A stretch of 64,000 nt of DNA from Glycomyces harbinensis (lineage in GTDB: Bacteria > Actinomycetota > Actinomycetes > Mycobacteriales > Micromonosporaceae): contig NZ_FNAD01000001.1 in the NCBI RefSeq assembly GCF_900101745.1, positions 496,001 to 560,000 on the forward strand, in the 5' to 3' direction. Below, in pieces: positions 1 through 64,000 of the stretch. The notes under the pieces were generated by a model, which did no database searches, had not been told where the DNA came from, and saw only the letters and a list, made by a program, of their open reading frames with translations. Every line of letters begins with the position of its first letter. Position 1 is the stretch's first letter. Made by a program: the position numbers and the translations under genes.

Positions 1-2
1 CC

Positions 3-248
3 GTGACGTTGACGTATGAGGACGGCGAGTGGTCGATCGCGGCCGCGCGCGGTGCCCGCACGGTCGTCAAGGGCGCCAAGGTCGCCCATACGAACGCGCT
101 GGCGATGTGCCAGTCGTCGGGTTCGGACGAGGTTGCCGAGGTCGTCTCGGAGGTGGTGGAGAAGATCCGCTCTGAGGCGGCTGAGGAGGCGGCGCGGTTG
201 CGTCGCCAGCTCGACGAGGCCGAGGCGCGGTTGGCGGAGTTGAAGTAG
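3..248 (+). CDS. C-terminal part of a hypothetical (DUF6319-like) protein
   Basis: The frame is open from the left edge, so the gene probably begins before the window; the GTG at 3 is only the first possible start inside it. The visible 81 residues have a short beta-like stretch (LTYEDGEWSIAA) followed by a charged helix with regular Ala/Glu/Arg spacing (about residues 45-80) that looks like a coiled coil. From memory this pattern resembles the C-terminus of actinobacterial DUF6319 proteins, whose function is unknown. No catalytic motif is visible. It is followed by a strong GC hairpin and is convergent with the next gene. Confidence 0.6.
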   Translation: MTLTYEDGEWSIAAARGARTVVKGAKVAHTNALAMCQSSGSDEVAEVVSEVVEKIRSEAAEEAARLRRQLDEAEARLAELK

Positions 249-271
249 CGGTGTTGCCGTAGCAGGGCCGG

Positions 272-303
272 CGGGCCCGGTCGCCGGTGGGCGGCCGGGC
301 CCG
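272..303 (+). terminator. Hairpin after the first gene
   Basis: CGGGCCCGG at 272-280 pairs perfectly with CCGGGCCCG at 295-303 around a 14-base loop. It lies 24 bases after the stop of the left-edge gene, with no T-tract. The rest of 249-487 is GC-rich and I see no gene in it. Confidence 0.5.
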
Positions 304-487
304 TTGGCGTGTTCGGGGTCGGTTCCTCCGGGGGGTGTGGGGCAGGGGGCGGCGAGGGCGCCGGGTGGGTCCGACGGTCGGGCGCACCCCCGGGGGTCGG
401 GGGTGTCGGTTCGCCGAGTCCCCCGGTTGCGGGCGCGCCTGTGGGGTCCGGCAGGCCGGCGCGGTGTCGCTCCCGTGTTCAGGGGCG

Positions 488-1000
488 CTAGTCGCGGGCG
501 TGTTTGATGTAGATCATGACCGCTTCGCGGGTGGTCTTGACGCCCAGGGACTGTCGGGCCGCGGCGATGCGGCGGTTGGCGGTGCGCAGCGACACGAACT
601 CGGCTTCGGCGGCGGCCGCGATGGTCGAGCCCGCCGCGAGGCGCCCCAAGAGCGCGCGCTGCTCGGCGTCGAGGTCGAGGCCGTCGGCGGCCTCGGCTTT
701 GCCGGGGGTGACGCCGAGGGGTCCGACGCGGCGCAGGTCGGCGGCCAGCGCGAGCGCGAGCGCGCCGGAGGCGACCGCGACGATGCCGGCGCCGCGTGCG
801 GCGGCCAGGACCGCTTGGGAGGCGGTGTGGTCGTCGCCGACGGCGCCGTGGCACACCAGGCGCCGCTCGGCGAGGTCCCAGGCCGGTTCCAGGAGTGCGA
901 AGCCGCGGTGGGCCGCCCATCCGGCGGCCGCGCAGCGGCGCACGATGGCGTCCGCGTCGGCTCCGGCTCCGACCACGTGCAGCGGCACCTGCTCGCCCAT
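488..1000 (-). CDS. Stand-alone LuxR-type DNA-binding protein
   Basis: A 170-residue protein. The C-terminal third (about residues 112-165) reads as a LuxR/GerE four-helix HTH: LDAEQRALLGRLAAGSTIAAAA, then a recognition-helix region with SLRTANRRIAAARQSLGV. The N-terminal 110 residues are Ala-rich and fold-ambiguous, possibly a degenerate receiver-like domain; no phospho-acceptor Asp cluster is clear. The ATG at 1000 shares one base with the stop of the upstream LAL gene (TGATG) and has GAGG just before it; the GTG at 1003 is an alternative. Translational coupling suggests that both regulators act in the same circuit. Confidence 0.75.
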   Translation of the reverse strand: MGEQVPLHVVGAGADADAIVRRCAAAGWAAHRGFALLEPAWDLAERRLVCHGAVGDDHTASQAVLAAARGAGIVAVASGALALALAADLRRVGPLGVTPGKAEAADGLDLDAEQRALLGRLAAGSTIAAAAEAEFVSLRTANRRIAAARQSLGVKTTREAVMIYIKHARD

Positions 1001-3432
1001 CACGCCTCACTGCCTTCGTCGATCGCCGCGTCCAGGAGCACGGCCGCTTCGGTGCGGGTCTTGGCGCCGAGTTTGCGCATGCCCGAGCGGATGTGGGTCT
1101 CCACGGTCTCGGCGGTGATGCCGAGGATCTCGGCGATGCGCCGGGAGGGGTGTCCGGCGGCGACGTGGCGCAGGACTTCGGTTTCGCGGTCGGTCAGGCC
1201 CCCGCCGCCGCGGGCGGAGCGCCGGTCGCGGCGGATGTCGTGTTTGCGCAGGCCGCGGCGGGCCCGTCCGGCCAGGACGATGAGGCCGTGTTCGTCGGCG
1301 ATGCGTTCGGCCGCTTCGAGGGCGGCGACGGCGGCGCGGGGGTCGCCGGAGTGGACGGCCAGGGCGAGGAGGCAGCGGACCTGTTCGCGGGCGGCCAGGC
1401 CGTCCCAGGCGGTCGCGGCCTGCGCGAAGGGGCCGGGTGCGGCCTTGTCCCAGGCGTTGAGGGTCGTGGCGACGGGGGCGGGCCAGGGGGTGTGGTCGGC
1501 GGCGACGGGGTCGGTGCCGGTGTCGTAGGCGATCCACCGGCCGGTGATGTGGGCGAGGCCGCCGACCAGGCCCGGGCGGGCTTGGGGGGCTTCGGGTCCG
1601 GGTTGGCCGTCGAGCCAGGCGGTCTCGTGTTCGAGCCAGGAGACGAGGCCGTCGAGGGCCGCGGGGGCGTCGTGGAGGCGCGCGAGTCGGGCGCGGGCGG
1701 CGCCCAGGGCGCCGGTGTCGGCTTCGGCGAGGGCGATCGCGGCGTCGATGAGCGTGTCGGCGACCGCCGGGAGGGCGTGGTCGGCGAGGGATTGGGCGGC
1801 GGCGATGACGTTGTCGAGGCCGGTGCCGGACAGGACCAGGCACCAGGCGGCGGCGGCCAGGAAGCGGGTCTGCCACGAGTAGGCGCCCGCGGCGCCGGCG
1901 CGGTCGGCGGCTTCGTGGGCGACGGCTTCGGCTTCGACCAGGCGGGCGGCGTCGGCGAGGGCGATGACGCGCGACCACGCGCACCATGATGCGGTCGTCG
2001 CGTCGCCGGCGTCGCGGGCGAGTGCTTCGGCGATCGCGAGCGCGTCGGGGTCGTCGCCGGCGAGGGCGGCGGCGAGCCCGGGGTGGTCGATGTGGGGCCG
2101 GTCGGTGAGGATCGCGGCGGCGAGGGCGTCCCGTTCGTCGCCCCGGGCGCACAGCAGGCGCAGCTGGTCGGTTTCGGGGCCCGGTGGGGCGTCGTCGAGG
2201 GCGGTGCGGGCGCGGGGGGTCTCGCCGATGGCCAGCAGCGCCCAGGCGCGGGCGAGGGCGGCGTCGCCGCCTGTGGGGGCGCGGTCGAGGACGTGCAGGG
2301 CCGCGCGGGTGCGTCCGGCTTCGAGGGCGGCGCGGGCGGCCGCGACGGCGTGGGCGGGGTCGAGTTCGGCCGCCAGGAGCAGCGCTTCGGCCCGGATCTG
2401 GGGGCTGGTGTTCTCGGCGGCGGCCAGCGCGGCGGTCAGGGCGGGGCCGGGGAGGCCGGCGGCGTGGGCGTGGCGGGCCGATTCGACGCCGACGGTCGCT
2501 TCGGCGAGGTGCTCGTGCATGGACCGGCGCGCGTCGGGTTCGAGGATGCCCGCGGCGATCTCGGCCATCCACGGGCTCGCCGGGCGCAGGTGCGCGCCTT
2601 CGGCGACGGCCAGGCCGGCGTCGAGGAGGATCGGTGCGCCTTCGCCGAGGAGGGTGGGGTGGGCGGGGCGTCCGAGCAGGCCCAGGGCGGCCAGGGCGGT
2701 GCGCCCGGCCCGGGGCAGGTCGGCGATCGCGGCGGCCGCCGCGGAGGCGGGGTCGCCGGGGTCGGCGAGGTCGACGTCGTCGGGTTCTTGGTGCGCGGCC
2801 CGTTTGGCGAGCGCGGTGAGCGCGAGCGGGTTCCCGCCGGCGCGGGCGGCGAGGGCCGCGACGCGGGTCGGCGCGAGCGCGGGTGCGGCTTCGGCCACCA
2901 GTTGCACGGCTTCGAGGTCGGTCAGGGGCGGCACGGAGATGACGGTGGCGCCTTCCAGGAGGCGGGCGAGGGCGTCCTCGCCGAGCCGGTTGGGCGTGCG
3001 CAGGGCGGCGGCGACGGGCAGGCGCTGGGCCAGGACGGGCAGGACGGCGAGGGTGGCCGCGTCGCACCATTGGAGGTCGTCGATGACCAGCAGGCCCCCG
3101 CGGGTGCGCGAGTAGACCGCTTCGGCCAGCAGGGGGAGGTCGTCGGCGGGCATGCGCGCCCGCGTGGCCCGCTCCAGGGCGAGCGCGGGGGCGCCCGAGA
3201 GCGTCGCGAGTCCCCCGCCGGCGTGCACGGGGCGCTTGGAGGCGCGTGCGAGGCGCTCCAGCAGGCGCGTGCGCCCCGAACCGGGCGGGCCGGTCACGAC
3301 CACCAGGCCCGGGCCGGCCAGTGCGCCCGCCATGGCGCGCAACGCATCGTCGCGGTCGCCGGGGCCCCCGGGCGGGGGCGTGGCGGCGGGACGGGACGGG
3401 GCCAGTCCGGTGGTGGGCGGCGGGGCGGCCAA
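1000..3432 (-). CDS. LAL-family ATP-binding LuxR transcriptional regulator
   Basis: An 810-residue regulator of the large ATP-binding LuxR (MalT-like) class. A Walker A-like loop (GPPGSGRTRL, about residues 49-58) and a Walker B (LLVIDDLQW, about 114-122) define an N-terminal STAND-type ATPase. A long Ala-rich helical region follows, as in the repeat sensor part of LALs. The C-terminus has a LuxR HTH (LTDRETEVLRHVAAG ... IAEILGITAETVETHI). The start is TTG at 3432, chosen because AAGGAG lies five bases upstream. In family members ATP and an inducer control oligomerisation and promoter binding. Targets are unknown; the divergent GTPase operon at 3607 is the obvious candidate. Confidence 0.88.
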   Translation of the reverse strand: MAAPPPTTGLAPSRPAATPPPGGPGDRDDALRAMAGALAGPGLVVVTGPPGSGRTRLLERLARASKRPVHAGGGLATLSGAPALALERATRARMPADDLPLLAEAVYSRTRGGLLVIDDLQWCDAATLAVLPVLAQRLPVAAALRTPNRLGEDALARLLEGATVISVPPLTDLEAVQLVAEAAPALAPTRVAALAARAGGNPLALTALAKRAAHQEPDDVDLADPGDPASAAAAAIADLPRAGRTALAALGLLGRPAHPTLLGEGAPILLDAGLAVAEGAHLRPASPWMAEIAAGILEPDARRSMHEHLAEATVGVESARHAHAAGLPGPALTAALAAAENTSPQIRAEALLLAAELDPAHAVAAARAALEAGRTRAALHVLDRAPTGGDAALARAWALLAIGETPRARTALDDAPPGPETDQLRLLCARGDERDALAAAILTDRPHIDHPGLAAALAGDDPDALAIAEALARDAGDATTASWCAWSRVIALADAARLVEAEAVAHEAADRAGAAGAYSWQTRFLAAAAWCLVLSGTGLDNVIAAAQSLADHALPAVADTLIDAAIALAEADTGALGAARARLARLHDAPAALDGLVSWLEHETAWLDGQPGPEAPQARPGLVGGLAHITGRWIAYDTGTDPVAADHTPWPAPVATTLNAWDKAAPGPFAQAATAWDGLAAREQVRCLLALAVHSGDPRAAVAALEAAERIADEHGLIVLAGRARRGLRKHDIRRDRRSARGGGGLTDRETEVLRHVAAGHPSRRIAEILGITAETVETHIRSGMRKLGAKTRTEAAVLLDAAIDEGSEA

Positions 3433-3606
3433 GGGGGCTCCTTACGCTGTGGCACGAATGGGGGAGGCGGTTATAGGGCTGCAGTTTGTATCGTCGTCTT
3501 GTCGACGGTTCGCCGACGCCTCTCATGATATTGCGGATGCTTCGATGCCGCAGACCGGCGTCGGCGGCTGGAGCGCCGAGACGATGGAGAGGGTGGACGC
3601 GGGGGC

Positions 3607-5097
3607 ATGGTGGCAGGGCAACTCACCACGAGTGTGGCGGGCATGTGCGAGGAACTGGCCGGCAAGGTCAGCGCCGCCTCTCGCCCCGTGGTCGAGGACG
3701 TGGCCTCCCGGCTCGGGCAGCCGCTGCGCGTCGCGGTCGCCGGGCGCCTCAAAGCGGGAAAGTCCACGCTCGTCAACGCGTTGATCGGGCGGCGGGTCGC
3801 GCCGACCGCCGCCGGGGAGTGCACCCGGGTGGTCACCCAGTTCCGGTACGGGCCCGCCGACCGGGTCGACGTGATCGCCCGCAACGGCACCAAGCACGCC
3901 GTGCCCCTCGACGCTTCGGGGATGATCCCCACTTCGTTGCCGATCCCGGCCGATGAGGCCGCGATGATCGACGTGCAGTTGTCCTCGGACCGCCTGCGCG
4001 ATCTGACGGTGGTCGACACGCCCGGCCTCCAGTCGGTCAACACCGACATCTCCGAGGCCGCCCGCGAGATGCTCTTCGCCGCCCCGATCGCCGACGACGT
4101 CGACGACGACTCCCGGGCCGCCGTCGAATCGGCCGAGGCGATCATCTACGTCTTCACCCAGCAGGTCAGGGCCGACGACGTCGAAGCGCTCGAGGCGTTC
4201 TCCAAGGCCTCCCAGCAGCTGTCGTCCTCCCCCATGAACGCGTTGGGCCTGTACAACAAGGCCGACAAGCTCGCTCCCGGGCCCGGGCAGGACCCCTGGC
4301 CGATCGCCGGGCCGATCGCCGGCGACCAGGCCGCGGTCCTGCGCCGCGCGGTGTGCGACGTCGTCCCCGTCGTGGGCCTGCTGGCCGAGACGGCCGAGGC
4401 GGGACTGCTGACGGCCGCCGACTGCGAGGCCCTGCGCACCCTCGCCGGCCTCGACGAGGACAAGCGGGCCCTCATGCTCGCCTCCGCGGGGCTGTTCCTC
4501 AACACCGAGGGGCCCGTCGACCAGCACCAGCGCCAGCGCCTGCTCGAGCGCCTCGACCTGTACGGCATCCACTTCGCGATCGCCCACCTGGGCGCGAACC
4601 CGCACCTGGCGACCGGGGAGCTCGTGCGGCTGCTGTTCGCGGCCTCGGGGTTCCCGCGCCTGCGCACGACGCTGCACCAGATCTTCGGGGTCCGTGCCGA
4701 CGTCATCAAGGCCGGGTGGGCCCTGGGGCGCCTGGACGCCGCCGCGGCCTCGGGCCCGGCCGCCGACCGCGACCTGCTGCGGGGCGCGGTCGAGTCGATC
4801 GTCGCCCGCCCCGAATACCACCGCCTGCCGCTGCTGGAAGCGGCCGCGCAGGTCACCACCGGGCAGGTCGCCCTGCCCGAGGCCATGGAAGCCGAAGTCG
4901 CCCGCCTGGCGCTCACCGACGACGCCGGCGTCGTCCTGGGCCTGCCCGGTGAGGCGCGCCCGCAGCTGCGCCGCGCCGCCATCGAGGCGGCCGCGCGCTG
5001 GCGGGCGTTCGCCAACGGCGGGGCCACCCCGTCCCAGGCGCGGGTGGCGAACGTGGTGCATCGTGGGTTTCATCTGCTGGCGCAGCGGCTCGGATGA
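3607..5097 (+). CDS. Dynamin-like GTPase, first of a pair
   Basis: A 496-residue P-loop GTPase of the bacterial dynamin-like group. G1 is GRLKAGKS at residues 46-53, G2 probably Thr73 (ECTRVVT), G3 DTPG at 137-140 and G4 NKAD at 217-220. The remaining 270 residues are helical, with no obvious membrane segment. Bacterial dynamin-like proteins typically work as adjacent pairs that remodel membranes; actinobacterial examples include IniA/IniC and the Streptomyces DynA/DynB septum proteins. Here the partner at 5708 carries the hydrophobic stretch. The ATG at 3607 has no strong Shine-Dalgarno; a later start at Met13 would still keep G1. It heads a four-gene overlapping operon divergent from the LAL regulator. 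Confidence 0.88.
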   Translation: MVAGQLTTSVAGMCEELAGKVSAASRPVVEDVASRLGQPLRVAVAGRLKAGKSTLVNALIGRRVAPTAAGECTRVVTQFRYGPADRVDVIARNGTKHAVPLDASGMIPTSLPIPADEAAMIDVQLSSDRLRDLTVVDTPGLQSVNTDISEAAREMLFAAPIADDVDDDSRAAVESAEAIIYVFTQQVRADDVEALEAFSKASQQLSSSPMNALGLYNKADKLAPGPGQDPWPIAGPIAGDQAAVLRRAVCDVVPVVGLLAETAEAGLLTAADCEALRTLAGLDEDKRALMLASAGLFLNTEGPVDQHQRQRLLERLDLYGIHFAIAHLGANPHLATGELVRLLFAASGFPRLRTTLHQIFGVRADVIKAGWALGRLDAAAASGPAADRDLLRGAVESIVARPEYHRLPLLEAAAQVTTGQVALPEAMEAEVARLALTDDAGVVLGLPGEARPQLRRAAIEAAARWRAFANGGATPSQARVANVVHRGFHLLAQRLG

Positions 5098-5132
5098 CCG
5101 GCCACCGCCTTGAACGACCGAAGGAGAGCACA

Positions 5133-5711
5133 GTGACGAATCGACTCGGCGGACCGCTGGTAGGGGCCCTCGCCGGCCTCGCCGCCGCGGGCCTGGGCGC
5201 GGTGTTCCTCACCGTCGACGGGTTCGATGCGCGCACCTTGGCCATCGGGGCCGGATCGGTCCTGGTCACCGCCGTCGTCGCCGCCCTCGCCGGCCGGTCG
5301 ATCACGTCGGCGGCCCCCGCCGCCGCGGTCCCGTTCGCGCCGGCGCCCGGTACGGGCGGGGCCTCGGGTCCCATTCCGGTCGGGCAGCTCGCCGACGGCG
5401 CCCGCTCGGCGCAGAACTCGGCCGACCGGACGGTCCTGGTCGAGGCGTGCATCTGGATGCGGGACCGCGCGACGTCCCCGGCGCTGGCCCAGCACCTCGA
5501 CGGCGCGTTCACGAAGGTCGGTGTGGCCCAGGTCGATGCGACCGGGCAGCGGTTCGATCCGGCCGTGCACGAGGCGGGGTCGGTCATCGCGGCCTCCACG
5601 CCGGCCGAGGACGGCATCATCGCGCGCACCGAGACGCCCGGGTACATCGACCGGGGCCGTCTGCTGCGCCACCCGATCGTGACGGTCTTTCGCGGGCAGG
5701 TGCGGGCATGA
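5133..5711 (+). CDS. Membrane-anchored GrpE-like protein
   Basis: A 192-residue protein. Two hydrophobic segments (about residues 7-29 and 35-55) form an N-terminal hairpin anchor, followed by a Pro/Ala linker. Residues about 100-187 resemble the short helix and beta-wing of the Hsp70 nucleotide exchange factor GrpE: FDPAVHEA, then a turn, GYIDRGRLLRHPIVTV, matching the GrpE pattern FDP..HEA ... GY...GR.(I/L)R.A.V.V. The long dimerising coiled coil of true GrpE is absent. GTG at 5133 is preferred because AAGGAG lies at 5121-5126; ATG at 5094 overlaps the previous stop and would add 13 residues. It sits between two dynamin-like GTPases. Function is inferred: a membrane cochaperone or scaffold. 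Confidence 0.78.
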   Translation: MTNRLGGPLVGALAGLAAAGLGAVFLTVDGFDARTLAIGAGSVLVTAVVAALAGRSITSAAPAAAVPFAPAPGTGGASGPIPVGQLADGARSAQNSADRTVLVEACIWMRDRATSPALAQHLDGAFTKVGVAQVDATGQRFDPAVHEAGSVIAASTPAEDGIIARTETPGYIDRGRLLRHPIVTVFRGQVRA

Positions 5712-7618
5712 CCGACACCGCTACTCCGGCGCAGAGTCAGGCGCCGGCGAAGAAGGCCGCGGCGAAGCCGAACCCGGCGCAGCAGATCCACAAGTTGTGC
5801 GTCAAGGCCGCCAAGGCCGGCAACGCGTCGCTGCGCACCGTTGACGCGCGTGCGGCGGCGGAGGTCGACGAGGTCACGCGCTGGCAGCCGGACAAGCCGG
5901 TGGCCGTGGTCGTGGGCGAGACCAAGCGCGGCAAGTCGTCGCTGGTGAACGCCCTGTTGGGGATGCCGGGGTTGTCGCCGGTGGACGCGCAGGTCGCCAC
6001 GACGGCGTACCTGGAGTTCGCGTGGGCCGACCAGGCGTCGGTGCGCGCCTGGCAGCCCGGTGCGGCCGACCCGATGCTGTTGGGCGTGGGCGACCTGCGC
6101 AACTGGGCGACCCGGTTGGGCACCATGCCCCCGGGGATGGTGCCGCCGCGGCGGATGCTGGTGGGGCACCCTTCGGCGCTGCTCAAGCACATGTCGGTGG
6201 TGGACACGCCCGGTACGGGTGGTCTGGATCCCGACCACGCGCAGATCGCGCTCGAGGCGGTCGCGCGGGCGACGTGCCTGATCATGGTCACCGACGCGTC
6301 GTCGCCGATGGCGAAGACGGAGCTGGACTTCCTCACCGAGGCCTCCAAGCGGGTCAACTTCGTCGTCTTCGCCTTGACGAAGACGGACACGTATCCGGGT
6401 TGGCGCACGGTCATGGAGGAGAACCGCTCGCTCATCGAGGCGCACGCGCCGCGGTTCCGTCATGCGCCGATGTACCCCGTGTCGGCGATGCTCGCCGAGC
6501 ACGCGTTGAACTCCCAGGGGCCCACGCGGGTCGCTCTGGCCCGGGAGTCGGGCATCGGGAAGATGCAGCGGGCCCTGGTCAAGGTCGCCACGGCCGGGAA
6601 GGCGCTGGTCGCGGCGAACGTGGTGCGCGCGGTGCGCACCGAGTTCCAGCGCCTGGCCGTCTCCGCGGCCGAGGACATGAAGGCCTACGACCCCGATCCT
6701 GAGGCCGCCAACCGGTTGAAGGAGGAGAAGAAGCAGGCTTTGGCGTTGCGGCGCACCGAGACGAAGAAGGCGAACCTGGCCTTGCGCGTGGAGACGCAGC
6801 GGGCCAAGATCGAGGTGCAGGGGCGGTTGCGCACGCACCTGGCCGAGCTCGAAGAGGCCCTGTTGGACGAGGTCGAGAAGGCGAACAAGGCCGCGCTCGA
6901 ATCGCTGCCCCAGCGCGTGGACATCGCCTTGCAGGGCATCGCGGCGCGGTTGTCGGGCGAGTTGCATCAGCGGTTCGTGCTGTTGGCCGAGCGCGTGCTG
7001 CGCCAGGTGTTCAACGACGACGAGCTGCGCGGGGCGACGAACTCGATCTCCGCGGGCCTGCGCACGGCCGCCTCGGGGCGGGCGAGGCGCGACGCCTCCT
7101 CGGACGGGGCGCTGCTGATGGCGTCGTCGGCGGGTGTGGCCATGATGGCCGGTCGCGCGGTGACCATGGGTGCGGGCGCGATCGGCCTGGGTGCGCTCGG
7201 GGGGATCGGCGCGGTCGCCCTGTCGGCCTCCGGTATCGGCGTCGGGTTGGCGGCGGCGGCGTTCCTGTTGTACCGGCGCAAGATCCAGGGCAACCGCCAG
7301 GCGGCCAAGCAGTGGATCCAGCGGATCGTCGCCGAGGCGCGGGCGAACCTCAACGAGGAGATCAGCTTCCGGTTCACCGAGGTCGAGTTCGTCTTCAACT
7401 CCACGCTCGACGACGCCTTGGAGCGCCGGGCCGCCGAGTTCGACGCGCGCATCTCCGCGGCCGAGAACGCCCAGAAGGCCGACCAGGCCGCCCGGGCGAA
7501 GAAGCAGGCCGCGCTCAAGCAGCGCCGCGACTCCATGGCCTCCAAGGTCAAACAGCTCGACGAGGTGCTCGCGAAGGCTCGCACGCTCGTCCCAGGCGAG
7601 GAGGTAGTCGATGGATGA
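5708..7618 (+). CDS. Dynamin-like GTPase, second of a pair, with membrane segment
   Basis: A 636-residue GTPase. An Ala/Lys/Pro-rich leader is followed by G1 GETKRGKS at residues 70-77, a G2 candidate in QVATTAY, G3 DTPG at 166-169 and G4 TKTD at 224-227. Charged coiled-coil regions (about 335-395 and 590-630) flank a Gly/Ala-rich hydrophobic stretch at about 467-522 that could be a paddle or transmembrane hairpin, as in bacterial dynamin-like proteins. The ATG at 5708 overlaps the previous stop by four bases; an upstream extension of the frame to 5447 only overlaps the GrpE-like gene. It probably forms a heteromeric membrane-remodelling machine with the GTPase at 3607. Confidence 0.88.
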   Translation: MTDTATPAQSQAPAKKAAAKPNPAQQIHKLCVKAAKAGNASLRTVDARAAAEVDEVTRWQPDKPVAVVVGETKRGKSSLVNALLGMPGLSPVDAQVATTAYLEFAWADQASVRAWQPGAADPMLLGVGDLRNWATRLGTMPPGMVPPRRMLVGHPSALLKHMSVVDTPGTGGLDPDHAQIALEAVARATCLIMVTDASSPMAKTELDFLTEASKRVNFVVFALTKTDTYPGWRTVMEENRSLIEAHAPRFRHAPMYPVSAMLAEHALNSQGPTRVALARESGIGKMQRALVKVATAGKALVAANVVRAVRTEFQRLAVSAAEDMKAYDPDPEAANRLKEEKKQALALRRTETKKANLALRVETQRAKIEVQGRLRTHLAELEEALLDEVEKANKAALESLPQRVDIALQGIAARLSGELHQRFVLLAERVLRQVFNDDELRGATNSISAGLRTAASGRARRDASSDGALLMASSAGVAMMAGRAVTMGAGAIGLGALGGIGAVALSASGIGVGLAAAAFLLYRRKIQGNRQAAKQWIQRIVAEARANLNEEISFRFTEVEFVFNSTLDDALERRAAEFDARISAAENAQKADQAARAKKQAALKQRRDSMASKVKQLDEVLAKARTLVPGEEVVDG

Positions 7619-8105
7619 GTACGATCCGTTCGACCCCGAGTCGAACACCCCTGACTTCGAGGGCGCCGATCTGGACGATGCGGACGCCCCCGGCTTGGAC
7701 GACTTCGACGACGGCGAGGTTCCCGGCGAGGACGACCTCGAAGGGTTCGCCTTCGACGGCGAGGCCGGTCTCGACGACGTGGACGACCTCGACGGCGAGT
7801 TCGCCGAATACGACGACACCGACGTGGAGGACGGCGTGGAGGCCGAGGCGGCCGGGGACGAGGCGCCGTACGCGGCGACCTATGAGGACCTGCTGCTGGA
7901 CGAGGCCGACAACCCGCCGTCGTTCCCGCCCGAGTTGGACCTGGACGTGCCCGAGCCGGTCGACGGCTACCCGTGGGTCGACCTGGACGCCCTCGGGCAG
8001 GTCGAGGCCGAGCCGTGGGTGAACTCGGTCGAGGCCTCCGAGTACGCGATCGCCGACATCGACGACCCGGCCGCCTCCGCGCTCGCGCGGTTCTGGCAGT
8101 CCTGA
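7611..8105 (+). CDS. Extremely acidic hypothetical protein
   Basis: A 164-residue protein with 57 Asp/Glu and, by my count, a single basic residue (Arg near the C-terminus), rich in Phe/Tyr/Pro placed among the acids. The first 90 residues look disordered; the C-terminal half has aromatic-hydrophobic patches (PYAATYEDLLLDE, DGYPWVDLDAL, ALARFWQS) that could be short binding motifs. ATG at 7611 overlaps the GTPase stop by eight bases and follows a GAGGAGG site, so its expression is coupled to the GTPases. I do not recognise a family. A regulator or spacer that docks on the basic surfaces of the GTPases is a guess. Confidence 0.8.
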   Translation: MDEYDPFDPESNTPDFEGADLDDADAPGLDDFDDGEVPGEDDLEGFAFDGEAGLDDVDDLDGEFAEYDDTDVEDGVEAEAAGDEAPYAATYEDLLLDEADNPPSFPPELDLDVPEPVDGYPWVDLDALGQVEAEPWVNSVEASEYAIADIDDPAASALARFWQS

Positions 8106-8619
8106 CCCGCACCCCGCAGGCCGGCCCCGGCACGCCGCCCGCGCGAGTGGACCCGCAGTAGGCGCGTCGCGCCCTCGCCCGGACGGTATGCGCGGGTGCG
8201 GGACCGGATGGTGCCGGATGGTACTTGTCGAGGCAGTTCGCATCGGCAATGGTGACCGTCCCGGTCTTGCACTGTCCGAAGTCGCCTCACCGCGCGCAGT
8301 GCGGCAATGGCGCATCGAATGCGCGGTGGTCGCACGAACCGCCGCGAACGCCGATTACGCCCGTGGCCGTGGAGGATTTGCGCAGGCCGCAGCGCCCGCG
8401 AGTACCGCCCGGATCGCCGCCGCCTCACTCCACAGTGTCACCGCCGCCGTATCGTGTGGTGGCACTCGGGTGACGATGAAGTGAAAAACTCGGACCTGGC
8501 GACACCGAAAGGGGCGAACCGGCGGTAGATTGGCTCCATTACCGTCGAGACCGACGCCCGATTCCCCCTCGCCGGGCACCGGCCCGTCCCCGCACGACCG
8601 ACCGACCGGGAGCCGCGTG
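8106..8619 (+). other. Noncoding gap between the GTPase operon and the J-domain gene
   Basis: About 510 bases without a convincing gene. Short open frames here (for example 8188-8484) have Arg/Ala-biased translations and no ribosome binding site. The last 150 bases are less GC-rich and include GTGAAAAACTCGG and a TAGATT box at 8527-8532, a possible -10 for the J-domain gene with a 5' leader of about 80 bases. No terminator with a clear stem and T-tract is visible directly after the acidic gene. Confidence 0.5.
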
Positions 8620-9885
8620 GTGAACGAACCAGACCACTACCGCGTCCTCGGGGTGAGCCCGCAGGCACCCAGATCCGAGATCCAGGCCGCCTACCGCCGC
8701 CGCCTGCGCGATACCCATCCCGACCGCGGCGGCGACGAAGCCGAGTTCCACCTCGTCCAGCAGTCCTGGGAGACCCTCTCCCACCCCGGGCTGCGCCGCG
8801 AATACGACCTGCTGCGCTTCGGACGCCGCGCCGCCCGCCGCTACGGCAAGGCCGCCGCCAAACCCTCGCACCGCAAAGTCCGCGGCTGGAACGTCGCCCC
8901 CGCCGCCGAACCGAGGGCGCAGTCCCTGTCGACCGAAGGCGCGCTCGTGGCCGTCCCCTGGCACGCCCGCCTGCGCCGCGTCCGCCCCGTCCAGCGCCCC
9001 TCCACATGGGTCGCCGCCGCCGGCAGCAGCGCCGCGTTCGCCCTGTGGGCCGGTGCGGGACTGTGGTTCTGCGCCGCGGCCCTGTCCGCCGACGCCTCCC
9101 TGTTCCTGCGGGCCCTGTCGATCCCCGCCGCCCTCGCGGTGGTCATGATCGTGTTCGTCCAGACCAGCCGGGCCCTGCGCTCGCGCCCCGACCGCTCCCC
9201 CAGCCCCCCGACCGGGCGGCTCGTCCTCGCGTTCCTGTTCGCGGCCGCCTCGGTGTGGCTGGCCGGACCGGGCACGGCCTGGGGCTGGTACCTGGGCGTG
9301 TTCGTCGTCGCCGGCGCCGGCCTGGCCTGGACCGTACGCCGCCTGCGCTGGACCCTGGCCCTGCGCTCCTCCGTGGGCGCGGCACTGCGCCAGTTCAACG
9401 CGTTCGGCCCGGCCGGGACCCGCCCCAGGGCCGACCGGCCCACCGGGAAGCTCCTGCGGGAGGTCCTGACGAACCTGCCCGCCGCGAGACTGTTCGTCGC
9501 CCTCCCCGCGACCGACGGCACCCGCGTGCCGCACGCGATCGTCTGCGGGGACCGGATCGCACTGCTGTGCGCCCCCGTCGGACGCGACAGCGCCGATGTG
9601 GACTCGGTGAACCTGCCCGAAGCGGTCAAGGCCCTCGACGCGGCACTGCCGGACGCGCACGTCCAGGGCTGGGTGCTGTGGCCGACCCTGCCCGAGACGG
9701 CCCGCGCGGGCGAGAGCGCCGCGGTCCACGACGTGGCCGTGGGCCAGGCCGCCGCCGACATCGGCCTGTGGCTCGCCGCGGCCGGCGCGGTCTACGACCT
9801 GCCGGTCCTGCAATCGCTGCGAATGCGCCTGGCCGCGATCCCGGTCCCGCGCACGCAGGACCGCTCACCGGTCGTCAGGGCCTGA
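8620..9885 (+). CDS. J-domain protein with membrane segments
   Basis: A 421-residue protein. Residues 5-60 form a DnaJ J-domain (DHYRVLGVSPQA ... RDTHPDRGGDE), with the Hsp70-activating HPD at 33-35. A basic linker precedes four hydrophobic segments between about residues 130 and 245. The C-terminal 170 residues alternate beta and alpha elements (for example HAIVCGDRIALL) and vaguely recall a NERD-like fold; this is uncertain. GTG at 8620 is chosen over 8617 and 8530 because GGGAG lies seven bases upstream and the protein then starts directly at the J-domain. No Hsp70 gene is in the window. With the GrpE-like protein 3 kb upstream, two membrane-tethered DnaK-cycle partners sit in one neighbourhood. 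Confidence 0.85.
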   Translation: MNEPDHYRVLGVSPQAPRSEIQAAYRRRLRDTHPDRGGDEAEFHLVQQSWETLSHPGLRREYDLLRFGRRAARRYGKAAAKPSHRKVRGWNVAPAAEPRAQSLSTEGALVAVPWHARLRRVRPVQRPSTWVAAAGSSAAFALWAGAGLWFCAAALSADASLFLRALSIPAALAVVMIVFVQTSRALRSRPDRSPSPPTGRLVLAFLFAAASVWLAGPGTAWGWYLGVFVVAGAGLAWTVRRLRWTLALRSSVGAALRQFNAFGPAGTRPRADRPTGKLLREVLTNLPAARLFVALPATDGTRVPHAIVCGDRIALLCAPVGRDSADVDSVNLPEAVKALDAALPDAHVQGWVLWPTLPETARAGESAAVHDVAVGQAAADIGLWLAAAGAVYDLPVLQSLRMRLAAIPVPRTQDRSPVVRA

Positions 9886-9948
9886 ATCCCCGCTCGCCGC
9901 AACGAGGGCGTGAGAAAACGCACCCTCCACAGGCGCCCGTTTCGCCAG

Positions 9949-9954
9949 TACAGT
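9949..9954 (+). promoter_or_regulatory. -10 box for the siderophore operon (leaderless)
   Basis: TACAGT lies seven bases before the ATG at 9962, the spacing at which transcription starts on or next to the start codon. No Shine-Dalgarno precedes that ATG. Confidence 0.5.
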
Positions 9955-9961
9955 GCAGGCC

Positions 9962-11353
9962 ATGGACGCCACCGCCCGCGCCGACGCGATCGTCGCCGAC
10001 CGACTGAGGGCCGCCGCCGACCGCGAACCGCTGCCCGGCAAGGCCGAAGGCGACACCGCGGTCGACCTGGCGCGGTCCCTCGCCGCCGGTTCGGTGCACG
10101 CGGAGCGGTTCGCCGGCGAGATCGCCTCGGCCGTGCGCGGCACCGCCCTCGCGCTGGAGGCGGCCCGGCCCCACCCGCACGACCTGTGGGCCGCCGCAGA
10201 GGCGGCCCACCTGGACCCGAGCGTGTGGTTCGAACAGGCCGTGCTGCTCGGACACCCCACCCATCCGCTGGCGCGCTCGCGCGGGGAGCTGACCGACGAT
10301 GAGATCCGCGCGTTCGCACCCGAGCACCGGGCCCGGTTCGACCTGGGCCGCTACCAGGTCCCGGGCCTGACCGTCTGGGAGGGATGGCGCGTCGCCGAGG
10401 ACCGGGAGCAGCTGCTCCCGGTGCGGTTGCCGGTCCACCCGTGGCAGGCCCGGCGCCGCGGCCTCACCGCTCCCGAATCGACCTGGACCGGTGCGGCGCC
10501 GCTGATGAGCCTGCGCACCGTCTCAGTCGGCGACCGACACGTCAAGACCGCCGTCGACCTCCAGTTGACCTCGGCCGTGCGGCACGTCTCCGCGGCCGCC
10601 GTCAGCAACGGCTGGCAGGTCTGGCACCGACTCGAACGCCCCGCGGCCGACCTGGGCATCACCCTCGTACCCGAGCGGGGCGCCATCAGCCGCCCCCTCG
10701 GCCCCGACTACACCTGGAGCCCCGCAGGCCCCGACACGGGCCTGGCCGCCATCGTCCGCCCCGCCCCGCACACCCTCGGACACCCGCGGGCCGTGCCGCT
10801 CGCGGCGCTGGCCGAACCCGACCCCGCGACCGGCCGCCCGATCGGCGCCGCCCTCGCCGGCAACGACCTCGAACAGTGGTGGACCGCACTCGTCGCAGTG
10901 GCACTGGCACCGGTGCGCCTGTTCGCGACCACCGGCGTCGCCCTCGAAGCGCACGGGCAGAACACCCTCGCCTCGTTCACCGGGAACCGGCCCGCGAGCC
11001 TGGTGTACCGGGACTTCGGCGGCATCCGCGTCCCGACCGAGGACTGGCCCGCCCTCACCGGGGACCTGCCCGAGCCCGACCCGGCCAAGCGGCTGGCGAA
11101 ACTCCTGGCCGCACTGTTCCCCACCACGCTCACCGCACTGGTCCAAGCGCTCGCCGAGTGGACGGGGACCGACCCCGGCACGTGGTGGTCGACCGTCGCG
11201 GCCGCGGTGCGCGACCTCGCACTGGACCAGTGGATCGCCGCGGCCGTCCTGCGAGACCCCTGGCCCGTCAAGGCCACCACCGCGATGCGCCTGGCCGACC
11301 ATGCGACCGACGACATCTGGGCGAGCGTCGACAACCCGCTGGCGGCCGCGTGA
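9962..11353 (+). CDS. IucA/IucC-family siderophore synthetase, first copy
   Basis: A 463-residue NRPS-independent siderophore (NIS) synthetase; such enzymes adenylate a carboxylate such as citrate and condense it with an amine or alcohol. Visible family motifs are GHPTHP at residues 97-102 followed by RSR, HPWQ at 159-162, and LEAHGQNTL in the C-terminal half. It is shorter than the usual 580-620 residues, mostly at the N-terminus. ATG at 9962 is chosen over GTG 9953 because of the leaderless -10 spacing. It overlaps the second synthetase by four bases (GTGA), so the two are co-translated. Confidence 0.9.
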   Translation: MDATARADAIVADRLRAAADREPLPGKAEGDTAVDLARSLAAGSVHAERFAGEIASAVRGTALALEAARPHPHDLWAAAEAAHLDPSVWFEQAVLLGHPTHPLARSRGELTDDEIRAFAPEHRARFDLGRYQVPGLTVWEGWRVAEDREQLLPVRLPVHPWQARRRGLTAPESTWTGAAPLMSLRTVSVGDRHVKTAVDLQLTSAVRHVSAAAVSNGWQVWHRLERPAADLGITLVPERGAISRPLGPDYTWSPAGPDTGLAAIVRPAPHTLGHPRAVPLAALAEPDPATGRPIGAALAGNDLEQWWTALVAVALAPVRLFATTGVALEAHGQNTLASFTGNRPASLVYRDFGGIRVPTEDWPALTGDLPEPDPAKRLAKLLAALFPTTLTALVQALAEWTGTDPGTWWSTVAAAVRDLALDQWIAAAVLRDPWPVKATTAMRLADHATDDIWASVDNPLAAA

Positions 11354-12864
11354 AACCCGGGCCGAGCCTGTCGGCGCAGGTCACGGCCGCCGCATGGCGC
11401 GAAGACCTCAACGGCTTCCGCACCGGGCCCGCCCCCGCCGGTCAGGGCGCGTTCAACCAGCTCGACCCCGACCCGGGCACCGACGAAGACCCCGTCAAAA
11501 CCCTCGAGGCGATCCTCGGCGCACCCGTCCCCGAGCACCTCGCCGCCGAACTCGCCTCCGCCCGCACAGGACTCGCCTACGCCCGCGCCCGCGCCGAGAC
11601 CCGCAATCGCCACATCGCCGCCTACGCGGCCCGCACCGGTACCGGGAGCCTCGCCGAACTCGTCGCCGCGTGCACGCGCGACGCGGACACGACCGCACGA
11701 TTGCTGGAAACCCTCGCCACCGACGGCCACCAGCTCCACCCGTGCGCGCGCACCCGCCTCGGCTGGAACCCGCGCGACCTCGAACGCTACGACCTGGAGA
11801 CGACCCGCCCCATCCGCATCCGGCTCGTCGCCGACCGATCCGGCGTCCTCGCCCGCTCCGGCACCGACTTCCGCGACCACCCCATGCTCAAGGACCTCGA
11901 CCTGCCCGACCCCGTCGTACCCGTCCACCCCTGGCAACTCGAACACCGCGTCCTGACCGCCCACCGCGACCTGTTCACCACCGGCCGCCTGGCCGTACTG
12001 GACCAGACCGTCCCGGCCTGGCCCACCGCCGCGATCCGCACCCTCGCCGGCCACCGCGCCCCCGGCTTCCTCAAACTCGCCCTGGGCATCCACATCACCT
12101 CCACCAGACGCGACATCTCCCCCGCCACCGCGATGCTCGCCCCCTACCTCAGCGAACACCTCGCCGACCTGGACGAGACGCACCGGTTCGTCGCCGACAC
12201 CGCCGGCACCTGGCTGCCGCACTCGCGCGACCTCACCGCCATCGCCCGCGCCCCACTCGCCGCCGCCGTCCCCGCGGGGACCGTATGCGTGCCCTCCACC
12301 GCGCTGGCGGCCCCCTCGCCGGTCACCGGCCGCAGCCTGGCGGCCGAGTACGCCGACTGGTCGGGCGACCCCGACGCGTGGCTGCGCTCCTACACGAACC
12401 TGTTCGTCCCCCCGGTCCTGGCCAAGGCCGCCATGGGCATCGGACTCGAAGCGCACCTGCAGAACAGCCTCGTCGCCATGCGCGGGCACGAGCCGGTCGC
12501 CGCCCTCACCCGCGACCTGGGCGGGGCGCGACTGCACGTGCCGAGTGTCCCGTTCGCAATCGATTTGCCTGAGGGCAGTCCCGTGAACGCCGCCTCGATG
12601 GACCAGGTCAGGTCCAAAGTGGCGTACACGCTGTTCCACAACCACCTGGCGGCCCTCGCCGCCGTCCTCGAACGCGACTGCGGGATCGACGCCGCCGCCT
12701 ACTGGGCCGACCTCGCCGACCGGATAGCAGGCCTCGACCTGCCCGCGGCCGACCGCGACCACTACCTGGCGCCACAGCAGCCGACCAAAGCGCTCCTGAC
12801 CATGCGCCTGCACCCCGGCGACGAGATCGAGACCCGCGTCGACAACCCCATGGCCCGCCCGTGA
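11350..12864 (+). CDS. IucA/IucC-family siderophore synthetase, second copy
   Basis: A 504-residue NIS synthetase. The nucleotide-binding region reads LHPCARTRLG (about residues 129-138), a diverged form of the usual HPxxKxRxG. HPWQ is at 193-196, a Thr/Ser-Thr-Arg-Arg segment corresponds to the usual ATP-binding loop, and LEAHLQNSL is near residue 365. Start is GTG 11350, inside the previous stop. Two NIS enzymes plus a decarboxylase is the core of staphyloferrin- or vibrioferrin-like pathways, in which two successive condensations build a polycarboxylate siderophore; the actual product cannot be read from sequence. Confidence 0.9.
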   Translation: MKPGPSLSAQVTAAAWREDLNGFRTGPAPAGQGAFNQLDPDPGTDEDPVKTLEAILGAPVPEHLAAELASARTGLAYARARAETRNRHIAAYAARTGTGSLAELVAACTRDADTTARLLETLATDGHQLHPCARTRLGWNPRDLERYDLETTRPIRIRLVADRSGVLARSGTDFRDHPMLKDLDLPDPVVPVHPWQLEHRVLTAHRDLFTTGRLAVLDQTVPAWPTAAIRTLAGHRAPGFLKLALGIHITSTRRDISPATAMLAPYLSEHLADLDETHRFVADTAGTWLPHSRDLTAIARAPLAAAVPAGTVCVPSTALAAPSPVTGRSLAAEYADWSGDPDAWLRSYTNLFVPPVLAKAAMGIGLEAHLQNSLVAMRGHEPVAALTRDLGGARLHVPSVPFAIDLPEGSPVNAASMDQVRSKVAYTLFHNHLAALAAVLERDCGIDAAAYWADLADRIAGLDLPAADRDHYLAPQQPTKALLTMRLHPGDEIETRVDNPMARP

Positions 12865-13985
12865 ACCCACTGCCCGCCAACGTCACCGCAGCCGTCGCCG
12901 CCCTGCCCTCGCCCTCCAGCGCCTGGATCTACGACCCCGCGGTCCTCGCCGGCCGCCTAGGACGCCTGCGGGAGGCCCTGGGAGGCCACACGATCCTGTA
13001 CGCGATGAAAGCCTGCGCCAACCCCGCCATCGTCGCCACCGCCGCAGCACTGGCCGACGGCATCGAATGCGCCTCCGGCGGCGAACTGCGCGCCGCAACG
13101 GCCGCCGCCGCCACCCGCCTGGCCTTCTCCGGCCCCGCCAAGACCCCCGCCGACCTCACCGCCGCCACCCGCACCACAACCCCCCTGTGGATGCACGCCG
13201 AAAGCATGCGCGAACTCGACGGCCTCGCCGCAGCCGGATACACCGGCCCGGTCGCCCTGCGCGTCAACCGCGGACGGGCCCTGCCCGGCACCCACCAGAT
13301 GACCGGAGCGCCCACCCCCTTCGGCATCGACGAAGCCGACGTCCCCGCCGCCGTCGACCGCGCCCTCGCCCACGGCCTGGACCTCACCGGATTCCACCTC
13401 CACGCCGTCTCCAACTGCCTCGACGCCCACGCCTACACCGCCCACGTCCACGACGCCCTCGCATGGTCGCGCACCGCCGCGACCCGGTTCGACCTGCGCT
13501 ACGTCAACGTCGGCGGCGGCCTCGGCGCCGACCCCCGCGGCGACCAGATCGACCTCGCCGCCCTCGCCCGAGGACTCAAAGGCATCGACACCGCAGGCGC
13601 CGAACTCGTCTTCGAACCCGGCCGCTACCTCGCCGCCCCCGCAGGCTGGTACACCGCCGAAGTCCTCGACCTCAAAACCGTCCAAGGCCAGGCGTTCGCA
13701 CTGGTACGCGGCGGCACCCACCACTTCCGCCTCCCCGCCGCCTGGGGCTACTCCCACCCCTTCCACCTCGTGCCGGGCCCACGACACGAACCCCCCTGGA
13801 CCAATGTGGACCTCCGCGTGTGCGGCGAACTCTGCACCCCCAGAGACATCCTCAACACCGGCCAACCCACCCCACACATCGCCGTCGGCGACCGCCTCGT
13901 CTTCGCCAACGCCGGCGCCTACGGCTGGGAGATCTCCCACGACCGATTCCTCCACCACCCCGCCCCCCAAACCCTCATCATCTGA
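12861..13985 (+). CDS. PLP-dependent (fold III) decarboxylase of the siderophore operon
   Basis: A 374-residue LysA/SbnH-type enzyme. The PLP lysine is Lys50 in YAMKAC; a Gly-rich phosphate loop is NVGGGLG, with FEPGRYL following; the dimer-interface Cys-Asp motif reads CGELCTPRD. Start is GTG 12861, overlapping the previous stop by four bases. In staphyloferrin B and vibrioferrin pathways the equivalent enzymes (SbnH, PvsE) decarboxylate an amino acid or a citryl intermediate to supply the amine. Its place as third gene of the NIS operon supports that role over lysine biosynthesis. No siderophore exporter or uptake gene is adjacent. Confidence 0.87.
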   Translation: MNPLPANVTAAVAALPSPSSAWIYDPAVLAGRLGRLREALGGHTILYAMKACANPAIVATAAALADGIECASGGELRAATAAAATRLAFSGPAKTPADLTAATRTTTPLWMHAESMRELDGLAAAGYTGPVALRVNRGRALPGTHQMTGAPTPFGIDEADVPAAVDRALAHGLDLTGFHLHAVSNCLDAHAYTAHVHDALAWSRTAATRFDLRYVNVGGGLGADPRGDQIDLAALARGLKGIDTAGAELVFEPGRYLAAPAGWYTAEVLDLKTVQGQAFALVRGGTHHFRLPAAWGYSHPFHLVPGPRHEPPWTNVDLRVCGELCTPRDILNTGQPTPHIAVGDRLVFANAGAYGWEISHDRFLHHPAPQTLII

Positions 13986-14097
13986 ACGGCGGATACCCCG
14001 AATCCGGCGACCGTTTACGATGAAGGGCCTGACGCGAGTGCCCGGTCCGTCCCGACTCGGCTCGCATCAGCCTCGATTCCCTCATTGAGGAGCCCGA

Positions 14098-15465
14098 ATG
14101 CCCAATCGGCGCCACGCTCGACGCACCCACCGAGACGCCACGAGACTCGCCGCCGCCGGCAACCACCAAGGCGCGCTCGCCGTCTACGCCAGCGCCGCCG
14201 CCGAATACCGCGGCTGCCTCGCCGTCCACCCCGGCGACCTCGCCACACGAGCCGACTTCGCCGAACTCCTCGCCGACCGCGCCACCTCCCACACCGCCGT
14301 CGGCGAAACCGCCGAAGCCTACGCCGCCCAACACGAACGCGTCACCATCATCACCGCCCTCGACACACCCGCAGGTGACCGGTCACTCGCCCGCCTCGAC
14401 CTCGCCGAAGCCGCCGCCCGCGTCGGCCGATACATGACCGCCGCAACCGAAGCCGACGCCGCCGTCAGCCTCCTCGACGAAACCGACCCCACCGACCCCC
14501 ACGGCCCCGGCTTCGCCGACCTCGCCAACGCCCTCGCCCGCGCCGCCCGCGTCTTCCACCGAGCCGCCGACCCCGACCTCGCCGTCGGCGCCGCCGACCA
14601 GGCCACCCGCATGCTCATCGCCGTCGACGCCGGCGGCGAACTCCTCCGCGACAGCCTCCGCCTCGCCGCCGGCCTCCACGCCGCCGCCGGACGCACCACC
14701 GTCGCACGCAGCGCCGCCGACCTCCTCGCCAAACGATTCCCCGACGTCGAACCCGTCGCCGCCAAACCACCACTGACCTTCCGCGGCGCACTGCAGACCG
14801 CCGTCCGCGCCGGCGCCTTCGCCGACCCCGCCCTCATCGACCGACTCTGCCCCGACCCCGCCGGACGCCACGCCGCCCCCACCATCTCCGCACGCTGCGA
14901 CCTCGGACTCGCCGCCGTCGCACTCCACGCCTGCGAACAGGCCGTCGACCTCTTCGCCCGCGCCCGACCCCACCCCGCACTCGCATGGCGCATCGCCACC
15001 GAAGTCCACTACCTCCTCACCGCCGCCGACCGCCAGGCCGAACGCAACCTCCACCTGAACTTCCGCGACCACGGACCGTCCTGGCTCGCGACACTCCTGG
15101 CGCTGACCGTGACCGGCGAACGCGGCCCCATCACCGCGGACCTGGCCACGGCGCTGGCGGACCTGTGCGATCGGCTGCACACCAGGCACGCCGCGGCCGA
15201 CCACGAGCCGCTCATCGTCGCCGCGACCCGGTACGTCAGGGCGAACACCGACCCGCTGCGGGGGCGGTTAGAGTCCTCTCGAAAAGAGGTGAAGTGGGAA
15301 CGTGTTGACCGATGGGGAGATCGCCGCGGGTTTCGGGCCGACGCTGGCGCTGATGGAGGAGTACCAGCGGGTCGGCGAGGTGCTGGACCGGCTGTTGGAC
15401 GCCACCGATCCGTCGGAGGTGGCGGAGCGGGACGCGGCCGAGGAGCGGTTCGAGTTCCTCAGTGA
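14098..15465 (+). CDS. TPR-like helical protein, 3' end overlapping the next gene
   Basis: Open for 455 residues. Residues 10-210 show repeated helix pairs with TPR spacing (AGNHQGALAVYASAAAEY, VGRYMTAATEADAAVSLLDE, DPDLAVGAADQATRML), typical of a scaffold. GAGGAG lies before the ATG at 14098. The last 65 residues (from about 15270) turn Gly/Arg-rich and merely read the next gene in another frame, overlapping it by 164 bases. A TTA codon, rare in this DNA, sits at 15268-15270 and a TAG at 15269-15271 lies one frame over, just after a run of five G. The natural end may be there. A weak TTTACGAT box near 14013 may be its promoter. Confidence 0.7.
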   Translation: MPNRRHARRTHRDATRLAAAGNHQGALAVYASAAAEYRGCLAVHPGDLATRADFAELLADRATSHTAVGETAEAYAAQHERVTIITALDTPAGDRSLARLDLAEAAARVGRYMTAATEADAAVSLLDETDPTDPHGPGFADLANALARAARVFHRAADPDLAVGAADQATRMLIAVDAGGELLRDSLRLAAGLHAAAGRTTVARSAADLLAKRFPDVEPVAAKPPLTFRGALQTAVRAGAFADPALIDRLCPDPAGRHAAPTISARCDLGLAAVALHACEQAVDLFARARPHPALAWRIATEVHYLLTAADRQAERNLHLNFRDHGPSWLATLLALTVTGERGPITADLATALADLCDRLHTRHAAADHEPLIVAATRYVRANTDPLRGRLESSRKEVKWERVDRWGDRRGFRADAGADGGVPAGRRGAGPAVGRHRSVGGGGAGRGRGAVRVPQ

Positions 15466-15649
15466 GGAGATCTGCCGCGCCACCGCGAAGGCCCTCAAGG
15501 GGATCGGGTTGTGGCACGGGGCGGCGATGATCGATGCGGGGCTCGCGATCCCCCAGGAGGTCTGGGCGGACCTCGTCGTGCGGTACCCGCCGTACCCGTC
15601 GGTGGTGCCCGATCTCGAGCTGCGGCCGCGCCGGTCCTGGCGGGCCTAG
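15302..15649 (+). CDS. Small hypothetical protein
   Basis: A 115-residue acidic protein, mostly helical up to residue 70 (MEEYQRVGEVLDRLLDATD, FEFLSEEICRATAKALKGI), then PPYPSVVPDLELRPRRSW. GTG 15302 is preceded by AGAGG inside a small hairpin (CCTCT-CGAAA-AGAGG, 15275-15289), 12 bases upstream. I do not recognise a family. It begins inside the 3' end of the TPR-like frame. Confidence 0.65.
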   Translation: MLTDGEIAAGFGPTLALMEEYQRVGEVLDRLLDATDPSEVAERDAAEERFEFLSEEICRATAKALKGIGLWHGAAMIDAGLAIPQEVWADLVVRYPPYPSVVPDLELRPRRSWRA

Positions 15650-15680
15650 CCGGGCCCTGAGGGCTTGCCGTGCGTGCCGC

Positions 15681-16154
15681 TTAGCGGCCCGTTCCGAACC
15701 AGCCGGGGGCGTCGAGGCGGAACAGTTCGCCGGGTGCGAGGGTGCGCAGGTCCTCGCGCAGGTCGGCGAGGCGCTGTTCGCCGACGGCCTGGGCCCATTG
15801 CGCCTGGACGGCGTCGAAGGCGCGCTCCGACAGTTCCAGGACTTCGATGCCGCGGGCGGTCAGGCGCACCTTCTTGGCGCGGGCGTCGCGGGGGTCGGCG
15901 GCGCGTTCGAGGTAGCCCTGGCGTTCGAGGGCGGTGATGGTCTTGCCCGCGGCCTGCTTGGTGACGCCCAGGCGCGCGGCGAGTTCGACGGCGGTGGTGC
16001 CGTGGGTGCCGATGGCCTGGAAGACGAAGCCGTGCATGGGCCGCACGTCGGGGTGGCCGTGTTCGGCCAGGTCGGCGTGGGCGCGGTCGATGGCGTCGCG
16101 GAAGGCCGCGAACAGCAGCAGCGGCAGTTCGTAGCCGGGGGCCCGCTCACCCAT
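15681..16154 (-). CDS. MarR-family transcriptional regulator
   Basis: A 157-residue winged-helix protein. Helix-turn-helix TTAVELAARLGVTKQAAGKTITALERQGYL at about residues 55-84 is followed by the wing (ADPRDARAKKVRLTARG), both typical of MarR. ATG 16154 is preferred to the upstream TTG 16163. It is divergent from a cupin gene, with a shared 59-base intergenic region holding an inverted repeat. Family members usually repress themselves and the divergent gene until a small aromatic or oxidant ligand binds. Confidence 0.85.
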   Translation of the reverse strand: MGERAPGYELPLLLFAAFRDAIDRAHADLAEHGHPDVRPMHGFVFQAIGTHGTTAVELAARLGVTKQAAGKTITALERQGYLERAADPRDARAKKVRLTARGIEVLELSERAFDAVQAQWAQAVGEQRLADLREDLRTLAPGELFRLDAPGWFGTGR

Positions 16155-16176
16155 GATAGACAACCAGATTTACTAT

Positions 16177-16188
16177 ATGGTCAACCAT
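16177..16188. promoter_or_regulatory. Probable MarR operator
   Basis: ATGGT and ACCAT form an inverted repeat with a two-base centre, just after a TACTAT/TATAT stretch (16171-16178) that could be the -10 of the cupin gene. It is the only AT-rich palindrome between the divergent MarR and cupin genes. Confidence 0.55.
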
Positions 16189-16213
16189 GTTGCCCATTCT
16201 AGGAGGCGCACCC

Positions 16214-16591
16214 ATGCGCATCGTCCGCAGCACCCAGACCCGGCGCACCGCCACCGCGTCCGCCGTCATGACCACCCTCGCCTCCCCCGCCCTCGGCGCG
16301 GCCGCCAACCCCCTCTGGCGAGTCGAAGCCGGCGCCGGACAGGCCGGACCCCTGCACTGCATCGACGCCGAACAGGTCTGGACCCTCCTCGAAGGCGCCG
16401 CCACCGTGACCGTCGAGACCGAACGCGCAGACCTGGCCGCCGGCGACACCATCGTCATCCCCGCCGACCTCCCGCGGCAGTTCATCCCCGGACCGGACGG
16501 CTTCGCCGCCGTCGTCACCGGCCCCGGCGCCATGCACGCCTACATGCCCGGTGCCGCCGACGCCAAGAACCCGCTGCCATGGGCCGCGTGA
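16214..16591 (+). CDS. Small cupin-domain protein
   Basis: A 125-residue single-domain cupin. Motif 1 is weak (GQAGPLHCIDAEQVWTLLEG, with His but few metal ligands) and motif 2 reads AGDTIVIPADLPRQF. Such proteins bind small ligands or act as isomerases or oxygenases; the reduced set of histidines argues for sensing or a non-oxidative role. ATG 16214 follows a perfect AGGAGG at 16201-16206. It is divergent from, and probably controlled by, the MarR gene. The stop is two bases from the convergent serine hydrolase stop. Confidence 0.8.
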   Translation: MRIVRSTQTRRTATASAVMTTLASPALGAAANPLWRVEAGAGQAGPLHCIDAEQVWTLLEGAATVTVETERADLAAGDTIVIPADLPRQFIPGPDGFAAVVTGPGAMHAYMPGAADAKNPLPWAA

Positions 16592-16592
16592 G

Positions 16593-17987
16593 TCACCCCT
16601 GCCGCGGCACCGACCGCCGACCGGAGTGCATGAACCGGGCCCGCCCGTCCTCGACGTCGAGGAACTGCGTGTAACCGCCCGCGGTCCCGTCCGGGTTGCG
16701 GGTGGCGAACAGGTCGCCCGCGACCCGGCGGATCTCATCGGTGAACGGCTCGGGAGGCAGACCCGCCCGCACCATCATCGACCGCGCTCCCCCGAGCGGC
16801 GTGTACGTCCGCTCGATCCGGCCCTCGCGCACCGCGACCGCGATGCGCTGGTTGCGATCGGCGTAGACGCCGGTGTACCGCTCGACGCCGGCGAGCGACG
16901 CCTCCGGGCCCGACAGCACCGGCGCCGGATCGGGGACCACGCCCGCGGCCTCGGCGATCCACGGGTCGACCAGGTCGCGCATCAACCCGAGGTAGGCGCT
17001 GTCGTTGACCAGGACGGCGACCACCACGCGCCGCGAGGGAACGACCAGCAGGACCGACTGCACCCCGATGGCCCCGCCGCCGTGCTGGACGAGCGCGCCG
17101 TCGCCGACGACCTCCCAACCCAGCCCGACCGACCGCGGCACTGCGAACGCGGGCAACGCGGGACCCGCCTCCCGCATCAACGCCGCCGAAGCCGGCGACA
17201 GCAGGCGCGTCCCGTCCGGCCCCAGCCCGTCCGCCGCGTGCATCCGCCCGAAGGCGCACAGCGCCCGCGCGGACATCGCCAACTGGTTCCCCGCCGCCGG
17301 ATTCGACTCGGGCATGGTCGCCCACACCGGCAGCGGACCCTTCCCCGATCCGGTGTCAAGGTGCCCGATGGCGGTGTTGAAGCCCAGGGCCTCATCGGCG
17401 TTGAACGCGATCTCACTGATCCCGAGCGGACCGGCCAGATGGTCCCGCGTCGCCGCGGCGAACGGCAGACCCCGTTTGACCTCCACCAGCCGCCCGAGCA
17501 CGGCCATGCCGGCGCTGCAATAGGAGTACCGCGACCCGGGCGCCTCCCGCTGCGCCAGCGTCGGCACATGGTCCTCCACCAGCCGCTGCAACGCGTCGTC
17601 GCCGCTGGTGGTGGCCTCCCACAGGTCGCCTTCGAACCCGCCGGTGTGCGTCAGCAGGTGCCGCACGGTGATCCGGGCGCTCGCGGCCGCATCGGCGGTG
17701 CGAAACCCCGGCAGGTGATCGGCGACTGGATCGTCGAGGCCGACCAGACCCTCATCGACCAACTGCATGACCAGGGTCGCGGTCCAGACCTTCGTGATCG
17801 ACTGGATCTGGAACACCGATCCGGCGGTCGCCGGCACCTTGGTCCGCAAGTTCACCACCCCGGCCGCGGCCTCCGCGGTCTCGTCGCCGACCGCGACCGC
17901 GACGGACGCCCCCGCGATGCCGTACCGCAACAGCACCCTTGCGAGATGGTCGCGAAGATCCGACCGGACACGATCGATCGAGAGCAT
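16593..17987 (-). CDS. Serine hydrolase of the beta-lactamase/class C family
   Basis: A 464-residue protein with a beta-lactamase-type transpeptidase fold. The nucleophile motif is SITK (QIQSITKVW, about residues 61-64), and the third motif is HGGGAIG. The second motif, normally Y-x-N, reads YSYCSAG, so the expected Asn is missing. A C-terminal lipocalin-like extension (YTGVYADRNQRIAV) is seen in many EstB/Pab87-like hydrolases. No signal peptide is evident, suggesting a cytoplasmic esterase or peptidase. ATG 17987 is chosen because GGAGG lies six bases upstream; earlier starts up to 18425 lack one and translate into low-complexity sequence. Confidence 0.85.
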   Translation of the reverse strand: MLSIDRVRSDLRDHLARVLLRYGIAGASVAVAVGDETAEAAAGVVNLRTKVPATAGSVFQIQSITKVWTATLVMQLVDEGLVGLDDPVADHLPGFRTADAAASARITVRHLLTHTGGFEGDLWEATTSGDDALQRLVEDHVPTLAQREAPGSRYSYCSAGMAVLGRLVEVKRGLPFAAATRDHLAGPLGISEIAFNADEALGFNTAIGHLDTGSGKGPLPVWATMPESNPAAGNQLAMSARALCAFGRMHAADGLGPDGTRLLSPASAALMREAGPALPAFAVPRSVGLGWEVVGDGALVQHGGGAIGVQSVLLVVPSRRVVVAVLVNDSAYLGLMRDLVDPWIAEAAGVVPDPAPVLSGPEASLAGVERYTGVYADRNQRIAVAVREGRIERTYTPLGGARSMMVRAGLPPEPFTDEIRRVAGDLFATRNPDGTAGGYTQFLDVEDGRARFMHSGRRSVPRQG

Positions 17988-18061
17988 GGACGCCTCCATG
18001 TGAGAGGGAACGGAACCTTGCCAGTAGCCTAAACGCGAGAGCGGAACGATAGGGTGCCCCC

Positions 18062-18124
18062 ATGAAGGCCCTGGCGTGGGCGAACCGGTCGTTCGTGGCC
18101 GTGGTCGAGGATCTGCTGCGCTGA
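18062..18124 (+). CDS. Possible 20-residue leaderless ORF
   Basis: ATG at 18062 begins MKALAWANRSFVAVV and ends at a TGA after 20 codons. A TAGGGT box at 18050-18055 lies six bases before the ATG, the leaderless spacing seen elsewhere here. It could be a real small peptide, a remnant of a longer gene, or chance. It is divergent from the serine hydrolase. Confidence 0.25.
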   Translation: MKALAWANRSFVAVVEDLLR

Positions 18125-18272
18125 CCGCTCGACCGAGCGGCGCCCATACGGCTCGAAACCTCGATTTCTCGGCTCCCACCAGGGCTTTTCTTATCGGTGA
18201 GTGCGCGGGCGAAGCCCGTGCTCGTGACTTGTAGACCGGCGGATTGCGTTGACTGACAAAGGGGCTCACTGC

Positions 18273-18305
18273 CTCGGAGTCGATATATCTTGTATCAACT
18301 CCGAG
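18273..18305 (+). promoter_or_regulatory. Inverted repeat with embedded -10-like sequence
   Basis: CTCGGAGT (18273-18280) and ACTCCGAG (18298-18305) form a perfect 8-base inverted repeat. The 17-base spacer holds the palindrome GATATATC and a TATCTT box. It is one of the most AT-rich spots in the window and lies 32 bases before the GTG of the next gene, fitting an operator over a promoter. Confidence 0.5.
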
Positions 18306-18336
18306 TGTCATGCCGTCGAACGTGAGGGGAGGAACC

Positions 18337-18909
18337 GTGTTCAAGATCGAGTGGACCGCCCGTGAACCGAAGCCGCGGACCGAGATCGACGAACTGTACG
18401 GGGAACTCCAGGCATCGGTCGACATCGACGGGCCCTACGAGTTCGCCACACTGGTGTGCGCCGCTCGGCTCCTGGAGACGCGCTACGTCATGGCCCGGAT
18501 CATCGGGTTCCCCGATCGCGAGCCGACTCTGGACTACACGGACATCGTCGAATTCTTCGAGTGCTCGGACGCGGTCCTCGAAGCCCTGGCCGCGCACCGG
18601 GCGGGCGTCATCGAGTTCTACCCGGGATCCGACGCGGCCGAGTACCTCGTCTTCGACGCCGCCGACCCCGTTCGGCTCTTCCGGGTGCCCTGGACCGAAG
18701 CGCTGGGGCTCGAGACGCAGGACCCGCTGCCGCACCACGTCACCGAGCGCCCCGTGACCACCACCGGACGCCGCGACCTCGCCGATCACATCGGGAGCCT
18801 TCGCCGCGAGTTCGCCCGGGACGCGGTCCGGCACGACCCGCGCCTCGCGGCGCACGAGCCCGTCCGCCGATGGTCGCTCGACGAGGACGGCGGCCGGGGC
18901 GTTCTATGA
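18337..18909 (+). CDS. Hypothetical protein
   Basis: A 190-residue acidic protein, no family recognised. It has alternating helices and short strands (EFATLVCAARLLETRYVMARIIGF, TDIVEFFECSDAVLEALAAH, EYLVFDAADPVRLFRV) and a polar, Arg/Asp-rich tail, suggesting a soluble cytoplasmic protein. GTG 18337 is chosen over ATG 18310 because GGGGAGGA precedes it. It is isolated, behind an inverted repeat, and overlaps the convergent isoprenyl transferase stop by six bases. Its somewhat lower GC and orphan position would fit recent acquisition, for example an immunity-type gene, but nothing proves this. Confidence 0.7.
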   Translation: MFKIEWTAREPKPRTEIDELYGELQASVDIDGPYEFATLVCAARLLETRYVMARIIGFPDREPTLDYTDIVEFFECSDAVLEALAAHRAGVIEFYPGSDAAEYLVFDAADPVRLFRVPWTEALGLETQDPLPHHVTERPVTTTGRRDLADHIGSLRREFARDAVRHDPRLAAHEPVRRWSLDEDGGRGVL

Positions 18910-19671
18910 GCGGGCGCGGCGGCGCGCGTAGTCCCGCAGGGCGCGCAGGAAGTCGACGTGGCGAAAGCCCGGCCAGTACACGTCGCAGAAGTACAGCTCG
19001 GCGCCCGCCGACTGCCACAGCAGGAAGCTGGAGAGCCGCCGTTCGCCCGAGGTGCGGATGATGAGGTCGGCCGCCGGCAGGTCCGGCGTGTAGCGGTGCA
19101 GTCCGATGTCGGCCGGGCTCAACCGGTCGGCGAGGTCGCCGATCGTGCCGCCTTGGGCCGCTTCGTGTTCCAGGAGGGAGCGGACGGCGTCGACGATCTC
19201 GGTCTGCCCGTCGTAGCCGATCGCGATGGTCAGGTGCCCGCCGGCGCGGTCGGCGGTCGCCTCGACGGCGGTCTTGAGCGCCGCGGCCGTGGCGTCGGGG
19301 AGGCGGTCGAGCTGCCCGGCGATGTGCAGGCGCCACCGGTTGCCCGGTCGCATGAGCCGGTCGGCGATGACCGCCTCGATCATGTCCATGAGGTGGGCGA
19401 CCTCGCCGCCGTCGCGCTTGGTCAGGTTGTCGACCGAGGCGACGTAGACGGTGACGTGGTCGATGCCGATCTGCGCGCACCAGCCGAGGAGGTCGTCGAG
19501 GTGCTCGGCGCCGTACCGGTGGCCGACCCCGGCGTCGGCGAAGCCCTGCTGGCGGGCCCATCGCCGGTTCCCGTCCATGGCGACCGCGACATGCCGTGGC
19601 AGCAGGTCGGGCCGGAGCTCGCGCCGCAGGCGCTTCGCGTAGAGCCGGTACAGGATTCGAGGCGCGCCCAT
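18904..19671 (-). CDS. uppS: cis-Isoprenyl diphosphate synthase (UppS family)
   Basis: A 255-residue undecaprenyl/short-chain Z-isoprenyl diphosphate synthase. The catalytic AMDGNRRWA motif has its Asp at residue 33; the second substrate region is RTSGERRLSSFLLWQ with an ELYF element, followed by CDVYWPGF. Family members extend farnesyl or geranyl diphosphate with isopentenyl diphosphate in cis at the membrane, giving carriers for peptidoglycan. ATG 19671 matches the usual N-terminus, but no strong ribosome binding site precedes it, and longer starts to 19734 are possible. The specific product length cannot be told from sequence. Confidence 0.9.
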   Translation of the reverse strand: MGAPRILYRLYAKRLRRELRPDLLPRHVAVAMDGNRRWARQQGFADAGVGHRYGAEHLDDLLGWCAQIGIDHVTVYVASVDNLTKRDGGEVAHLMDMIEAVIADRLMRPGNRWRLHIAGQLDRLPDATAAALKTAVEATADRAGGHLTIAIGYDGQTEIVDAVRSLLEHEAAQGGTIGDLADRLSPADIGLHRYTPDLPAADLIIRTSGERRLSSFLLWQSAGAELYFCDVYWPGFRHVDFLRALRDYARRRARS

Positions 19672-19797
19672 GCCGACGAGCCTACGGGGTGAGTGCCACG
19701 GGGTGTTCATACATCCGCGGGCAAAGAGAGACACGCGTCACCGTCAAGCGGCGCGACCAAGCGGCCCCCGGCTCGTTGTTTACATGGGGCGGCATTA

Positions 19798-19847
19798 CCC
19801 ACTCACGTGGGGCGACATTCCCCTGGGGTCTCCCCGCTCACGCGGGG
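19798..19847. repeat. Two hairpins sharing a TCAC loop
   Basis: CCCAC-TCAC-GTGGG (19798-19811) and CCCCGC-TCAC-GCGGGG (19832-19847) are 35 bases apart. The second resembles the hairpin core of actinobacterial type I-E CRISPR repeats, but there is no array and no cas gene. The remaining bases of 19672-19859 show no gene. Confidence 0.4.
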
Positions 19848-19859
19848 CAGGAGAAACAC

Positions 19860-19890
19860 GAAGCCCCCCGGCCGACGGCCGGGGGGCTTC
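19860..19890 (-). terminator. Terminator of the sdhCAB operon
   Basis: A perfect 14-base stem, GAAGCCCCCCGGCC pairing with GGCCGGGGGGCTTC around GAC, nine bases after the sdhB stop. Confidence 0.8.
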
Positions 19891-19898
19891 ATACCGTG

Positions 19899-20641
19899 TC
19901 AGGCGGCGCGAACGGCGGCCTTGCGGAAATCGCGGTTGAGCTGGGCGATGACGTCCAGCCCGATCTCCTTGGGGCACGCGGCGGCGCACTCGCCGGTGTT
20001 CGTGCACCCGCCGAAGCCGGCCTCGTCGTGGGCCGCGACCATGCCGAGCACGCGCGTGGCCCGCTCGGGCTGCCCCTGCGGGGTCAGCGCGAGGTGGGTG
20101 ACCTTGGCGCCCATGAAGAGCATCCCCGACCCGTTCGGGCAGGCCGCGACGCAGGCGCCGCACCCGATGCACGCGGCCGCGCTGAACGCGGCGTCCGCGT
20201 CCTGCTTGGGGATCGGCACGGCGTGCGCGTCCGGCGCGGTCCCGGTCGGCGCCGAGATGTACCCGCCGGCCTGGATGATCCGGTCGAAGGCGCCGCGGTC
20301 GACCACGAGGTCCTTGACGACCGGGAACGCCCCGGCCCGCCACGGCTCGATGTCGATCGAGTCGCCGTCCTTGAACTTGCGCATGTGCAGCTGGCAGGTC
20401 GTCGTCGCGGCCTGCGGGCCGTGCGGCTGCCCGTCGATGACGAGCGAGCAGGCCCCGCAGATGCCCTCGCGGCAGTCGTGGTCGAACGCGACCGGGTCCT
20501 GGCCCTCGGAGATGAGCCGCTCGTTGAGCACGTCCAGCATCTCCAGGAACGAGGCGTCCTCGGAGACCTCGTCGATCTCGTAGGACACCATCTTGCCCTT
20601 GGCGGCGGCGTCGCTCTGTCGCCAGATTCGCAGAGACAGCT

Positions 20642-20645
<4 letters not shown>
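19899..20645 (-). CDS. sdhB: Succinate dehydrogenase iron-sulfur subunit
   Basis: A 248-residue SdhB/FrdB. It carries the [2Fe-2S] ligands in [15 protein letters not shown], the first four-cysteine cluster in [14 protein letters not shown], and the last in [15 protein letters not shown]. It passes electrons from SdhA to the membrane quinone site. GTG 20645 overlaps the sdhA stop by four bases; a longer upstream frame reads inside sdhA. The order sdhC-sdhA-sdhB and the single cytochrome subunit mark a type B enzyme. Confidence 0.95.
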
Positions 20646-22579
<1,934 letters not shown>

Positions 22580-22580
22580 G

Positions 22581-23318
22581 TCAGCTCACCAGCCCGAAAG
22601 TGACGGCCAGGGGCACGACGGCGAACCCGGCCACGATGAGGACGGCGACCGCGAGTGCGATCGCCTGCGTGCGCCGGCGCCACTTCGCGCCGGGCCCGGC
22701 GATGGTCTGCACGGCCGACCAGATGCCGTGCCGCAGGTGGAAGCCCAGGGCGACGAGGGCCAGGAGGTAGAACACGGTGACCGGCCAGCGCTCGGGGCTG
22801 AACGTGGCGACCACGGCGCCGTAGGCGTCGTGGGCCTCCTTGACGGGGTTGACCGTCCGCCAGGTGAGGTCCAGCAGGTGCCAGACGACGAACAGGAAGA
22901 TGACGATCCCGCCCAGGCGCATGACGAAATAGGCGTTGGGCGATTCGCCCTTGTTCTTGTGGCGGTGGGCGTACTTGACGGGGCGGGCGTGGTGGGAGCG
23001 CACGGACAGGACGATGCCCGTCCAGATGTGGACGGCGATCGAGGCGACCAGGCCGATGCGCAGGACCCACAGGAGGCTCTCGTGCGGCAGGATCGGCTCG
23101 CCGAAGGAGCGCAGGCCGGCCGCGTAGGCGTTCATCTCCTCGCGGCCTTCGAAGATGTGGAGGTTGCCCGCCATGTGGACGATGATGAACAGGACCATCA
23201 GGACGCCGGAGACGGCCATGGCGATCTTGAGGCCGATGTTCGACCGCCACGGCTTCCAGGGCGCGCGGGCCCGTTTGACCGGGGGCGCGGCGGTGCGCGA
23301 TTGCAAATCCGTAGACAC
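22581..23318 (-). CDS. sdhC: Succinate dehydrogenase cytochrome b subunit
   Basis: A 245-residue membrane anchor of the b558 type. Five hydrophobic segments start at about residues 30, 80, 130, 175 and 215. Haem-ligand histidines are expected in VHMAG, HIWTG, HLLDL and HLRHG. It holds two haems and the quinone site and anchors SdhA-SdhB. GTG 23318 is the first in-frame start. It is the first gene of the operon, 77 bases from the divergent LysR. Confidence 0.93.
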
Positions 23319-23395
23319 GTCCAGAGGCTAGACGCGACAGGCGTCACGGGTCCAATTCATGGTCGTGCCCTGTTTCATGCCGATACGTTATGGAG

Positions 23396-24322
23396 ATGCG
23401 CTCGCAGCAACTCCTGGCGTTCCTGGCCGTCGCGAAAACACGACATTTCACTCATGCGGCCGAAGAACTCGGTGTGACACAACCGTCATTGAGTAAGCAG
23501 ATCCGTACGCTCGAAACGGAGCTGGGCGCGCCGCTGCTGACGCGTTCGCGGGGTCGGATCGAGTTGACGGACGCGGGGCAGACGTTGCTGCCGCACGCGC
23601 GGCGGATCACCGCGGCCCATGCGGCGGCGCGGGCCGACATCGACGACGTCCTCGCCGTGCGGGCGGGGCATCTGCGGCTCGGGGCGACGCCGAGTCTGTG
23701 CTCGTGGCTGATCGCGCCGCTGCTGACGCGGTACCTGGAGGTGCATCCGGGGGTGACGGTGACGTTGACCGAGGACGGTTCGGGGCCGTTGACGGAGCGG
23801 TTGACCGCCGGGGACCTGGATCTGGCGTTCACGATCGGGGACAAGGCGGATGCGACGGGGTTGACGGTGCGCCCGCTGTTGTCGGAGGCGCTCGTGGTCG
23901 CTTCGGCCGCGCATCTGCCGCCGTTGACGCGTCAGGCGTACATCGGGCTGGCGCAGTTGCGCGAGCAGGCGTTCGTGCTGCCGGCGCACGGCTACGACTT
24001 GCGGGACTTGACGATCACGACGTGCGAGGCCGCGGGGTTCACGCCGCGCACCGGCGTCGACGGCGGGGCGACCGATGCGGTGGCTTCGCTGGTGGAGGCC
24101 GGGTTGGGCATCGCGTTGCTGCCGGCGATGATCGCGGCGGGGCATCCGGGGCTGCGGGCGACGCCGCTGGCGCCGCCGGGGGCCAGTCGCACCATCGCCC
24201 TGGCCTCGCGCCGCGAGTCGCCGCTGACGAAGGCGGCGGGCAGTTTCGCGGCGGCGTTGGAGGCGCATCTGACGGATCTGCACGCCTGGGGTCGCCTGCC
24301 CGAGGGGATGCGGTCGGTCTAG
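23396..24322 (+). CDS. LysR-family transcriptional regulator
   Basis: A 308-residue LysR. The N-terminal winged HTH has FTHAAEELGVTQPSLSKQIRTLE; the rest is the periplasmic-binding-type effector domain (LRLGATPSLCSWLIAPLL onwards). The second ATG (23396) is chosen because TACGTT at 23384-23389 lies six bases before it, which fits leaderless transcription; ATG 23390 abuts that box. It is divergent from sdhCAB, so control of succinate dehydrogenase is likely, with a dicarboxylate as a plausible ligand. The expected T-N11-A operator was not pinned down. Confidence 0.88.
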   Translation: MRSQQLLAFLAVAKTRHFTHAAEELGVTQPSLSKQIRTLETELGAPLLTRSRGRIELTDAGQTLLPHARRITAAHAAARADIDDVLAVRAGHLRLGATPSLCSWLIAPLLTRYLEVHPGVTVTLTEDGSGPLTERLTAGDLDLAFTIGDKADATGLTVRPLLSEALVVASAAHLPPLTRQAYIGLAQLREQAFVLPAHGYDLRDLTITTCEAAGFTPRTGVDGGATDAVASLVEAGLGIALLPAMIAAGHPGLRATPLAPPGASRTIALASRRESPLTKAAGSFAAALEAHLTDLHAWGRLPEGMRSV

Positions 24323-24348
24323 GCCCTGGTCGGTCTTGCCGGGGCCTA
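24320..24348. terminator. Bidirectional terminator containing both stop codons
   Basis: TAGGCCC (24320-24326) pairs with GGGCCTA (24342-24348). The left arm starts with the LysR TAG, and the right arm ends with the ankyrin gene's TAG on the other strand. Three copies of GTCGGTCT surround it. Confidence 0.6.
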
Positions 24349-24720
24349 GTCGGTCTTGAAGGTGTCGCGGTCGAACATGGCGGCGATCTGGCGGGCCGAG
24401 GGGGTTCCGGCGTCGGGGTCGGCGCCGTGTTCGAGGAGCGCGGCCGCGACGTCGCCGTAGTCTTTGAAGACGGCGCCGGCCAGGGGCGTCTGGTCGCGGT
24501 CGTTGCGTTTGTCCACATCGGCTCCGGCTTTGACGAGGGCGCGGACGGTGGCGGCGTGGCCGTGGTAGGCGGCCAGCATCAGCAGCGAGTCGCCCGATCC
24601 GTTCGCCAGGTCGACCGGCAGGCCGGTCTCGACGAAGCGGAGGAGCCGTTCGGTCTCGCCGGCGCGGGCCAGGTCGAAGGCGGCTTCGGCAATACTGCGG
24701 AATTCCTCGTCATCGCTCAC
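24346..24720 (-). CDS. Ankyrin-repeat protein
   Basis: A 124-residue protein built of three ankyrin repeats: a degenerate first one (TERLLRFVETGLPVDLANGSGDS), then SLLMLAAYHGHAATVRALVKAGADV and TPLAGAVFKDYGDVAAALLEHGADP. Such proteins are binding scaffolds; no enzyme motif is present and no signal peptide is seen. Start is GTG 24720; GTG 24726 would add two residues. The partner is not evident from neighbours. Confidence 0.85.
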   Translation of the reverse strand: MSDDEEFRSIAEAAFDLARAGETERLLRFVETGLPVDLANGSGDSLLMLAAYHGHAATVRALVKAGADVDKRNDRDQTPLAGAVFKDYGDVAAALLEHGADPDAGTPSARQIAAMFDRDTFKTD

Positions 24721-24949
24721 GCACACCAGCTTGACACACCCGCACGCCGTCGTGGGACGTTCGCGGCGGGGTGCGCTGCGCGCTCCGCTGTGGACCGGTC
24801 GGGTGCGGGTTCACCCGGGCAGGTGTCGGGTCGGGTATTGACACGGCTGCGCCGAGGTGGGAAAGATTGATGCGGGCCCGCGGCGGCGACGCTGACACGA
24901 AAACGCCGTGTGCCCTCAATGGTGGGACAAGAACGGTGAGGACTCGGGC

Positions 24950-25369
24950 ATGAGCGAGCCGAAAATCCTAGGGCAGTTCCAATTGGAGCATCGCACTATT
25001 CAAGTGAGCGGCGACGACGGCAGTGCCGGGACGGTGTGGCTCCAGCGTGTCCATCCCGATCCGCCCATGGCGTTGGGCTGCGTGGTCGAGCTCGACTCCT
25101 CGACGCCGCGCCTGCGCCTGTACCGGGCCGAGTGGCCCGACGACCTCAGGGAGGCGGCGAAGGAGCAGACGCTCGCCATCTGGCGGGCGTCCCGTGGTTT
25201 AGGACCCGGCGGGGTCGTTCATCCGACAGTGGGCGGTCGCCCCGGTGATGTCGCCGCTCATGCGGCGGCTTCGAGGGCGCGGGCGATGGCCGCGGCCTTC
25301 GTCTCGGCTTCGGCGACTTCGTCCTCGGCCTCCGAGCGCCAGGTGATGCCGCCGCCGGCCCACAGGTGA
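24950..25369 (+). CDS. Small hypothetical protein with a doubtful C-terminus
   Basis: The first 85 residues are convincing (beta-rich GQFQLEHRTIQVSG, GTVWLQRVHPDPPMALGCVVELD, LRLYRAEWPDDLREAAKEQT), with no family recognised. After about 25198 the frame only reads the antisense of the convergent chorismate-binding gene and overlaps it by 112 bases. A TTA codon at 25199-25201 marks the change, and a TAG lies one base over (25200-25202), so the true end may be there. ATG 24950 is chosen over 24908 by the quality of the translation. Confidence 0.6.
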   Translation: MSEPKILGQFQLEHRTIQVSGDDGSAGTVWLQRVHPDPPMALGCVVELDSSTPRLRLYRAEWPDDLREAAKEQTLAIWRASRGLGPGGVVHPTVGGRPGDVAAHAAASRARAMAAAFVSASATSSSASERQVMPPPAHR

Positions 25370-26394
25370 GCGTGCGTGGCGTCCAGGGCGAGGGTCCGGA
25401 TGGTGACGCCCAGGCGGATGCGGTCGCCCTGCACGAACCCGAACGCGCCCATGGCCGGTCCCCGGCCTACCGGTTCGAGGGCGCCGACGAGGTCGAGCAT
25501 CGCGAGTTTCGGGGTGCCGGTGACCGACCCGGGCGGGCACATGGCCCGCAGCACCGCCGCCAGGCCGGTGCCGGGCTCCAGGCGCGCGGTGACGGTCGAT
25601 TCGGCCTGCCACAGGTCGGCCCAGCGGCGCAGCGCGAACAGGTCCTGCACGGCCACGGTGCCGGGGACGGCGACTTGGGCGAGGTCGTTGCGGCCCAGGT
25701 CGACGATCATGACGTGCTCGGCCCGTTCCTTGACCGAGGCGATGAGCTCGCGCCGGCCCCGCGCCGTCGCGGGCGCGGTGCCCTTGATCGGGTAGGCGGC
25801 CGCGTTCGGCCCTTCGACGGTGAGGAAGCACTCGGGCGACCCGGAGGCGACCAGCCAGTCCTCGCCGGAGAGGACGCCGCCCCAGGTCGCGCCGGCGACG
25901 CCCGCGACCGCGGCGGCCGCCGCGGCGGGGTCGCCCGACCACGGGGCGGAGCGGTGCCCGACGACGTTCGCGACGTAGACCTGGCCGCGGGCGATGGCCT
26001 CCTGGACGGCGACGACGGCTTTGGCGTGGTCGGCGCCGGTCCACGACGGGCGCCACGGTCCGACCGCGAACGGCCCGGGAACGGGCGCCTCGCGGCGGGG
26101 TCCGTGCTCGTAGGCGACCAGGGCCAGGTCGGGTACGGCCGGTGCGGGACTGGGCGCGCCGGTCGCGCCGCCGACCATGACCGCCCCGGCCGCGGCCGAC
26201 ACCAGCAGGGCCACGCCGCACGCGCCGCCTTCGCCGTGCGGGCGGTCGTGGCGCCGGGCGAAGTCCTCGGCGATCGCGGCGGGGTCGCCGCCGTCGCCCA
26301 CGCGCCATTCGAGCCGCTCGACCTCGACCAGGCGGTCGCGGCAGGCGGCCGGCGCGCCCGCGGGGGACGCGGGGACGGCTCGGAACATCGACAT
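25258..26394 (-). CDS. Chorismate-binding enzyme (PabB-like)
   Basis: A 378-residue member of the anthranilate synthase I/PabB/isochorismate synthase family. Motifs: PIKGTAPA (PabB and siderophore-type enzymes have Lys where anthranilate synthase usually has Ala), VDLGRNDLAQV, PPGSVTGTPKLAML and AGGGITWRSEAEDE. PIKGT favours aminodeoxychorismate synthase, leading to folate, with its glutaminase elsewhere. At 378 residues it lacks most of the N-terminal tryptophan-binding subdomain. A salicylate or isochorismate role is less likely. ATG 26394 has no clear ribosome binding site. Confidence 0.82.
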   Translation of the reverse strand: MSMFRAVPASPAGAPAACRDRLVEVERLEWRVGDGGDPAAIAEDFARRHDRPHGEGGACGVALLVSAAAGAVMVGGATGAPSPAPAVPDLALVAYEHGPRREAPVPGPFAVGPWRPSWTGADHAKAVVAVQEAIARGQVYVANVVGHRSAPWSGDPAAAAAAVAGVAGATWGGVLSGEDWLVASGSPECFLTVEGPNAAAYPIKGTAPATARGRRELIASVKERAEHVMIVDLGRNDLAQVAVPGTVAVQDLFALRRWADLWQAESTVTARLEPGTGLAAVLRAMCPPGSVTGTPKLAMLDLVGALEPVGRGPAMGAFGFVQGDRIRLGVTIRTLALDATHAHLWAGGGITWRSEAEDEVAEAETKAAAIARALEAAA

Positions 26395-26478
26395 TGATCA
26401 AGTGTCGCCCAGGCGCGGGCGGGCGCCCGCGCCGAGTGGCCCACCTCACGGGCCCCGCGCGTCGTGGTGCCGCGGGGC

Positions 26479-28143
26479 CTACCCGCCGATGCTGGAGAGC
26501 ACGTTGCCTTCGGCGGGGGCCTCGATGTAGGAGCCGCCGGTCGCCTCCGCGAGTTGTGTCAGATTGTCGGCGTTGGCCGAGCCGAACCCGACCGTGTAGG
26601 CCTTGACCGAACTGTCCAGCGCGGTCAGCGAGGCGGCCGTCTCGTCCACGGTCGGGAGGCTCGCGGTGTCCTCCCCCGAGTTGGTCAGGACCACTACGAC
26701 GTTCAGCTCGCCCTCGGAGGCGTTCTCGCTCATGTACTCGTACGCGGCCACGAGCGAGTCGTACAGCGGCGATCCGCCTTCGTAGGCTTCGTCGTCGGAG
26801 ATGTCGTACAGGTCGGAGCTCAGGGTCTCGCGGTTCTCGTCGGACATCTCGGCGATGTCGGTGACCGACCGCCAGTTCGCGCCGTCGTCCGCGCCGACCC
26901 CGTACTCCCACAGTCCGGCCCGGTAGGTCGACTCCATCTGCTCGACCATCTCCACGGCCATGCGGATCGTCGCGTCCGAGGAGGTGAGGTCCTCGCCGTC
27001 GTAGGTGACCGACTCCTCGACCGCGGCGATCGACCGGTCGACCAGGAACAGGATGTTGAGGTCCTGGCGGTCGGACTGCCAGGACCTGACGGCCTGCCCG
27101 ACCGCTTCGGGGGTGGTCTGGGCGAGGGCCGCTGCGGGATCGTCGACCGGTTTCAAGTCGGCGTCGGTGAAGCCCGAGGACGCCAGGAAGTCGCCGAACC
27201 GCGACGCGATGCCCGCGTCCGACTCCGAGACCCACCCGGTGGCGCCGTCCAGGACCATGTAGGAGGCGACCGCGCTCACGGCCGAGCCCGAGGGCGTGAC
27301 CGGCACGAGCGGGTCGGCGGGTGCGGCGGTCGCGTTGAACGTCTCGACCTGGTAGTCCAGGGCGGTGAACACCGTCGCCGGGTCGGGCGCCTCGGCGGAG
27401 GCGGCGAACTGCTCGGCGACGTCGTCGGTGACCGACCCGGCCTCCACGGCCGCGGAGTAGGCGGCCATGGCGTCCTCGGAGAACCCCCCGGCCCCGTCCG
27501 AGGTCGCGTTGAGCATCGACACCAGGCCCTCGGTCGAGGTCCGCGGGTTGGCCGCGGCGAGGTTCAGGGTCCCGTCCGTGGCCAGGGCGAGCACGTCCGC
27601 CCACGTCGGCGGCTGGCCCCCCAGCCAGTCCAGTGACGTCGCGGTCGACTCGGGCACCGCCAGGACCGACGAGGCCTGGCCGAGCACGAGCGGCTCGGCG
27701 GTCACGTACCCGGCGGACGACTCGCTGGAGGCCACCCAGGAGGCCCACGCCTGCGAGTCGGGGACCCACGCGATCGGGCGCGGCCCCAGCGACTTCGCGT
27801 CCCAGGTGCCGGTGATCCCCCGCGCCGCCTCGGCCGAGGACACCTCGGTGATCTCCACGCCCACGCACCGGCCGTCGACCTCGGGCTGCGTCGACTCCCA
27901 CTCCTGGGCCGCGTCGTCGAGCGAGGAGAACACGCTCGGCGCCGCCGCGACGGTCACCCGGAACACGTCGCCGGAGCAGCCCGACCGCAGGAGCGTCACG
28001 AAACCCCAGGTCAGACTCGACGCCACCAGGACGCACACCAAGGTGATCACAATCCACGGCGCGACCTGCATCTTCGCGCCGCCCTTCTTGCGGCGCCGAC
28101 CGGTCCGGTGCGACTTCACCTTGTGCTCAATACCGAAAACCAT
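26479..28143 (-). CDS. Membrane-anchored substrate-binding plus VWA domain protein
   Basis: A 554-residue protein. A basic N-terminus and one membrane helix (about residues 27-52, VAPWIVITLVCVLVASSLTW) put the rest outside. Residues about 60-340 resemble a bacterial solute-binding protein of the molybdate/phosphate type (VTVAAAPSVFSSLDDAAQEW). Residues about 365-550 are a von Willebrand A domain (LNILFLVDRSIA ... VVVVLTNSGED ... KAYTVGFG). The MIDAS reads DRSIA rather than DxSxS, so metal binding may be altered. ATG 28143 follows AGGAG. Similar actinobacterial proteins are common and poorly understood; an envelope adhesion or sensing role is only inferred. Confidence 0.82.
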   Translation of the reverse strand: MVFGIEHKVKSHRTGRRRKKGGAKMQVAPWIVITLVCVLVASSLTWGFVTLLRSGCSGDVFRVTVAAAPSVFSSLDDAAQEWESTQPEVDGRCVGVEITEVSSAEAARGITGTWDAKSLGPRPIAWVPDSQAWASWVASSESSAGYVTAEPLVLGQASSVLAVPESTATSLDWLGGQPPTWADVLALATDGTLNLAAANPRTSTEGLVSMLNATSDGAGGFSEDAMAAYSAAVEAGSVTDDVAEQFAASAEAPDPATVFTALDYQVETFNATAAPADPLVPVTPSGSAVSAVASYMVLDGATGWVSESDAGIASRFGDFLASSGFTDADLKPVDDPAAALAQTTPEAVGQAVRSWQSDRQDLNILFLVDRSIAAVEESVTYDGEDLTSSDATIRMAVEMVEQMESTYRAGLWEYGVGADDGANWRSVTDIAEMSDENRETLSSDLYDISDDEAYEGGSPLYDSLVAAYEYMSENASEGELNVVVVLTNSGEDTASLPTVDETAASLTALDSSVKAYTVGFGSANADNLTQLAEATGGSYIEAPAEGNVLSSIGG

Positions 28144-28233
28144 GCGCTTCACTCCTGGGGGGGTCGTCGGCAGCCAGTGTAAGGCCCGCATGTGAAAGGC
28201 CCGCCCACAGTAGTGAGCGGACCTTCCCTACCG

Positions 28234-31053
28234 CTACTCCCCGAACGCCTCGATCGGCGGGCACGTGCACGCCAGGTTGCGGTCCCCCCACGCGTTGTCG
28301 ATGCGGCCGACCGGCGGCCAGTATTTGGCGGTGCTGACCCCGGCGGGGTGGGCGGCTTCGGTCCGCGTGTACGCCCGGTCCCAGTCGTCGGCGGTCACGA
28401 CCGCGGCGGTGTGCGGGGCCGCGCGCAGCGCCGAGGCCTCCACGCCGACCGCGCCGGAGGCGACCGCTTCGATCTCGGCCCGGATGCCGATCATCGCCGC
28501 GCAGAACCGGTCGAGTTCGGCCAGGTCCTCCGACTCGGTCGGCTCGACCATGAGCGTCCCGGCCACCGGGAACGACATCGTCGGGGCGTGGAAGCCGTAG
28601 TCGATGAGCCGCTTCGCGACGTCCTCGACGGTGACGCCGGAGCGCTTCGTCAGCTCGCGCAGGTCCAGGATGCACTCGTGCGCGACGAGGCCGTGCTCGC
28701 CGGCGTACAGCACCGGGAAGTGCTCCCCCAGCCGCGCGGCGACGTAGTTCGCGGCCAGGACCGCCGAAGCGGTCGCCGCGGTCACGCCCTCGGGGCCCAT
28801 CATCCGCAGGTACATCCACGGGATCTGGAGGATCCCGGCCGAACCCCACCGGGCCTGGGACACCGGGCCGACCGGACCGGTCGCCTCGAGGGGGTCGGAG
28901 GGCAGGAACGGCACCAGGTGCTCGGCCACCGCGACCGGGCCGACGCCGGGCCCGCCGCCGCCGTGCGGGATGCAGAACGTCTTGTGCAGGTTCAGGTGCG
29001 ACACGTCGGCGCCGAACCGGCCCGGCTTCGCCCAGCCCAGCAGCGCGTTGAGGTTCGCGCCGTCGACGTAGACCTGCCCGCCCGCGTCGTGGACGCGCGC
29101 GCACACCTCCACGATCGTCGACTCGTACACCCCGTGCGTCGACGGGTAGGTGACCATCAGGGCCGCCAGGCGGTCGGCGTGGGCGGCGATCTTCGCGTCC
29201 AGGTCGGCGAGGTCGACGTTCCCGGCCTCGTCGCAGGCGACGACGACCACCCGCATGCCCGCCAGGACGGCGGAGGCGGCGTTGGTGCCGTGGGCGCTGG
29301 CGGGGATGAGGCACACGTCGCGGCCGGTCTCGCCGCGGTCGTGCTGCCAGGCGCGGATGGCCAGGAGCCCGGCGAGTTCGCCCTGGGAGCCGGCGTTGGG
29401 CTGGACGGACACGGCCGCGTACCCGCACACGTCGGCGAGCCAGCCTTCGAGCTGGTCGATGAGGGCCCGCCAGCCGCGGGTCTGGTCGGCGGGCGCGAGC
29501 GGGTGCACGTCGGCGAACGCGGGCCAGGAGATCGGTTCCATCTCGGCGGCGGCGTTGAGCTTCATGGTGCACGAGCCCAGCGGGATCATGCCGCGGTCGA
29601 GGCCGTAGTCGACGTCGGCGAGGCGCTTGAGGTAGCGCATCATCGCGGTCTCGGAGTGGTGCGCGGAGAACACCGGGTGGGTCAGGTAGGCGCTCTCGCG
29701 GCGCAGCGCCACCGGCAGCGCCGCCTCGACCGGTGCGCCGAGGTCGGCGCCGAAGGCGCCGCAGACCGCTGCCAGGTCGGCGTCGGTGGTGGTCTCGTCG
29801 CAGGAGACGGCGACGGTCCCGACGTCGACGCGGCGCACGTTGACGCCGGCCTCGGCCGCGGCGGCGACCACGGCGTCGGCCCGGCCGGGGACGCCGGCGG
29901 TGACGGTGTCGAAGAACGGCGCCTCGCCGGTGTCGATGCCGGCCGCGGTCAGGGACGCGGCCAGGCGGGCGGCCGCGCCGGCGGCGTGCTCGGCGATCCG
30001 GCGCAGGCCGGCCGGCCCGTGCCAGACGGCGTACGAGGCGGCGATGACGGCGGGCAGGACTTGGGCGGTGCAGATGTTGCTGGTGGCCTTCTCACGGCGG
30101 ATGTGCTGCTCGCGCGCCTGCAGGGCCAGTCGCAGGGCCGGCTGGTCGGCCGAGTCGCGGGAAACGCCGACCAGGCGCCCGGGCAGCTGGCGCTGCAGGG
30201 ACTCGCGCACGGCCATGTAGCCGGCGTGGGGTCCGCCGAAGCCCATGGGCATGCCCAGGCGCTGGGTGGAGCCGATCGCGATGTCGGCGCCGAATTCGCC
30301 GGGCGCGGTGACCAGGGCGAGGGCGAGGAGGTCGGCGGCGACCGCGACGGTGGCCCCGGCCGCGTGGGCGGCCTCGGTGGTGGCGGTCCAGTCGATGAGG
30401 GCGCCGTCGGCGCCCGGGTACTGGAGCAGGACGCCGAAGGCGCCCGCGGGGAGGCTCGCGGGGTCGGCGAGGTCGGCGACGACGAGGTCGATGCCGACCG
30501 GTTCGGCCCGGGTCTTGAGGACCGCGAGGGTCTGGGGCAGGACGCGGGCGTCCACGGCGAAGACCTCGCCGGCGTCGCGTTTGGCGGCCCGGCGGGCCAG
30601 GAGCATCGCCTCGGCGGCGGCGGTGGCCTCGTCGAGGAGGCTCGCTCCGGCGACGGGCAGTCCGGTGAGGTCGCCGACCATGGTCTGGAAGTTCAGGAGC
30701 GCTTCGAGGCGGCCTTGGGAGATCTCGGCCTGGTAGGGCGTGTAGGCGGTGTACCAGGAGGGGTTCTCCAAGACGTTGCGGCGGATCACGGCCGGGGTGT
30801 GGGTGCCGTAGTAGCCCAGGCCGATCATGGAGCGCTTCGCGTCGTTCTGGGCGGCGAGGTCGGCGAGTTCGGCCTGCGCCCGGGTCTCGGAGACGGCCGG
30901 GGGCAGGGCCAGGGTGTCCGATGAGCGGATGAGGTCGGGCATGCAGGCGTCCATGAGCGCCTCGAGGCTGGGGTACCCGACGGCTTTGAGCATGGCGTCC
31001 TGGTCGGCGGCGCTGGTCCCGATGTGGCGGTCGGCGAAGGAACGGTCGGTCAT
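28234..31053 (-). CDS. gcvP: Glycine dehydrogenase (decarboxylating), P protein
   Basis: A 939-residue full-length P protein of the glycine cleavage system. It decarboxylates glycine with PLP and transfers aminomethyl to the lipoyl arm of GcvH. The N-terminus has FADRHIGTS, typical of the family; the PLP lysine is in [19 protein letters not shown] 31053 follows GGAGAG and is preferred over longer starts. A glycine riboswitch lies directly upstream in the 5' leader, so expression should rise with glycine. gcvH is about 2 kb upstream on the same strand; gcvT is not in the window. Confidence 0.97.
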
Positions 31054-31137
31054 GGGGTCTCTCCGGTGACAGTCGACGGCTGTAGCGGTCCCCTCGTCTG
31101 TCACCGGTTCGGGCCGGCTTCAGAGCGGCCAATTCCG

Positions 31138-31225
31138 GGCGGTCCTGGTACCTGAGAGTTTGAAGTGAGGGACTTGCCCCTTCGGTGCCGTGGAGCGCAT
31201 GTGGCCCACGATCTCTCCCGCCCGG
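31138..31225 (-). ncRNA. Glycine riboswitch (gcvT element), one aptamer
   Basis: Read on the minus strand, the conserved blocks occur in order: GCGGGAGAGA (31212-31222), CACCGAAGGGGCAAG, and AACTCTCAGGTACCAGGAC (ending near 31140). These are the hallmark segments of the glycine aptamer. Only one copy is seen; the following 80 bases to the gcvP start do not repeat them, so it looks like a singlet with a short ghost helix. It controls gcvP. Confidence 0.9.
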
Positions 31226-31251
31226 TTTTCCGGCTCTGTCGCCATGGTAGG

Positions 31252-31812
31252 TCAGGAGGCGGACTGTCGTCGACCGGGCACGTCGCCGGTGTGGCGCGCG
31301 CCCGGCTGCTCGGGGGCGTGCAGCTGCGTGGGGGCTTTGACCGGGGCTTCCCCCGGGAGGGTCGCCAGGCGTCCCATGACCTCGGTGACGGTGGTGCGCA
31401 CGGCGATGCCGAAGACGCCCTGGCCCCCGCGCAGGAGGTCGATGACCTCGCCGGCGGAGCGGCATTCGTAGACGGTGGACCCGTCGGACATGAGGGTGAT
31501 CTCGGCGAGGTCCTTCACGCCCCGCGAGCGGAGCGCCTCGACGGCCTTGCGGATGTTCTGGAGGGAGACCCCGGCGTCCAGGAGGCGCTTGATGACCTTG
31601 AGGACGATGATGTCGCGGAAGGAGTAGAGGCGGTTGGAGCCCGACCCGGAGGCGCGGCGGATGCTCGGCTCGACCAGTCCGGTGCGCGCCCAGTAGTCGA
31701 GCTGGCGGTAGGTGATGCCGACGACCCGGCACGCGGCGGCGCCCCGCCAGCCGCGGATCTGGCTGGGCGGGACGGCCGGCCGTCCGGCCATGGGTTCATT
31801 GTGGGCGTCCAT
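31252..31812 (-). CDS. MerR-family regulator (Rv1830-like)
   Basis: A 186-residue MerR protein. The N-terminal winged HTH reads ACRVVGITYRQLDYWARTGLV, with the SGSGSNRLYSFRDI wing; a coiled-coil helix follows (LLDAGVSLQNIRKAVEALRSRG). The C-terminal domain contains GGQGVFGIAV, recalled from mycobacterial Rv1830. That protein lies between the bifunctional nuclease and gcvB/gcvP in Mycobacterium, as here. In mycobacteria these regulators affect growth and division timing. GGAGG precedes ATG 31812. It lies upstream of the gcvP riboswitch, so it may also feed read-through into gcvP. Confidence 0.88.
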   Translation of the reverse strand: MDAHNEPMAGRPAVPPSQIRGWRGAAACRVVGITYRQLDYWARTGLVEPSIRRASGSGSNRLYSFRDIIVLKVIKRLLDAGVSLQNIRKAVEALRSRGVKDLAEITLMSDGSTVYECRSAGEVIDLLRGGQGVFGIAVRTTVTEVMGRLATLPGEAPVKAPTQLHAPEQPGARHTGDVPGRRQSAS

Positions 31813-31912
31813 TGCGACCTCCGCGCACCGTAAGTGAGTTCGAAGGTGAGCGTAACCGGCCGTCCCTCCACCATGGGCTGAACGTTAGAAATGCTCGGGC
31901 AGGTCGCGGGGC

Positions 31913-32383
31913 CTATTGGCCTTCGCCGAAGTCCTCCGGCGTGACCTCTTCGAGGAACTCGCGGAACTTCTCCACTTCGTCCTCCTGCGTGTCCGGCAGG
32001 ACGACGCCGGCCTCGTCGAGGACCGCGTCGGCGCACCAGATGGGGGCCTCGGTGCGCAGTGCGATGGCGATGGCGTCGGAGGAGCGCGAGGAGACGCGGG
32101 TGCGCCCGTCGAGGACGAGCTCGGCGTAGTAGACGGTGTCGCGCAGTTCCGTGATCTCCACGGAGGTGAGGGTGACGTCGAGGGCGTCGAGGACGTCCCT
32201 GATGAGGTCGTGGGTGAGCGGGCGCGACAGCTGCACGTCCTGCTGCTGGTAGGCGATGGCCGCGGCCTCGACGGTGCCGATCCAGATCGGCAGGTACCGG
32301 TGGCCGTCGGTCTCCTTGAGCAGGACTACCGGTTGGTTGCTCGGGAGTTCCACGCGGACCCCGACTACGGTCATCATCCGCAC
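31913..32383 (-). CDS. Bifunctional nuclease family (DUF151) protein
   Basis: A 156-residue DUF151/BFN protein. Family hallmarks: VLLKETDGHRYLPIWIGTVEAAAI and RPLTHDLIRDVL, then SSRSSDAIAIALRTEAPIW and an acidic tail. Homologues include mycobacterial Rv1829; plant members have RNase and DNase activity, but the bacterial role is unclear. GTG 32383 is chosen because GGAGG lies seven bases upstream; ATGs at 32377 and 32374 are alternatives. It sits between the FHA gene and the MerR gene, as in mycobacteria except for one missing gene. Confidence 0.88.
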   Translation of the reverse strand: MRMMTVVGVRVELPSNQPVVLLKETDGHRYLPIWIGTVEAAAIAYQQQDVQLSRPLTHDLIRDVLDALDVTLTSVEITELRDTVYYAELVLDGRTRVSSRSSDAIAIALRTEAPIWCADAVLDEAGVVLPDTQEDEVEKFREFLEEVTPEDFGEGQ

Positions 32384-32508
32384 CGGTACGCCTCCAACGG
32401 GTCGCCGTCGTTGATGCCGGACCCGCCGCGGGAATCCCGGGGCGGGTCCAGAGACTGTCAGCCTACTCGCCGACGGCGCGCGGGGCGCGCCGTGCGGCCG
32501 GGGGACGC

Positions 32509-32946
32509 CTAAGCGGCGGCCGGCTTGGGGCCGGAGATGAACACCAGGCGGAACTTGCCGATCTGGACTTCGTCGCCGTTGCCCAATCCCGCGGTCTCCA
32601 CCCGCTCGCGGTTGACATACGTGCCGTTGAGGCTGCCCACGTCGCGGACGGTGAAACCGGCCGCGTCCCGGTGGAACTCGGCGTGGCGCCGCGAAACGGT
32701 CACATCGTCGAGAAAGATATCGGAGTCGGGGTGCCTCCCCGAAGTCGTCACCTCGGTGTTGAGCAGAAAACGCGCGCCGGCGTTCGGTCCACGGCGGACG
32801 ACCAGCAGCGCAGTGCCCGCCGGCAGCGAGTCGGCCAGACGGGCGGAGTTCAGCTCCGCGTCGACCTCGCCGCCCTCCTGAAGGGCGGACAGGTTCATCG
32901 TGGCCGTCACATCCGGCGGAGGGAACTCGTCATTCGAACGCGTCAT
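32509..32946 (-). CDS. garA: FHA-domain metabolic regulator (GarA/OdhI family)
   Basis: A 145-residue protein. Residues about 50-135 form an FHA domain nearly identical in pattern to GarA (SGRHPDSDIFLDDVTVSRRH, GSLNGTYVNRE, GDEVQIGKFRLVF). GarA binds 2-oxoglutarate dehydrogenase and glutamate enzymes until kinases phosphorylate an N-terminal ETTS motif. Here the N-terminal tail reads PPPDVTATMNLSALQEGG, with Thr14 and Thr16 but no ETTS. ATG 32946 follows GAAGGTGG. It lies 34 bases after gcvH. Confidence 0.9.
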   Translation of the reverse strand: MTRSNDEFPPPDVTATMNLSALQEGGEVDAELNSARLADSLPAGTALLVVRRGPNAGARFLLNTEVTTSGRHPDSDIFLDDVTVSRRHAEFHRDAAGFTVRDVGSLNGTYVNRERVETAGLGNGDEVQIGKFRLVFISGPKPAAA

Positions 32947-32980
32947 GGATTGCCACCTTCTACAAGTCTGGACCCTCTGG

Positions 32981-33361
32981 TCACTCCGTAAGCTTCGCAT
33001 ACGCACCGGCGTCGAGCAAAGCAGTGAGCGAGCCTGCATCCTCGACCTCGATGTCGAACATCCAGCCCGCCGCATAGGGGTCGCTGTTCACCAATTCCGG
33101 GGATTCCGACAATTCGTCATTGCGTGCAAGAATCTTACCGGTCAACGGAGCGTACACGTCGGAGACGCTCTTGGTCGACTCGACTTCGCCGACCACGTCA
33201 CCGGCCCGAACCTGGGTTCCTGCCTCCGGGAGCTGGACGTATACGACGTCGCCGAGCGCGCTCTGCGCGAAGTCGGTGATGCCGATGCGGACGACGAGAC
33301 CCTCGCCGCGCTCTTCGACCCACTCGTGCTCCGCGGTGTAACGCAGTTGCTCCGGAATCAC
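32981..33361 (-). CDS. gcvH: Glycine cleavage system H protein
   Basis: A 126-residue lipoyl carrier. The lipoylated lysine is in VESTKSVSDVYAP; the N-terminus RYTAEHEW and the C-terminal GWMFDIEVED match the family. It shuttles the aminomethyl group between P, T and L proteins. GTG 33361 follows GGGGAG by seven bases. It is the first gene of the gcvH-garA pair conserved across Actinobacteria. Confidence 0.96.
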   Translation of the reverse strand: MIPEQLRYTAEHEWVEERGEGLVVRIGITDFAQSALGDVVYVQLPEAGTQVRAGDVVGEVESTKSVSDVYAPLTGKILARNDELSESPELVNSDPYAAGWMFDIEVEDAGSLTALLDAGAYAKLTE

Positions 33362-33484
33362 CTGGCGCTCCCCTCTGAGAAACCCCGCTGCATCGAGCGG
33401 GTCGGACGCACATGAACCTATCGCCCGGCCCGATGCGCCTCGCGCCGGGGCCGCGCAGCGTGATCGAAACGCCCCGATGGGCGC

Positions 33485-34099
33485 TCAGGCCGGGACGGAC
33501 GCCTCGGGGCGCCCCGACCGGATGAGTCCGGCGGCCTGGCGCAGGTAGACGGCCGCGGCCAGCCAGTACAGGCCCAGGCCCCACCAGGCGAGCGCCCAGC
33601 CCAGGGGCTTGGCCCACGCGGCGGCCTCGGCGACCAGTCCGGCCAGTACGAGCACGGGGAAGGACATGAACACCACCGTGGTGGCGCACTTCCCGAGGAA
33701 GTGCACTTGCGGTGGGGCGAACCCGTGCCAGCGCAGCACCACCACCAGCGACACCATGACCGCTTCGCGCAGCAGGACCGCGAGGGTGAACAGCCACGGC
33801 AGGAGGCCGATGAACGTCAGGACCAGCAGGGAGCTGAGGATGTAGAGGCGGTCGACGAACGGGTCGAGGAGCCGCCCGAGCTTGGAGACCTGGTTGAGGT
33901 GGCGGGCGAGCTGCCCGTCGACCCAGTCGGTGCCGCCGCCCACGGCCAGGACCACTGCGGCCTGCCAGTAGTACTGGGTGGCCAGCAGGAGGTAGCAGAA
34001 CAGCGGGATGCCGAGCAGGCGGACGGCGGTGACCAGGTTGGGCCACGTCCACACGCCCCATCCGGCGGGAGGGGGCGACGCTGCTGCTGGCTTGCTCAA
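33485..34099 (-). CDS. CDP-alcohol phosphatidyltransferase family protein
   Basis: A 204-residue membrane enzyme. The signature DG..AR........G...D...D appears as DWVDGQLAR ... GRLLDPFVDR. About five hydrophobic segments follow. It is probably a phosphatidylglycerophosphate synthase-like enzyme acting on CDP-diacylglycerol; mycobacteria have PgsA2 near gcvH. TTG 34099 is proposed as start, with AGAGGA five bases upstream; the in-frame ATG at 34246 would add 49 low-complexity residues without a ribosome binding site. A TAGAAT box near 34230 on the same strand would give a leader of about 120 bases. Confidence 0.82.
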   Translation of the reverse strand: MSKPAAASPPPAGWGVWTWPNLVTAVRLLGIPLFCYLLLATQYYWQAAVVLAVGGGTDWVDGQLARHLNQVSKLGRLLDPFVDRLYILSSLLVLTFIGLLPWLFTLAVLLREAVMVSLVVVLRWHGFAPPQVHFLGKCATTVVFMSFPVLVLAGLVAEAAAWAKPLGWALAWWGLGLYWLAAAVYLRQAAGLIRSGRPEASVPA

Positions 34100-34394
34100 G
34101 GCGGTCCTCTCGGCGGGCCCGGTCTCGTGGGGAGGCTGGGCCCTGGGTCGGTCTCCTCTCGCCCGCCGGTGCGGCGAGCGGTCTCCAAGGTCAAGAATGG
34201 TCGTTGCGGTGGGTGTACCCGAGATTCTAGCCGTAGACGCCGACATCCGTATCCCGGAAATCGGCGGACCCGATCAGGCGCGCGAACGCCTCGTGCGGGG
34301 AACCGCGAGATGGGGGCGAGTGCGGTCGGTCCTCACTGGAGGTCGCGGGCCCTGGACGGGAGTCGCGGCGGCGGTGAAAAGTGACAGGAAACAA

Positions 34395-34423
34395 CCCGGG
34401 CCGGCGTCTGTGACCGGCCCGGG
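34395..34423 (-). terminator. Terminator of the membrane-protein gene
   Basis: CCCGGGCCGG (34395-34404) pairs perfectly with CCGGCCCGGG (34414-34423), 25 bases after the stop of the gene at 34448. Confidence 0.65.
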
Positions 34424-34447
34424 ACGGCGCATAAGCCGCGCAAGGCG

Positions 34448-35086
34448 CTAGACCGGCGGGGCGCCGGGGATGAACGTCTGCGGCTCCTCCTTGCGGAAAT
34501 ACGCGTTCGCCGAGGGGACGGCGAGGAGGATGATGACCGCGATCGAGCCGAGGGTCGCCAGCGCGAGGGCGCCGTAGGAGGCGATGTCGGTCCACGCGGG
34601 GTAGGCGCCGGCGACGGCGTCCACGAGCGCTTGGACGTCGAGGCCGTCGAGGCCGCCTTCGGCTTCGATGCCGGCTTCGAGGAACTGGGCGATGAACAGC
34701 TGCGAGACGGCGATGAAGCCGCCGCATACGAGCACGATGGGCTGGACGACCCAGGTGATGACGCGTGCGGGGCGTTTGCCGGCGCCGTTGAGCAGTGCCA
34801 GCACGATGATGAGCACCGCGATGCCGATCGGGGCGTACGCGGTGGCGCCGGTCGACTCGAAGGTGGTGCCCTGGGGCAGGTCGGACATGGCGTGGCCCTG
34901 GGCGGCGAGTTCGTCTTCGGCCGCGGCCTGGGCGTCGGCGCCGTAGAGGATCCCGGCGACCGACTGGGCGATGAGGAAGAGGGCGAGCAGGATCTGGAGC
35001 CACACCGCGGTGGTGACCGATCCGGGTCGGGTCCTGGCGGCGGGCGGCTGGGGTTCGGGGGCGGGCGGTGCGGGCGGGATGGACAT
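34448..35086 (-). CDS. Four-helix membrane protein, unknown function
   Basis: A 212-residue protein. A Pro/Ala-rich cytoplasmic N-terminus precedes four hydrophobic segments (about residues 26-46, 85-101, 112-132 and 170-190). The loops are acidic, including a long one between segments 3 and 4 (EAGIEAEGGLDGLD). The pattern is common in actinobacterial proteins of unknown role. ATG 35086 follows GGAGGA. It has its own promoter region: TAGCGT lies near 35170 on the minus strand. Confidence 0.8.
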   Translation of the reverse strand: MSIPPAPPAPEPQPPAARTRPGSVTTAVWLQILLALFLIAQSVAGILYGADAQAAAEDELAAQGHAMSDLPQGTTFESTGATAYAPIGIAVLIIVLALLNGAGKRPARVITWVVQPIVLVCGGFIAVSQLFIAQFLEAGIEAEGGLDGLDVQALVDAVAGAYPAWTDIASYGALALATLGSIAVIILLAVPSANAYFRKEEPQTFIPGAPPV

Positions 35087-35242
35087 GGGTTCCTCCGTGC
35101 GGGTTCACGGTCGCGACCGTGACGGCTGTGCCGCTGCCCAACGGAAAGCAGCGGGGCTGTCACACCCACGCTAGCAAGCATCGACGACCATCGTTGGAAG
35201 GAATACCCGTCCTTCGCAAGCACTACAAGAAGGGTCCTCGCG

Positions 35243-35857
35243 CTACTCCTCTCGGGCGAGGCGCCGGCGGTGCACGGCCACCGCCGCGCCCACCAGGCAC
35301 CCGCTCATCGGCACGACCAGCAGCCACAGGGCCCATACGCAGACCGCCAGGACGGCGGTGCCGCCCAGGAGGATGCCGGTGCCGGAGGCGTCGTCCCGGG
35401 TGCGTTCCAGGGCGGCCCGGAAGAGGCTTCGCCACCGCTCCCGGGGTTCCCATGCGGCGCAGGCGCGCAGCAGGACGGTGGCGGCCAGTCCGGCGACCAG
35501 GAACGTCGCCGCGGCCAGGGCCGAGCGGCCCGGGACGCCTTCTTGGGCGAGGACGAACAGGTTCGCCAGGAGCACGAGGGCGACGGCGCACATGGCCAGG
35601 CCGACCCGCCACGATTCGCGCCAGGCGGTGCGGAAGTCGGTCCAGAACGTGGCGAGCGTCGACGTCTCGCCCGCGGCGAACGCGGCCACGTGCCGCGACC
35701 CGGCCGCGAGTGCGGCCGGGATGGTCACGACCGGCAGCGCCGCGATGCAAAACCACAGTCCGGTCAGCAGGCATTCGGCGAAGAGCGCGAACCCTTCGCC
35801 GAACGCCTGCCCGCGCCGCCCGAGCGGGCGGCGCCTCGTCTTGGCCACGGTCGCCAC
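35243..35857 (-). CDS. YesL/DUF624-like membrane protein
   Basis: A 204-residue protein with four or five hydrophobic segments and a DUF624-like layout (FAECLLTGLWFCIAALPVVTIPAALAAG; FWTDFRTAWRESWRVG). DUF624 proteins often close carbohydrate ABC operons; their role is unknown. GTG 35857 lies one base after the upstream permease stop, so it is the last gene of the rhamnose operon. The YesL match is from pattern memory. Confidence 0.75.
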   Translation of the reverse strand: MATVAKTRRRPLGRRGQAFGEGFALFAECLLTGLWFCIAALPVVTIPAALAAGSRHVAAFAAGETSTLATFWTDFRTAWRESWRVGLAMCAVALVLLANLFVLAQEGVPGRSALAAATFLVAGLAATVLLRACAAWEPRERWRSLFRAALERTRDDASGTGILLGGTAVLAVCVWALWLLVVPMSGCLVGAAVAVHRRRLAREE

Positions 35858-35858
35858 G

Positions 35859-36743
35859 CTAGCCCTTGACTCCGGAGGTGGCGATGCCCTTGATGAGGAA
35901 CTTCTGGAAGACCAGGAAGAACAGCACCACCGGGATCAGCGACAGCAGTGTCATCGCCATCATGCCCCCGTAGTTGGAGACGGCCTCGGTGTTGTTGTAG
36001 GACTGGAGCAGTCGCGGCAGGGGGAACTTCTCGATCTCGTGCAGGTAGATCAGGGGCCCCATGAAGTCGTTCCACGACCAGATGAACGTGAAGATCGACG
36101 ACGTCACGATCGCCGGTCGCAATAGCGGCAGCATGATCGAGAAGAAGATCCGGAAGTGCCCGGCCCCGTCGATCGTCGCCGCCTGGTCGAGTTCGCGCGG
36201 GATGCCCCGCAGGAACTGCACGTACATGAACACGAAGAACGCGTCCAGGCCCAGGAACTTCCCGATGACGAGCGGGAAGATGGTGTTGACCACGTCCATC
36301 TCGGAGAAGATCAGGTACTGCGGGATGAGCATGACCTGGCCGGGCAGCAGCAGGGTCGCGATGACCACGGCGAACATGGTCTTGCGGCCGGGGAACTCCA
36401 GGCGCCCCAGGGCGTAGGCGGTGATCGAGCACGACGCGAGGATGCCGACCACCGACAGGGCGGCGATCACGAACGAGTTCCAGAAGAACCGCCACAGCGG
36501 CACTCCGGCCATGCCGTCGAAGGCGCTGGCGAAGTTCTCCCAGGTGATCGAGGTGGGGATCGGGGAGATGTTGGTGAGGATGTCGGAGTTCTCTTTGACC
36601 GAGGCGGTCAGGACCCAGAAGGCGGGGTAGAGGACGACGACGAGGACGGCCAGGAGCGCGAGGTGCCAGACGACGGACTTGGCCTTCGCGCCGGCCGTGC
36701 GCTTCTTGCGTTCGATCACGCGCGGCGCTGCGGTGGTACTCAT
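35859..36743 (-). CDS. Carbohydrate ABC transporter permease (MalG type)
   Basis: A 294-residue inner-membrane permease with six hydrophobic segments. The EAA loop that contacts the ATPase reads ELDQAATIDGAGHFRIFFSIMLP. The C-terminus LIKGIATSGVKG is typical of the MalG class. It pairs with the MalF-type permease upstream, separated by repeat copy 1, whose last base triplet overlaps this ATG (TGATG). The substrate is probably L-rhamnose or a rhamno-oligosaccharide. The operon has no ATPase, so a shared MsiK-type ATPase elsewhere is expected. Confidence 0.92.
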   Translation of the reverse strand: MSTTAAPRVIERKKRTAGAKAKSVVWHLALLAVLVVVLYPAFWVLTASVKENSDILTNISPIPTSITWENFASAFDGMAGVPLWRFFWNSFVIAALSVVGILASCSITAYALGRLEFPGRKTMFAVVIATLLLPGQVMLIPQYLIFSEMDVVNTIFPLVIGKFLGLDAFFVFMYVQFLRGIPRELDQAATIDGAGHFRIFFSIMLPLLRPAIVTSSIFTFIWSWNDFMGPLIYLHEIEKFPLPRLLQSYNNTEAVSNYGGMMAMTLLSLIPVVLFFLVFQKFLIKGIATSGVKG

Positions 36744-36814
36744 CAGCGTTCACTCCGATTCGGGGAAAGGCGAGCGCAGCGAGCCGGTTGGGCGGGGCGA
36801 CGGGTGCGGGTCAT
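36743..36814 (-). repeat. Gene-bridging repeat, copy 1, with a 23-residue ORF
   Basis: On the minus strand an ATG inside the upstream stop (ATGA) opens MTRTRRPAQPARC... and ends at a TGA sharing one base with the next ATG. The DNA contains CCGTCGCCCCGCCC, GGCTCGCTGCGCTCGCC and the core CCCCGAATCGGAGTGAACGC, where GGAGT serves as ribosome binding site for the next gene. Three more copies occur at 60476, 61975 and 63129. Confidence 0.8.
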
Positions 36815-37800
36815 TTGTTGTCCTCCCCTGCGTAGTAGACGAGGTTCTTCGCGGCGCGGAACATGATCAGGGTGACGACGCCGACGGCGAGGACGAGCAT
36901 CCACGCCCAGGCCGAGGCGTAGCCCATGCGCAGGTCCACGAACGCGAGGGCGTAGATGCGGACGGTGTAGAACAGGGTCGACCAGGCCGGTCCGCCGGCG
37001 GTGCCGCCGATGATGAACGCGGGGCCGAACAGCTGGAAGGCGTGGACGGTCTCCATGAGCACGTTGAAGAAGATGACCGGCGAGAGCATCGGGATCGTGA
37101 TGTGCACGAACCGGTGCCATTTGCCGGCGCCGTCCATTTCGGCGGCTTCGTGGAGTTCGCCGGGGACTTGGAGGAGCCCGGCCATGAAGATGACCATCGG
37201 CGCGCCGAACGTCCACACGCTGAGCAGGACGAGCATGAGGATGGACACGTCGGGGTTGCCGATGAACCCGCCGCCGTCCCAGCCGAACCAGGACATGAAC
37301 TGGTCCTGGGGGCCGCCGGCGGCGAACAGGGCCTTCCAGACGATGGCGATGCCGACGCTCATGGCGATGAGCGAGGGCATGTAGAACGCCGCCCGGTAGA
37401 AGCCGATGCCGCGCCGCGACTGGGTCAGCAGCATCGCCACCGCCAGGGAGGCGACGAGTTTCAGCGGCACCGCCAGCAGCACGTACAGGAGCGTGACCTT
37501 GACGGCGCGGGCGAACATCGGGTCGGCGAACATCGCCGTGTAGTTCTCCAGGCCGATGAAGTCCCCGCCGAGGACGAGGTGGTAGTCGGTGAACGACAGG
37601 TACAGCGACCAGAGCATGGGACCCACGGTGAACACCAGCGAACCGATGATCCAAGGGGTCATGAAGGTGTAGCCGACGAGGCGCTCGCCGCGGCGCGAGG
37701 GCGGGGTGCGGCGCTTGGCCGCCCCCCGCTTCCTGCTCGCGGTCGGCGCTCCGGCCTCACTCGCCGCGGGCGCGGCGGTGGCGGAAGGAGAAGCTGACAC
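36811..37800 (-). CDS. Carbohydrate ABC transporter permease (MalF type)
   Basis: A 329-residue permease. After a basic, Ala-rich N-terminus come six hydrophobic segments; the EAA loop is ELHEAAEMDGAGKWHRFVHITIP. It forms the heterodimeric channel with the MalG-type protein. GTG 37800 is the first start after the binding-protein gene, with AGGAAACG close by. It lies 23 bases after the lipoprotein gene and before repeat copy 1. Confidence 0.92.
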   Translation of the reverse strand: MSASPSATAAPAASEAGAPTASRKRGAAKRRTPPSRRGERLVGYTFMTPWIIGSLVFTVGPMLWSLYLSFTDYHLVLGGDFIGLENYTAMFADPMFARAVKVTLLYVLLAVPLKLVASLAVAMLLTQSRRGIGFYRAAFYMPSLIAMSVGIAIVWKALFAAGGPQDQFMSWFGWDGGGFIGNPDVSILMLVLLSVWTFGAPMVIFMAGLLQVPGELHEAAEMDGAGKWHRFVHITIPMLSPVIFFNVLMETVHAFQLFGPAFIIGGTAGGPAWSTLFYTVRIYALAFVDLRMGYASAWAWMLVLAVGVVTLIMFRAAKNLVYYAGEDNK

Positions 37801-37823
37801 GGTGACGTTTCCTCGGTTGTCGG

Positions 37824-39122
37824 TTACTGCTCGGCGGCCAGGAGGGTCTCGGCCTCGGTGAAGAACAGGTCGGCGGCCTCCTGCCCGGTCATTTCGCCGT
37901 ACTGGACCTGCTGGTAGATCTCCGCGAACTTGACCTCGATGGCGCCGGTCGCCGACGGCGGGGCCGGCGGCGGGGTGGTCAGGTACTGGGCGACGGAGGC
38001 CTCGTAGTCGAGCACGCCCTGGGTCGCAGGGTCGATCTCGACGTTCTCCAGGCCGGTGTTGGTGGCCGGGATGCCGCGGTTGGTGCCGAGGATCGCGATG
38101 GCCTCGGGGTCCCCGAGGAGGAAGTCGACGAGCTTCGCCGACGCCTCGGCCGCTTCAGAGGTGCCGGAGATGACCAGCTGCATCGACGGCTTGAGGTACA
38201 GGCCCAGGTTCGCCGGGTCCAGCGACGGGGGCGCGGCGAGCGCGAGCGTGCCGCCGTTGGCCTCGACGGTGGGCGTGTACGCCGGCATGAAGTTGTCCCA
38301 GCCGATCTCGGAGGCGAGGAGGTCCTGGACGAGGCCGCCTTCGACCCATTCGATGGTGGTCTCGACCGGCGGGACGTCCCCGGCGGCGTACAGGGCGGCG
38401 CTGGTGGCCCACCATTCGACGAGCTTGGCGGTCTCGAAGTTGAGGGCCTTGCCGTCTTCGGTGTAGAAGCTGCCGCCCTGCTGGCGCAGCCACAGCTCCA
38501 TGAAGTGGTACTGGCCGGCCCAGTCGCCGCCGCCCCATTTGCCGTCGCCGAGTCCGGCGGTGACGGTGGCGATGTCGGTCCCGTACTGGTCCCAGCTGTA
38601 GCCGGGGGCCGGGGTGGCGACGCCGTGGGCTTCGAACCAGTCGGCGCGGTAGATCAGCCCGAGGGTGTTGCCGGCGATCGGGACGGCCAGGAGCTGCCCG
38701 TCGAGTTTGGCGGTGTCGAGGAACCCTTCGCGGAAGTCGTCGGTCTTGACGACGCCTTCGAGGGGCAGGAGCATCCCGCTGGAGCCGAACTGGCGCAGTC
38801 GCGAGTAGTCCATCTGGAAGACGTCGGGCAGGTCCCTGGAGGCCATGCGGCCGGCGAGGCCCTCCCAGTAGGTCGGGAAGTCCGCGAAGTTCGTCTGGAC
38901 CGTGATGCCTTCGTTCTTGGACTCGAAGAGGGCGATGGCCTCCTTGGTGATTTCGGCGCGGACGTCGTCGCCCCACCATTCGAAGCTGATCTCGATGGGG
39001 TCGTCGGCGGTGCCGGCGGGCCCGTCGTCGTCGCCGCAGGCGGCCGCGGCCGCGAGGGTCGCGGCCGCCGCGGCGCCGGTGAGGAGGGATCGGCGCCGGA
39101 GGCGGTAAGGGTCGCGGATCAT
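37824..39122 (-). CDS. Sugar ABC transporter substrate-binding lipoprotein
   Basis: A 432-residue lipoprotein. An RRRS twin-arginine-like stretch and a hydrophobic Ala-rich segment lead to the lipobox (AAAAAC, Cys near residue 29), so it is probably lipid-anchored outside the membrane. The mature part is a family 1 solute-binding protein (ISFEWWGDDVRAE ... NTLGLIYRADWFEAHG). Its place after rhaI, aldolase and kinase suggests rhamnose or a rhamnose-containing oligosaccharide as ligand. AAGGAG precedes ATG 39122. Confidence 0.92.
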   Translation of the reverse strand: MIRDPYRLRRRSLLTGAAAAATLAAAAACGDDDGPAGTADDPIEISFEWWGDDVRAEITKEAIALFESKNEGITVQTNFADFPTYWEGLAGRMASRDLPDVFQMDYSRLRQFGSSGMLLPLEGVVKTDDFREGFLDTAKLDGQLLAVPIAGNTLGLIYRADWFEAHGVATPAPGYSWDQYGTDIATVTAGLGDGKWGGGDWAGQYHFMELWLRQQGGSFYTEDGKALNFETAKLVEWWATSAALYAAGDVPPVETTIEWVEGGLVQDLLASEIGWDNFMPAYTPTVEANGGTLALAAPPSLDPANLGLYLKPSMQLVISGTSEAAEASAKLVDFLLGDPEAIAILGTNRGIPATNTGLENVEIDPATQGVLDYEASVAQYLTTPPPAPPSATGAIEVKFAEIYQQVQYGEMTGQEAADLFFTEAETLLAAEQ

Positions 39123-39179
39123 CGTTGATTGCTCCTTCTTATAAGAGGGGTCCCGCCGGAGCGGGCCTTCGGGATCTAT

Positions 39180-40643
39180 TCAGTTGCTCCCAACGGGGAG
39201 GGTCTGGAGCCGCGAGGCGGCGTCTTCCCAAGGGCGCGTGGACCCTTGGGGGGTGTGGCGGCGGGGCCGGGCCGAGGCGGCCGCGGCTGCGCGGCGCGCG
39301 GCCGGGCCGGGTGCGATGAGGCCGAGGGCCTGGGCCTGGACGAGGGCGTTGCCCAGGGCGGTGGCCTCGTCGGGTCCGGCGAGCACCGTGCGCCCGGTGG
39401 CGTCGGCGGTCCACTGGCACAGCGGGGTGTTGTTGGCGCCGCCGCCGACGATGTGGATCGTCTGGACCGCTTCGCCGGTGAGGGCTTCGAGCGCGTCGAT
39501 GGCGCGGCGGTGGGCGAGGGCGAGGGAGTCCAGGACGCAGGCGGCGACCTGGGCGGGGCTCTGGGGTACGGGCTGGCCGGTCTCGTCGCAGTAGGCGCGG
39601 ATGCGGCCGGGCATGTCGCCGGGTTCGGCGAAGCGCGGGTCGTCGGGGTCGACGACGCTGCGCAGGCGCGGGGCCGCGGCGGCGTCCTCGAGCAGTGCGG
39701 CGAGGTCGATGTCGAGGCCGTCGCGGCGCCAGGCGGCGAGGGACTCGTTGAGCAGCCACAGTCCGGCGACGTTGCGCAGGAAGCGGATCGAGCCGTCCGT
39801 GCCGCGTTCGTTCGTGAACCCGGCCTCGAGTGCGGCGCCGGTGGTGACGGGGGTGTCGCGTTCGACGCCGACGAGCGACCAGGTGCCGCAGGAGATGTAG
39901 GCCGCGCCGTCGCCTTCGTAGGGGACGGCGGCGACCGCGGCGGCCGTGTCGTGGCTGGCGGTCGCGACCACTCGTGTACCGGAGGTCAGGCCGGTCGCGG
40001 CGGCGACTTCGGGAAGGAGGCCTCCGAGGACGGTGCCGGTGGGCGTGATCGAACCCAGGAGCGCGGGGTCGACGCCGGCGGCCCGGCACAGGTCCGCGTC
40101 CCACGTGCCGGTGGCGAGGTCGACCAGGCCGGTGGTGGAGGCGTTCGTCGCCTCGCAGGCCATGGTCCCGGTGAGCCAGTATCCGAGCAGGTCGGGCACG
40201 AGCAGGAGCCGTTCGGCCGCGGCGAGGCGCGAGGGGTCCTCGGCCGCGAGCTGGAACACGGTGTTGAACGGCTGGTGCTGGATGCCGGTGCGCGCGAACA
40301 GGTCCGCGGGGTCCGTCCCGGCCAGGAGGCGGTCCCTCGCGGGGGCGTTGCGGGCGTCGCGGTAGCAGACGGGGTTGCCGATCAGGTGCCCTGCGGCGTC
40401 GATCAGGCCGTAGTCGACCGCCCAGGAGTCGACCCCGATCGCGGCCGCGTCGCCGAGCGGGCGCAACCCGTCCAGGACGCTCGCCCACAGGCCGAGCACG
40501 TCCCAGTACAGGCGCCCGCGCACGGCGACCGAGCGGTTGGGAAACCGCGAGACTTCGGACAGGTCGAGGCGGCCGTCGTGGACGCGGGCGGCGATGACGC
40601 GCCCCGAGGACGCGCCGAGGTCGACCGCGGCGAGGACCTTCAC
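39180..40643 (-). CDS. rhaB: Rhamnulokinase
   Basis: A 487-residue FGGY-family sugar kinase. The N-terminal phosphate loop is VDLGASSGRVI; GVDSWAVDYGLID, SHDTAAAVAAVP and the adenosine-loop HIVGGGANNTPLCQ are characteristic of RhaB. It phosphorylates L-rhamnulose at O1. GTG 40643 overlaps the upstream stop by four bases. A 30-residue Ala/Arg-rich tail is not part of the fold. A small hairpin (CCCGC/GCGGG, about 39151-39164) lies between it and the binding-protein gene. Confidence 0.93.
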   Translation of the reverse strand: MKVLAAVDLGASSGRVIAARVHDGRLDLSEVSRFPNRSVAVRGRLYWDVLGLWASVLDGLRPLGDAAAIGVDSWAVDYGLIDAAGHLIGNPVCYRDARNAPARDRLLAGTDPADLFARTGIQHQPFNTVFQLAAEDPSRLAAAERLLLVPDLLGYWLTGTMACEATNASTTGLVDLATGTWDADLCRAAGVDPALLGSITPTGTVLGGLLPEVAAATGLTSGTRVVATASHDTAAAVAAVPYEGDGAAYISCGTWSLVGVERDTPVTTGAALEAGFTNERGTDGSIRFLRNVAGLWLLNESLAAWRRDGLDIDLAALLEDAAAAPRLRSVVDPDDPRFAEPGDMPGRIRAYCDETGQPVPQSPAQVAACVLDSLALAHRRAIDALEALTGEAVQTIHIVGGGANNTPLCQWTADATGRTVLAGPDEATALGNALVQAQALGLIAPGPAARRAAAAASARPRRHTPQGSTRPWEDAASRLQTLPVGSN

Positions 40644-42673
40644 CGCAAGAATCCCTGCGGGTTACCCGAGTCGACCGGCACGTGCACACCGGTGGTCAGG
40701 CCCAGGTCGGGGCCGACCAGCGCGTACACCGCGTCGGCCACCGAGGAGGGCAGGACCTCGCGCTTGAGCAGGGTCCGGCCCGCGTAGTACTTGCCCAGCT
40801 CGGACTCCTCGACGCCGTAGACGGCGGCGCGCTCGGCGCCCCAGCCGGAGGCGAAGATCCCCGAGCCGCGCACGACCCCGTCGGGGTTGACGCCGTTGAC
40901 GCGGATGCCGTGCTCGCCGAGTTCGGCCGCGAGCAGGCGCACCTGGTGGGCCTGGTCGGCCTTCGTCGCGGAGTAGGCGATGTTGTTGGGGCCGGCGAAC
41001 ACCGAGTTCTTCGACGCGATGTAGACGATGTCCCCGCCCAGGCCCTGGGCGATCATGATCCGCGCGGCCTCGCGCGAGACGAGGAAGGAGCCCTTGGCCA
41101 TGACGTCGTGCTGGAGGTCCCAGTCCGCGGCCGTGGTGTCCAGCAGCGGCTTCGACAGCGAGAGCCCGGCGTTGTTGACGACCAGGTCGACCCCGCCGAA
41201 GGCGAGGGCCGCGGCGTCGAGCGCCGCGGTGATCGCGGCCTCGTCGGTCACGTTGCACGCCACGCCCACGGCCGCGTCCGCGTTGCCGATGTCCGCGGCC
41301 GCGCCGGCGGCCTTGGCCTGGTCGAGGTCGGCGATGACGACGCACGCGCCCTCGGCGGCGAGGCGCTCGGCCGTGGCCTTGCCGATGCCGCCGGCCGCGC
41401 CGGTCACGAACGCGACGCGCCCCGCCAGGGGCTTGGGCTTGGGCAGGCGCTGGAGCTTGGCCTCTTCGAGCGACCAGTACTCGATGCGGAACTTCTCGGA
41501 CTCGTCGATCGGCGCGTAGGTGGAGAGGGCCTCGGCGCCGCGCATCACGTTGATCGCGTTGACGTAGAACTCCCCCGCGACGCGCGCGGTCTGCTTGTTC
41601 TGTCCGAAGGAGAACATGCCGACGCCGGGGACGAGCACGATCGCGGGGTCGGCGCCGCGCATCGCAGGCGAATGCGACTCGGCGTACCGCTCGTAGTAGG
41701 CGGCGTAGTCGGCCCGGTAGGCCGCGTGCGCCTCTTGGAGGTGAGCGATGACCTCCGCAAGGTCCTGACCCGGCTCGGTCCCCAGGACCAGGGGCCGGAC
41801 CTTGGTGCGCAGGAAGTGGTCCGGGCACGACGTGCCGAGCGCGGCGAGTTCGAACAGCCGCTCCGAGGCGAGGAAGTCGAGGACTTCGGGGTCGTCGTTG
41901 AAGTGCCCGACCTGGCGGCGGTCGGTGGAGGCGAGGCCGCGGATGACCGGCGCGAGCGCGGCGGCACGGGCCCGGCGGGCCTCGGCGTCGAGCGGCGCGC
42001 GCTCAGGGACGGTGGCGCCGAACGGGTTCGCGGTGCCGCGCTCGGCGATGAACGCCTCGCAGCCCCGGATGATCTCGAGCGAGTGCTGCTCGCACTCTTC
42101 GGAGGTGGCGCCCCAGGCGGTGATGCCGTGGCCGCCGAGAATGCACCCGATGGCCTGCGGGTTCGCTTCCTTGATCGCGGCGATGTCGAGCCCGAGTTGG
42201 AAGCCGGGGCGACGCCATGGGACCCAGACCACGCGGTCGCCGAAGCACTCCTTGGTCAATGCCGGGCCGTCGGCGGCGGTCGCGAACGCGATGCCGGAGT
42301 CGGGGTGGAGGTGGTCCACATGCGCGGCGTCGACCAGGCCGTGCATGGCCGTGTCGATGCTCGGCGCGGCGCCGCCGCGACCGTGCAGGCAGTAGTCGAA
42401 CCGCCCGACCATCTCGTCCTCGCGGTCCAGGCCCGGATACGTCCCGGCCATGGCCCGCAGTCGGTCCAGGCGCAGCACCGCGAGCCCGGACTCCTTGAGC
42501 GTGCCGAGGTCCCCGCCGGAGCCCTTGACCCACAGCAGTTCCACGTCGTCGCCCGTCACCGGGTCCGTCTCGGTGCCCTTCGCGGAGGTGTTCCCGCCGG
42601 CGTAGTTCGTGTTGCGCTTGTCCGCGCCCAGCCGATTCGACCGGGCGATGAGCGCGGCGACCGCCTCACCCAT
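40640..42673 (-). CDS. Bifunctional rhamnulose-1-P aldolase / lactaldehyde dehydrogenase
   Basis: A 677-residue fusion. Residues 1-400 are a class II aldolase domain (NYAGGNTSAKG, zinc site in DHLHPDSG and GHGITAW). Residues about 425-677 are a short-chain dehydrogenase: NAD loop TGAAGGIGKA, NNAG, and catalytic Tyr-Lys in YSATKAD. It splits L-rhamnulose-1-phosphate into DHAP and L-lactaldehyde and oxidises the latter. Such RhaEW-type fusions occur in Bacillus and Actinobacteria. ATG 42673 directly follows the rhaI stop. Confidence 0.92.
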   Translation of the reverse strand: MGEAVAALIARSNRLGADKRNTNYAGGNTSAKGTETDPVTGDDVELLWVKGSGGDLGTLKESGLAVLRLDRLRAMAGTYPGLDREDEMVGRFDYCLHGRGGAAPSIDTAMHGLVDAAHVDHLHPDSGIAFATAADGPALTKECFGDRVVWVPWRRPGFQLGLDIAAIKEANPQAIGCILGGHGITAWGATSEECEQHSLEIIRGCEAFIAERGTANPFGATVPERAPLDAEARRARAAALAPVIRGLASTDRRQVGHFNDDPEVLDFLASERLFELAALGTSCPDHFLRTKVRPLVLGTEPGQDLAEVIAHLQEAHAAYRADYAAYYERYAESHSPAMRGADPAIVLVPGVGMFSFGQNKQTARVAGEFYVNAINVMRGAEALSTYAPIDESEKFRIEYWSLEEAKLQRLPKPKPLAGRVAFVTGAAGGIGKATAERLAAEGACVVIADLDQAKAAGAAADIGNADAAVGVACNVTDEAAITAALDAAALAFGGVDLVVNNAGLSLSKPLLDTTAADWDLQHDVMAKGSFLVSREAARIMIAQGLGGDIVYIASKNSVFAGPNNIAYSATKADQAHQVRLLAAELGEHGIRVNGVNPDGVVRGSGIFASGWGAERAAVYGVEESELGKYYAGRTLLKREVLPSSVADAVYALVGPDLGLTTGVHVPVDSGNPQGFLR

Positions 42674-43843
42674 CTAGGCCCCCCAACCCGCGGCCTGGCC
42701 GTCCTTGCGGGCGGCGATGATCCCGGCCCCGTACCCGGTCGCCGCGTACGCGGCCATCGGGTCGGCGTCCAGGCCCTGCTCGACGCGCAGCTCCGCCAGG
42801 AGCGGGCGCACGTCGGTGTTGTACGCGTCCATCAGCACCGCGTTCGCGGCGAGCACGTCGCCGGCGGCCTGCGCCGCGGCCAGGGCCTCGCGGTCGATCA
42901 GGAGCGCCTTCGCGGTCGCCTCCTGCACGTTCATCACCGACCGGATCTGGCCGGGGATCTTCGCCTCGATGTTGTGGCACTGGTCGAGCATGTACGCGAT
43001 CCCCGATTCGGGGCCCAGGACGTCCTTCGAGACGAGCTCGTGCAGGATGCGGAACAGCTGGAACGGGTCGGCCGAGCCGACCATCAGGTCGTCGTCGGCG
43101 TAGAAGCGCGAGTTGAAGTCGAACCCGCCGAGCTTGCCCTCGCGCAGCAGGATCGCCACGATGAACTCGATGTTCGTGCCCGGCGCGTGGTGGCCGGTGT
43201 CGATCACGACCTGCGCCTTGGGGCCGAGCTTGAGGCAGTGCGCGTACGCGGTCCCCCAGTCGGGGACGTCGGTGGTGTAGAACGAGGGCTCGAACAGCTT
43301 GTACTCCAGGAGCAGGCGCTGGTCGTCGCCGAGGCGCGCGTAGACCTCGGCGAGGACTTCGGCGAGGCGGTCCTGGCGGTCGGCGATGGAGTCCTGGCCG
43401 GGGTAGTTGGTGCCGTCGGCGAACCAGAGCTTCAGGTCGTTCGAGCCGGTGGCGTCCATGATGTCGACGCATTCGAGCAGGTGGTCGGTGGCCTTGCGGC
43501 GGACGCCCGCGTCGGGGTGGCAGACCGAGCCGAGCATGTAGTCGTCGTCTTGGAAGGTGTTGGAGTTGATGGTGCCGATGCGCACGCCCTGTTCGGCGGC
43601 GTGGGCGGCGAGCGCGGCGTAGTCCTCGACCTTGTCCCAGGGGATGTGGAGGGCGACGGACCCTGCGGTGCCGGTGTGGCGGTGGACCTGGGCGGCGTCG
43701 CTGATCTTCTCGAAGGGGTCGCGGGGGACGCCCTGCTGGGCGAAGACCTTGAAGCGGGTGCCGGAGTTGCCGAACGCCCACGAGGGCAGTTCGATGTTCT
43801 GGCTGGTCAGCACCTGCTTGGCGTAGGTGGTGCGGTCGCTCAT
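42674..43843 (-). CDS. rhaI: L-rhamnose isomerase (xylose isomerase-like fold)
   Basis: A 389-residue TIM-barrel isomerase of the RhaI class. Metal and active-site segments include EYKLFEPSFY, DTGHHAPGTN, FDFNSRFYADDDL and DQCHNIEAK. It converts L-rhamnose to L-rhamnulose. ATG 43843 overlaps the rhaM stop (ATGA). It is the second gene of the operon controlled by the divergent LacI. Confidence 0.94.
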   Translation of the reverse strand: MSDRTTYAKQVLTSQNIELPSWAFGNSGTRFKVFAQQGVPRDPFEKISDAAQVHRHTGTAGSVALHIPWDKVEDYAALAAHAAEQGVRIGTINSNTFQDDDYMLGSVCHPDAGVRRKATDHLLECVDIMDATGSNDLKLWFADGTNYPGQDSIADRQDRLAEVLAEVYARLGDDQRLLLEYKLFEPSFYTTDVPDWGTAYAHCLKLGPKAQVVIDTGHHAPGTNIEFIVAILLREGKLGGFDFNSRFYADDDLMVGSADPFQLFRILHELVSKDVLGPESGIAYMLDQCHNIEAKIPGQIRSVMNVQEATAKALLIDREALAAAQAAGDVLAANAVLMDAYNTDVRPLLAELRVEQGLDADPMAAYAATGYGAGIIAARKDGQAAGWGA

Positions 43844-44208
43844 TTGCCGGCTCCTTCACCCTGGGCCGAGAGGGCGGCCAGCTGGGTCTCCAGGTTGAAC
43901 ACTTCGGTCAGGACGTTGAACGAGTCGTCGGCCGCGGCGCCGTCGGTGCCTTCGAAGAAGGGGGCCATCTCGGCCTGCCAGCGCGCGTTGACCTCGGTGT
44001 CGGCCATGCGGGCGCGGGCGGCGTCGAAGTCCTCGGTCTCCAGGTAGCCCACGAGGAGGCCGTCGGGCGCGAGGAACAGCGAGTAGTTCGTCCAGCCGGT
44101 CTGCGCGAGGGCGCGGAGCATGTCGGGCCAGACCGCGGCATGGCGTTCGCGGTACTCGGCCATGCGCTCGGGTCTGACGCGGAGGGTGAAGCACACTCGT
44201 TGTGTCAC
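43840..44208 (-). CDS. rhaM: L-rhamnose mutarotase
   Basis: A 122-residue RhaM. The family pattern RVCFTLRVRPERMAEYRERHAAVWPDM is clear, with the catalytic His in ERHAAVWP, then NYSLFL and TEVFNLE. It interconverts alpha and beta rhamnopyranose before the isomerase. GTG 44208 follows AGGAGG by nine bases; longer starts to 44268 overlap the operator. It is the first gene of a nine-gene operon ending with the YesL-like gene. Confidence 0.92.
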   Translation of the reverse strand: MTQRVCFTLRVRPERMAEYRERHAAVWPDMLRALAQTGWTNYSLFLAPDGLLVGYLETEDFDAARARMADTEVNARWQAEMAPFFEGTDGAAADDSFNVLTEVFNLETQLAALSAQGEGAGK

Positions 44209-44255
44209 AGGGGTTTTCCTCCTGGGGACGGCACTGTCGATGAACGCGGTCTTTT

Positions 44256-44267
44256 TGAATCGTTTCA
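44256..44267. promoter_or_regulatory. LacI-type operator for the rhamnose operon
   Basis: TGAATCGTTTCA is a near-palindrome of the LacI/CcpA class with the central CG. It lies about 10 bases downstream of the predicted transcription start of rhaM, so a bound repressor would block the operon. A sister site is at 44376. Confidence 0.75.
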
Positions 44268-44282
44268 TCAGGGGTTGTCGAT

Positions 44283-44312
44283 AAGCTAGAACGCGGAGAC
44301 CCTTGTTGTCAA
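44283..44312 (-). promoter_or_regulatory. Promoter of the rhamnose operon
   Basis: On the minus strand TTGACA (44312-44307) and TAGCTT (44288-44283) are separated by 18 bases, a near-consensus housekeeping promoter. Transcription would start near 44276. Confidence 0.75.
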
Positions 44313-44375
44313 GCGTTTGCCGGGGAAAACTTTGAACACGGTTCGGTATATGCTCCTCACGCTCACCGTTCTTCG

Positions 44376-44389
44376 TTGAACCGTTTCAA
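44376..44389. promoter_or_regulatory. LacI-type operator for the regulator gene
   Basis: TTGAACCGTTTCAA is an almost perfect LacI-family palindrome with central CG, 120 bases before the regulator start, suggesting autoregulation. It shares GTTTCA with the site at 44256. A TATATG box at 44347-44352 lies nearby. Confidence 0.7.
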
Positions 44390-44508
44390 ATGCGGCGCGG
44401 CGATACGGTGGGCAGCGACGACCGCCGATACGGTCCGCGGGCGCGGCGCGCCCGCCCTCTCGTGTCCGGCCCGGCCCCTTGCCCCCCGATAGACTCCTTG
44501 AGGTGACC

Positions 44509-45528
44509 ATGACCACTACCAGCATGAAGGACGTCGCGCGCGCCGCCGGCGTGTCGGTCGGGACGGTCTCCAACGTGCTCAACCGGCCCGAGGCCGTGGC
44601 CGAGGAGACCCGCTCGCGCGTGCTGGCCGCGATCAGCGACCTGGGGTACGTCCGCAACGACTCGGCGAGGCAGCTCCGGGCCGGGCGCAGCCGCACGGTC
44701 GCGGTCGTGGTGCTGGACGTGGCGAACCCGTTCTTCACCGACGTGGTCCGCGGGGCCGAGCCGCTCATCGAGACCGCCGGCGCCGTGGTGACGGTGTGCG
44801 ACTCGGGCGAGGACGTGCGCCGCGAGCGGCGCCACCTGGAGATCCTCGAGGAGCAGCGGGTGCTGGGCCTGCTCATCACGCCGGTGGACGACTCGTCGGC
44901 GTCGTGGATCGAGCGGTTGTCGGGGCATGACATCCCGGTGGTCCTGGTCGACCGCGGCGCGGGGCGCCACCCGCACTGCTCGGTGGCCGTCGACGACGTG
45001 CACGGCGGGCGCCTGGCCGCGCGCCACCTGGTCGACGCCGGGCACGAGCGGATCGCCTTCATCGGCGGCCCGGCCTCGATCCCGCAGATCGCCGACCGCC
45101 TGGCCGGGTGCCAGGAGGTGTGCGAGGAGGCGGGCGTGGCCCTGGACGTGTTCGACACTCCCGGCCTGAACTTCGCGGCCGGGCGCGAGGCGGTCGAGCA
45201 GATGCTCGGACGCGCCGACCGTCCCACGGCCGTCTTCTGCGCCAACGACCTCGTCGCACTGGGAGCCTTGCAGTCCTTGACGATGCACGGGGTGAAGGTC
45301 CCCCAGGAGTGCGCGATCATCGGCTACGACGACATCGACTTCGCCGCCGCCGCGGCCGTCCCGCTCTCCTCGGTGCGCCAGCCGCGGTCCCAGCTGGGCC
45401 GCACCGCCGCGCAGCTCTTGTTCGACGAGATCGCCGAGGGCGCCGACCACACCCACCGCAACGTGGTCTTCCAGCCCGAATTGATCGCCCGGGCCTCGAC
45501 GGCGATGGACCTCGAACCGCCGATGTAA
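44509..45528 (+). CDS. LacI-family transcriptional regulator of rhamnose genes
   Basis: A 339-residue repressor. The HTH is SMKDVARAAGVSVGTVSNVLNRP with the hinge helix ARQLRAGRS; the rest is a periplasmic-binding sensor domain (VAVVVLDVANPFF ... PQECAIIGYDDIDFAAAAAVPLSSVRQP). ATG 44509 is chosen because GAGGTG lies just upstream; GTG 44503 and ATG 44479 are alternatives. Two matching operators lie between it and rhaM, so it very probably represses the rhamnose operon until a rhamnose-derived ligand binds. Confidence 0.92.
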   Translation: MTTTSMKDVARAAGVSVGTVSNVLNRPEAVAEETRSRVLAAISDLGYVRNDSARQLRAGRSRTVAVVVLDVANPFFTDVVRGAEPLIETAGAVVTVCDSGEDVRRERRHLEILEEQRVLGLLITPVDDSSASWIERLSGHDIPVVLVDRGAGRHPHCSVAVDDVHGGRLAARHLVDAGHERIAFIGGPASIPQIADRLAGCQEVCEEAGVALDVFDTPGLNFAAGREAVEQMLGRADRPTAVFCANDLVALGALQSLTMHGVKVPQECAIIGYDDIDFAAAAAVPLSSVRQPRSQLGRTAAQLLFDEIAEGADHTHRNVVFQPELIARASTAMDLEPPM

Positions 45529-45616
45529 CGGTAAAGTAAGGCTCTGGTAGCGTCTCGGCAACCGACCCGCGAGGGTCCTGGTGAGCGATAACAACCAACC
45601 CTTCCGGGAGGCGATC

Positions 45617-47122
45617 ATGGCCGATTCCCCACGAGCGCGCATCGAGTTCGATCCGCGTTTCACCGTCGCCGAGGTGCCCGAGCGGCTGTTCGGGTCCTTC
45701 GTGGAGCACCTGGGCCGGTGCGTCTACACCGGCATCTACGAGCCCGAGCACCCCACCGCGAACGAGGACGGCCTCAGGCAGGACGTCCTGGACCTCATCC
45801 GCGAGCTGGGCCCGACGATGGTCCGCTACCCGGGCGGGAACTTCGTCTCCGGCTACCGGTGGGAGGACGGGGTGGGCCCCAAGGCCGACCGGCCGCGCCG
45901 CCTGGACCTCGCCTGGGGCGTCACCGAGACCAACCAGTTCGGGCTCGGCGAGTTCATGAAGTTCTGCCGCACCGTCGGCGTGGAGCCGAACATGGCCGTC
46001 AACCTCGGCACCCGCGGACTCCAGGAGGCGCTGGACGTCCTCGAGTACGCCAACCACCCCGGCGGCACCTACTGGTCGGACCTGCGCCGCTCCCACGGCG
46101 ACGAGGAGCCGTACGGCATCAAGCTGTGGTGCCTGGGCAACGAGATGGACGGGCCCTGGCAGATCGGCCAGAAGACCGCCCACGAGTACGGCCGCACCGC
46201 CGACCAGGTCGCCCGCTCCATGCGCTACATCGACCCCGAGCTCGACCTCGTCGCGTGCGGGTCCTCCTCCCGGGCCATGCCGGAGTTCGGCGCCTGGGAG
46301 GCCGAGGTGCTGGCCCAGTCGTACGAGTCGGTCGACTACATCTCGGCGCACGCCTACTACCACCCGCGCGAGGGCGACTTCGTGAGCTTCATGGCCTCGG
46401 CGCAGGACATGGAGCTGTTCATCGACGGGGTCATCGCCACGGCCGACGCGGTGGGCGCGAAGCTCAAGTCCGACAAGAAGATCAACATCTCCTTCGACGA
46501 GTGGAACGTGTGGTACCAGACGGCGCCGACCGGTGAGCGCCCCGAGCCGTGGGCGGTGGCCCCGCGCCAGCTCGAGGACGTGTACTCGGCGATGGACGCG
46601 GTCGTGTTCGGTTCGCTGCTGATCACGCTGCTGCGCCGGTGCGACCGGGTCACGGCCGCGTGCCTGGCCCAGCTGGTGAACGTGATCGCCCCGATCATGA
46701 CCGAGCCGGGCGGCGCCGCCTGGCGCCAGACGACGTTCTTCCCGTTCGCCGAGGCCTCGAAGTTCGGGCGCGGGACGGTCCTGAACGTCAACGCCTCCGC
46801 ACCGGGGATCGACACGGCGAAGTTCGGCGAGGTGTCGGCGCTGCACTCGGTCGCGGTGGCGAACGAGGACGGCTCGACCACGGTCTTCGCGGTCAACCGC
46901 GACCTGGAATCGCCGCTGACGCTCGAGATCGACGCGTCCTCGCTGCCGGGCGTCGGCGAGGTCACGTGCTCGACGCTGACCGATGCCGACCCGCACGCGA
47001 AGAACACGTTCGAGGACCAGACCCGCGTGGCCCCGGTCGCGAACGGGTCCGTAGCCGTCAAGGACGGCACGATCACGGTCGAACTGCCGGCGATGAGCTG
47101 GAACACGATCCGCATCGCCTAG
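45617..47122 (+). CDS. abfA: GH51 alpha-L-arabinofuranosidase
   Basis: A 501-residue GH51 enzyme. The acid/base Glu is in LGNEMDGPW and the nucleophile Glu in FDEWNVWY; MVRYPGGNFVSGYRWEDGVGP is the family signature. It releases arabinose from arabinan or arabinoxylan side chains. There is no signal peptide, so it acts inside the cell on imported oligosaccharides. ATG 45617 follows GGGAGG; GTG 45581 would add 12 residues. Beside rhamnose genes it suggests use of rhamnogalacturonan or pectic oligosaccharides. Confidence 0.93.
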   Translation: MADSPRARIEFDPRFTVAEVPERLFGSFVEHLGRCVYTGIYEPEHPTANEDGLRQDVLDLIRELGPTMVRYPGGNFVSGYRWEDGVGPKADRPRRLDLAWGVTETNQFGLGEFMKFCRTVGVEPNMAVNLGTRGLQEALDVLEYANHPGGTYWSDLRRSHGDEEPYGIKLWCLGNEMDGPWQIGQKTAHEYGRTADQVARSMRYIDPELDLVACGSSSRAMPEFGAWEAEVLAQSYESVDYISAHAYYHPREGDFVSFMASAQDMELFIDGVIATADAVGAKLKSDKKINISFDEWNVWYQTAPTGERPEPWAVAPRQLEDVYSAMDAVVFGSLLITLLRRCDRVTAACLAQLVNVIAPIMTEPGGAAWRQTTFFPFAEASKFGRGTVLNVNASAPGIDTAKFGEVSALHSVAVANEDGSTTVFAVNRDLESPLTLEIDASSLPGVGEVTCSTLTDADPHAKNTFEDQTRVAPVANGSVAVKDGTITVELPAMSWNTIRIA

Positions 47123-47132
47123 TGCCGCAAGG

Positions 47133-47163
47133 AGGGCGGCACCCCGAGATGGGGTGCCGCCCT
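47133..47163 (+). terminator. Terminator after the arabinofuranosidase
   Basis: AGGGCGGCACCCC (47133-47145) pairs perfectly with GGGGTGCCGCCCT (47151-47163), followed by TTCG. It is nearly the same hairpin as at 48597, and the two bracket the toxin-immunity pair. Confidence 0.8.
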
Positions 47164-47304
47164 TCGCGCTGCCGCCGCCCGCACAGCGGCCGGCCCCACG
47201 GACCACCGGACGAAAGCACTCGAAGTTCGCCGTCCTGACAATTTCGAAGCGATCACATAGACTCAGCGTCACGCGCTCACTTCGATTTCGGGTGGTGGAC
47301 CATC

Positions 47305-48105
47305 GTGTCGACGCTCAGCGAGCTGATCACTCGTCTTCGTGCATTGGTCGAGCACGTTCACGAGGCCCGGTCGCAGGTCCGTCACGCCCAGGATCGCACG
47401 CGCAACGCGCTGCACCTCGCTTCCGACGCCACCCAGGACTCGAGCAGTGCGCTCATAGAAATAGGCCGGAGCCAATGGCGGCAGGCCGTTGAGAAACTCA
47501 CGGAGACCGACGCGCTCCTCGCCGGCGGGAACCGCGCTTGGGAGCAGTACATCGCCGGGACGCTCCTCGGCGGCACCGCCGGAATCGGTTTACCCCGCTC
47601 CGGGAGCGGCGCTGATGCGAACGCCCGCCCGCTGACGCGTCCCTCGCTTCCTCCCGACCCGGCCCGCAAGCCGGCAGGCGCTCCGACGAAGGTGGAGCGG
47701 GGATCGTCGGGGATCACCCAGGCGGGCATCAAGGGTGAGAACGACGCGGCGATCGTCCTGGCCCACAGCGGGTACCGCGTCAGGCAGAACCCTCCGCCCA
47801 AGCCCGACGGCAGAAGGCCGGACTATGCGATCGAGGGCGACTACTGGGACTGCTACACCGTGCTCCCCAGCACCGGCAACGTCGAACGGGTCCGCAAGTC
47901 GATCAAGAGCAAGGTCGATCCGAAGAACGGACGACCGCAGACCGGCCGCATCATCTTGAACCTCGACGCCGTCGCCGCCGGACGGCGAACCCCGATCGGT
48001 CCCGGCGAGGTCGAACGACTCCTCCGGAGAAAGCCCGTCTCGGGGCTCGAAGAACTTAAGATCATCAGAGACGATCGCGTCCACGACGTCGATCTGGGAG
48101 GTTGA
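47305..48105 (+). CDS. CdiA-CT-like tRNase toxin with helical N-terminal domain
   Basis: A 266-residue protein. Residues 1-85 are helical and polar (LSELITRLRALVEHVHEARSQ), recalling actinobacterial DUF6244/WXG-like carriers. A Pro-rich linker leads to residues 138-225: GIKGENDAAIVLAHSGYRV, QNPPP, PDYAIEGDYWDCY, then VERVRKSIKSKV and RIILNLD. This is the pattern of the CdiA C-terminal tRNase domain; Glu145, Asp173, Asp182 and a lysine in SIKSKV are candidate PD-(D/E)xK-type residues. There is no Sec signal, so export through a type VII route is inferred. GTG 47305 follows GGTGG. It is a polymorphic toxin coupled to the next gene. Confidence 0.8.
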   Translation: MSTLSELITRLRALVEHVHEARSQVRHAQDRTRNALHLASDATQDSSSALIEIGRSQWRQAVEKLTETDALLAGGNRAWEQYIAGTLLGGTAGIGLPRSGSGADANARPLTRPSLPPDPARKPAGAPTKVERGSSGITQAGIKGENDAAIVLAHSGYRVRQNPPPKPDGRRPDYAIEGDYWDCYTVLPSTGNVERVRKSIKSKVDPKNGRPQTGRIILNLDAVAAGRRTPIGPGEVERLLRRKPVSGLEELKIIRDDRVHDVDLGG

Positions 48106-48110
48106 GCAGG

Positions 48111-48587
48111 ATGTCGACCCCGTACACCTATTATCGTCCTGCCGCCGACGAGCAGGAGCTCTCGGCCTACTTCGCTGAGCGGCTGGGTCTGGTCCGGTCC
48201 GTGGAAGAGCAGCCGTTTCCCCTGCAAGGCGACCGATGGTGGGTCGACACTTTCACGCCGGATGAGGACTGGAGCGGGGAAGCCGCCCGGATCGGCACCG
48301 ACGAGCTGTTGATCATCACCTTCGAAATCGGGAAGAACCTGGTTGAGGACGAGTACCACCGAGCGCACCTCGACCTCTTCGGCGCCGTCGTGGACCAGCT
48401 CAACAGCACGCCGAAGCTCACCGGAATGCTGGTGCACGGCGACGAGAAGGTCCTGATCGAACGCTCGACCGGTGGGCTGACGATGCTGGCCCCCAGTCTC
48501 GCCGACCCCGGCGACTACAACTTCGGCGATCACCTCGCCCCGGTCCTGTCCCGCGCCGCTGTCGCGCCGCTCGACGATCTCGGCTGA
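48111..48587 (+). CDS. Probable immunity protein for the upstream tRNase toxin
   Basis: A 158-residue acidic soluble protein, five bases after the toxin stop. The secondary structure alternates (ELLIITFEIGK, AHLDLFGAVVDQLNS, LTGMLVHGDEKVLIERSTGGLTML), loosely like SitI3-type immunity proteins. The position directly after the toxin, its acidic nature and the shared transcription unit support the assignment; I know no direct family. ATG 48111 is preferred over TTG 48102, with GGGAGG nine bases upstream. Confidence 0.7.
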   Translation: MSTPYTYYRPAADEQELSAYFAERLGLVRSVEEQPFPLQGDRWWVDTFTPDEDWSGEAARIGTDELLIITFEIGKNLVEDEYHRAHLDLFGAVVDQLNSTPKLTGMLVHGDEKVLIERSTGGLTMLAPSLADPGDYNFGDHLAPVLSRAAVAPLDDLG

Positions 48588-48596
48588 GGCGGAGCG

Positions 48597-48628
48597 AAAG
48601 GGCGGCACCCGATCGGGTGCCGCCCTTT
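48597..48628. terminator. Bidirectional terminator between immunity gene and DAHP synthase
   Basis: AAAGGGCGGCACCC (48597-48610) and GGGTGCCGCCCTTT (48615-48628) form a perfect 14-base stem around GATC, with A and T runs that make it work in both directions. It nearly repeats the hairpin at 47133. Confidence 0.85.
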
Positions 48629-48630
48629 CG

Positions 48631-49704
48631 CTATGCGCGGCTGGCGCGGACGGCGGCGGCGAGTTCGGTCAGGAGCGCTTCGGTCTGGTCCCAGCCGACG
48701 CAGGCGTCGGTCACGGACTGGCCGTAGGCGAGGGTGTCGAGCGGGCCGGGTTCCTGGCGGCCCGGTTCGATGAAGCTCTCGATCATGAGTCCGGCGATGC
48801 CCCGCTCCCCCGCGCCGATGCGCTCGGCGATCTCGCGGACGACTTCGGCCTGGCGGACGTGGTCCTTGCCGGAGTTGGCGTGGCTGGCGTCCACGACGAG
48901 CCGCTCGGTCCGGCCGTGCTTGGCCAGCAGCGCGAGGGCGTCGCCCACGGAGGCCGCGTCGAAGTTGGGGCCGGTGCGCCCGCCGCGCAGGATGACGTGG
49001 CAGTCGGGGTTGCCGCTGGTGGAGACGATCGAGGCCCGGCCGGATTCGTCGATGCCGAAGAAGACGTGGTCGCCGGCCGAGGCGCGGACGCCGTCGATCG
49101 CGGAGGTGACGTCGCCGTCGGTGGTGTTCTTGAACCCGACGGGCATCGACAGGCCCGACGCGAGCTGGCGGTGGACCTGGCTCTCGGTGGTGCGGGCGCC
49201 GATCGCGCCCCAGGAGACGGCGTCGGCGATGTACTGCGGGCTGATGGGCTCCAGGAACTCGCAGCCGACGGGCAGGCCGGCGTCGAGGACGTCGAGCAGG
49301 ACCTTCCTGGCCAGTCGCAGGCCGAGGGCGACGTCGTGCGTGCCGTCGAGGTGCGGGTCGTTGATCAGGCCCTTCCAGCCGACGGTGGTGCGGGGCTTCT
49401 CGAAGTAGACGCGCATGACCACGAGGAGGTCGGCGCTCAGCGGCGCGGCAGCGGCGGCGAGGCGGCGGGCGTAGTCGACCGCGGCGGCCGGGTCGTGGAC
49501 CGAGCAGGGGCCGACGACCAGCAGGAGCCGGTCGTCCGCGCCGTTCAGGACGTCCTTGACGGCCTGGCGGCTCTGCTCCACGAGGGCGGCGCGGTCGGCG
49601 CCCAGGGGCAGGTCGCCGAGCAGTTCGGCCGGGGAGAGCAGCGACTCGAATTCGAGAACGCGCAGGTCGCGGGTCTGCGGTGAGCTGTCGGCTGGCGTAG
49701 TCAT
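48631..49704 (-). CDS. aroG: 3-Deoxy-7-phosphoheptulonate synthase, class I
   Basis: A 357-residue DAHP synthase of the AroF/G/H class. It joins phosphoenolpyruvate and erythrose 4-phosphate, the first step of aromatic biosynthesis. Motifs: LLLVVGPCSVHDPAAA, VMRVYFEKPRTTVGWKGL, the KNTTDGD segment, and metal ligands in DASHANSGK and the ESF-E region. The N-terminal extension presumably gives feedback control by an aromatic amino acid. ATG 49704. A leader peptide and competing hairpins lie in the 190 bases upstream, so transcription attenuation is likely. Confidence 0.94.
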   Translation of the reverse strand: MTTPADSSPQTRDLRVLEFESLLSPAELLGDLPLGADRAALVEQSRQAVKDVLNGADDRLLLVVGPCSVHDPAAAVDYARRLAAAAAPLSADLLVVMRVYFEKPRTTVGWKGLINDPHLDGTHDVALGLRLARKVLLDVLDAGLPVGCEFLEPISPQYIADAVSWGAIGARTTESQVHRQLASGLSMPVGFKNTTDGDVTSAIDGVRASAGDHVFFGIDESGRASIVSTSGNPDCHVILRGGRTGPNFDAASVGDALALLAKHGRTERLVVDASHANSGKDHVRQAEVVREIAERIGAGERGIAGLMIESFIEPGRQEPGPLDTLAYGQSVTDACVGWDQTEALLTELAAAVRASRA

Positions 49705-49778
49705 CGAGCAGGATTCCCATCTTCGGTGCGATGCGGGCCGCGCGCGGTGTGATACCCGGGGCCCGCCGTGAACGACGA

Positions 49779-49860
49779 AAGGCAGAGACCGAGTCTCTGC
49801 CTTGTTGGCTCCGGGTGTTCGTCTAGTCAGCGCAGGCGACTACCGGCTCCACCCGGAGCC
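49779..49860 (-). promoter_or_regulatory. Attenuator of the DAHP synthase gene
   Basis: On the minus strand GGCTCCGGGTG (49860-49850) can pair with GGAGCC only a few bases later, forming a small hairpin inside the leader ORF, or with CACCCGGAGCC (49817-49807), forming an 11-base stem. After that comes AAGGCAGAGAC/GTCTCTGCCTT (49803-49779) with TTTC, a good terminator. Ribosome position on the leader ORF could choose between them. Confidence 0.65.
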
Positions 49861-49892
49861 AGCATAAAGCGCTGATAGGAACGAACTGCCAT
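49827..49892 (-). CDS. Leader peptide upstream of DAHP synthase
   Basis: A 21-residue ORF beginning MAVRSYQRFMLAPGG and ending in two adjacent stops (TGA, TAG). TACGGT (49905-49900) lies seven bases before the ATG, so the mRNA would be leaderless. It contains Tyr and Phe close together and overlaps the attenuator arms. Leader-peptide attenuation of a DAHP synthase gene is known in Corynebacterium (aroR-aroF). It would stall when aromatic amino-acid-charged tRNA is short. Confidence 0.65.
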   Translation of the reverse strand: MAVRSYQRFMLAPGGAGSRLR

Positions 49893-49945
49893 GGCTCGAA
49901 CCGTAGCACAGGAGGCGGACGGCGCCTGGGCCCGGGAGGTGCGCC

Positions 49946-50647
49946 TCACCGGTCGGGGCCGAGGCCGGCCTCGTAGGCGATGAGGGCCGCCTGCACCCGG
50001 TTCTCGGTGCCCAGGGCGGTGAACAGCGAGCTGAGGTACTGCTTCACGGTGCCTTCCGCCAACTGGAGCGAGGCCGCGATCTGCGCGTTCGACAGGCCCT
50101 GCCCGACACCGGCGAGCACCTCGCGCTGCCGGGTGGTGAGGCCCTGCACGAGCGCCTGCGCCCGCAGGGACCGGTCGACCCGGGTACGGGACTGGCGCCG
50201 GATGAGCCAGCGGCCCACGCGCGGGGAGAACGCGGCGCCGCCGCCGGCCAAAGCCCGCACGCCCGCGATGAGGTGGTGCGGGTCGTCGGATTTGAGGAAG
50301 AAGCCGAGGGCGCCGAGCCGGATGGCCTCGGCGATGTAGTGCTCGTCGGAGAAGGTCGTCAGCATCGCCACCGGGGTTCCCGTCCCGGTCTGCTGGAGCC
50401 GTTCGAGGGTGCGGATGCCGTCGAGGCGCGGCATCTGGACGTCGAGCAGGATGACGTCGAGCAGCCGCCCGCGGGCCAGGTCGAGCGCTTCGGCCCCGTC
50501 GCCGGCCTCGGCGGTGACCTCGATGCCGTCGGCGGTGGCGAGGATCCCGGCGATGCCCGCGCGCACGAGACGGTCGTCGTCGGCCAGGAGCACGCGCACC
50601 GGGCCGTCCCGATCGGGCGTCGGGAGTTCGGGGAGCGGCTCAGCCAT
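49946..50647 (-). CDS. NarL/LuxR-type response regulator
   Basis: A 233-residue response regulator. The receiver has LADDDRLVRAG, the phospho-acceptor Asp69 in ILLDVQMPRLDG, and Lys in FFLKSDD. The C-terminal HTH is LTTRQREVLAGVGQGLSNAQIAAS with EGTVKQYLSS. It partners the histidine kinase whose stop overlaps its ATG by eight bases. Targets are unknown; the divergent DedA genes are candidates. Confidence 0.93.
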   Translation of the reverse strand: MAEPLPELPTPDRDGPVRVLLADDDRLVRAGIAGILATADGIEVTAEAGDGAEALDLARGRLLDVILLDVQMPRLDGIRTLERLQQTGTGTPVAMLTTFSDEHYIAEAIRLGALGFFLKSDDPHHLIAGVRALAGGGAAFSPRVGRWLIRRQSRTRVDRSLRAQALVQGLTTRQREVLAGVGQGLSNAQIAASLQLAEGTVKQYLSSLFTALGTENRVQAALIAYEAGLGPDR

Positions 50648-52112
50648 CGGACGGGATCGTATCAGCGGCGACGACCCGGTCGTCGGCGAAGCAGATCCGG
50701 TAGACGTCGACGCGTTCGGCGAAGCTGACGGACGCCTCGTAGAAATGGCAGGTCGCACCGGGAGGTTCGGGCAGGGCCGGGCTCGGGGAGTCGGGCATGT
50801 CCGTCGGCGGCAGCAGGCGCTCGGTCTCGCTGCGGGAGTCGCCGACCTCGATGGCCGCGAAGCGCTCGGGCGGCAGCACCGAGGCGACGGAGTTGTACAC
50901 GGAATACCCGGTCGCGACCAGGACGAGCACGGCGAGCACGCCGAGCGGCGCCAGCCAGGTCTGCCGGTTGACCCGGCGCCTGCGGCGTTCGGCGTCGGCG
51001 GCCTCCTCGGTGAGCACGTGCAGCCGCGAAGGCCCGAAGTCGGCGGCGGTCGTCGACGGCACCGCCGCGCGCGGGAGCCGGACGGTGACGGTGAAGTCCT
51101 CGTTCGACGCCACGTCCAAGGTGCCGCCGAGGATCTCGATCCGGTGCCGCAGCGCGACGATGCCGTGTCCGCCCCGCCCGGACGGCGGGACCGGCGACGT
51201 CGCGTTGCGCATCTCCAGCACCACCTCGTCACCGACGAAATCGATCGCGAGATGCACGGCCGCGCCCGGCGCGTGCTTGGCCGCGTTGGTCAGGCCTTCC
51301 TGAAGCGCCCGCATCAGCGCCGCGTGCGTGTGGTCGTTGGTGCGGTCCGCCGCCTCCGGTGCGATGGTGCCGTGCACGGTGACGCCGGAGGCGCGGGCGC
51401 GTTCGATCACGTCGCCGATGCCGAGGCCGCTGAGCGACGCCGTGGCCCCGGACTGCCTTTCGGACAGCAGCGCGACGGTCTCGCCGAGCTCCTCGGATGC
51501 GGCTGCGGCGTTTTCTCGGATGCGCTGCAGTTCGGCTCTGGCGCGATCCGGCAGCGTCTCGTCGAGGGAGAGCCTGGAGGCCTGGACCGCGATGAGCGTC
51601 AAGCGGTGCCCCAGTCCGTCGTGGATCTCACCGGCCATCGCCTCGCGTTCGCGTGTCACCGCCTGCTCGACGCGGACCTCGTGCTCCCGCGCCTCGGCGA
51701 AGGCCAGGTCCCAGCCGCGGCGCACATGGCTGCGACGGGCGCGCGGCACGGCGACGGCCAGTATGGCCAGGAGCAGGCAGGAGGTGTAGGCGACGCCGAG
51801 CAGGAACCCGAGGACGGGATCGGACCGCGTCCACTGCCCCAGCAGCGTCGAGGCGAGCAGCGCGGTCCCCGCACCCGCGGCGACGAGCGGCAGCGGCGCC
51901 TTCGCCCATCCGATCAGGATGCCCGTCGCCGTCGCGGCCGCGATCACCGCGAGTTCGCCCGCGTCGAACATGGCCCAGCCGGAGATCTCCACGGTTCCCA
52001 GCTGCTCGAGCCAGTGCATGGCGAAGGTGAAGGCCACGCCCGCGAGCGCGGCCGTCACGGTCGCCGCGGTAAGGGCCCTCCTGCTCGAAGGGAGCGCATC
52101 GTTGTCGAACAC
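50640..52112 (-). CDS. Histidine kinase with C-terminal transmembrane and outside domain
   Basis: A 490-residue NarL-type kinase. Four N-terminal membrane segments (within residues 12-123) lead to the HisKA_3 helix with the phospho-His at 164 (GEIHDGLGHRL), an N-box (EGLTNAAKHAP, about 272-282) and a G-box (GRGGHGIVALRHRI). After the ATPase domain comes another membrane segment (about 386-406) and an 84-residue outside domain with IEVGDSRSETERLLPP and YRICFADDRVVAAD, like a BamE/SmpA-type fold. GTG 52112 fits a leaderless start six bases after TATGTT. Unusually, the sensor may be at the C-terminus. Confidence 0.88.
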   Translation of the reverse strand: MFDNDALPSSRRALTAATVTAALAGVAFTFAMHWLEQLGTVEISGWAMFDAGELAVIAAATATGILIGWAKAPLPLVAAGAGTALLASTLLGQWTRSDPVLGFLLGVAYTSCLLLAILAVAVPRARRSHVRRGWDLAFAEAREHEVRVEQAVTREREAMAGEIHDGLGHRLTLIAVQASRLSLDETLPDRARAELQRIRENAAAASEELGETVALLSERQSGATASLSGLGIGDVIERARASGVTVHGTIAPEAADRTNDHTHAALMRALQEGLTNAAKHAPGAAVHLAIDFVGDEVVLEMRNATSPVPPSGRGGHGIVALRHRIEILGGTLDVASNEDFTVTVRLPRAAVPSTTAADFGPSRLHVLTEEAADAERRRRRVNRQTWLAPLGVLAVLVLVATGYSVYNSVASVLPPERFAAIEVGDSRSETERLLPPTDMPDSPSPALPEPPGATCHFYEASVSFAERVDVYRICFADDRVVAADTIPSDG

Positions 52113-52220
52113 CCTTCCAACATAAGGAGGGCCGGGCGCGACGCACACTCACTTTCGTCAGTCCCCCGCCTCGCTTTCAGCACTGCCGGGCACCGCCCCA
52201 GCCCTCATAGCGTTGGCCGC

Positions 52221-52835
52221 ATGCTCGACCAGTTCACCCAGTTCCTCGACGTCGCCGCCGGACACGGCCCGGCGGTGATCGCGTTCGTCTTCGTCGTGTC
52301 CGCGGTCGAGGCGGCCTTCGGTCTGGGCGCGCTCGTGCCCGCCGAGTCCGCCCTCGTCCTCGCCGCGCTCGTCCTCGCCGGCAGCCCGCTGCTGATCGCC
52401 GCCGTGGCGGCGGCCGCCGCGGGCGCCTTCGCCGGCGACCATCTCGGGTTCGCGCTCGGCAGGAGGCTCGGGCCGCGGATCGCCCAGACCCGCGCGGTGC
52501 GGCGGATCGGCGTGCGGCGGTGGGACGAGGCGACCGGCTTCGTCGAACGTCGCGGCATCGCGGTCATCGTCGTTGCCCGCCTGCTGCCGGGCATCCGCAC
52601 CCTGATCGCCGCGGCGGCCGGCGCCTCGCGCATGCGCTACCGGCGTTTCGCGGCCGCCACCGCCGCGGCGGCCCTGGCGTGGTCGCTGCTGTGGGTCCTC
52701 GGCGGCGCCGCACTGGGGACGGCCTTCATCGAGGTCGCCGACCGCGCGACGGTCCCGGTGCTGATCAGCGTCGCGATCGTCGTGGCGGCGGTCGTCACCG
52801 CGCGTGTGGTGCGCAGGCGGGCGGCGTCGCGGTGA
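52221..52835 (+). CDS. DedA-family membrane protein
   Basis: A 204-residue DedA (SNARE-associated/VTT) protein. Family features are AAFGLGALVPAESALVLAA, GDHLGFALGRRLG and the re-entrant FVERRGIAVIVVARLLPGIRTLIAAAAGASRM. DedA proteins are involved in lipid scrambling or undecaprenyl-phosphate recycling. ATG 52221 follows TAGCGT by seven bases, a leaderless start. It is divergent from the kinase and overlaps the next gene by four bases. Confidence 0.9.
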   Translation: MLDQFTQFLDVAAGHGPAVIAFVFVVSAVEAAFGLGALVPAESALVLAALVLAGSPLLIAAVAAAAAGAFAGDHLGFALGRRLGPRIAQTRAVRRIGVRRWDEATGFVERRGIAVIVVARLLPGIRTLIAAAAGASRMRYRRFAAATAAAALAWSLLWVLGGAALGTAFIEVADRATVPVLISVAIVVAAVVTARVVRRRAASR

Positions 52836-53425
52836 GTGTCAGCCTGCCGGTCGCGGCCGTGATCGTGGCCGCGCTGATCATCGCCGATTTCTTCGTCCCG
52901 ATGCTCCCCAGCGCCACCATGATCGCGGCGCTGGCCGGGTTCCTCGTCGGCGACGCCTTCCTCATCGCGGCGCTGATCGCTTGGGCCGCTTCGGTGTCCT
53001 GGCTCGGGGACGTACTGGGCTACCGCGTCCTGCGTCATGTTCGCGCGAGGATGCGCAGGCCGATCTTCAGCTCGGCCAAGGTCACCCGCCTGGAGATCAA
53101 GCTGCGGGCGACGCTCAGGGACCACCCGCGCGGGACGACCGTGATCGCCCGGTTCCTGCCGGCGGGCAGGACCGCGCTCGCCTGGGTGGCCGTGGCCACC
53201 CCGGACTACCCGCATGCGCGGATGTCGGCCCTCGCCGCGGGCGCGTGGGCCTCCTGCACGGTCGGCGTCGGGCTGCTCGTCGGCTGGGTCTTCGGTGCGG
53301 GGCTGCTGTCGGCGGCCACGACCGCGACCGCCGTCGCCGCGCTCAGCGTCGCCCTCGGCTGGTGGTTCAAGGGGGCCCGGTCGGGCAGCGGAGGCTTTGT
53401 GGACGGAGCGCGAAGGCGCGCGTGA
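52832..53425 (+). CDS. Second, shorter DedA-like membrane protein
   Basis: A 197-residue protein of the same superfamily: an N-terminal hydrophobic hairpin (IIADFFVPMLPSATMIAALAG), LGDVLGYRVLRHVRARM, and HPRGTTVIARFLPAGRTALAWVAVATP, the DedA re-entrant motif with Arg and Pro. GTG 52832 lies in the previous stop, so both DedA proteins are made together and may form a complex. Confidence 0.85.
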   Translation: MSVSLPVAAVIVAALIIADFFVPMLPSATMIAALAGFLVGDAFLIAALIAWAASVSWLGDVLGYRVLRHVRARMRRPIFSSAKVTRLEIKLRATLRDHPRGTTVIARFLPAGRTALAWVAVATPDYPHARMSALAAGAWASCTVGVGLLVGWVFGAGLLSAATTATAVAALSVALGWWFKGARSGSGGFVDGARRRA

Positions 53426-53595
53426 GCCGGGTGGAACGGTCGACGCGGCGGCGATCGACGTGGAGGACGGTCCCCGATCTGGTCGCCGCGGTCCGGTTCG
53501 CGCTCATCGCGGCGCTCCTGGCATGGCAGACGCATCCGCTTGTCGCTGCCGTGCTCGCGGCGGTCTACTGGGCGAACTCGGCGATCAGGTCGTAG
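53422..53595 (+). pseudogene. Truncated CDP-alcohol phosphatidyltransferase remnant
   Basis: GTG 53422 overlaps the previous DedA stop by four bases and opens a 57-residue frame. TVPDLVAAVRFALIAALLAW, then AAVLAAVYWA, matches the first membrane segment of CDP-alcohol phosphatidyltransferases (compare WPNLVTAVRLLGIPL in the gene at 33485). The frame stops exactly where the catalytic DG..AR motif should begin, inside the 3' end of the convergent gene at 53565. It looks like a third operon gene cut off by a rearrangement. Confidence 0.65.
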
Positions 53596-54317
53596 AGTGC
53601 GGCGGCCTTCGCCGCGTCGCCCTTGGCCGTGAGCGCTGCGACCGGCAGTCGCCGCCACAGCCACAGGAGGACGTCGCCGGGGCTGCCGTGGACGTCCGTG
53701 CGCGTGTCCGCGTGGATGCCGTCGGACACGCTCACCGCGCCGTCGTGAATCCGCACGGTCCAGGAGCGCGACCCGGCGTCGAGTCCGACCGTCAGGCCGT
53801 CGTTGGCCTTGAGCGCGTCGGCGGCATAGTCGCGGTAGGCGCGGCTGCCCCACTCGAGCATGATCGTGAGCATCTCGTCGATGCCGTCGAGCGCCAGCGC
53901 GTCGTCGACCGGTCCCGGTTCGCGCCCGGCGGCGAGTTCGGCGTCGGCGCGGTGGACGACGGTCTCGTGGGCCATGCGCCGGATCCAGAATCCGACGGTC
54001 TGGTCGGGCCCGTACCAGGTGTAGGCGAGGGTGTCGGGGCCGCGGGCGTCGAACTCGGCCGTCAGGTCGGCCAGCGCGCCCTCGAACTGCTCTGCCGGGC
54101 CGCCGGGCCGCTCGATGCGGAAGTCCTCCCCGGGGGAGCGCATGAGCCGCATCGACTGGATCTTGTGGTCGTAGGTCTCGGCGACGTGGTCGAGGAGGTC
54201 GGCGGCGGTCCACTCAGGACAGGAGGGGACGGGCGCGTCGGGCCCGGCGGCGAGCACGGCGGCCTTGAGCCGGGCGGCTTCGGTGGTCAGGTGGGCTTGG
54301 AGGGCGGGGAAATCCAT
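53565..54317 (-). CDS. Maleylpyruvate isomerase/DinB-type mycothiol-dependent family protein
   Basis: A 250-residue protein. The N-terminal DinB-like bundle shows CPEWTAADLLDHVAETYDHK and HETVVHRADAE, with His residues placed for a metal site. The C-terminal half (VRIHDGAVSVSDG ... GSPGDVLLWLWRRLP) is the MDMPI C-terminal domain. Such actinobacterial proteins are often mycothiol-dependent enzymes of unknown substrate. ATG 54317. Its 3' end overlaps the truncated phosphatidyltransferase. Confidence 0.87.
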   Translation of the reverse strand: MDFPALQAHLTTEAARLKAAVLAAGPDAPVPSCPEWTAADLLDHVAETYDHKIQSMRLMRSPGEDFRIERPGGPAEQFEGALADLTAEFDARGPDTLAYTWYGPDQTVGFWIRRMAHETVVHRADAELAAGREPGPVDDALALDGIDEMLTIMLEWGSRAYRDYAADALKANDGLTVGLDAGSRSWTVRIHDGAVSVSDGIHADTRTDVHGSPGDVLLWLWRRLPVAALTAKGDAAKAAALYDLIAEFAQ

Positions 54318-54383
54318 GCGCAGATCCTCGCACGGGCATGCGACAGCGGCGGCCCGGCTCGGAGCCGGGCCGCCTCGGCCGGT

Positions 54384-56132
54384 TCAGGCTCGGCGGGCCC
54401 TCCAGCCGCCTACTGCGGTGATGTCCTCGCCTGCGGGTTCGTTGGCGACGAAGCCGGTGGCCCAGGTGCCGTCGGCGAGTTCGACCTTGCCGAGGGTCAT
54501 CGGGGCCGGGAGGGCCGCGAGGAAGCGGCCGAGGGCGGCCGGGCTGAGGAGCCAGCGTTCCCCTGGGAGGCTCGCGCCGTCGCCGCTTCTGACGACCAGG
54601 GGTTTCGGGGGTTCGGTGGCGAGTTCGTACATGCGGTAGGCCGGGGCGGTGGCGACCTCGCCTGCGAGTCTCGCGCCGAGGTCGGTGAGCTGGTGGTTGA
54701 GGGGGAAGCCGGTCAGGTGGGCGCCGAAGACGACGAGTTCGGCCTCGGCCGGGGCGAACAGCGCGGGCGGCTCGCCCGCGGCCCTGGCGGCGAGGTCGAT
54801 CGCGATCTGGTCGTGGAAGGCCGGGACGATGACGCTGATGCCGAAGCCCTTGGTGCCGGCGTTTCCGGCGGGGAGGGCGACGGCGGCCATGTCGAGGAGG
54901 TTCACGAAGTTCGTGTACGTGCCCATGGCGGCGTTGACGCCGATGGGGTCGGCGGCGACGTCGGCGAGGGTCGGATGCAGTGGCGCCGTGGGCAGTACGA
55001 GCGCGTCGAAGCCCGTCAGGAGGACCGCGGCGTGCTGCTGTGCGGCGCGCAGGGCCTGCTGGTCGGCGACGAGGTCGGCGGCGGTGAACTTGCCGGCGCC
55101 CGCGACGATCTGGGCGACGGTGGGGTCGGCGTCGGCGGGCCAGGCGTCGATGTGGGCGCCGAACGCGGCGTGGCGTTCGGCGATGAGGGCGCCTTCGTAG
55201 AGCAGGAGCGCGGCGTCCAGGAGCGGTTGGACGTCGATGGGGACGAGTTCGACCCCGGCGGTGCGGAACGTCGCGAGCGCGGCCTCCCACAGGGGCAGGA
55301 AGTCGGGGTCGAGTCCGGCCAGAGCCGCGGCCCGGGGGACGGCGACTCGGGCGTTCGGCGGTGCGGCGAGCGGGAGATCGGTGGGCCAGGGCCGTGAGGC
55401 GGGGTCGGTCTCGCAGGGCCCGGACATGATCCGCATGGCTTCGGTCGCGGCGCCCAGGTCGGGGGCGAAGACGGTGAGGCAGTCGTAGGAGGGGCAGGCG
55501 GGGACGACGCCGTCGACGGGGATGAGGCCGAGGCTCGCCTTGATGCCGATGAGGCCGTTGAGGGCGGCCGGGACGCGCCCGGATCCGGCGGTGTCGGTGC
55601 CGAGGGCGAGGTCGGTGATGCCGAGGGCGACCGCGACGGCCGATCCGGACGAGGACCCGCCGGAGATCAGCGCGGGGTCGGCGGCGGAGCGAACGGGCCC
55701 GTAGGGGCTGCGGGTGCCGACCAGGCCGGTGGCGAACTGGTCGAGGTTGGTCTTGCCGAGCACGATCGCGCCGGCCGCGCGCAGGCGTGCGACGGCGGTG
55801 GCGTCGCGGTCGGGCGTGTAGGCGAAGGACGGGCACGCGGCGGTGGTGGGCAGGGCGGCGACGTCGATGTTGTCCTTGACGGCGACGAGTCTCCCGGCCA
55901 GCGGCAGGTCCTCCCCGGCGGCGAGGCGGGATTCGACGGCTTCGGCCTCGGCCAGCGCATGGTCCTTGTCGCGCAGTGCGATCCAGATTTCGGGCCGGTC
56001 GACTTCGGCGATGCGGCGGTAGGCGGCCTCGACGCGCGCCGCGACGGCGGGCCGGCGGGCGCCGGGGCCTGCGGCCGGCGAGGTGCCCGCTGCGGCGGTC
56101 CCGTGGGCGGCGTCGATGGAGTTGTGATTCAC
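54384..56132 (-). CDS. atzF: Allophanate hydrolase
   Basis: A 582-residue amidase-signature enzyme. The Ser-cisSer-Lys triad is in VAVKDNIDV (Lys), GGSSSGSA and GTDTAGSGRVPA (Ser). The C-terminal 130 residues (ELVVFGAHLTGFPLNHQL onward) are the extra allophanate hydrolase domain that completes decarboxylation. It converts allophanate to two CO2 and two ammonia. GTG 56132 follows GGGGAAG. It lies 29 bases after the urea carboxylase gene and ends the operon. Confidence 0.93.
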   Translation of the reverse strand: MNHNSIDAAHGTAAAGTSPAAGPGARRPAVAARVEAAYRRIAEVDRPEIWIALRDKDHALAEAEAVESRLAAGEDLPLAGRLVAVKDNIDVAALPTTAACPSFAYTPDRDATAVARLRAAGAIVLGKTNLDQFATGLVGTRSPYGPVRSAADPALISGGSSSGSAVAVALGITDLALGTDTAGSGRVPAALNGLIGIKASLGLIPVDGVVPACPSYDCLTVFAPDLGAATEAMRIMSGPCETDPASRPWPTDLPLAAPPNARVAVPRAAALAGLDPDFLPLWEAALATFRTAGVELVPIDVQPLLDAALLLYEGALIAERHAAFGAHIDAWPADADPTVAQIVAGAGKFTAADLVADQQALRAAQQHAAVLLTGFDALVLPTAPLHPTLADVAADPIGVNAAMGTYTNFVNLLDMAAVALPAGNAGTKGFGISVIVPAFHDQIAIDLAARAAGEPPALFAPAEAELVVFGAHLTGFPLNHQLTDLGARLAGEVATAPAYRMYELATEPPKPLVVRSGDGASLPGERWLLSPAALGRFLAALPAPMTLGKVELADGTWATGFVANEPAGEDITAVGGWRARRA

Positions 56133-56161
56133 GGCTTCCCCTGTCTTGTTGTCCGCGTGGC

Positions 56162-59100
56162 CTACTGCGTTGCGATCACGAGCAGTGGCGCGCCGGGCGC
56201 GGCCTGGTCGCCGGGTCGGGCCAGGAGGCGCGCGACGGTGCCGGTGACGGTGGACGCCACGGGCATCTCCAATTTCATCGCCTCCAGGACCACGACGGTG
56301 TCCCCGGCCTCGACCCGGTCGCCTTCGGCGATGTCGACGCGCCACACGCTCGCGGCCATGGGCGCTTCGATGAGGATCTCACCGGGGGCGAGGTCGATGG
56401 CGTCCGTGCCGGCGGGGGCGGGTTCGGTGTGGTCGCGGTCGAATTCGCCCGCGTCGGCCCACCGCTGGCGTTCGGCGTCGAACGCGGCGGCCTGGCGGGT
56501 CTGGAACGCGGTGATGGAGTCGCGGTTGTCGGCGAGGAGGCGCCGGTAGTCGGCGTAGGCGAACGTGCCGGGGCGGATGTCGATCTCGGCGCGCCCGGCG
56601 GCGAGTTCGCGCCGCGTCTCGGCCAGTTCTTCTTCGGTGACGCGTTCGAAGACGACGCGGTCGAAGAAGCGCAGCAGCCACGGCAGGCCGTCTTTGAAGG
56701 ACGCGAGGTCTCGCAGGCCCGCCCAGATGGGGGCGGTGCGGCCGACGAGCTGGTAGCCGCCGGGCGAGTCCATGCCGTAGATGCACATGTAGGAGCCGCC
56801 GATGCCGACGGTGCCTTCGGCCGTCCAGGTGCGGGCCGGGTTGTACTTGGTGGTGACGAGGCGGTGGCGGGGGTCGACGGGGACGGCGGCGGGTGCGCCG
56901 AGGTAGACGTCGCCCAGGCCCAGGACGAGCCATTCGGCGGCGGTGGCGATGTCGGCGACGTCCCCGATCGCGTCGAGGCCGTTGATGCGGCGGATGAACT
57001 CGATGTTGGAGGGGTTGAACAGGGCGTCGTCGCGAACGTTGGTCGAGTAGCGGGCGATGGCCTCGTCGACGACGGCGTCGTTCCAGGAGATCGGCAGGCG
57101 CACTTCGCGGGAGGGCACGACCATGTCGGCGATGTCGGGCAGGTCCTGTTCGAGTTCGACCAGGAGCCCGGTGAGGGTCCGGATGGGGAGCACGTCGGGG
57201 TCGACGTGCAGGTGCAGGGACCGGACGCCGGGGGTGGTGTCGATGATCCCGGCCGGGCTCGCCGCGGCGAGGGCGTCCATGAGGGCGCCGACCCTCATGC
57301 GCAGGCCCAGGTCGAGGTGCATGGGGCCGTATTCGAGGAGGATCGCGTCGTCGCCGGCGCGGCGGTAGGCGACGGCGGGGCGGTCGCCGGTGCCCTCGAC
57401 CTCGGCGAGGGTCGCGGTGTCGTCCTTCGCGCCGATGAGCGGGACGGGGGCCGCGACCGGGTCGGCGCGCAGGCGGTCGGCTTCGGCCTCGGCGACGGGC
57501 ACGAACGTGACGGTGTCGCCGGGTCGCAGCTGCCCGAGCTTCCACCGGTCGGAGGTGGTGACGGTGAACGGGCACGCGAACCCGCCCAGGCTGGGCCCGT
57601 CCGGGCCCAGCAGTGCGGGCGTGTCGCCGGTGAAGTTGACGGTGCCGACCGAATAGGGGTTGTCGTGGAGGTTCGAGGGGTGGAGCCCGGCTTCGCCGCC
57701 GTCGGTGCGCGCCCACTGCGGGCGCGGCCCGTCCAGGCGGACCCCGGAGCGTCCGGCGTGGACCTGGACCGACCAGGTGGCGTCGTAGAGGCGCTCCATG
57801 TCCTCGAACGTGAAGTAGTGCGGGGCCGGTTGCGGCCCGGGCGTGACGGCGAGGGCCCAGTCGTGGCTGAACGTGGGACGCTCTTCGACCGGAACGGGGA
57901 CGGGCAGGGCGTCGCCGGGTTCGGCGGGGACGAGGCGGTCGCCTGCGCGCAGTTGGTCGCCGGTGTAGCCGCCGATGCGACCGGGCGGGAACGTCGAGGC
58001 CGAACCCAGGAACACCGGCACGTCGAGGCCCCCGCGGAACAGGATGTAGGCGCGGGCTCCGGCGTCGGCGATCTGCCCGACCGCGAGCACGCCGCCGGCG
58101 GGGACGGCGACGGGCACCCACTGCTCGACGGGTTCGCCGTCGAGGGTCACCGGTGCGGGAGCGCCGGTCACGCACACCGTCACGGCCACGCCGAACCGCA
58201 GCGTCGGGCCCGCGATCGTGCACTCCAAACCGGGTACGCCTTCATCGTTGCCCAAGGCGCGGTTGCCGAGCCGGAAGGAGTAGTCGTCCATCGGCCCCGA
58301 CGGCGGCACCCCGACCTGCCAGTACCCGATGCGGCCCGGGAAGTCCTGCACCGTGGTCAGTACTCCGGCGCTGACCACGTCGATGCGCGGGGACGTGTCA
58401 GTGATGGAGGCGATCGTGCCCGTGTCGTGCCGGACGGCCGCGACGCGCGCGTCCGCGCTCGCGGCCCGCAGCTGCCCGAGGTTGGTGTGGACGCCTTCGA
58501 TCCTGGTGTCCGCCAAAGCGTCGGAGAGGGCTTGCCAGGCTTCGGTCCGGGTCGTGCCGGCGGTGATGATCTTCGCGAGCATCGGGTCGTAGGTCGCCGG
58601 GACCTCCACGCCCCGCTCGATCCACGTGTCCACCCGGGCCGATTCGGGGAAGTCGACGCACGTCAGGAGGCCCGCGGAGGGCAGGTGGTCGCGGACGGGG
58701 TCCTCGGCGTACACGCGCGCCTCCACCGCCGCGCCGGTCACCGGCGGGCCCGCGTCGGGCACCTTGTCCAGGAAGCCCGTGTCGCCGGAGGCGGCGCGGA
58801 TCATCCACTCCACCAGGTCGATCCCCAGAATCCGCTCGGTCACCGGGTGCTCGACCTGCAGGCGCGTGTTGAACTCCAGGAACGACGCCTCCTCGCGTTC
58901 GGCGTCGTAGATGAACTCGACCGTCCCCGCCGACCGGTACGCGGCCGAACCGGCCAGCGCCCGCGCCGCCGCGTGCATCGCGGTGCGGACCGTCGCGGGA
59001 AGCCCGGGGGCGGGGGCCTCCTCGATGACTTTCTGGTGGCGCCGCTGCAACGAGCAGTCCCGGTCCGACAGGCTCACCACCCGGCCGAGCCCGTCGCCGA

Positions 59101-59737
59101 AGACCTGCACCTCGACGTGGCGGGCGCGGCGCACGTACCGTTCGAGGTAGACCGCGTCGTCGCCGAAGTTGTCGGCCGCCAGGCGCTTCACCGTCGCGAA
59201 CACCTCGGCCAGTTCGGCACTGGAGTCGGCCACGCGCATCCCGATCCCGCCGCCGCCGGCCGAGGCCTTCACGATCACCGGGAAGCCGATGCCCTCTGCG
59301 GCGGCGACCGCTTCCTCGACCGAGGCCAGCGCCGCCGTACCCGCCGCGAGGGGCACCCCCGCGATGGTCGCGACTTCGCGCGCGGTCACCTTGTCGCCGA
59401 ACAGCTCCAGGTGCTCCGGGGTCGGCCCGATGAACACGAGCCCGGCTTCGGCGACGCGCCGCGCGAACTCCGCGTTCTCGGCCAGGAACCCGTAACCGGG
59501 GTGCACCGCTTGAGCGCCGGTGTCCTTCGCCGCCGACAGGATCGCGTCCACGTTCAGATACGACTCGGACGGCGCGGCCGGACCCACGCACACCGCCACG
59601 TCGGCGTCCCGCACGTGCAGCGACGCCGCATCGGCCTCCGAGTACACGGCCACCGTCTCGATGCCGAGCCGGTGCGCCGTCGCGGTGATCCGGCGGGAGA
59701 TCTCGCCACGGTTGGCGATCAGGATGCGGTCGAACAC
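56162..59737 (-). CDS. uca: Urea carboxylase
   Basis: A 1191-residue biotin-dependent carboxylase. Biotin carboxylase domain (residues 1-445: FDRILIANRGEI, ATP loop KASAGGGGIGM). Carboxyltransferase halves of the KipA/KipI type follow (GPMDDYSFRLGNRALGN; CPFTVTTSDRWKLGQL; ILLEYGPMHLDLGLRMRV). The C-terminal biotin carrier has EAMKLEMP. It carboxylates urea to allophanate with ATP. GTG 59737 matches the family N-terminus, with GCGAGG upstream. The operon lacks the carboxyguanidine deiminase (UAAP) genes that mark guanidine carboxylases. Confidence 0.95.
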   Translation of the reverse strand: MFDRILIANRGEISRRITATAHRLGIETVAVYSEADAASLHVRDADVAVCVGPAAPSESYLNVDAILSAAKDTGAQAVHPGYGFLAENAEFARRVAEAGLVFIGPTPEHLELFGDKVTAREVATIAGVPLAAGTAALASVEEAVAAAEGIGFPVIVKASAGGGGIGMRVADSSAELAEVFATVKRLAADNFGDDAVYLERYVRRARHVEVQVFGDGLGRVVSLSDRDCSLQRRHQKVIEEAPAPGLPATVRTAMHAAARALAGSAAYRSAGTVEFIYDAEREEASFLEFNTRLQVEHPVTERILGIDLVEWMIRAASGDTGFLDKVPDAGPPVTGAAVEARVYAEDPVRDHLPSAGLLTCVDFPESARVDTWIERGVEVPATYDPMLAKIITAGTTRTEAWQALSDALADTRIEGVHTNLGQLRAASADARVAAVRHDTGTIASITDTSPRIDVVSAGVLTTVQDFPGRIGYWQVGVPPSGPMDDYSFRLGNRALGNDEGVPGLECTIAGPTLRFGVAVTVCVTGAPAPVTLDGEPVEQWVPVAVPAGGVLAVGQIADAGARAYILFRGGLDVPVFLGSASTFPPGRIGGYTGDQLRAGDRLVPAEPGDALPVPVPVEERPTFSHDWALAVTPGPQPAPHYFTFEDMERLYDATWSVQVHAGRSGVRLDGPRPQWARTDGGEAGLHPSNLHDNPYSVGTVNFTGDTPALLGPDGPSLGGFACPFTVTTSDRWKLGQLRPGDTVTFVPVAEAEADRLRADPVAAPVPLIGAKDDTATLAEVEGTGDRPAVAYRRAGDDAILLEYGPMHLDLGLRMRVGALMDALAAASPAGIIDTTPGVRSLHLHVDPDVLPIRTLTGLLVELEQDLPDIADMVVPSREVRLPISWNDAVVDEAIARYSTNVRDDALFNPSNIEFIRRINGLDAIGDVADIATAAEWLVLGLGDVYLGAPAAVPVDPRHRLVTTKYNPARTWTAEGTVGIGGSYMCIYGMDSPGGYQLVGRTAPIWAGLRDLASFKDGLPWLLRFFDRVVFERVTEEELAETRRELAAGRAEIDIRPGTFAYADYRRLLADNRDSITAFQTRQAAAFDAERQRWADAGEFDRDHTEPAPAGTDAIDLAPGEILIEAPMAASVWRVDIAEGDRVEAGDTVVVLEAMKLEMPVASTVTGTVARLLARPGDQAAPGAPLLVIATQ

Positions 59738-59768
59738 GACAGGCCTCGCTCTCAAGAAGGGAAGGGGT

Positions 59769-60479
59769 TCAGGGACGGACGGCGTTCGCCAGATGCGCCC
59801 AGGTCAAGGCCGCCTCCGCACGGCCGACCACGATGGACCGCGACGTCTCGATATGGCGCGTCAGGATCGCGGTCGCCTGCTCGTACCGGCCCTCGATGGC
59901 GCCCTCGGCGATCGCGATGTGCTCGTCGATCGTCGCCGCCATCCGCTCCTCGGTGAAGTAGTCGAACATCCGCGCCGGCCTGATCCGGTTGTTCACCACC
60001 CGCAGCGCCTCCGCGAGCTGCGCGTTCCCCGAGGAGGCCAGGAGCGTGAGGTGATAGCGCTCGTCGGACTCCACGAAACCGGCACTGGGGTCGGGCGGCG
60101 AGGCCCGCAGCCGGTACCACCGGTCGAGCTCGGGACCGAGCAGGTCCCGGTCGTGCAACACCTCCGGATCGGCCGCGGCACGGGCCAGGCCCCGCAGCTC
60201 GAGGGTCAACCGGACCTCATACAGGTCGTTGAGCTGGTCGATCCGCGGCCGGTACGGGTACAGCCCGTCGACCTCGCGAGAGACGAGGCCGTCGGCCGCG
60301 AGGCGGCTCAGCGCCTCCCGCACCGGCGTGCGCGACACGCCGTAGTTCCCGGCCAGGCGCTCCTCGCCGAGGCGCTTGCCCGGCTCGTACTTGCCGGCCA
60401 TCAGGTCGGCGCGCAACGCCATGTAGACGCGCGCGGCGAGCGGCTCCTCCGAGTCGGGAAGCGCAGAGAAGTCGGTCAT
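59769..60479 (-). CDS. GntR/FadR-family transcriptional regulator
   Basis: A 236-residue regulator. The winged HTH reads GEERLAGNYGVSRTPVREALSRLAADGLV; the C-terminal FCD helical domain has VRLTLELRGLA, and H residues in DERYHLTLL and HIETSR suit a metal-bound carboxylate ligand. It probably controls the urea operon, being between the transporter and urea carboxylase genes. ATG 60479 overlaps the end of repeat copy 2. Confidence 0.9.
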   Translation of the reverse strand: MTDFSALPDSEEPLAARVYMALRADLMAGKYEPGKRLGEERLAGNYGVSRTPVREALSRLAADGLVSREVDGLYPYRPRIDQLNDLYEVRLTLELRGLARAAADPEVLHDRDLLGPELDRWYRLRASPPDPSAGFVESDERYHLTLLASSGNAQLAEALRVVNNRIRPARMFDYFTEERMAATIDEHIAIAEGAIEGRYEQATAILTRHIETSRSIVVGRAEAALTWAHLANAVRP

Positions 60480-60541
60480 GAGCGTTCACTCCGGTTCGGG
60501 GAGAAGCGATCGGGACGGGAAGGGCGAGGGGCGCGGGTCAT
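60476..60541 (-). repeat. Gene-bridging repeat, copy 2, with a 21-residue ORF
   Basis: An ATG inside the urtE stop opens MTRAPRPSRPDRFSPN..., and its TGA overlaps the GntR ATG (ATGA). The core CCCCGAACCGGAGTGAACGC matches copy 1 closely, with GGAGT as ribosome binding site; the middle GGCTCGCT part is shortened. Confidence 0.75.
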
Positions 60542-61230
60542 ATCGACATCGCCTCACGCACCCGCGACTCCGCCTCCGCGCCCGTCTCACCCGAGGAGGC
60601 GACCCGGCCCGAACGCAGCACGTGGTACCGGCTCGCCGCCTGGAGTGCGAAGCCGAGGTGCTGTTCCACCAGCAGCACCGAGAGTCCGCCGCGCGCGGCC
60701 AGGTCCACGATGGTCGACTCGATCTCGGCCACCACGTTCGGCTGGATGCCCTCGGTCGGCTCGTCCAGGATCAGCAGCCGCGGCTCGGTGATGAGCGCCC
60801 GCGCGATCGCCAGCTGCTGGCGCTGGCCGCCGGAGAGCAGTCCGGCCTGGCGTCCGAGGAGGGGGCGCAGGGCGGGGAAGAGGTCGAGTTGCGCGTCGAT
60901 GAGGGCCTTGGCGTTCTTGCGGCCGTCGGCGACCAGGCGCAGGTTCTCCCCCGCGGTCAGGTGCGCGAAGCATTGCTGCCCTTGGGGAACGTAGGCCATG
61001 CCGGCTTTGACGCGCTTGTTCGTGGCCTTGGCGGTCACGTCTGCGCCGTCGAACTCGATGGTGCCGGACATGGCCGGGATGAGGCCGACGATGGCCCTCA
61101 GGAGGGTGGTCTTCCCGGCGCCGTTGTGGCCCATGACGGAGACGACCTGGTCGGCGCCGATCTCGAGGTCGATGCCGTGGACGACGGCGGAGCGGCCGTA
61201 GCCGCAGGTGAGGTCATGCAGTCGCAGCAT
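60538..61230 (-). CDS. urtE: Urea ABC transporter ATP-binding protein UrtE
   Basis: A 230-residue LivF-type ATPase. Walker A GHNGAGKTTLL, signature LSGGQRQQLAIARAL, Walker B LLILDEPTEGIQPN, and the switch His in VLLVEQH. It energises uptake with UrtD. ATG 61230 follows AAGGAG and lies 17 bases inside urtD. Assignment to urea rests on the neighbours. Confidence 0.9.
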   Translation of the reverse strand: MLRLHDLTCGYGRSAVVHGIDLEIGADQVVSVMGHNGAGKTTLLRAIVGLIPAMSGTIEFDGADVTAKATNKRVKAGMAYVPQGQQCFAHLTAGENLRLVADGRKNAKALIDAQLDLFPALRPLLGRQAGLLSGGQRQQLAIARALITEPRLLILDEPTEGIQPNVVAEIESTIVDLAARGGLSVLLVEQHLGFALQAASRYHVLRSGRVASSGETGAEAESRVREAMSI

Positions 61231-61969
61231 CGGCGGGCTCCTTCTCGTCGGTCGCGGTGCCGAGGTAGACCGCCTGGACGCGCGGGTCGCCCGAGACTTC
61301 GTCCACCGAGCCGGAGGCGAGCACGGCCCCGGCGTGGAGGACGGTGACGCGGTCGGCGAAGGCCCGCATGAAGTCCATGTCGTGTTCGACCACGGCCACG
61401 GCGCGGTCGGCGGCGATGTCGTGGAGCAGGCGCCCGGTGGTGTCGCGCTCTTCGTGGCCCATGCCGGCGATCGGCTCGTCCAGCAGGAGCACGTCGGCGT
61501 CGCCGACCAGGAGCATCCCGATCTCCAGCCACTGCTTCTGCCCGTGCGCGAGGATGCCCGCCGGGGTGTCGGCCTCCTTGCCGAGGCCGATGCGGTCCAT
61601 GGTCTCGACCACGTTGGCGGGCAGGTGCTTGCGACGGCGCAGGAGCGCCCACGGGGAGCGTCCGGCGCCGGCGGCGATGTCGAGGTTCTGGGCGACGGTG
61701 AGGTCCTCGAAGACGGTGGCGGTCTGGAAGGTGCGGCCGATGCCCTTGCGGGCGATGTGGTGGACCTTCTTGCCGCGCAGCTCTTCACCGTCTTTGACGA
61801 CCGAGCCGGAGTACTTCGCGAGGCCGGTGACGGCGTCCACGAGGGTGGTCTTCCCGGCGCCGTTGGGGCCGATGAGGAAGTGGACCTCGCCGCGGTCGAG
61901 TGTGAGGTCGACGCCGTTGACGGCTTTGAACCCGTCGAAGTCGACTTCGATGTTCTTGCAGATGAGCAC
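61214..61969 (-). CDS. urtD: Urea ABC transporter ATP-binding protein UrtD
   Basis: A 251-residue LivG-type ATPase. Walker A GPNGAGKTTLV; the signature region reads LAHGQKQWLEIGMLL, the UrtD-specific variant; Walker B VLLLDEPIAGM with the PIAGMG segment seen in UrtD. GTG 61969 is six bases after the stop of the ORF in repeat copy 3, with GGAG provided by that repeat. Confidence 0.92.
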   Translation of the reverse strand: MLICKNIEVDFDGFKAVNGVDLTLDRGEVHFLIGPNGAGKTTLVDAVTGLAKYSGSVVKDGEELRGKKVHHIARKGIGRTFQTATVFEDLTVAQNLDIAAGAGRSPWALLRRRKHLPANVVETMDRIGLGKEADTPAGILAHGQKQWLEIGMLLVGDADVLLLDEPIAGMGHEERDTTGRLLHDIAADRAVAVVEHDMDFMRAFADRVTVLHAGAVLASGSVDEVSGDPRVQAVYLGTATDEKEPADAATA

Positions 61970-61974
61970 AGCGT

Positions 61975-62049
61975 TTACTCCGTTTCGGGGAAGGCGAGCG
62001 AAGCGAGCCGGAGGGCGGGGCGACGGGTGCGGGCCAGTGCGGTGGTCAT
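61975..62049 (-). repeat. Gene-bridging repeat, copy 3, with a 24-residue ORF
   Basis: An ATG in the urtC stop opens MTTALARTRRPALRLASL...FPETE and ends at TAA, five bases before the urtD GTG. It carries CGCACCCGTCGCCCCGCCC, CGGCTCGCTTCGCTCGCC and CCCCGAAACGGAGTAAACGC, nearly base-for-base the same as copy 1. Confidence 0.8.
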
Positions 62050-63122
62050 GCTGCGGCCTCCACTGGTGCCGGTGTGCGCTGGAACCGTTTCGTGAGGGCG
62101 GCGACCGAGGCGATCCCGCCGGGGAGCAGGGCGATGACGAGGATGAACAGGAGCCCTTGGGCGTAGGTCCACGCGGAGGGGAACTGCTCGGACAGGGCGG
62201 TCTGGGCCCAGGCGACGGCGAGGGCGCCGACGACGGGGCCGACCAGGCTCGCGCGGCCGCCGATGGCGACGCCGAGGATGAACATGATCGAGGGGACGAT
62301 GCCGATGCTCGCCGGGGAGATGATCCCGACGACGGGCACGAAGATCGCTCCGGCGACCGACGCGAACAGGGCGGCGGTGGCGTAGGCGACCACTTTGATG
62401 TTCGCGGCGTCGTAGCCGAGGAACCGGACGCGCTCTTCGGCGTCGCGGACGGCGACGAGGAGTTCCCCGTACCGGCTGCGGCGCAACTGGAGTGCGATGG
62501 CGACGACGACCAGGAGCACCCCGGCGGCGATGAAGTAGAGCATCTGCTGGTTGACCGGGTCGTCGAGGTTGTACCCGAAGAAGTACCGGAACCGGGAGAG
62601 CCCGTTGAACCCGCCGAGGGACTGCTGTCCGATGAGGAGGATCGCGAACGCGCCGGCGAGGGCCTGCGACAGGATCGCGAAGTAGGCGCCCTTGACGCGG
62701 CGCTTGAAGACCGCGAGGCCGAGCACGACCGCGAACGCGGTGGGCAGGACGAGGATCGCCGCGATCGTGAAGACCGGCGAGCTGAACGGGGCCCAGTAGG
62801 CGGGCAGTTCCCTGATCCCGGCCAGTTCCATGAAGTCGGGGACGGCGCCGGGGCCGTTCCTGAACTCGGCGTCGGCCATCTTCAGGTGCATGGCCATGAG
62901 GTAGGCGCCCATGCCGAAGAACACGCCCTGGCCGAGGGTGAGCATCCCGCCGCGCCCCCAGGCCAGGCCGATGCCGACCGCGACGATCGCGTAGCAGGTG
63001 AACTGGGCGAGCAGTCCGAGCCGGAACCCGGACAGGACCAGCGGGGCGAGTCCGAACAGGACGAGCGCGGCGGCGGCGAACCCGGTCCACGTGCCGAGGC
63101 GTGTTGCGAAGAAATTGCGCAT
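62046..63122 (-). CDS. urtC: Urea ABC transporter permease UrtC
   Basis: A 358-residue LivM-type permease with eight or more hydrophobic segments. The family pattern LAWGRGGMLTLGQGVFFGMGAYLMAMHL and the UrtC-specific PDFMELAGIRELPAYWAPF are present. ATG 63122; GGAG of repeat copy 4 lies about ten bases upstream. It forms the channel with UrtB. Confidence 0.92.
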   Translation of the reverse strand: MRNFFATRLGTWTGFAAAALVLFGLAPLVLSGFRLGLLAQFTCYAIVAVGIGLAWGRGGMLTLGQGVFFGMGAYLMAMHLKMADAEFRNGPGAVPDFMELAGIRELPAYWAPFSSPVFTIAAILVLPTAFAVVLGLAVFKRRVKGAYFAILSQALAGAFAILLIGQQSLGGFNGLSRFRYFFGYNLDDPVNQQMLYFIAAGVLLVVVAIALQLRRSRYGELLVAVRDAEERVRFLGYDAANIKVVAYATAALFASVAGAIFVPVVGIISPASIGIVPSIMFILGVAIGGRASLVGPVVGALAVAWAQTALSEQFPSAWTYAQGLLFILVIALLPGGIASVAALTKRFQRTPAPVEAAA

Positions 63123-63128
63123 CAGCGT

Positions 63129-63191
63129 TTACTCCGATTCGGGGAAGCGAGCGAAGCGAGCGGCTGGGTGGGGTGACGGGTGTGGGCTCAT
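63129..63191 (-). repeat. Gene-bridging repeat, copy 4, with a 20-residue ORF
   Basis: An ATG in the urtB stop opens MSPHPSPHPAARFARFPESE and ends at TAA, six bases before the urtC ATG. The core CCCCGAATCGGAGTAAACGC equals copies 1 and 3; GCTCGCTTCGCTCGC is also kept, while the 5' part is diverged. Confidence 0.8.
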
Positions 63192-64000
63192 GCGAGGCTC
63201 CTGGTCCGCAGCGTGAACAGGCCCTGGGGGCGCAGTTGCAGGAAGACGACGATGACGACGAAGACCCCGACCTTCGCGAGCGAGGCCGTCGAGTAGGTCT
63301 CGAACACCGCCTGGAACGTGCCGAGCGCGATCGCGGCGACGACCGCGCCCTTGATGCGGCCCAGGCCGCCGGCGACCACGACGAGGAACGCGTCGACCAG
63401 ATAGGACTGGCCGGTCGTCGGACTCGTGGAGCCGATCAGCGTGAGCGCCACGCCTGCGACGCCGGCGAGGCCCGAGCCGATGAAGAACGTCCCGGCGTCG
63501 ACGGTTCGCGAGGAGATCCCGGCGGTCTCGGCGAGGTCGCGGTTGCCCACGACCGCGCGGATGCGCCGCCCCGCCGGGGTGAACCGCAGGACCAGCGTCA
63601 CCGCGGTGACCGCCACGATCGCGAGCCCCATGATGAACAGGCGCGTCTTGGGGACCGTGGTCCCGAGCAGGTCGACGCCGCCGCGCAGGAACTCCGGGAC
63701 CGTCACGTTCACCGCGGGGGCGCCGAAGACGTCACGGGCGACCTGCTGGAGCACCAGCCCGACGCCGAACGTCACGAGCAGCGTGTCGAGCGGCCGGTGG
63801 TAGAGGTGGCGGATGAGCAGGGCCTCCAGGACCCAGCCCATGATCCCCCCGACGAGGAAGCCGATGGGGAGGGCGATCAGGAGGGAGACGCCCGCGTCCC
63901 CCACGACCTGCTGGGTGACGTACGCGGTGTAGCAGCCGGCCATGATGAACTCGCCGTGCGCCATGTTGATGACGCCCATCTGCCCGAACGTGAGCGACAG
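63188..64000 (-). CDS. urtB: Urea ABC transporter permease UrtB, cut by the window edge
   Basis: At least 270 residues of a LivH-type permease. The frame runs off the right edge (LTFGQMGVINMAHGE is reached at the end), so the N-terminus and probably urtA lie beyond. GVINMAHGEFIM and the eight hydrophobic segments fit UrtB. The protein ends LFTLRTRSLA, with its stop inside repeat copy 4. Confidence 0.92.
   Translation of the reverse strand: MSLTFGQMGVINMAHGEFIMAGCYTAYVTQQVVGDAGVSLLIALPIGFLVGGIMGWVLEALLIRHLYHRPLDTLLVTFGVGLVLQQVARDVFGAPAVNVTVPEFLRGGVDLLGTTVPKTRLFIMGLAIVAVTAVTLVLRFTPAGRRIRAVVGNRDLAETAGISSRTVDAGTFFIGSGLAGVAGVALTLIGSTSPTTGQSYLVDAFLVVVAGGLGRIKGAVVAAIALGTFQAVFETYSTASLAKVGVFVVIVVFLQLRPQGLFTLRTRSLA

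Follow-up and report, generated by a model that had tools for sequence, protein, structure and literature searches.

In the Glycomyces window analysed here (the whole stretch of DNA, 64,000 nucleotides), the C-terminal half of the protein encoded at positions 5133-5711 is a genuine GrpE domain. The protein, which we term mini-GrpE, is a member of an actinobacterial family distinct from housekeeping GrpE, and its membership in a dynamin system is well supported. Canonical GrpE is soluble and resets Hsp70 chaperones. The source is a soil actinobacterium of the genus Glycomyces. Bacterial dynamins such as IniA remodel membranes under cell-wall drug stress, and we know of no established account of what starts, stops or recycles them. 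The features are collected in Table 1.

Table 1. Features of the mini-GrpE locus, with positions in the window and the evidence for each.
Feature	Position	Strand	Evidence
AAA/STAND-like ATPase with C-terminal LuxR HTH, divergent	1000..3432	-	Pfam GerE 5.5e-16, AAA_16 1.7e-7
DLP1, dynamin-like GTPase, IniC position	3607..5097	+	Pfam Dynamin_N 9.6e-17; phmmer
Membrane-anchored mini-GrpE, 192 aa, GTG start	5133..5711	+	Pfam PF01025, AF2, Foldseek, conserved start/Shine-Dalgarno, hydropathy
Predicted two-helix membrane hairpin, short acidic outer loop VDGFDA	5133..5288	+	hydropathy, AF2 helices, conservation
Mini-GrpE core, two helices and beta domain, residues 83-187	5379..5693	+	pLDDT mostly >90; Foldseek matches GrpE only
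DLP2, IniA-like dynamin-like GTPase	5708..7618	+	PDB 6j72; ATG overlaps mini-GrpE stop
Acidic 164-aa protein	7611..8105	+	overlaps DLP2 end; syntenic in Glycomyces and some relatives
J-domain protein, central membrane region	8602..9885	+	Pfam DnaJ 2.7e-14

The GrpE domain and its membrane anchor

A sequence-only reading of this DNA had taken the C-terminal half of the protein for a GrpE domain, and profile and structure searches bear this out. Mini-GrpE matches PF01025 at 38.2 bits, above the 25.8-bit cut-off (Pfam, E=1.5e-9), the match spanning residues 119-185 and profile positions 98-163 of 165. Human GrpEL1 is its best match among PDB sequences (phmmer, E=8e-4), and the PDB chains matched by a profile of the mini-GrpE family are all GrpE (best E=1.2e-7). 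The beta domain at residues 131-187 is modelled with a pLDDT of approximately 91-95 (AF2), and a Foldseek search with the model gave GrpE at every rank from 1 to 12 (E 2.9e-6 to 1.3e-3, probability 1.00). The first match outside GrpE, to an unrelated fold, had E=0.72; hence neither a better match to an unrelated fold nor a lack of GrpE likeness, the two outcomes named beforehand as telling against the assignment, was found. Chance likeness is ruled out by the Pfam match, the family profile against the PDB and Foldseek. The nearest named relatives, from Glycomyces species, are 71-84% identical, and FDPxxHEA, a GY/GF motif and the last beta strands are strongly conserved throughout the family.

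The protein is laid out as a transmembrane hairpin (7-25 and 33-52), a flexible linker (approximately 53-82), helices at 83-128 and the beta domain at 131-187. The Pfam match begins only at profile position 98 of 165 and so the N-terminal coiled-coil stalk, the long dimerisation helix, is absent. What is left of the helical part amounts to around 46 residues in two helices (83-112 and 116-128 in the AF2 model), for which the family profile gives an alignment to the M. tuberculosis GrpE helical bundle. The earlier statement that the dimerisation helix is missing therefore holds for the stalk but not for the bundle. The idea that membrane helices take its place did not survive, because the soluble relatives lack the stalk as well. 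These soluble forms, from Pseudonocardiaceae and families f45 and f46, have neither membrane segment nor stalk, and the shortest stalk-less soluble relative (L178) is only 100 residues long and still scores above the Pfam cut-off; they rule out the membrane helices as a stand-in for the dimerisation helix. Since relatives without the hairpin are also without the stalk, the hairpin is a separate module added at the N-terminus of a mini-GrpE core, and not a replacement for the stalk. The sequence-only reading was right about the combination of GrpE beta domain and two-helix membrane anchor, which is unusual for a nucleotide exchange factor; exchange itself is a predicted activity.

The GTG start at 5133 has the Shine-Dalgarno sequence GAAGGAGAGC, and both are kept in seven other Glycomyces. 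An alternative upstream ATG at 5094 is less likely to be the start because it is at the GTG that the ribosome site is conserved. The stop codon at 5709-5711 overlaps the ATG of the DLP2 gene (ATGA). The solubility typical of GrpE is not found in mini-GrpE, whose two hydrophobic N-terminal segments have Kyte-Doolittle peaks of 2.06 and 2.15, in comparison to 1.03 for the canonical GrpE of the same genome; the corresponding AF2 helices, 7-25 and 33-52, have low pLDDT. All Glycomyces have the membrane hairpin, as do 22 loci in the wider GTDB family, many of these with a cysteine pair in a long inter-helix loop. Read by eye, the first segment in family f17 looks like a lipoprotein signal (LALAGC in L123, for instance), and a single membrane helix comes after it. 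We predict an N-in hairpin with the GrpE domain in the cytosol, and both the long cysteine-pair loops and the f17 lipoprotein signal are consistent with this orientation, in which the loop faces outward.

The canonical GrpE gene adjoins dnaK on another contig of the same genome. A tree of the shared domain places ten canonical actinobacterial GrpEs together in a single supported clade (99/98), with mini-GrpE outside it. This short-domain tree is partly resolved, in that canonical GrpE is isolated and the new family is not recovered as one clade, with interference from the L131 and L132 rows near canonical GrpE and from several long branches. Family-profile scores separate the two groups, at 68-163 bits for full-length mini-GrpE members and at most about 40 bits for canonical GrpEs. 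Further GrpE-derived domains, belonging neither to canonical GrpE nor to the mini-GrpE family and lying on long branches, occur at L101, L103, L104 and L105.

Dynamin operon and linked Hsp70 genes

The two flanking GTPases resemble the mycobacterial dynamin pair. DLP1 matches the gene next to the IniA-like gene in Mycobacteriaceae (L181-L185) with E from 5e-41 to 6e-45 (phmmer), and DLP2 matches M. smegmatis IniA (PDB 6j72) with E=1.9e-21. Both dynamin genes lie less than 10 kb from the mini-GrpE gene in 56 of the 60 loci. Unusual as the protein is, mini-GrpE does not stand alone; its gene is a conserved member of a dynamin operon.

The J-domain protein has an intact HPD at residue 39 and hydrophobic segments at 145-225, and within the GTDB family only one part has this membrane J protein (14 of 101 genomes). 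Homologues of the divergent ATPase-LuxR gene, which probably encodes a regulator, are found at 29 of the 60 loci, and the gene is divergent where mapped. The acidic protein after DLP2 has no Pfam match; in Pseudonocardiaceae the place of this highly acidic protein is held by a protein with DxDGDG repeats, which matches DUF6802 below threshold. Directly downstream of the operon (9953-13985, + strand) lies a probable NIS siderophore cluster, with a PLP-dependent decarboxylase gene and two genes for IucA/IucC siderophore synthetases that are FhuF-like at their C-termini.

Hsp70-like genes accompany mini-GrpE well beyond Glycomyces. One lies less than 10 kb away at 23 of 58 family loci, and at 12 of 13 further GrpE-bearing loci chosen via DLP2, where the density of Hsp70 genes gives a chance expectation of approximately 4%. 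The gene order in f45 and f46 is Hsp70-DLP1-GrpE-DLP2, all on a single strand. The HSP70 match of the linked proteins scanned with Pfam is confined to the ATPase domain, with no substrate-binding domain, and most consist of the ATPase domain and a transmembrane segment. In Micromonosporaceae, f45, f47 and f52 this segment lies near the extreme C-terminus behind a Pro/Gln-rich linker (tail-anchored); in f46 it is followed by a further domain, and the f17 and f18 proteins are mostly without a clear one. The Glycomyces orthologue of the Micromonosporaceae tail-anchored type (G000:C20:801709-802773) is found outside the operon, approximately 240 kb downstream of the window, and is a 473-residue protein with a C-terminal transmembrane segment; its scores of 558-615 bits exceed those of the next paralogue, which reach 378 at most.

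The two genes also co-occur. Among 101 genomes of the GTDB family, 30 have both mini-GrpE and the tail-anchored Hsp70, one has mini-GrpE only, none has the Hsp70 only and 70 have neither; the sole GrpE-only genome is a fragmented assembly with a truncated Hsp70 match. A Fisher value for these counts is no proper probability, since the thresholds (at least 105 bits for mini-GrpE and at least 655 bits for Hsp70) were chosen after the scores were known and both genes track phylogeny. Physical linkage of the two genes over several families is the stronger evidence.

Around twelve Hsp70-like genes besides DnaK are present in genome G000 (L004-L014). Most encode an ATPase domain, one transmembrane segment and several hundred further residues at the C-terminus, which in L004 give weak WD40 matches, and none of those aligned has the subdomain-IIB hairpin segment of DnaK. 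By eye in the alignment, the tail-anchored proteins L005, L135 and L139 are acidic at the position of DnaK K55 and basic at that of E267, so the salt bridge that closes the cleft (PMC8215388) may persist with the charges swapped.

A putative Hsp70 switch on the dynamin pair

Because the dynamin operons of relatives include an Hsp70-like membrane protein, the likely partner of mini-GrpE is that membrane Hsp70 and not necessarily the host DnaK, and the presence of a membrane-bound Hsp70 in related operons points to control of bacterial dynamins by an Hsp70 switch. We propose, with the chances evenly divided, that mini-GrpE is a dedicated membrane co-chaperone of the Hsp70 that lacks a substrate-binding domain, and that together they act as an ATP-driven switch on the dynamin pair. 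The GrpE domain, facing the cytosol, would dock on the membrane-bound Hsp70 ATPase domain and reset its nucleotide state, and the switch would then govern assembly or disassembly of the IniC-like and IniA-like dynamins at the cytoplasmic membrane. The divergent IniR-like regulator would control the operon in envelope stress, in which the system probably has a role. Nucleotide exchange is the most likely activity of mini-GrpE; that the tail-anchored Hsp70 is what it acts on appears about equally likely to be right or wrong. Against the proposal stand the observations that the Hsp70 gene lies outside the operon in Glycomyces, that no Hsp70-like gene was found less than 10 kb from mini-GrpE at most Pseudonocardiaceae loci, and that the Pseudonocardiaceae mini-GrpE proteins have no transmembrane segment. 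Furthermore, mini-GrpE is dispensable for the dynamin pair, since Mycobacteriaceae keep the pair without it.

Exchange is put in question by the Hsp70 side of the interface. In all the aligned Hsp70-like proteins around eight residues are missing from the subdomain-IIB hairpin seen in DnaK, the DnaK of Glycomyces itself included. The four classes of exchange factor covered in one study all contact Hsp70 subdomain IIB (PMC2940730), and in HscA loss of the 'GrpE signature' accompanies a lack of interaction with GrpE (PMC8215388). Exchange is therefore not to be assumed, because it is near this signature that the aligned Hsp70s lack the hairpin segment (PMC8215388); either GrpE and Hsp70 have adapted to each other or the GrpE domain serves as an adaptor for docking.

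The second of these, in which a reused GrpE fold would bind the Hsp70-like protein, or else a dynamin, and keep it at the membrane with no catalysis of exchange, is rather unlikely, though the most probable of the alternatives. It would be consistent with the loss of the stalk, with a core as short as 100 residues and with the variation (R, K, H, Q) at the family position that by eye lines up with E. coli GrpE R183, which we take to be an Hsp70-contact position. The missing IIB segment in the partner Hsp70s points the same way (PMC8215388), but FDPxxHEA, GY/GF and the last beta strands are strongly conserved, and it is the beta domain of true GrpE that opens the Hsp70 cleft (PMC8215388).

Rather less probable is that mini-GrpE serves the housekeeping DnaK as a membrane dock or exchange factor, recruiting it to the dynamins or to membrane clients, and that the co-inherited Hsp70s are unrelated to it. 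DnaK does retain the IIB hairpin, the J-domain protein of the operon could work with it, and in Mycobacteriaceae the dynamin pair lies within approximately 10 kb of canonical DnaK at two loci (L183 and L184); however, DnaK already has a GrpE gene adjoining its own, and mini-GrpE is tied to Hsp70s without a substrate-binding domain in many families despite reshuffled gene order. An ordinary decayed GrpE paralogue without a specific role is highly improbable, for although the protein is shorter than canonical GrpE it is intact in Glycomyces and many other genera, with fixed synteny and invariant motifs.

Returning to the proposed Hsp70 switch, we consider more tentatively an extended form, possible though below an even chance, in which a membrane-confined Hsp70 machine (the tail-anchored Hsp70 without a substrate-binding domain, the hairpin GrpE and, in some lineages, the membrane J protein) loads, times or dismantles the dynamin pair, and in which the operon is ancestral and mycobacterial iniAC a reduced version of it. 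Were the proposal correct, a conserved operon pairing dynamins with an Hsp70 ATPase domain and GrpE would provide a concrete, testable dynamin regulator. Hsp70 and GrpE would form a membrane switch needing no substrate-binding domain, and GrpE would act on an Hsp70 without the loop thought necessary for its action.

Comparison with known systems

In comparison to the GrpE family (PF01025; E. coli 1dkg, GrpEL1 9bls, M. tuberculosis 8gb3), mini-GrpE has the same beta domain and preceding helices and shares the FDPxxHEA and GY..R motifs, but it has two N-terminal membrane helices and no coiled-coil stalk, and its gene lies between two dynamin genes and not next to dnaK.

In mycobacteria IniA has membrane-cutting activity, and cell-wall stress triggers an iniBAC response (PMC6715688, PMC5760070). 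Inducers of iniBAC are cell-wall inhibitors and trehalose. Both iniBAC and the Glycomyces operon have paired dynamin-like GTPases, DLP2 being clearly IniA-like, and the divergent ATPase-LuxR gene has the same general architecture as the iniBAC regulator IniR, although its product gave no phmmer match among the ORFs of the Mycobacteriaceae loci L181-L185. The dynamin gene order is reversed in Mycobacteriaceae, no IniB was recognised in the Glycomyces operon, where the acidic protein is without a Pfam match, and mini-GrpE is absent from the Mycobacteriaceae dynamin-pair loci examined (L181-L185). Distant Hsp70-like membrane genes lie nearby at four of these five loci.

Two dynamin-like GTPase genes side by side are also a feature of LeoABC and other paired bacterial dynamins (PMC4159319, PMC6104087), to which the similarity of the Glycomyces dynamins is low. 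PADLOC gave weak LeoA/LeoBC matches to the dynamins only (31-59 bits) and no match to mini-GrpE, the J protein or Hsp70; on these matches an anti-phage system seems unlikely. GrpE is unmentioned in the LeoABC and paired-dynamin papers (PMC4159319, PMC6104087), and a literature search of open-access papers found none linking GrpE to a bacterial dynamin.

The GAP1-N2 GTPase systems of actinobacteria, which are placed near the membrane, are linked to HSP70, GrpE and DnaJ-domain proteins (eLife 2020, PMC7159879), and the survey includes HSP70 without a peptide-binding domain (PMC7159879). The theme of GTPase, HSP70, GrpE and DnaJ is thus shared, whereas the GAP1-N2 core consists of GAP1 and zinc-ribbon GTPases and the mini-GrpE loci carry IniA/IniC-type dynamins. 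The word 'dynamin' is absent from the text of the survey (PMC7159879), and GAP1 and FNIII-repeat components are absent from the Pfam matches of the Glycomyces operon proteins. Two loci of family f20 (L131 and L132), with a DnaK-like gene near a GrpE variant, are the only ones that resemble the GAP1-N2 HSP70/GrpE theme; in L131 the variant stands between a J-TPR protein and a PD-(D/E)XK nuclease protein.

In its extended form, the proposed membrane Hsp70 switch would be comparable in its logic to the eukaryotic Hsc70/auxilin cycle at coated vesicles.
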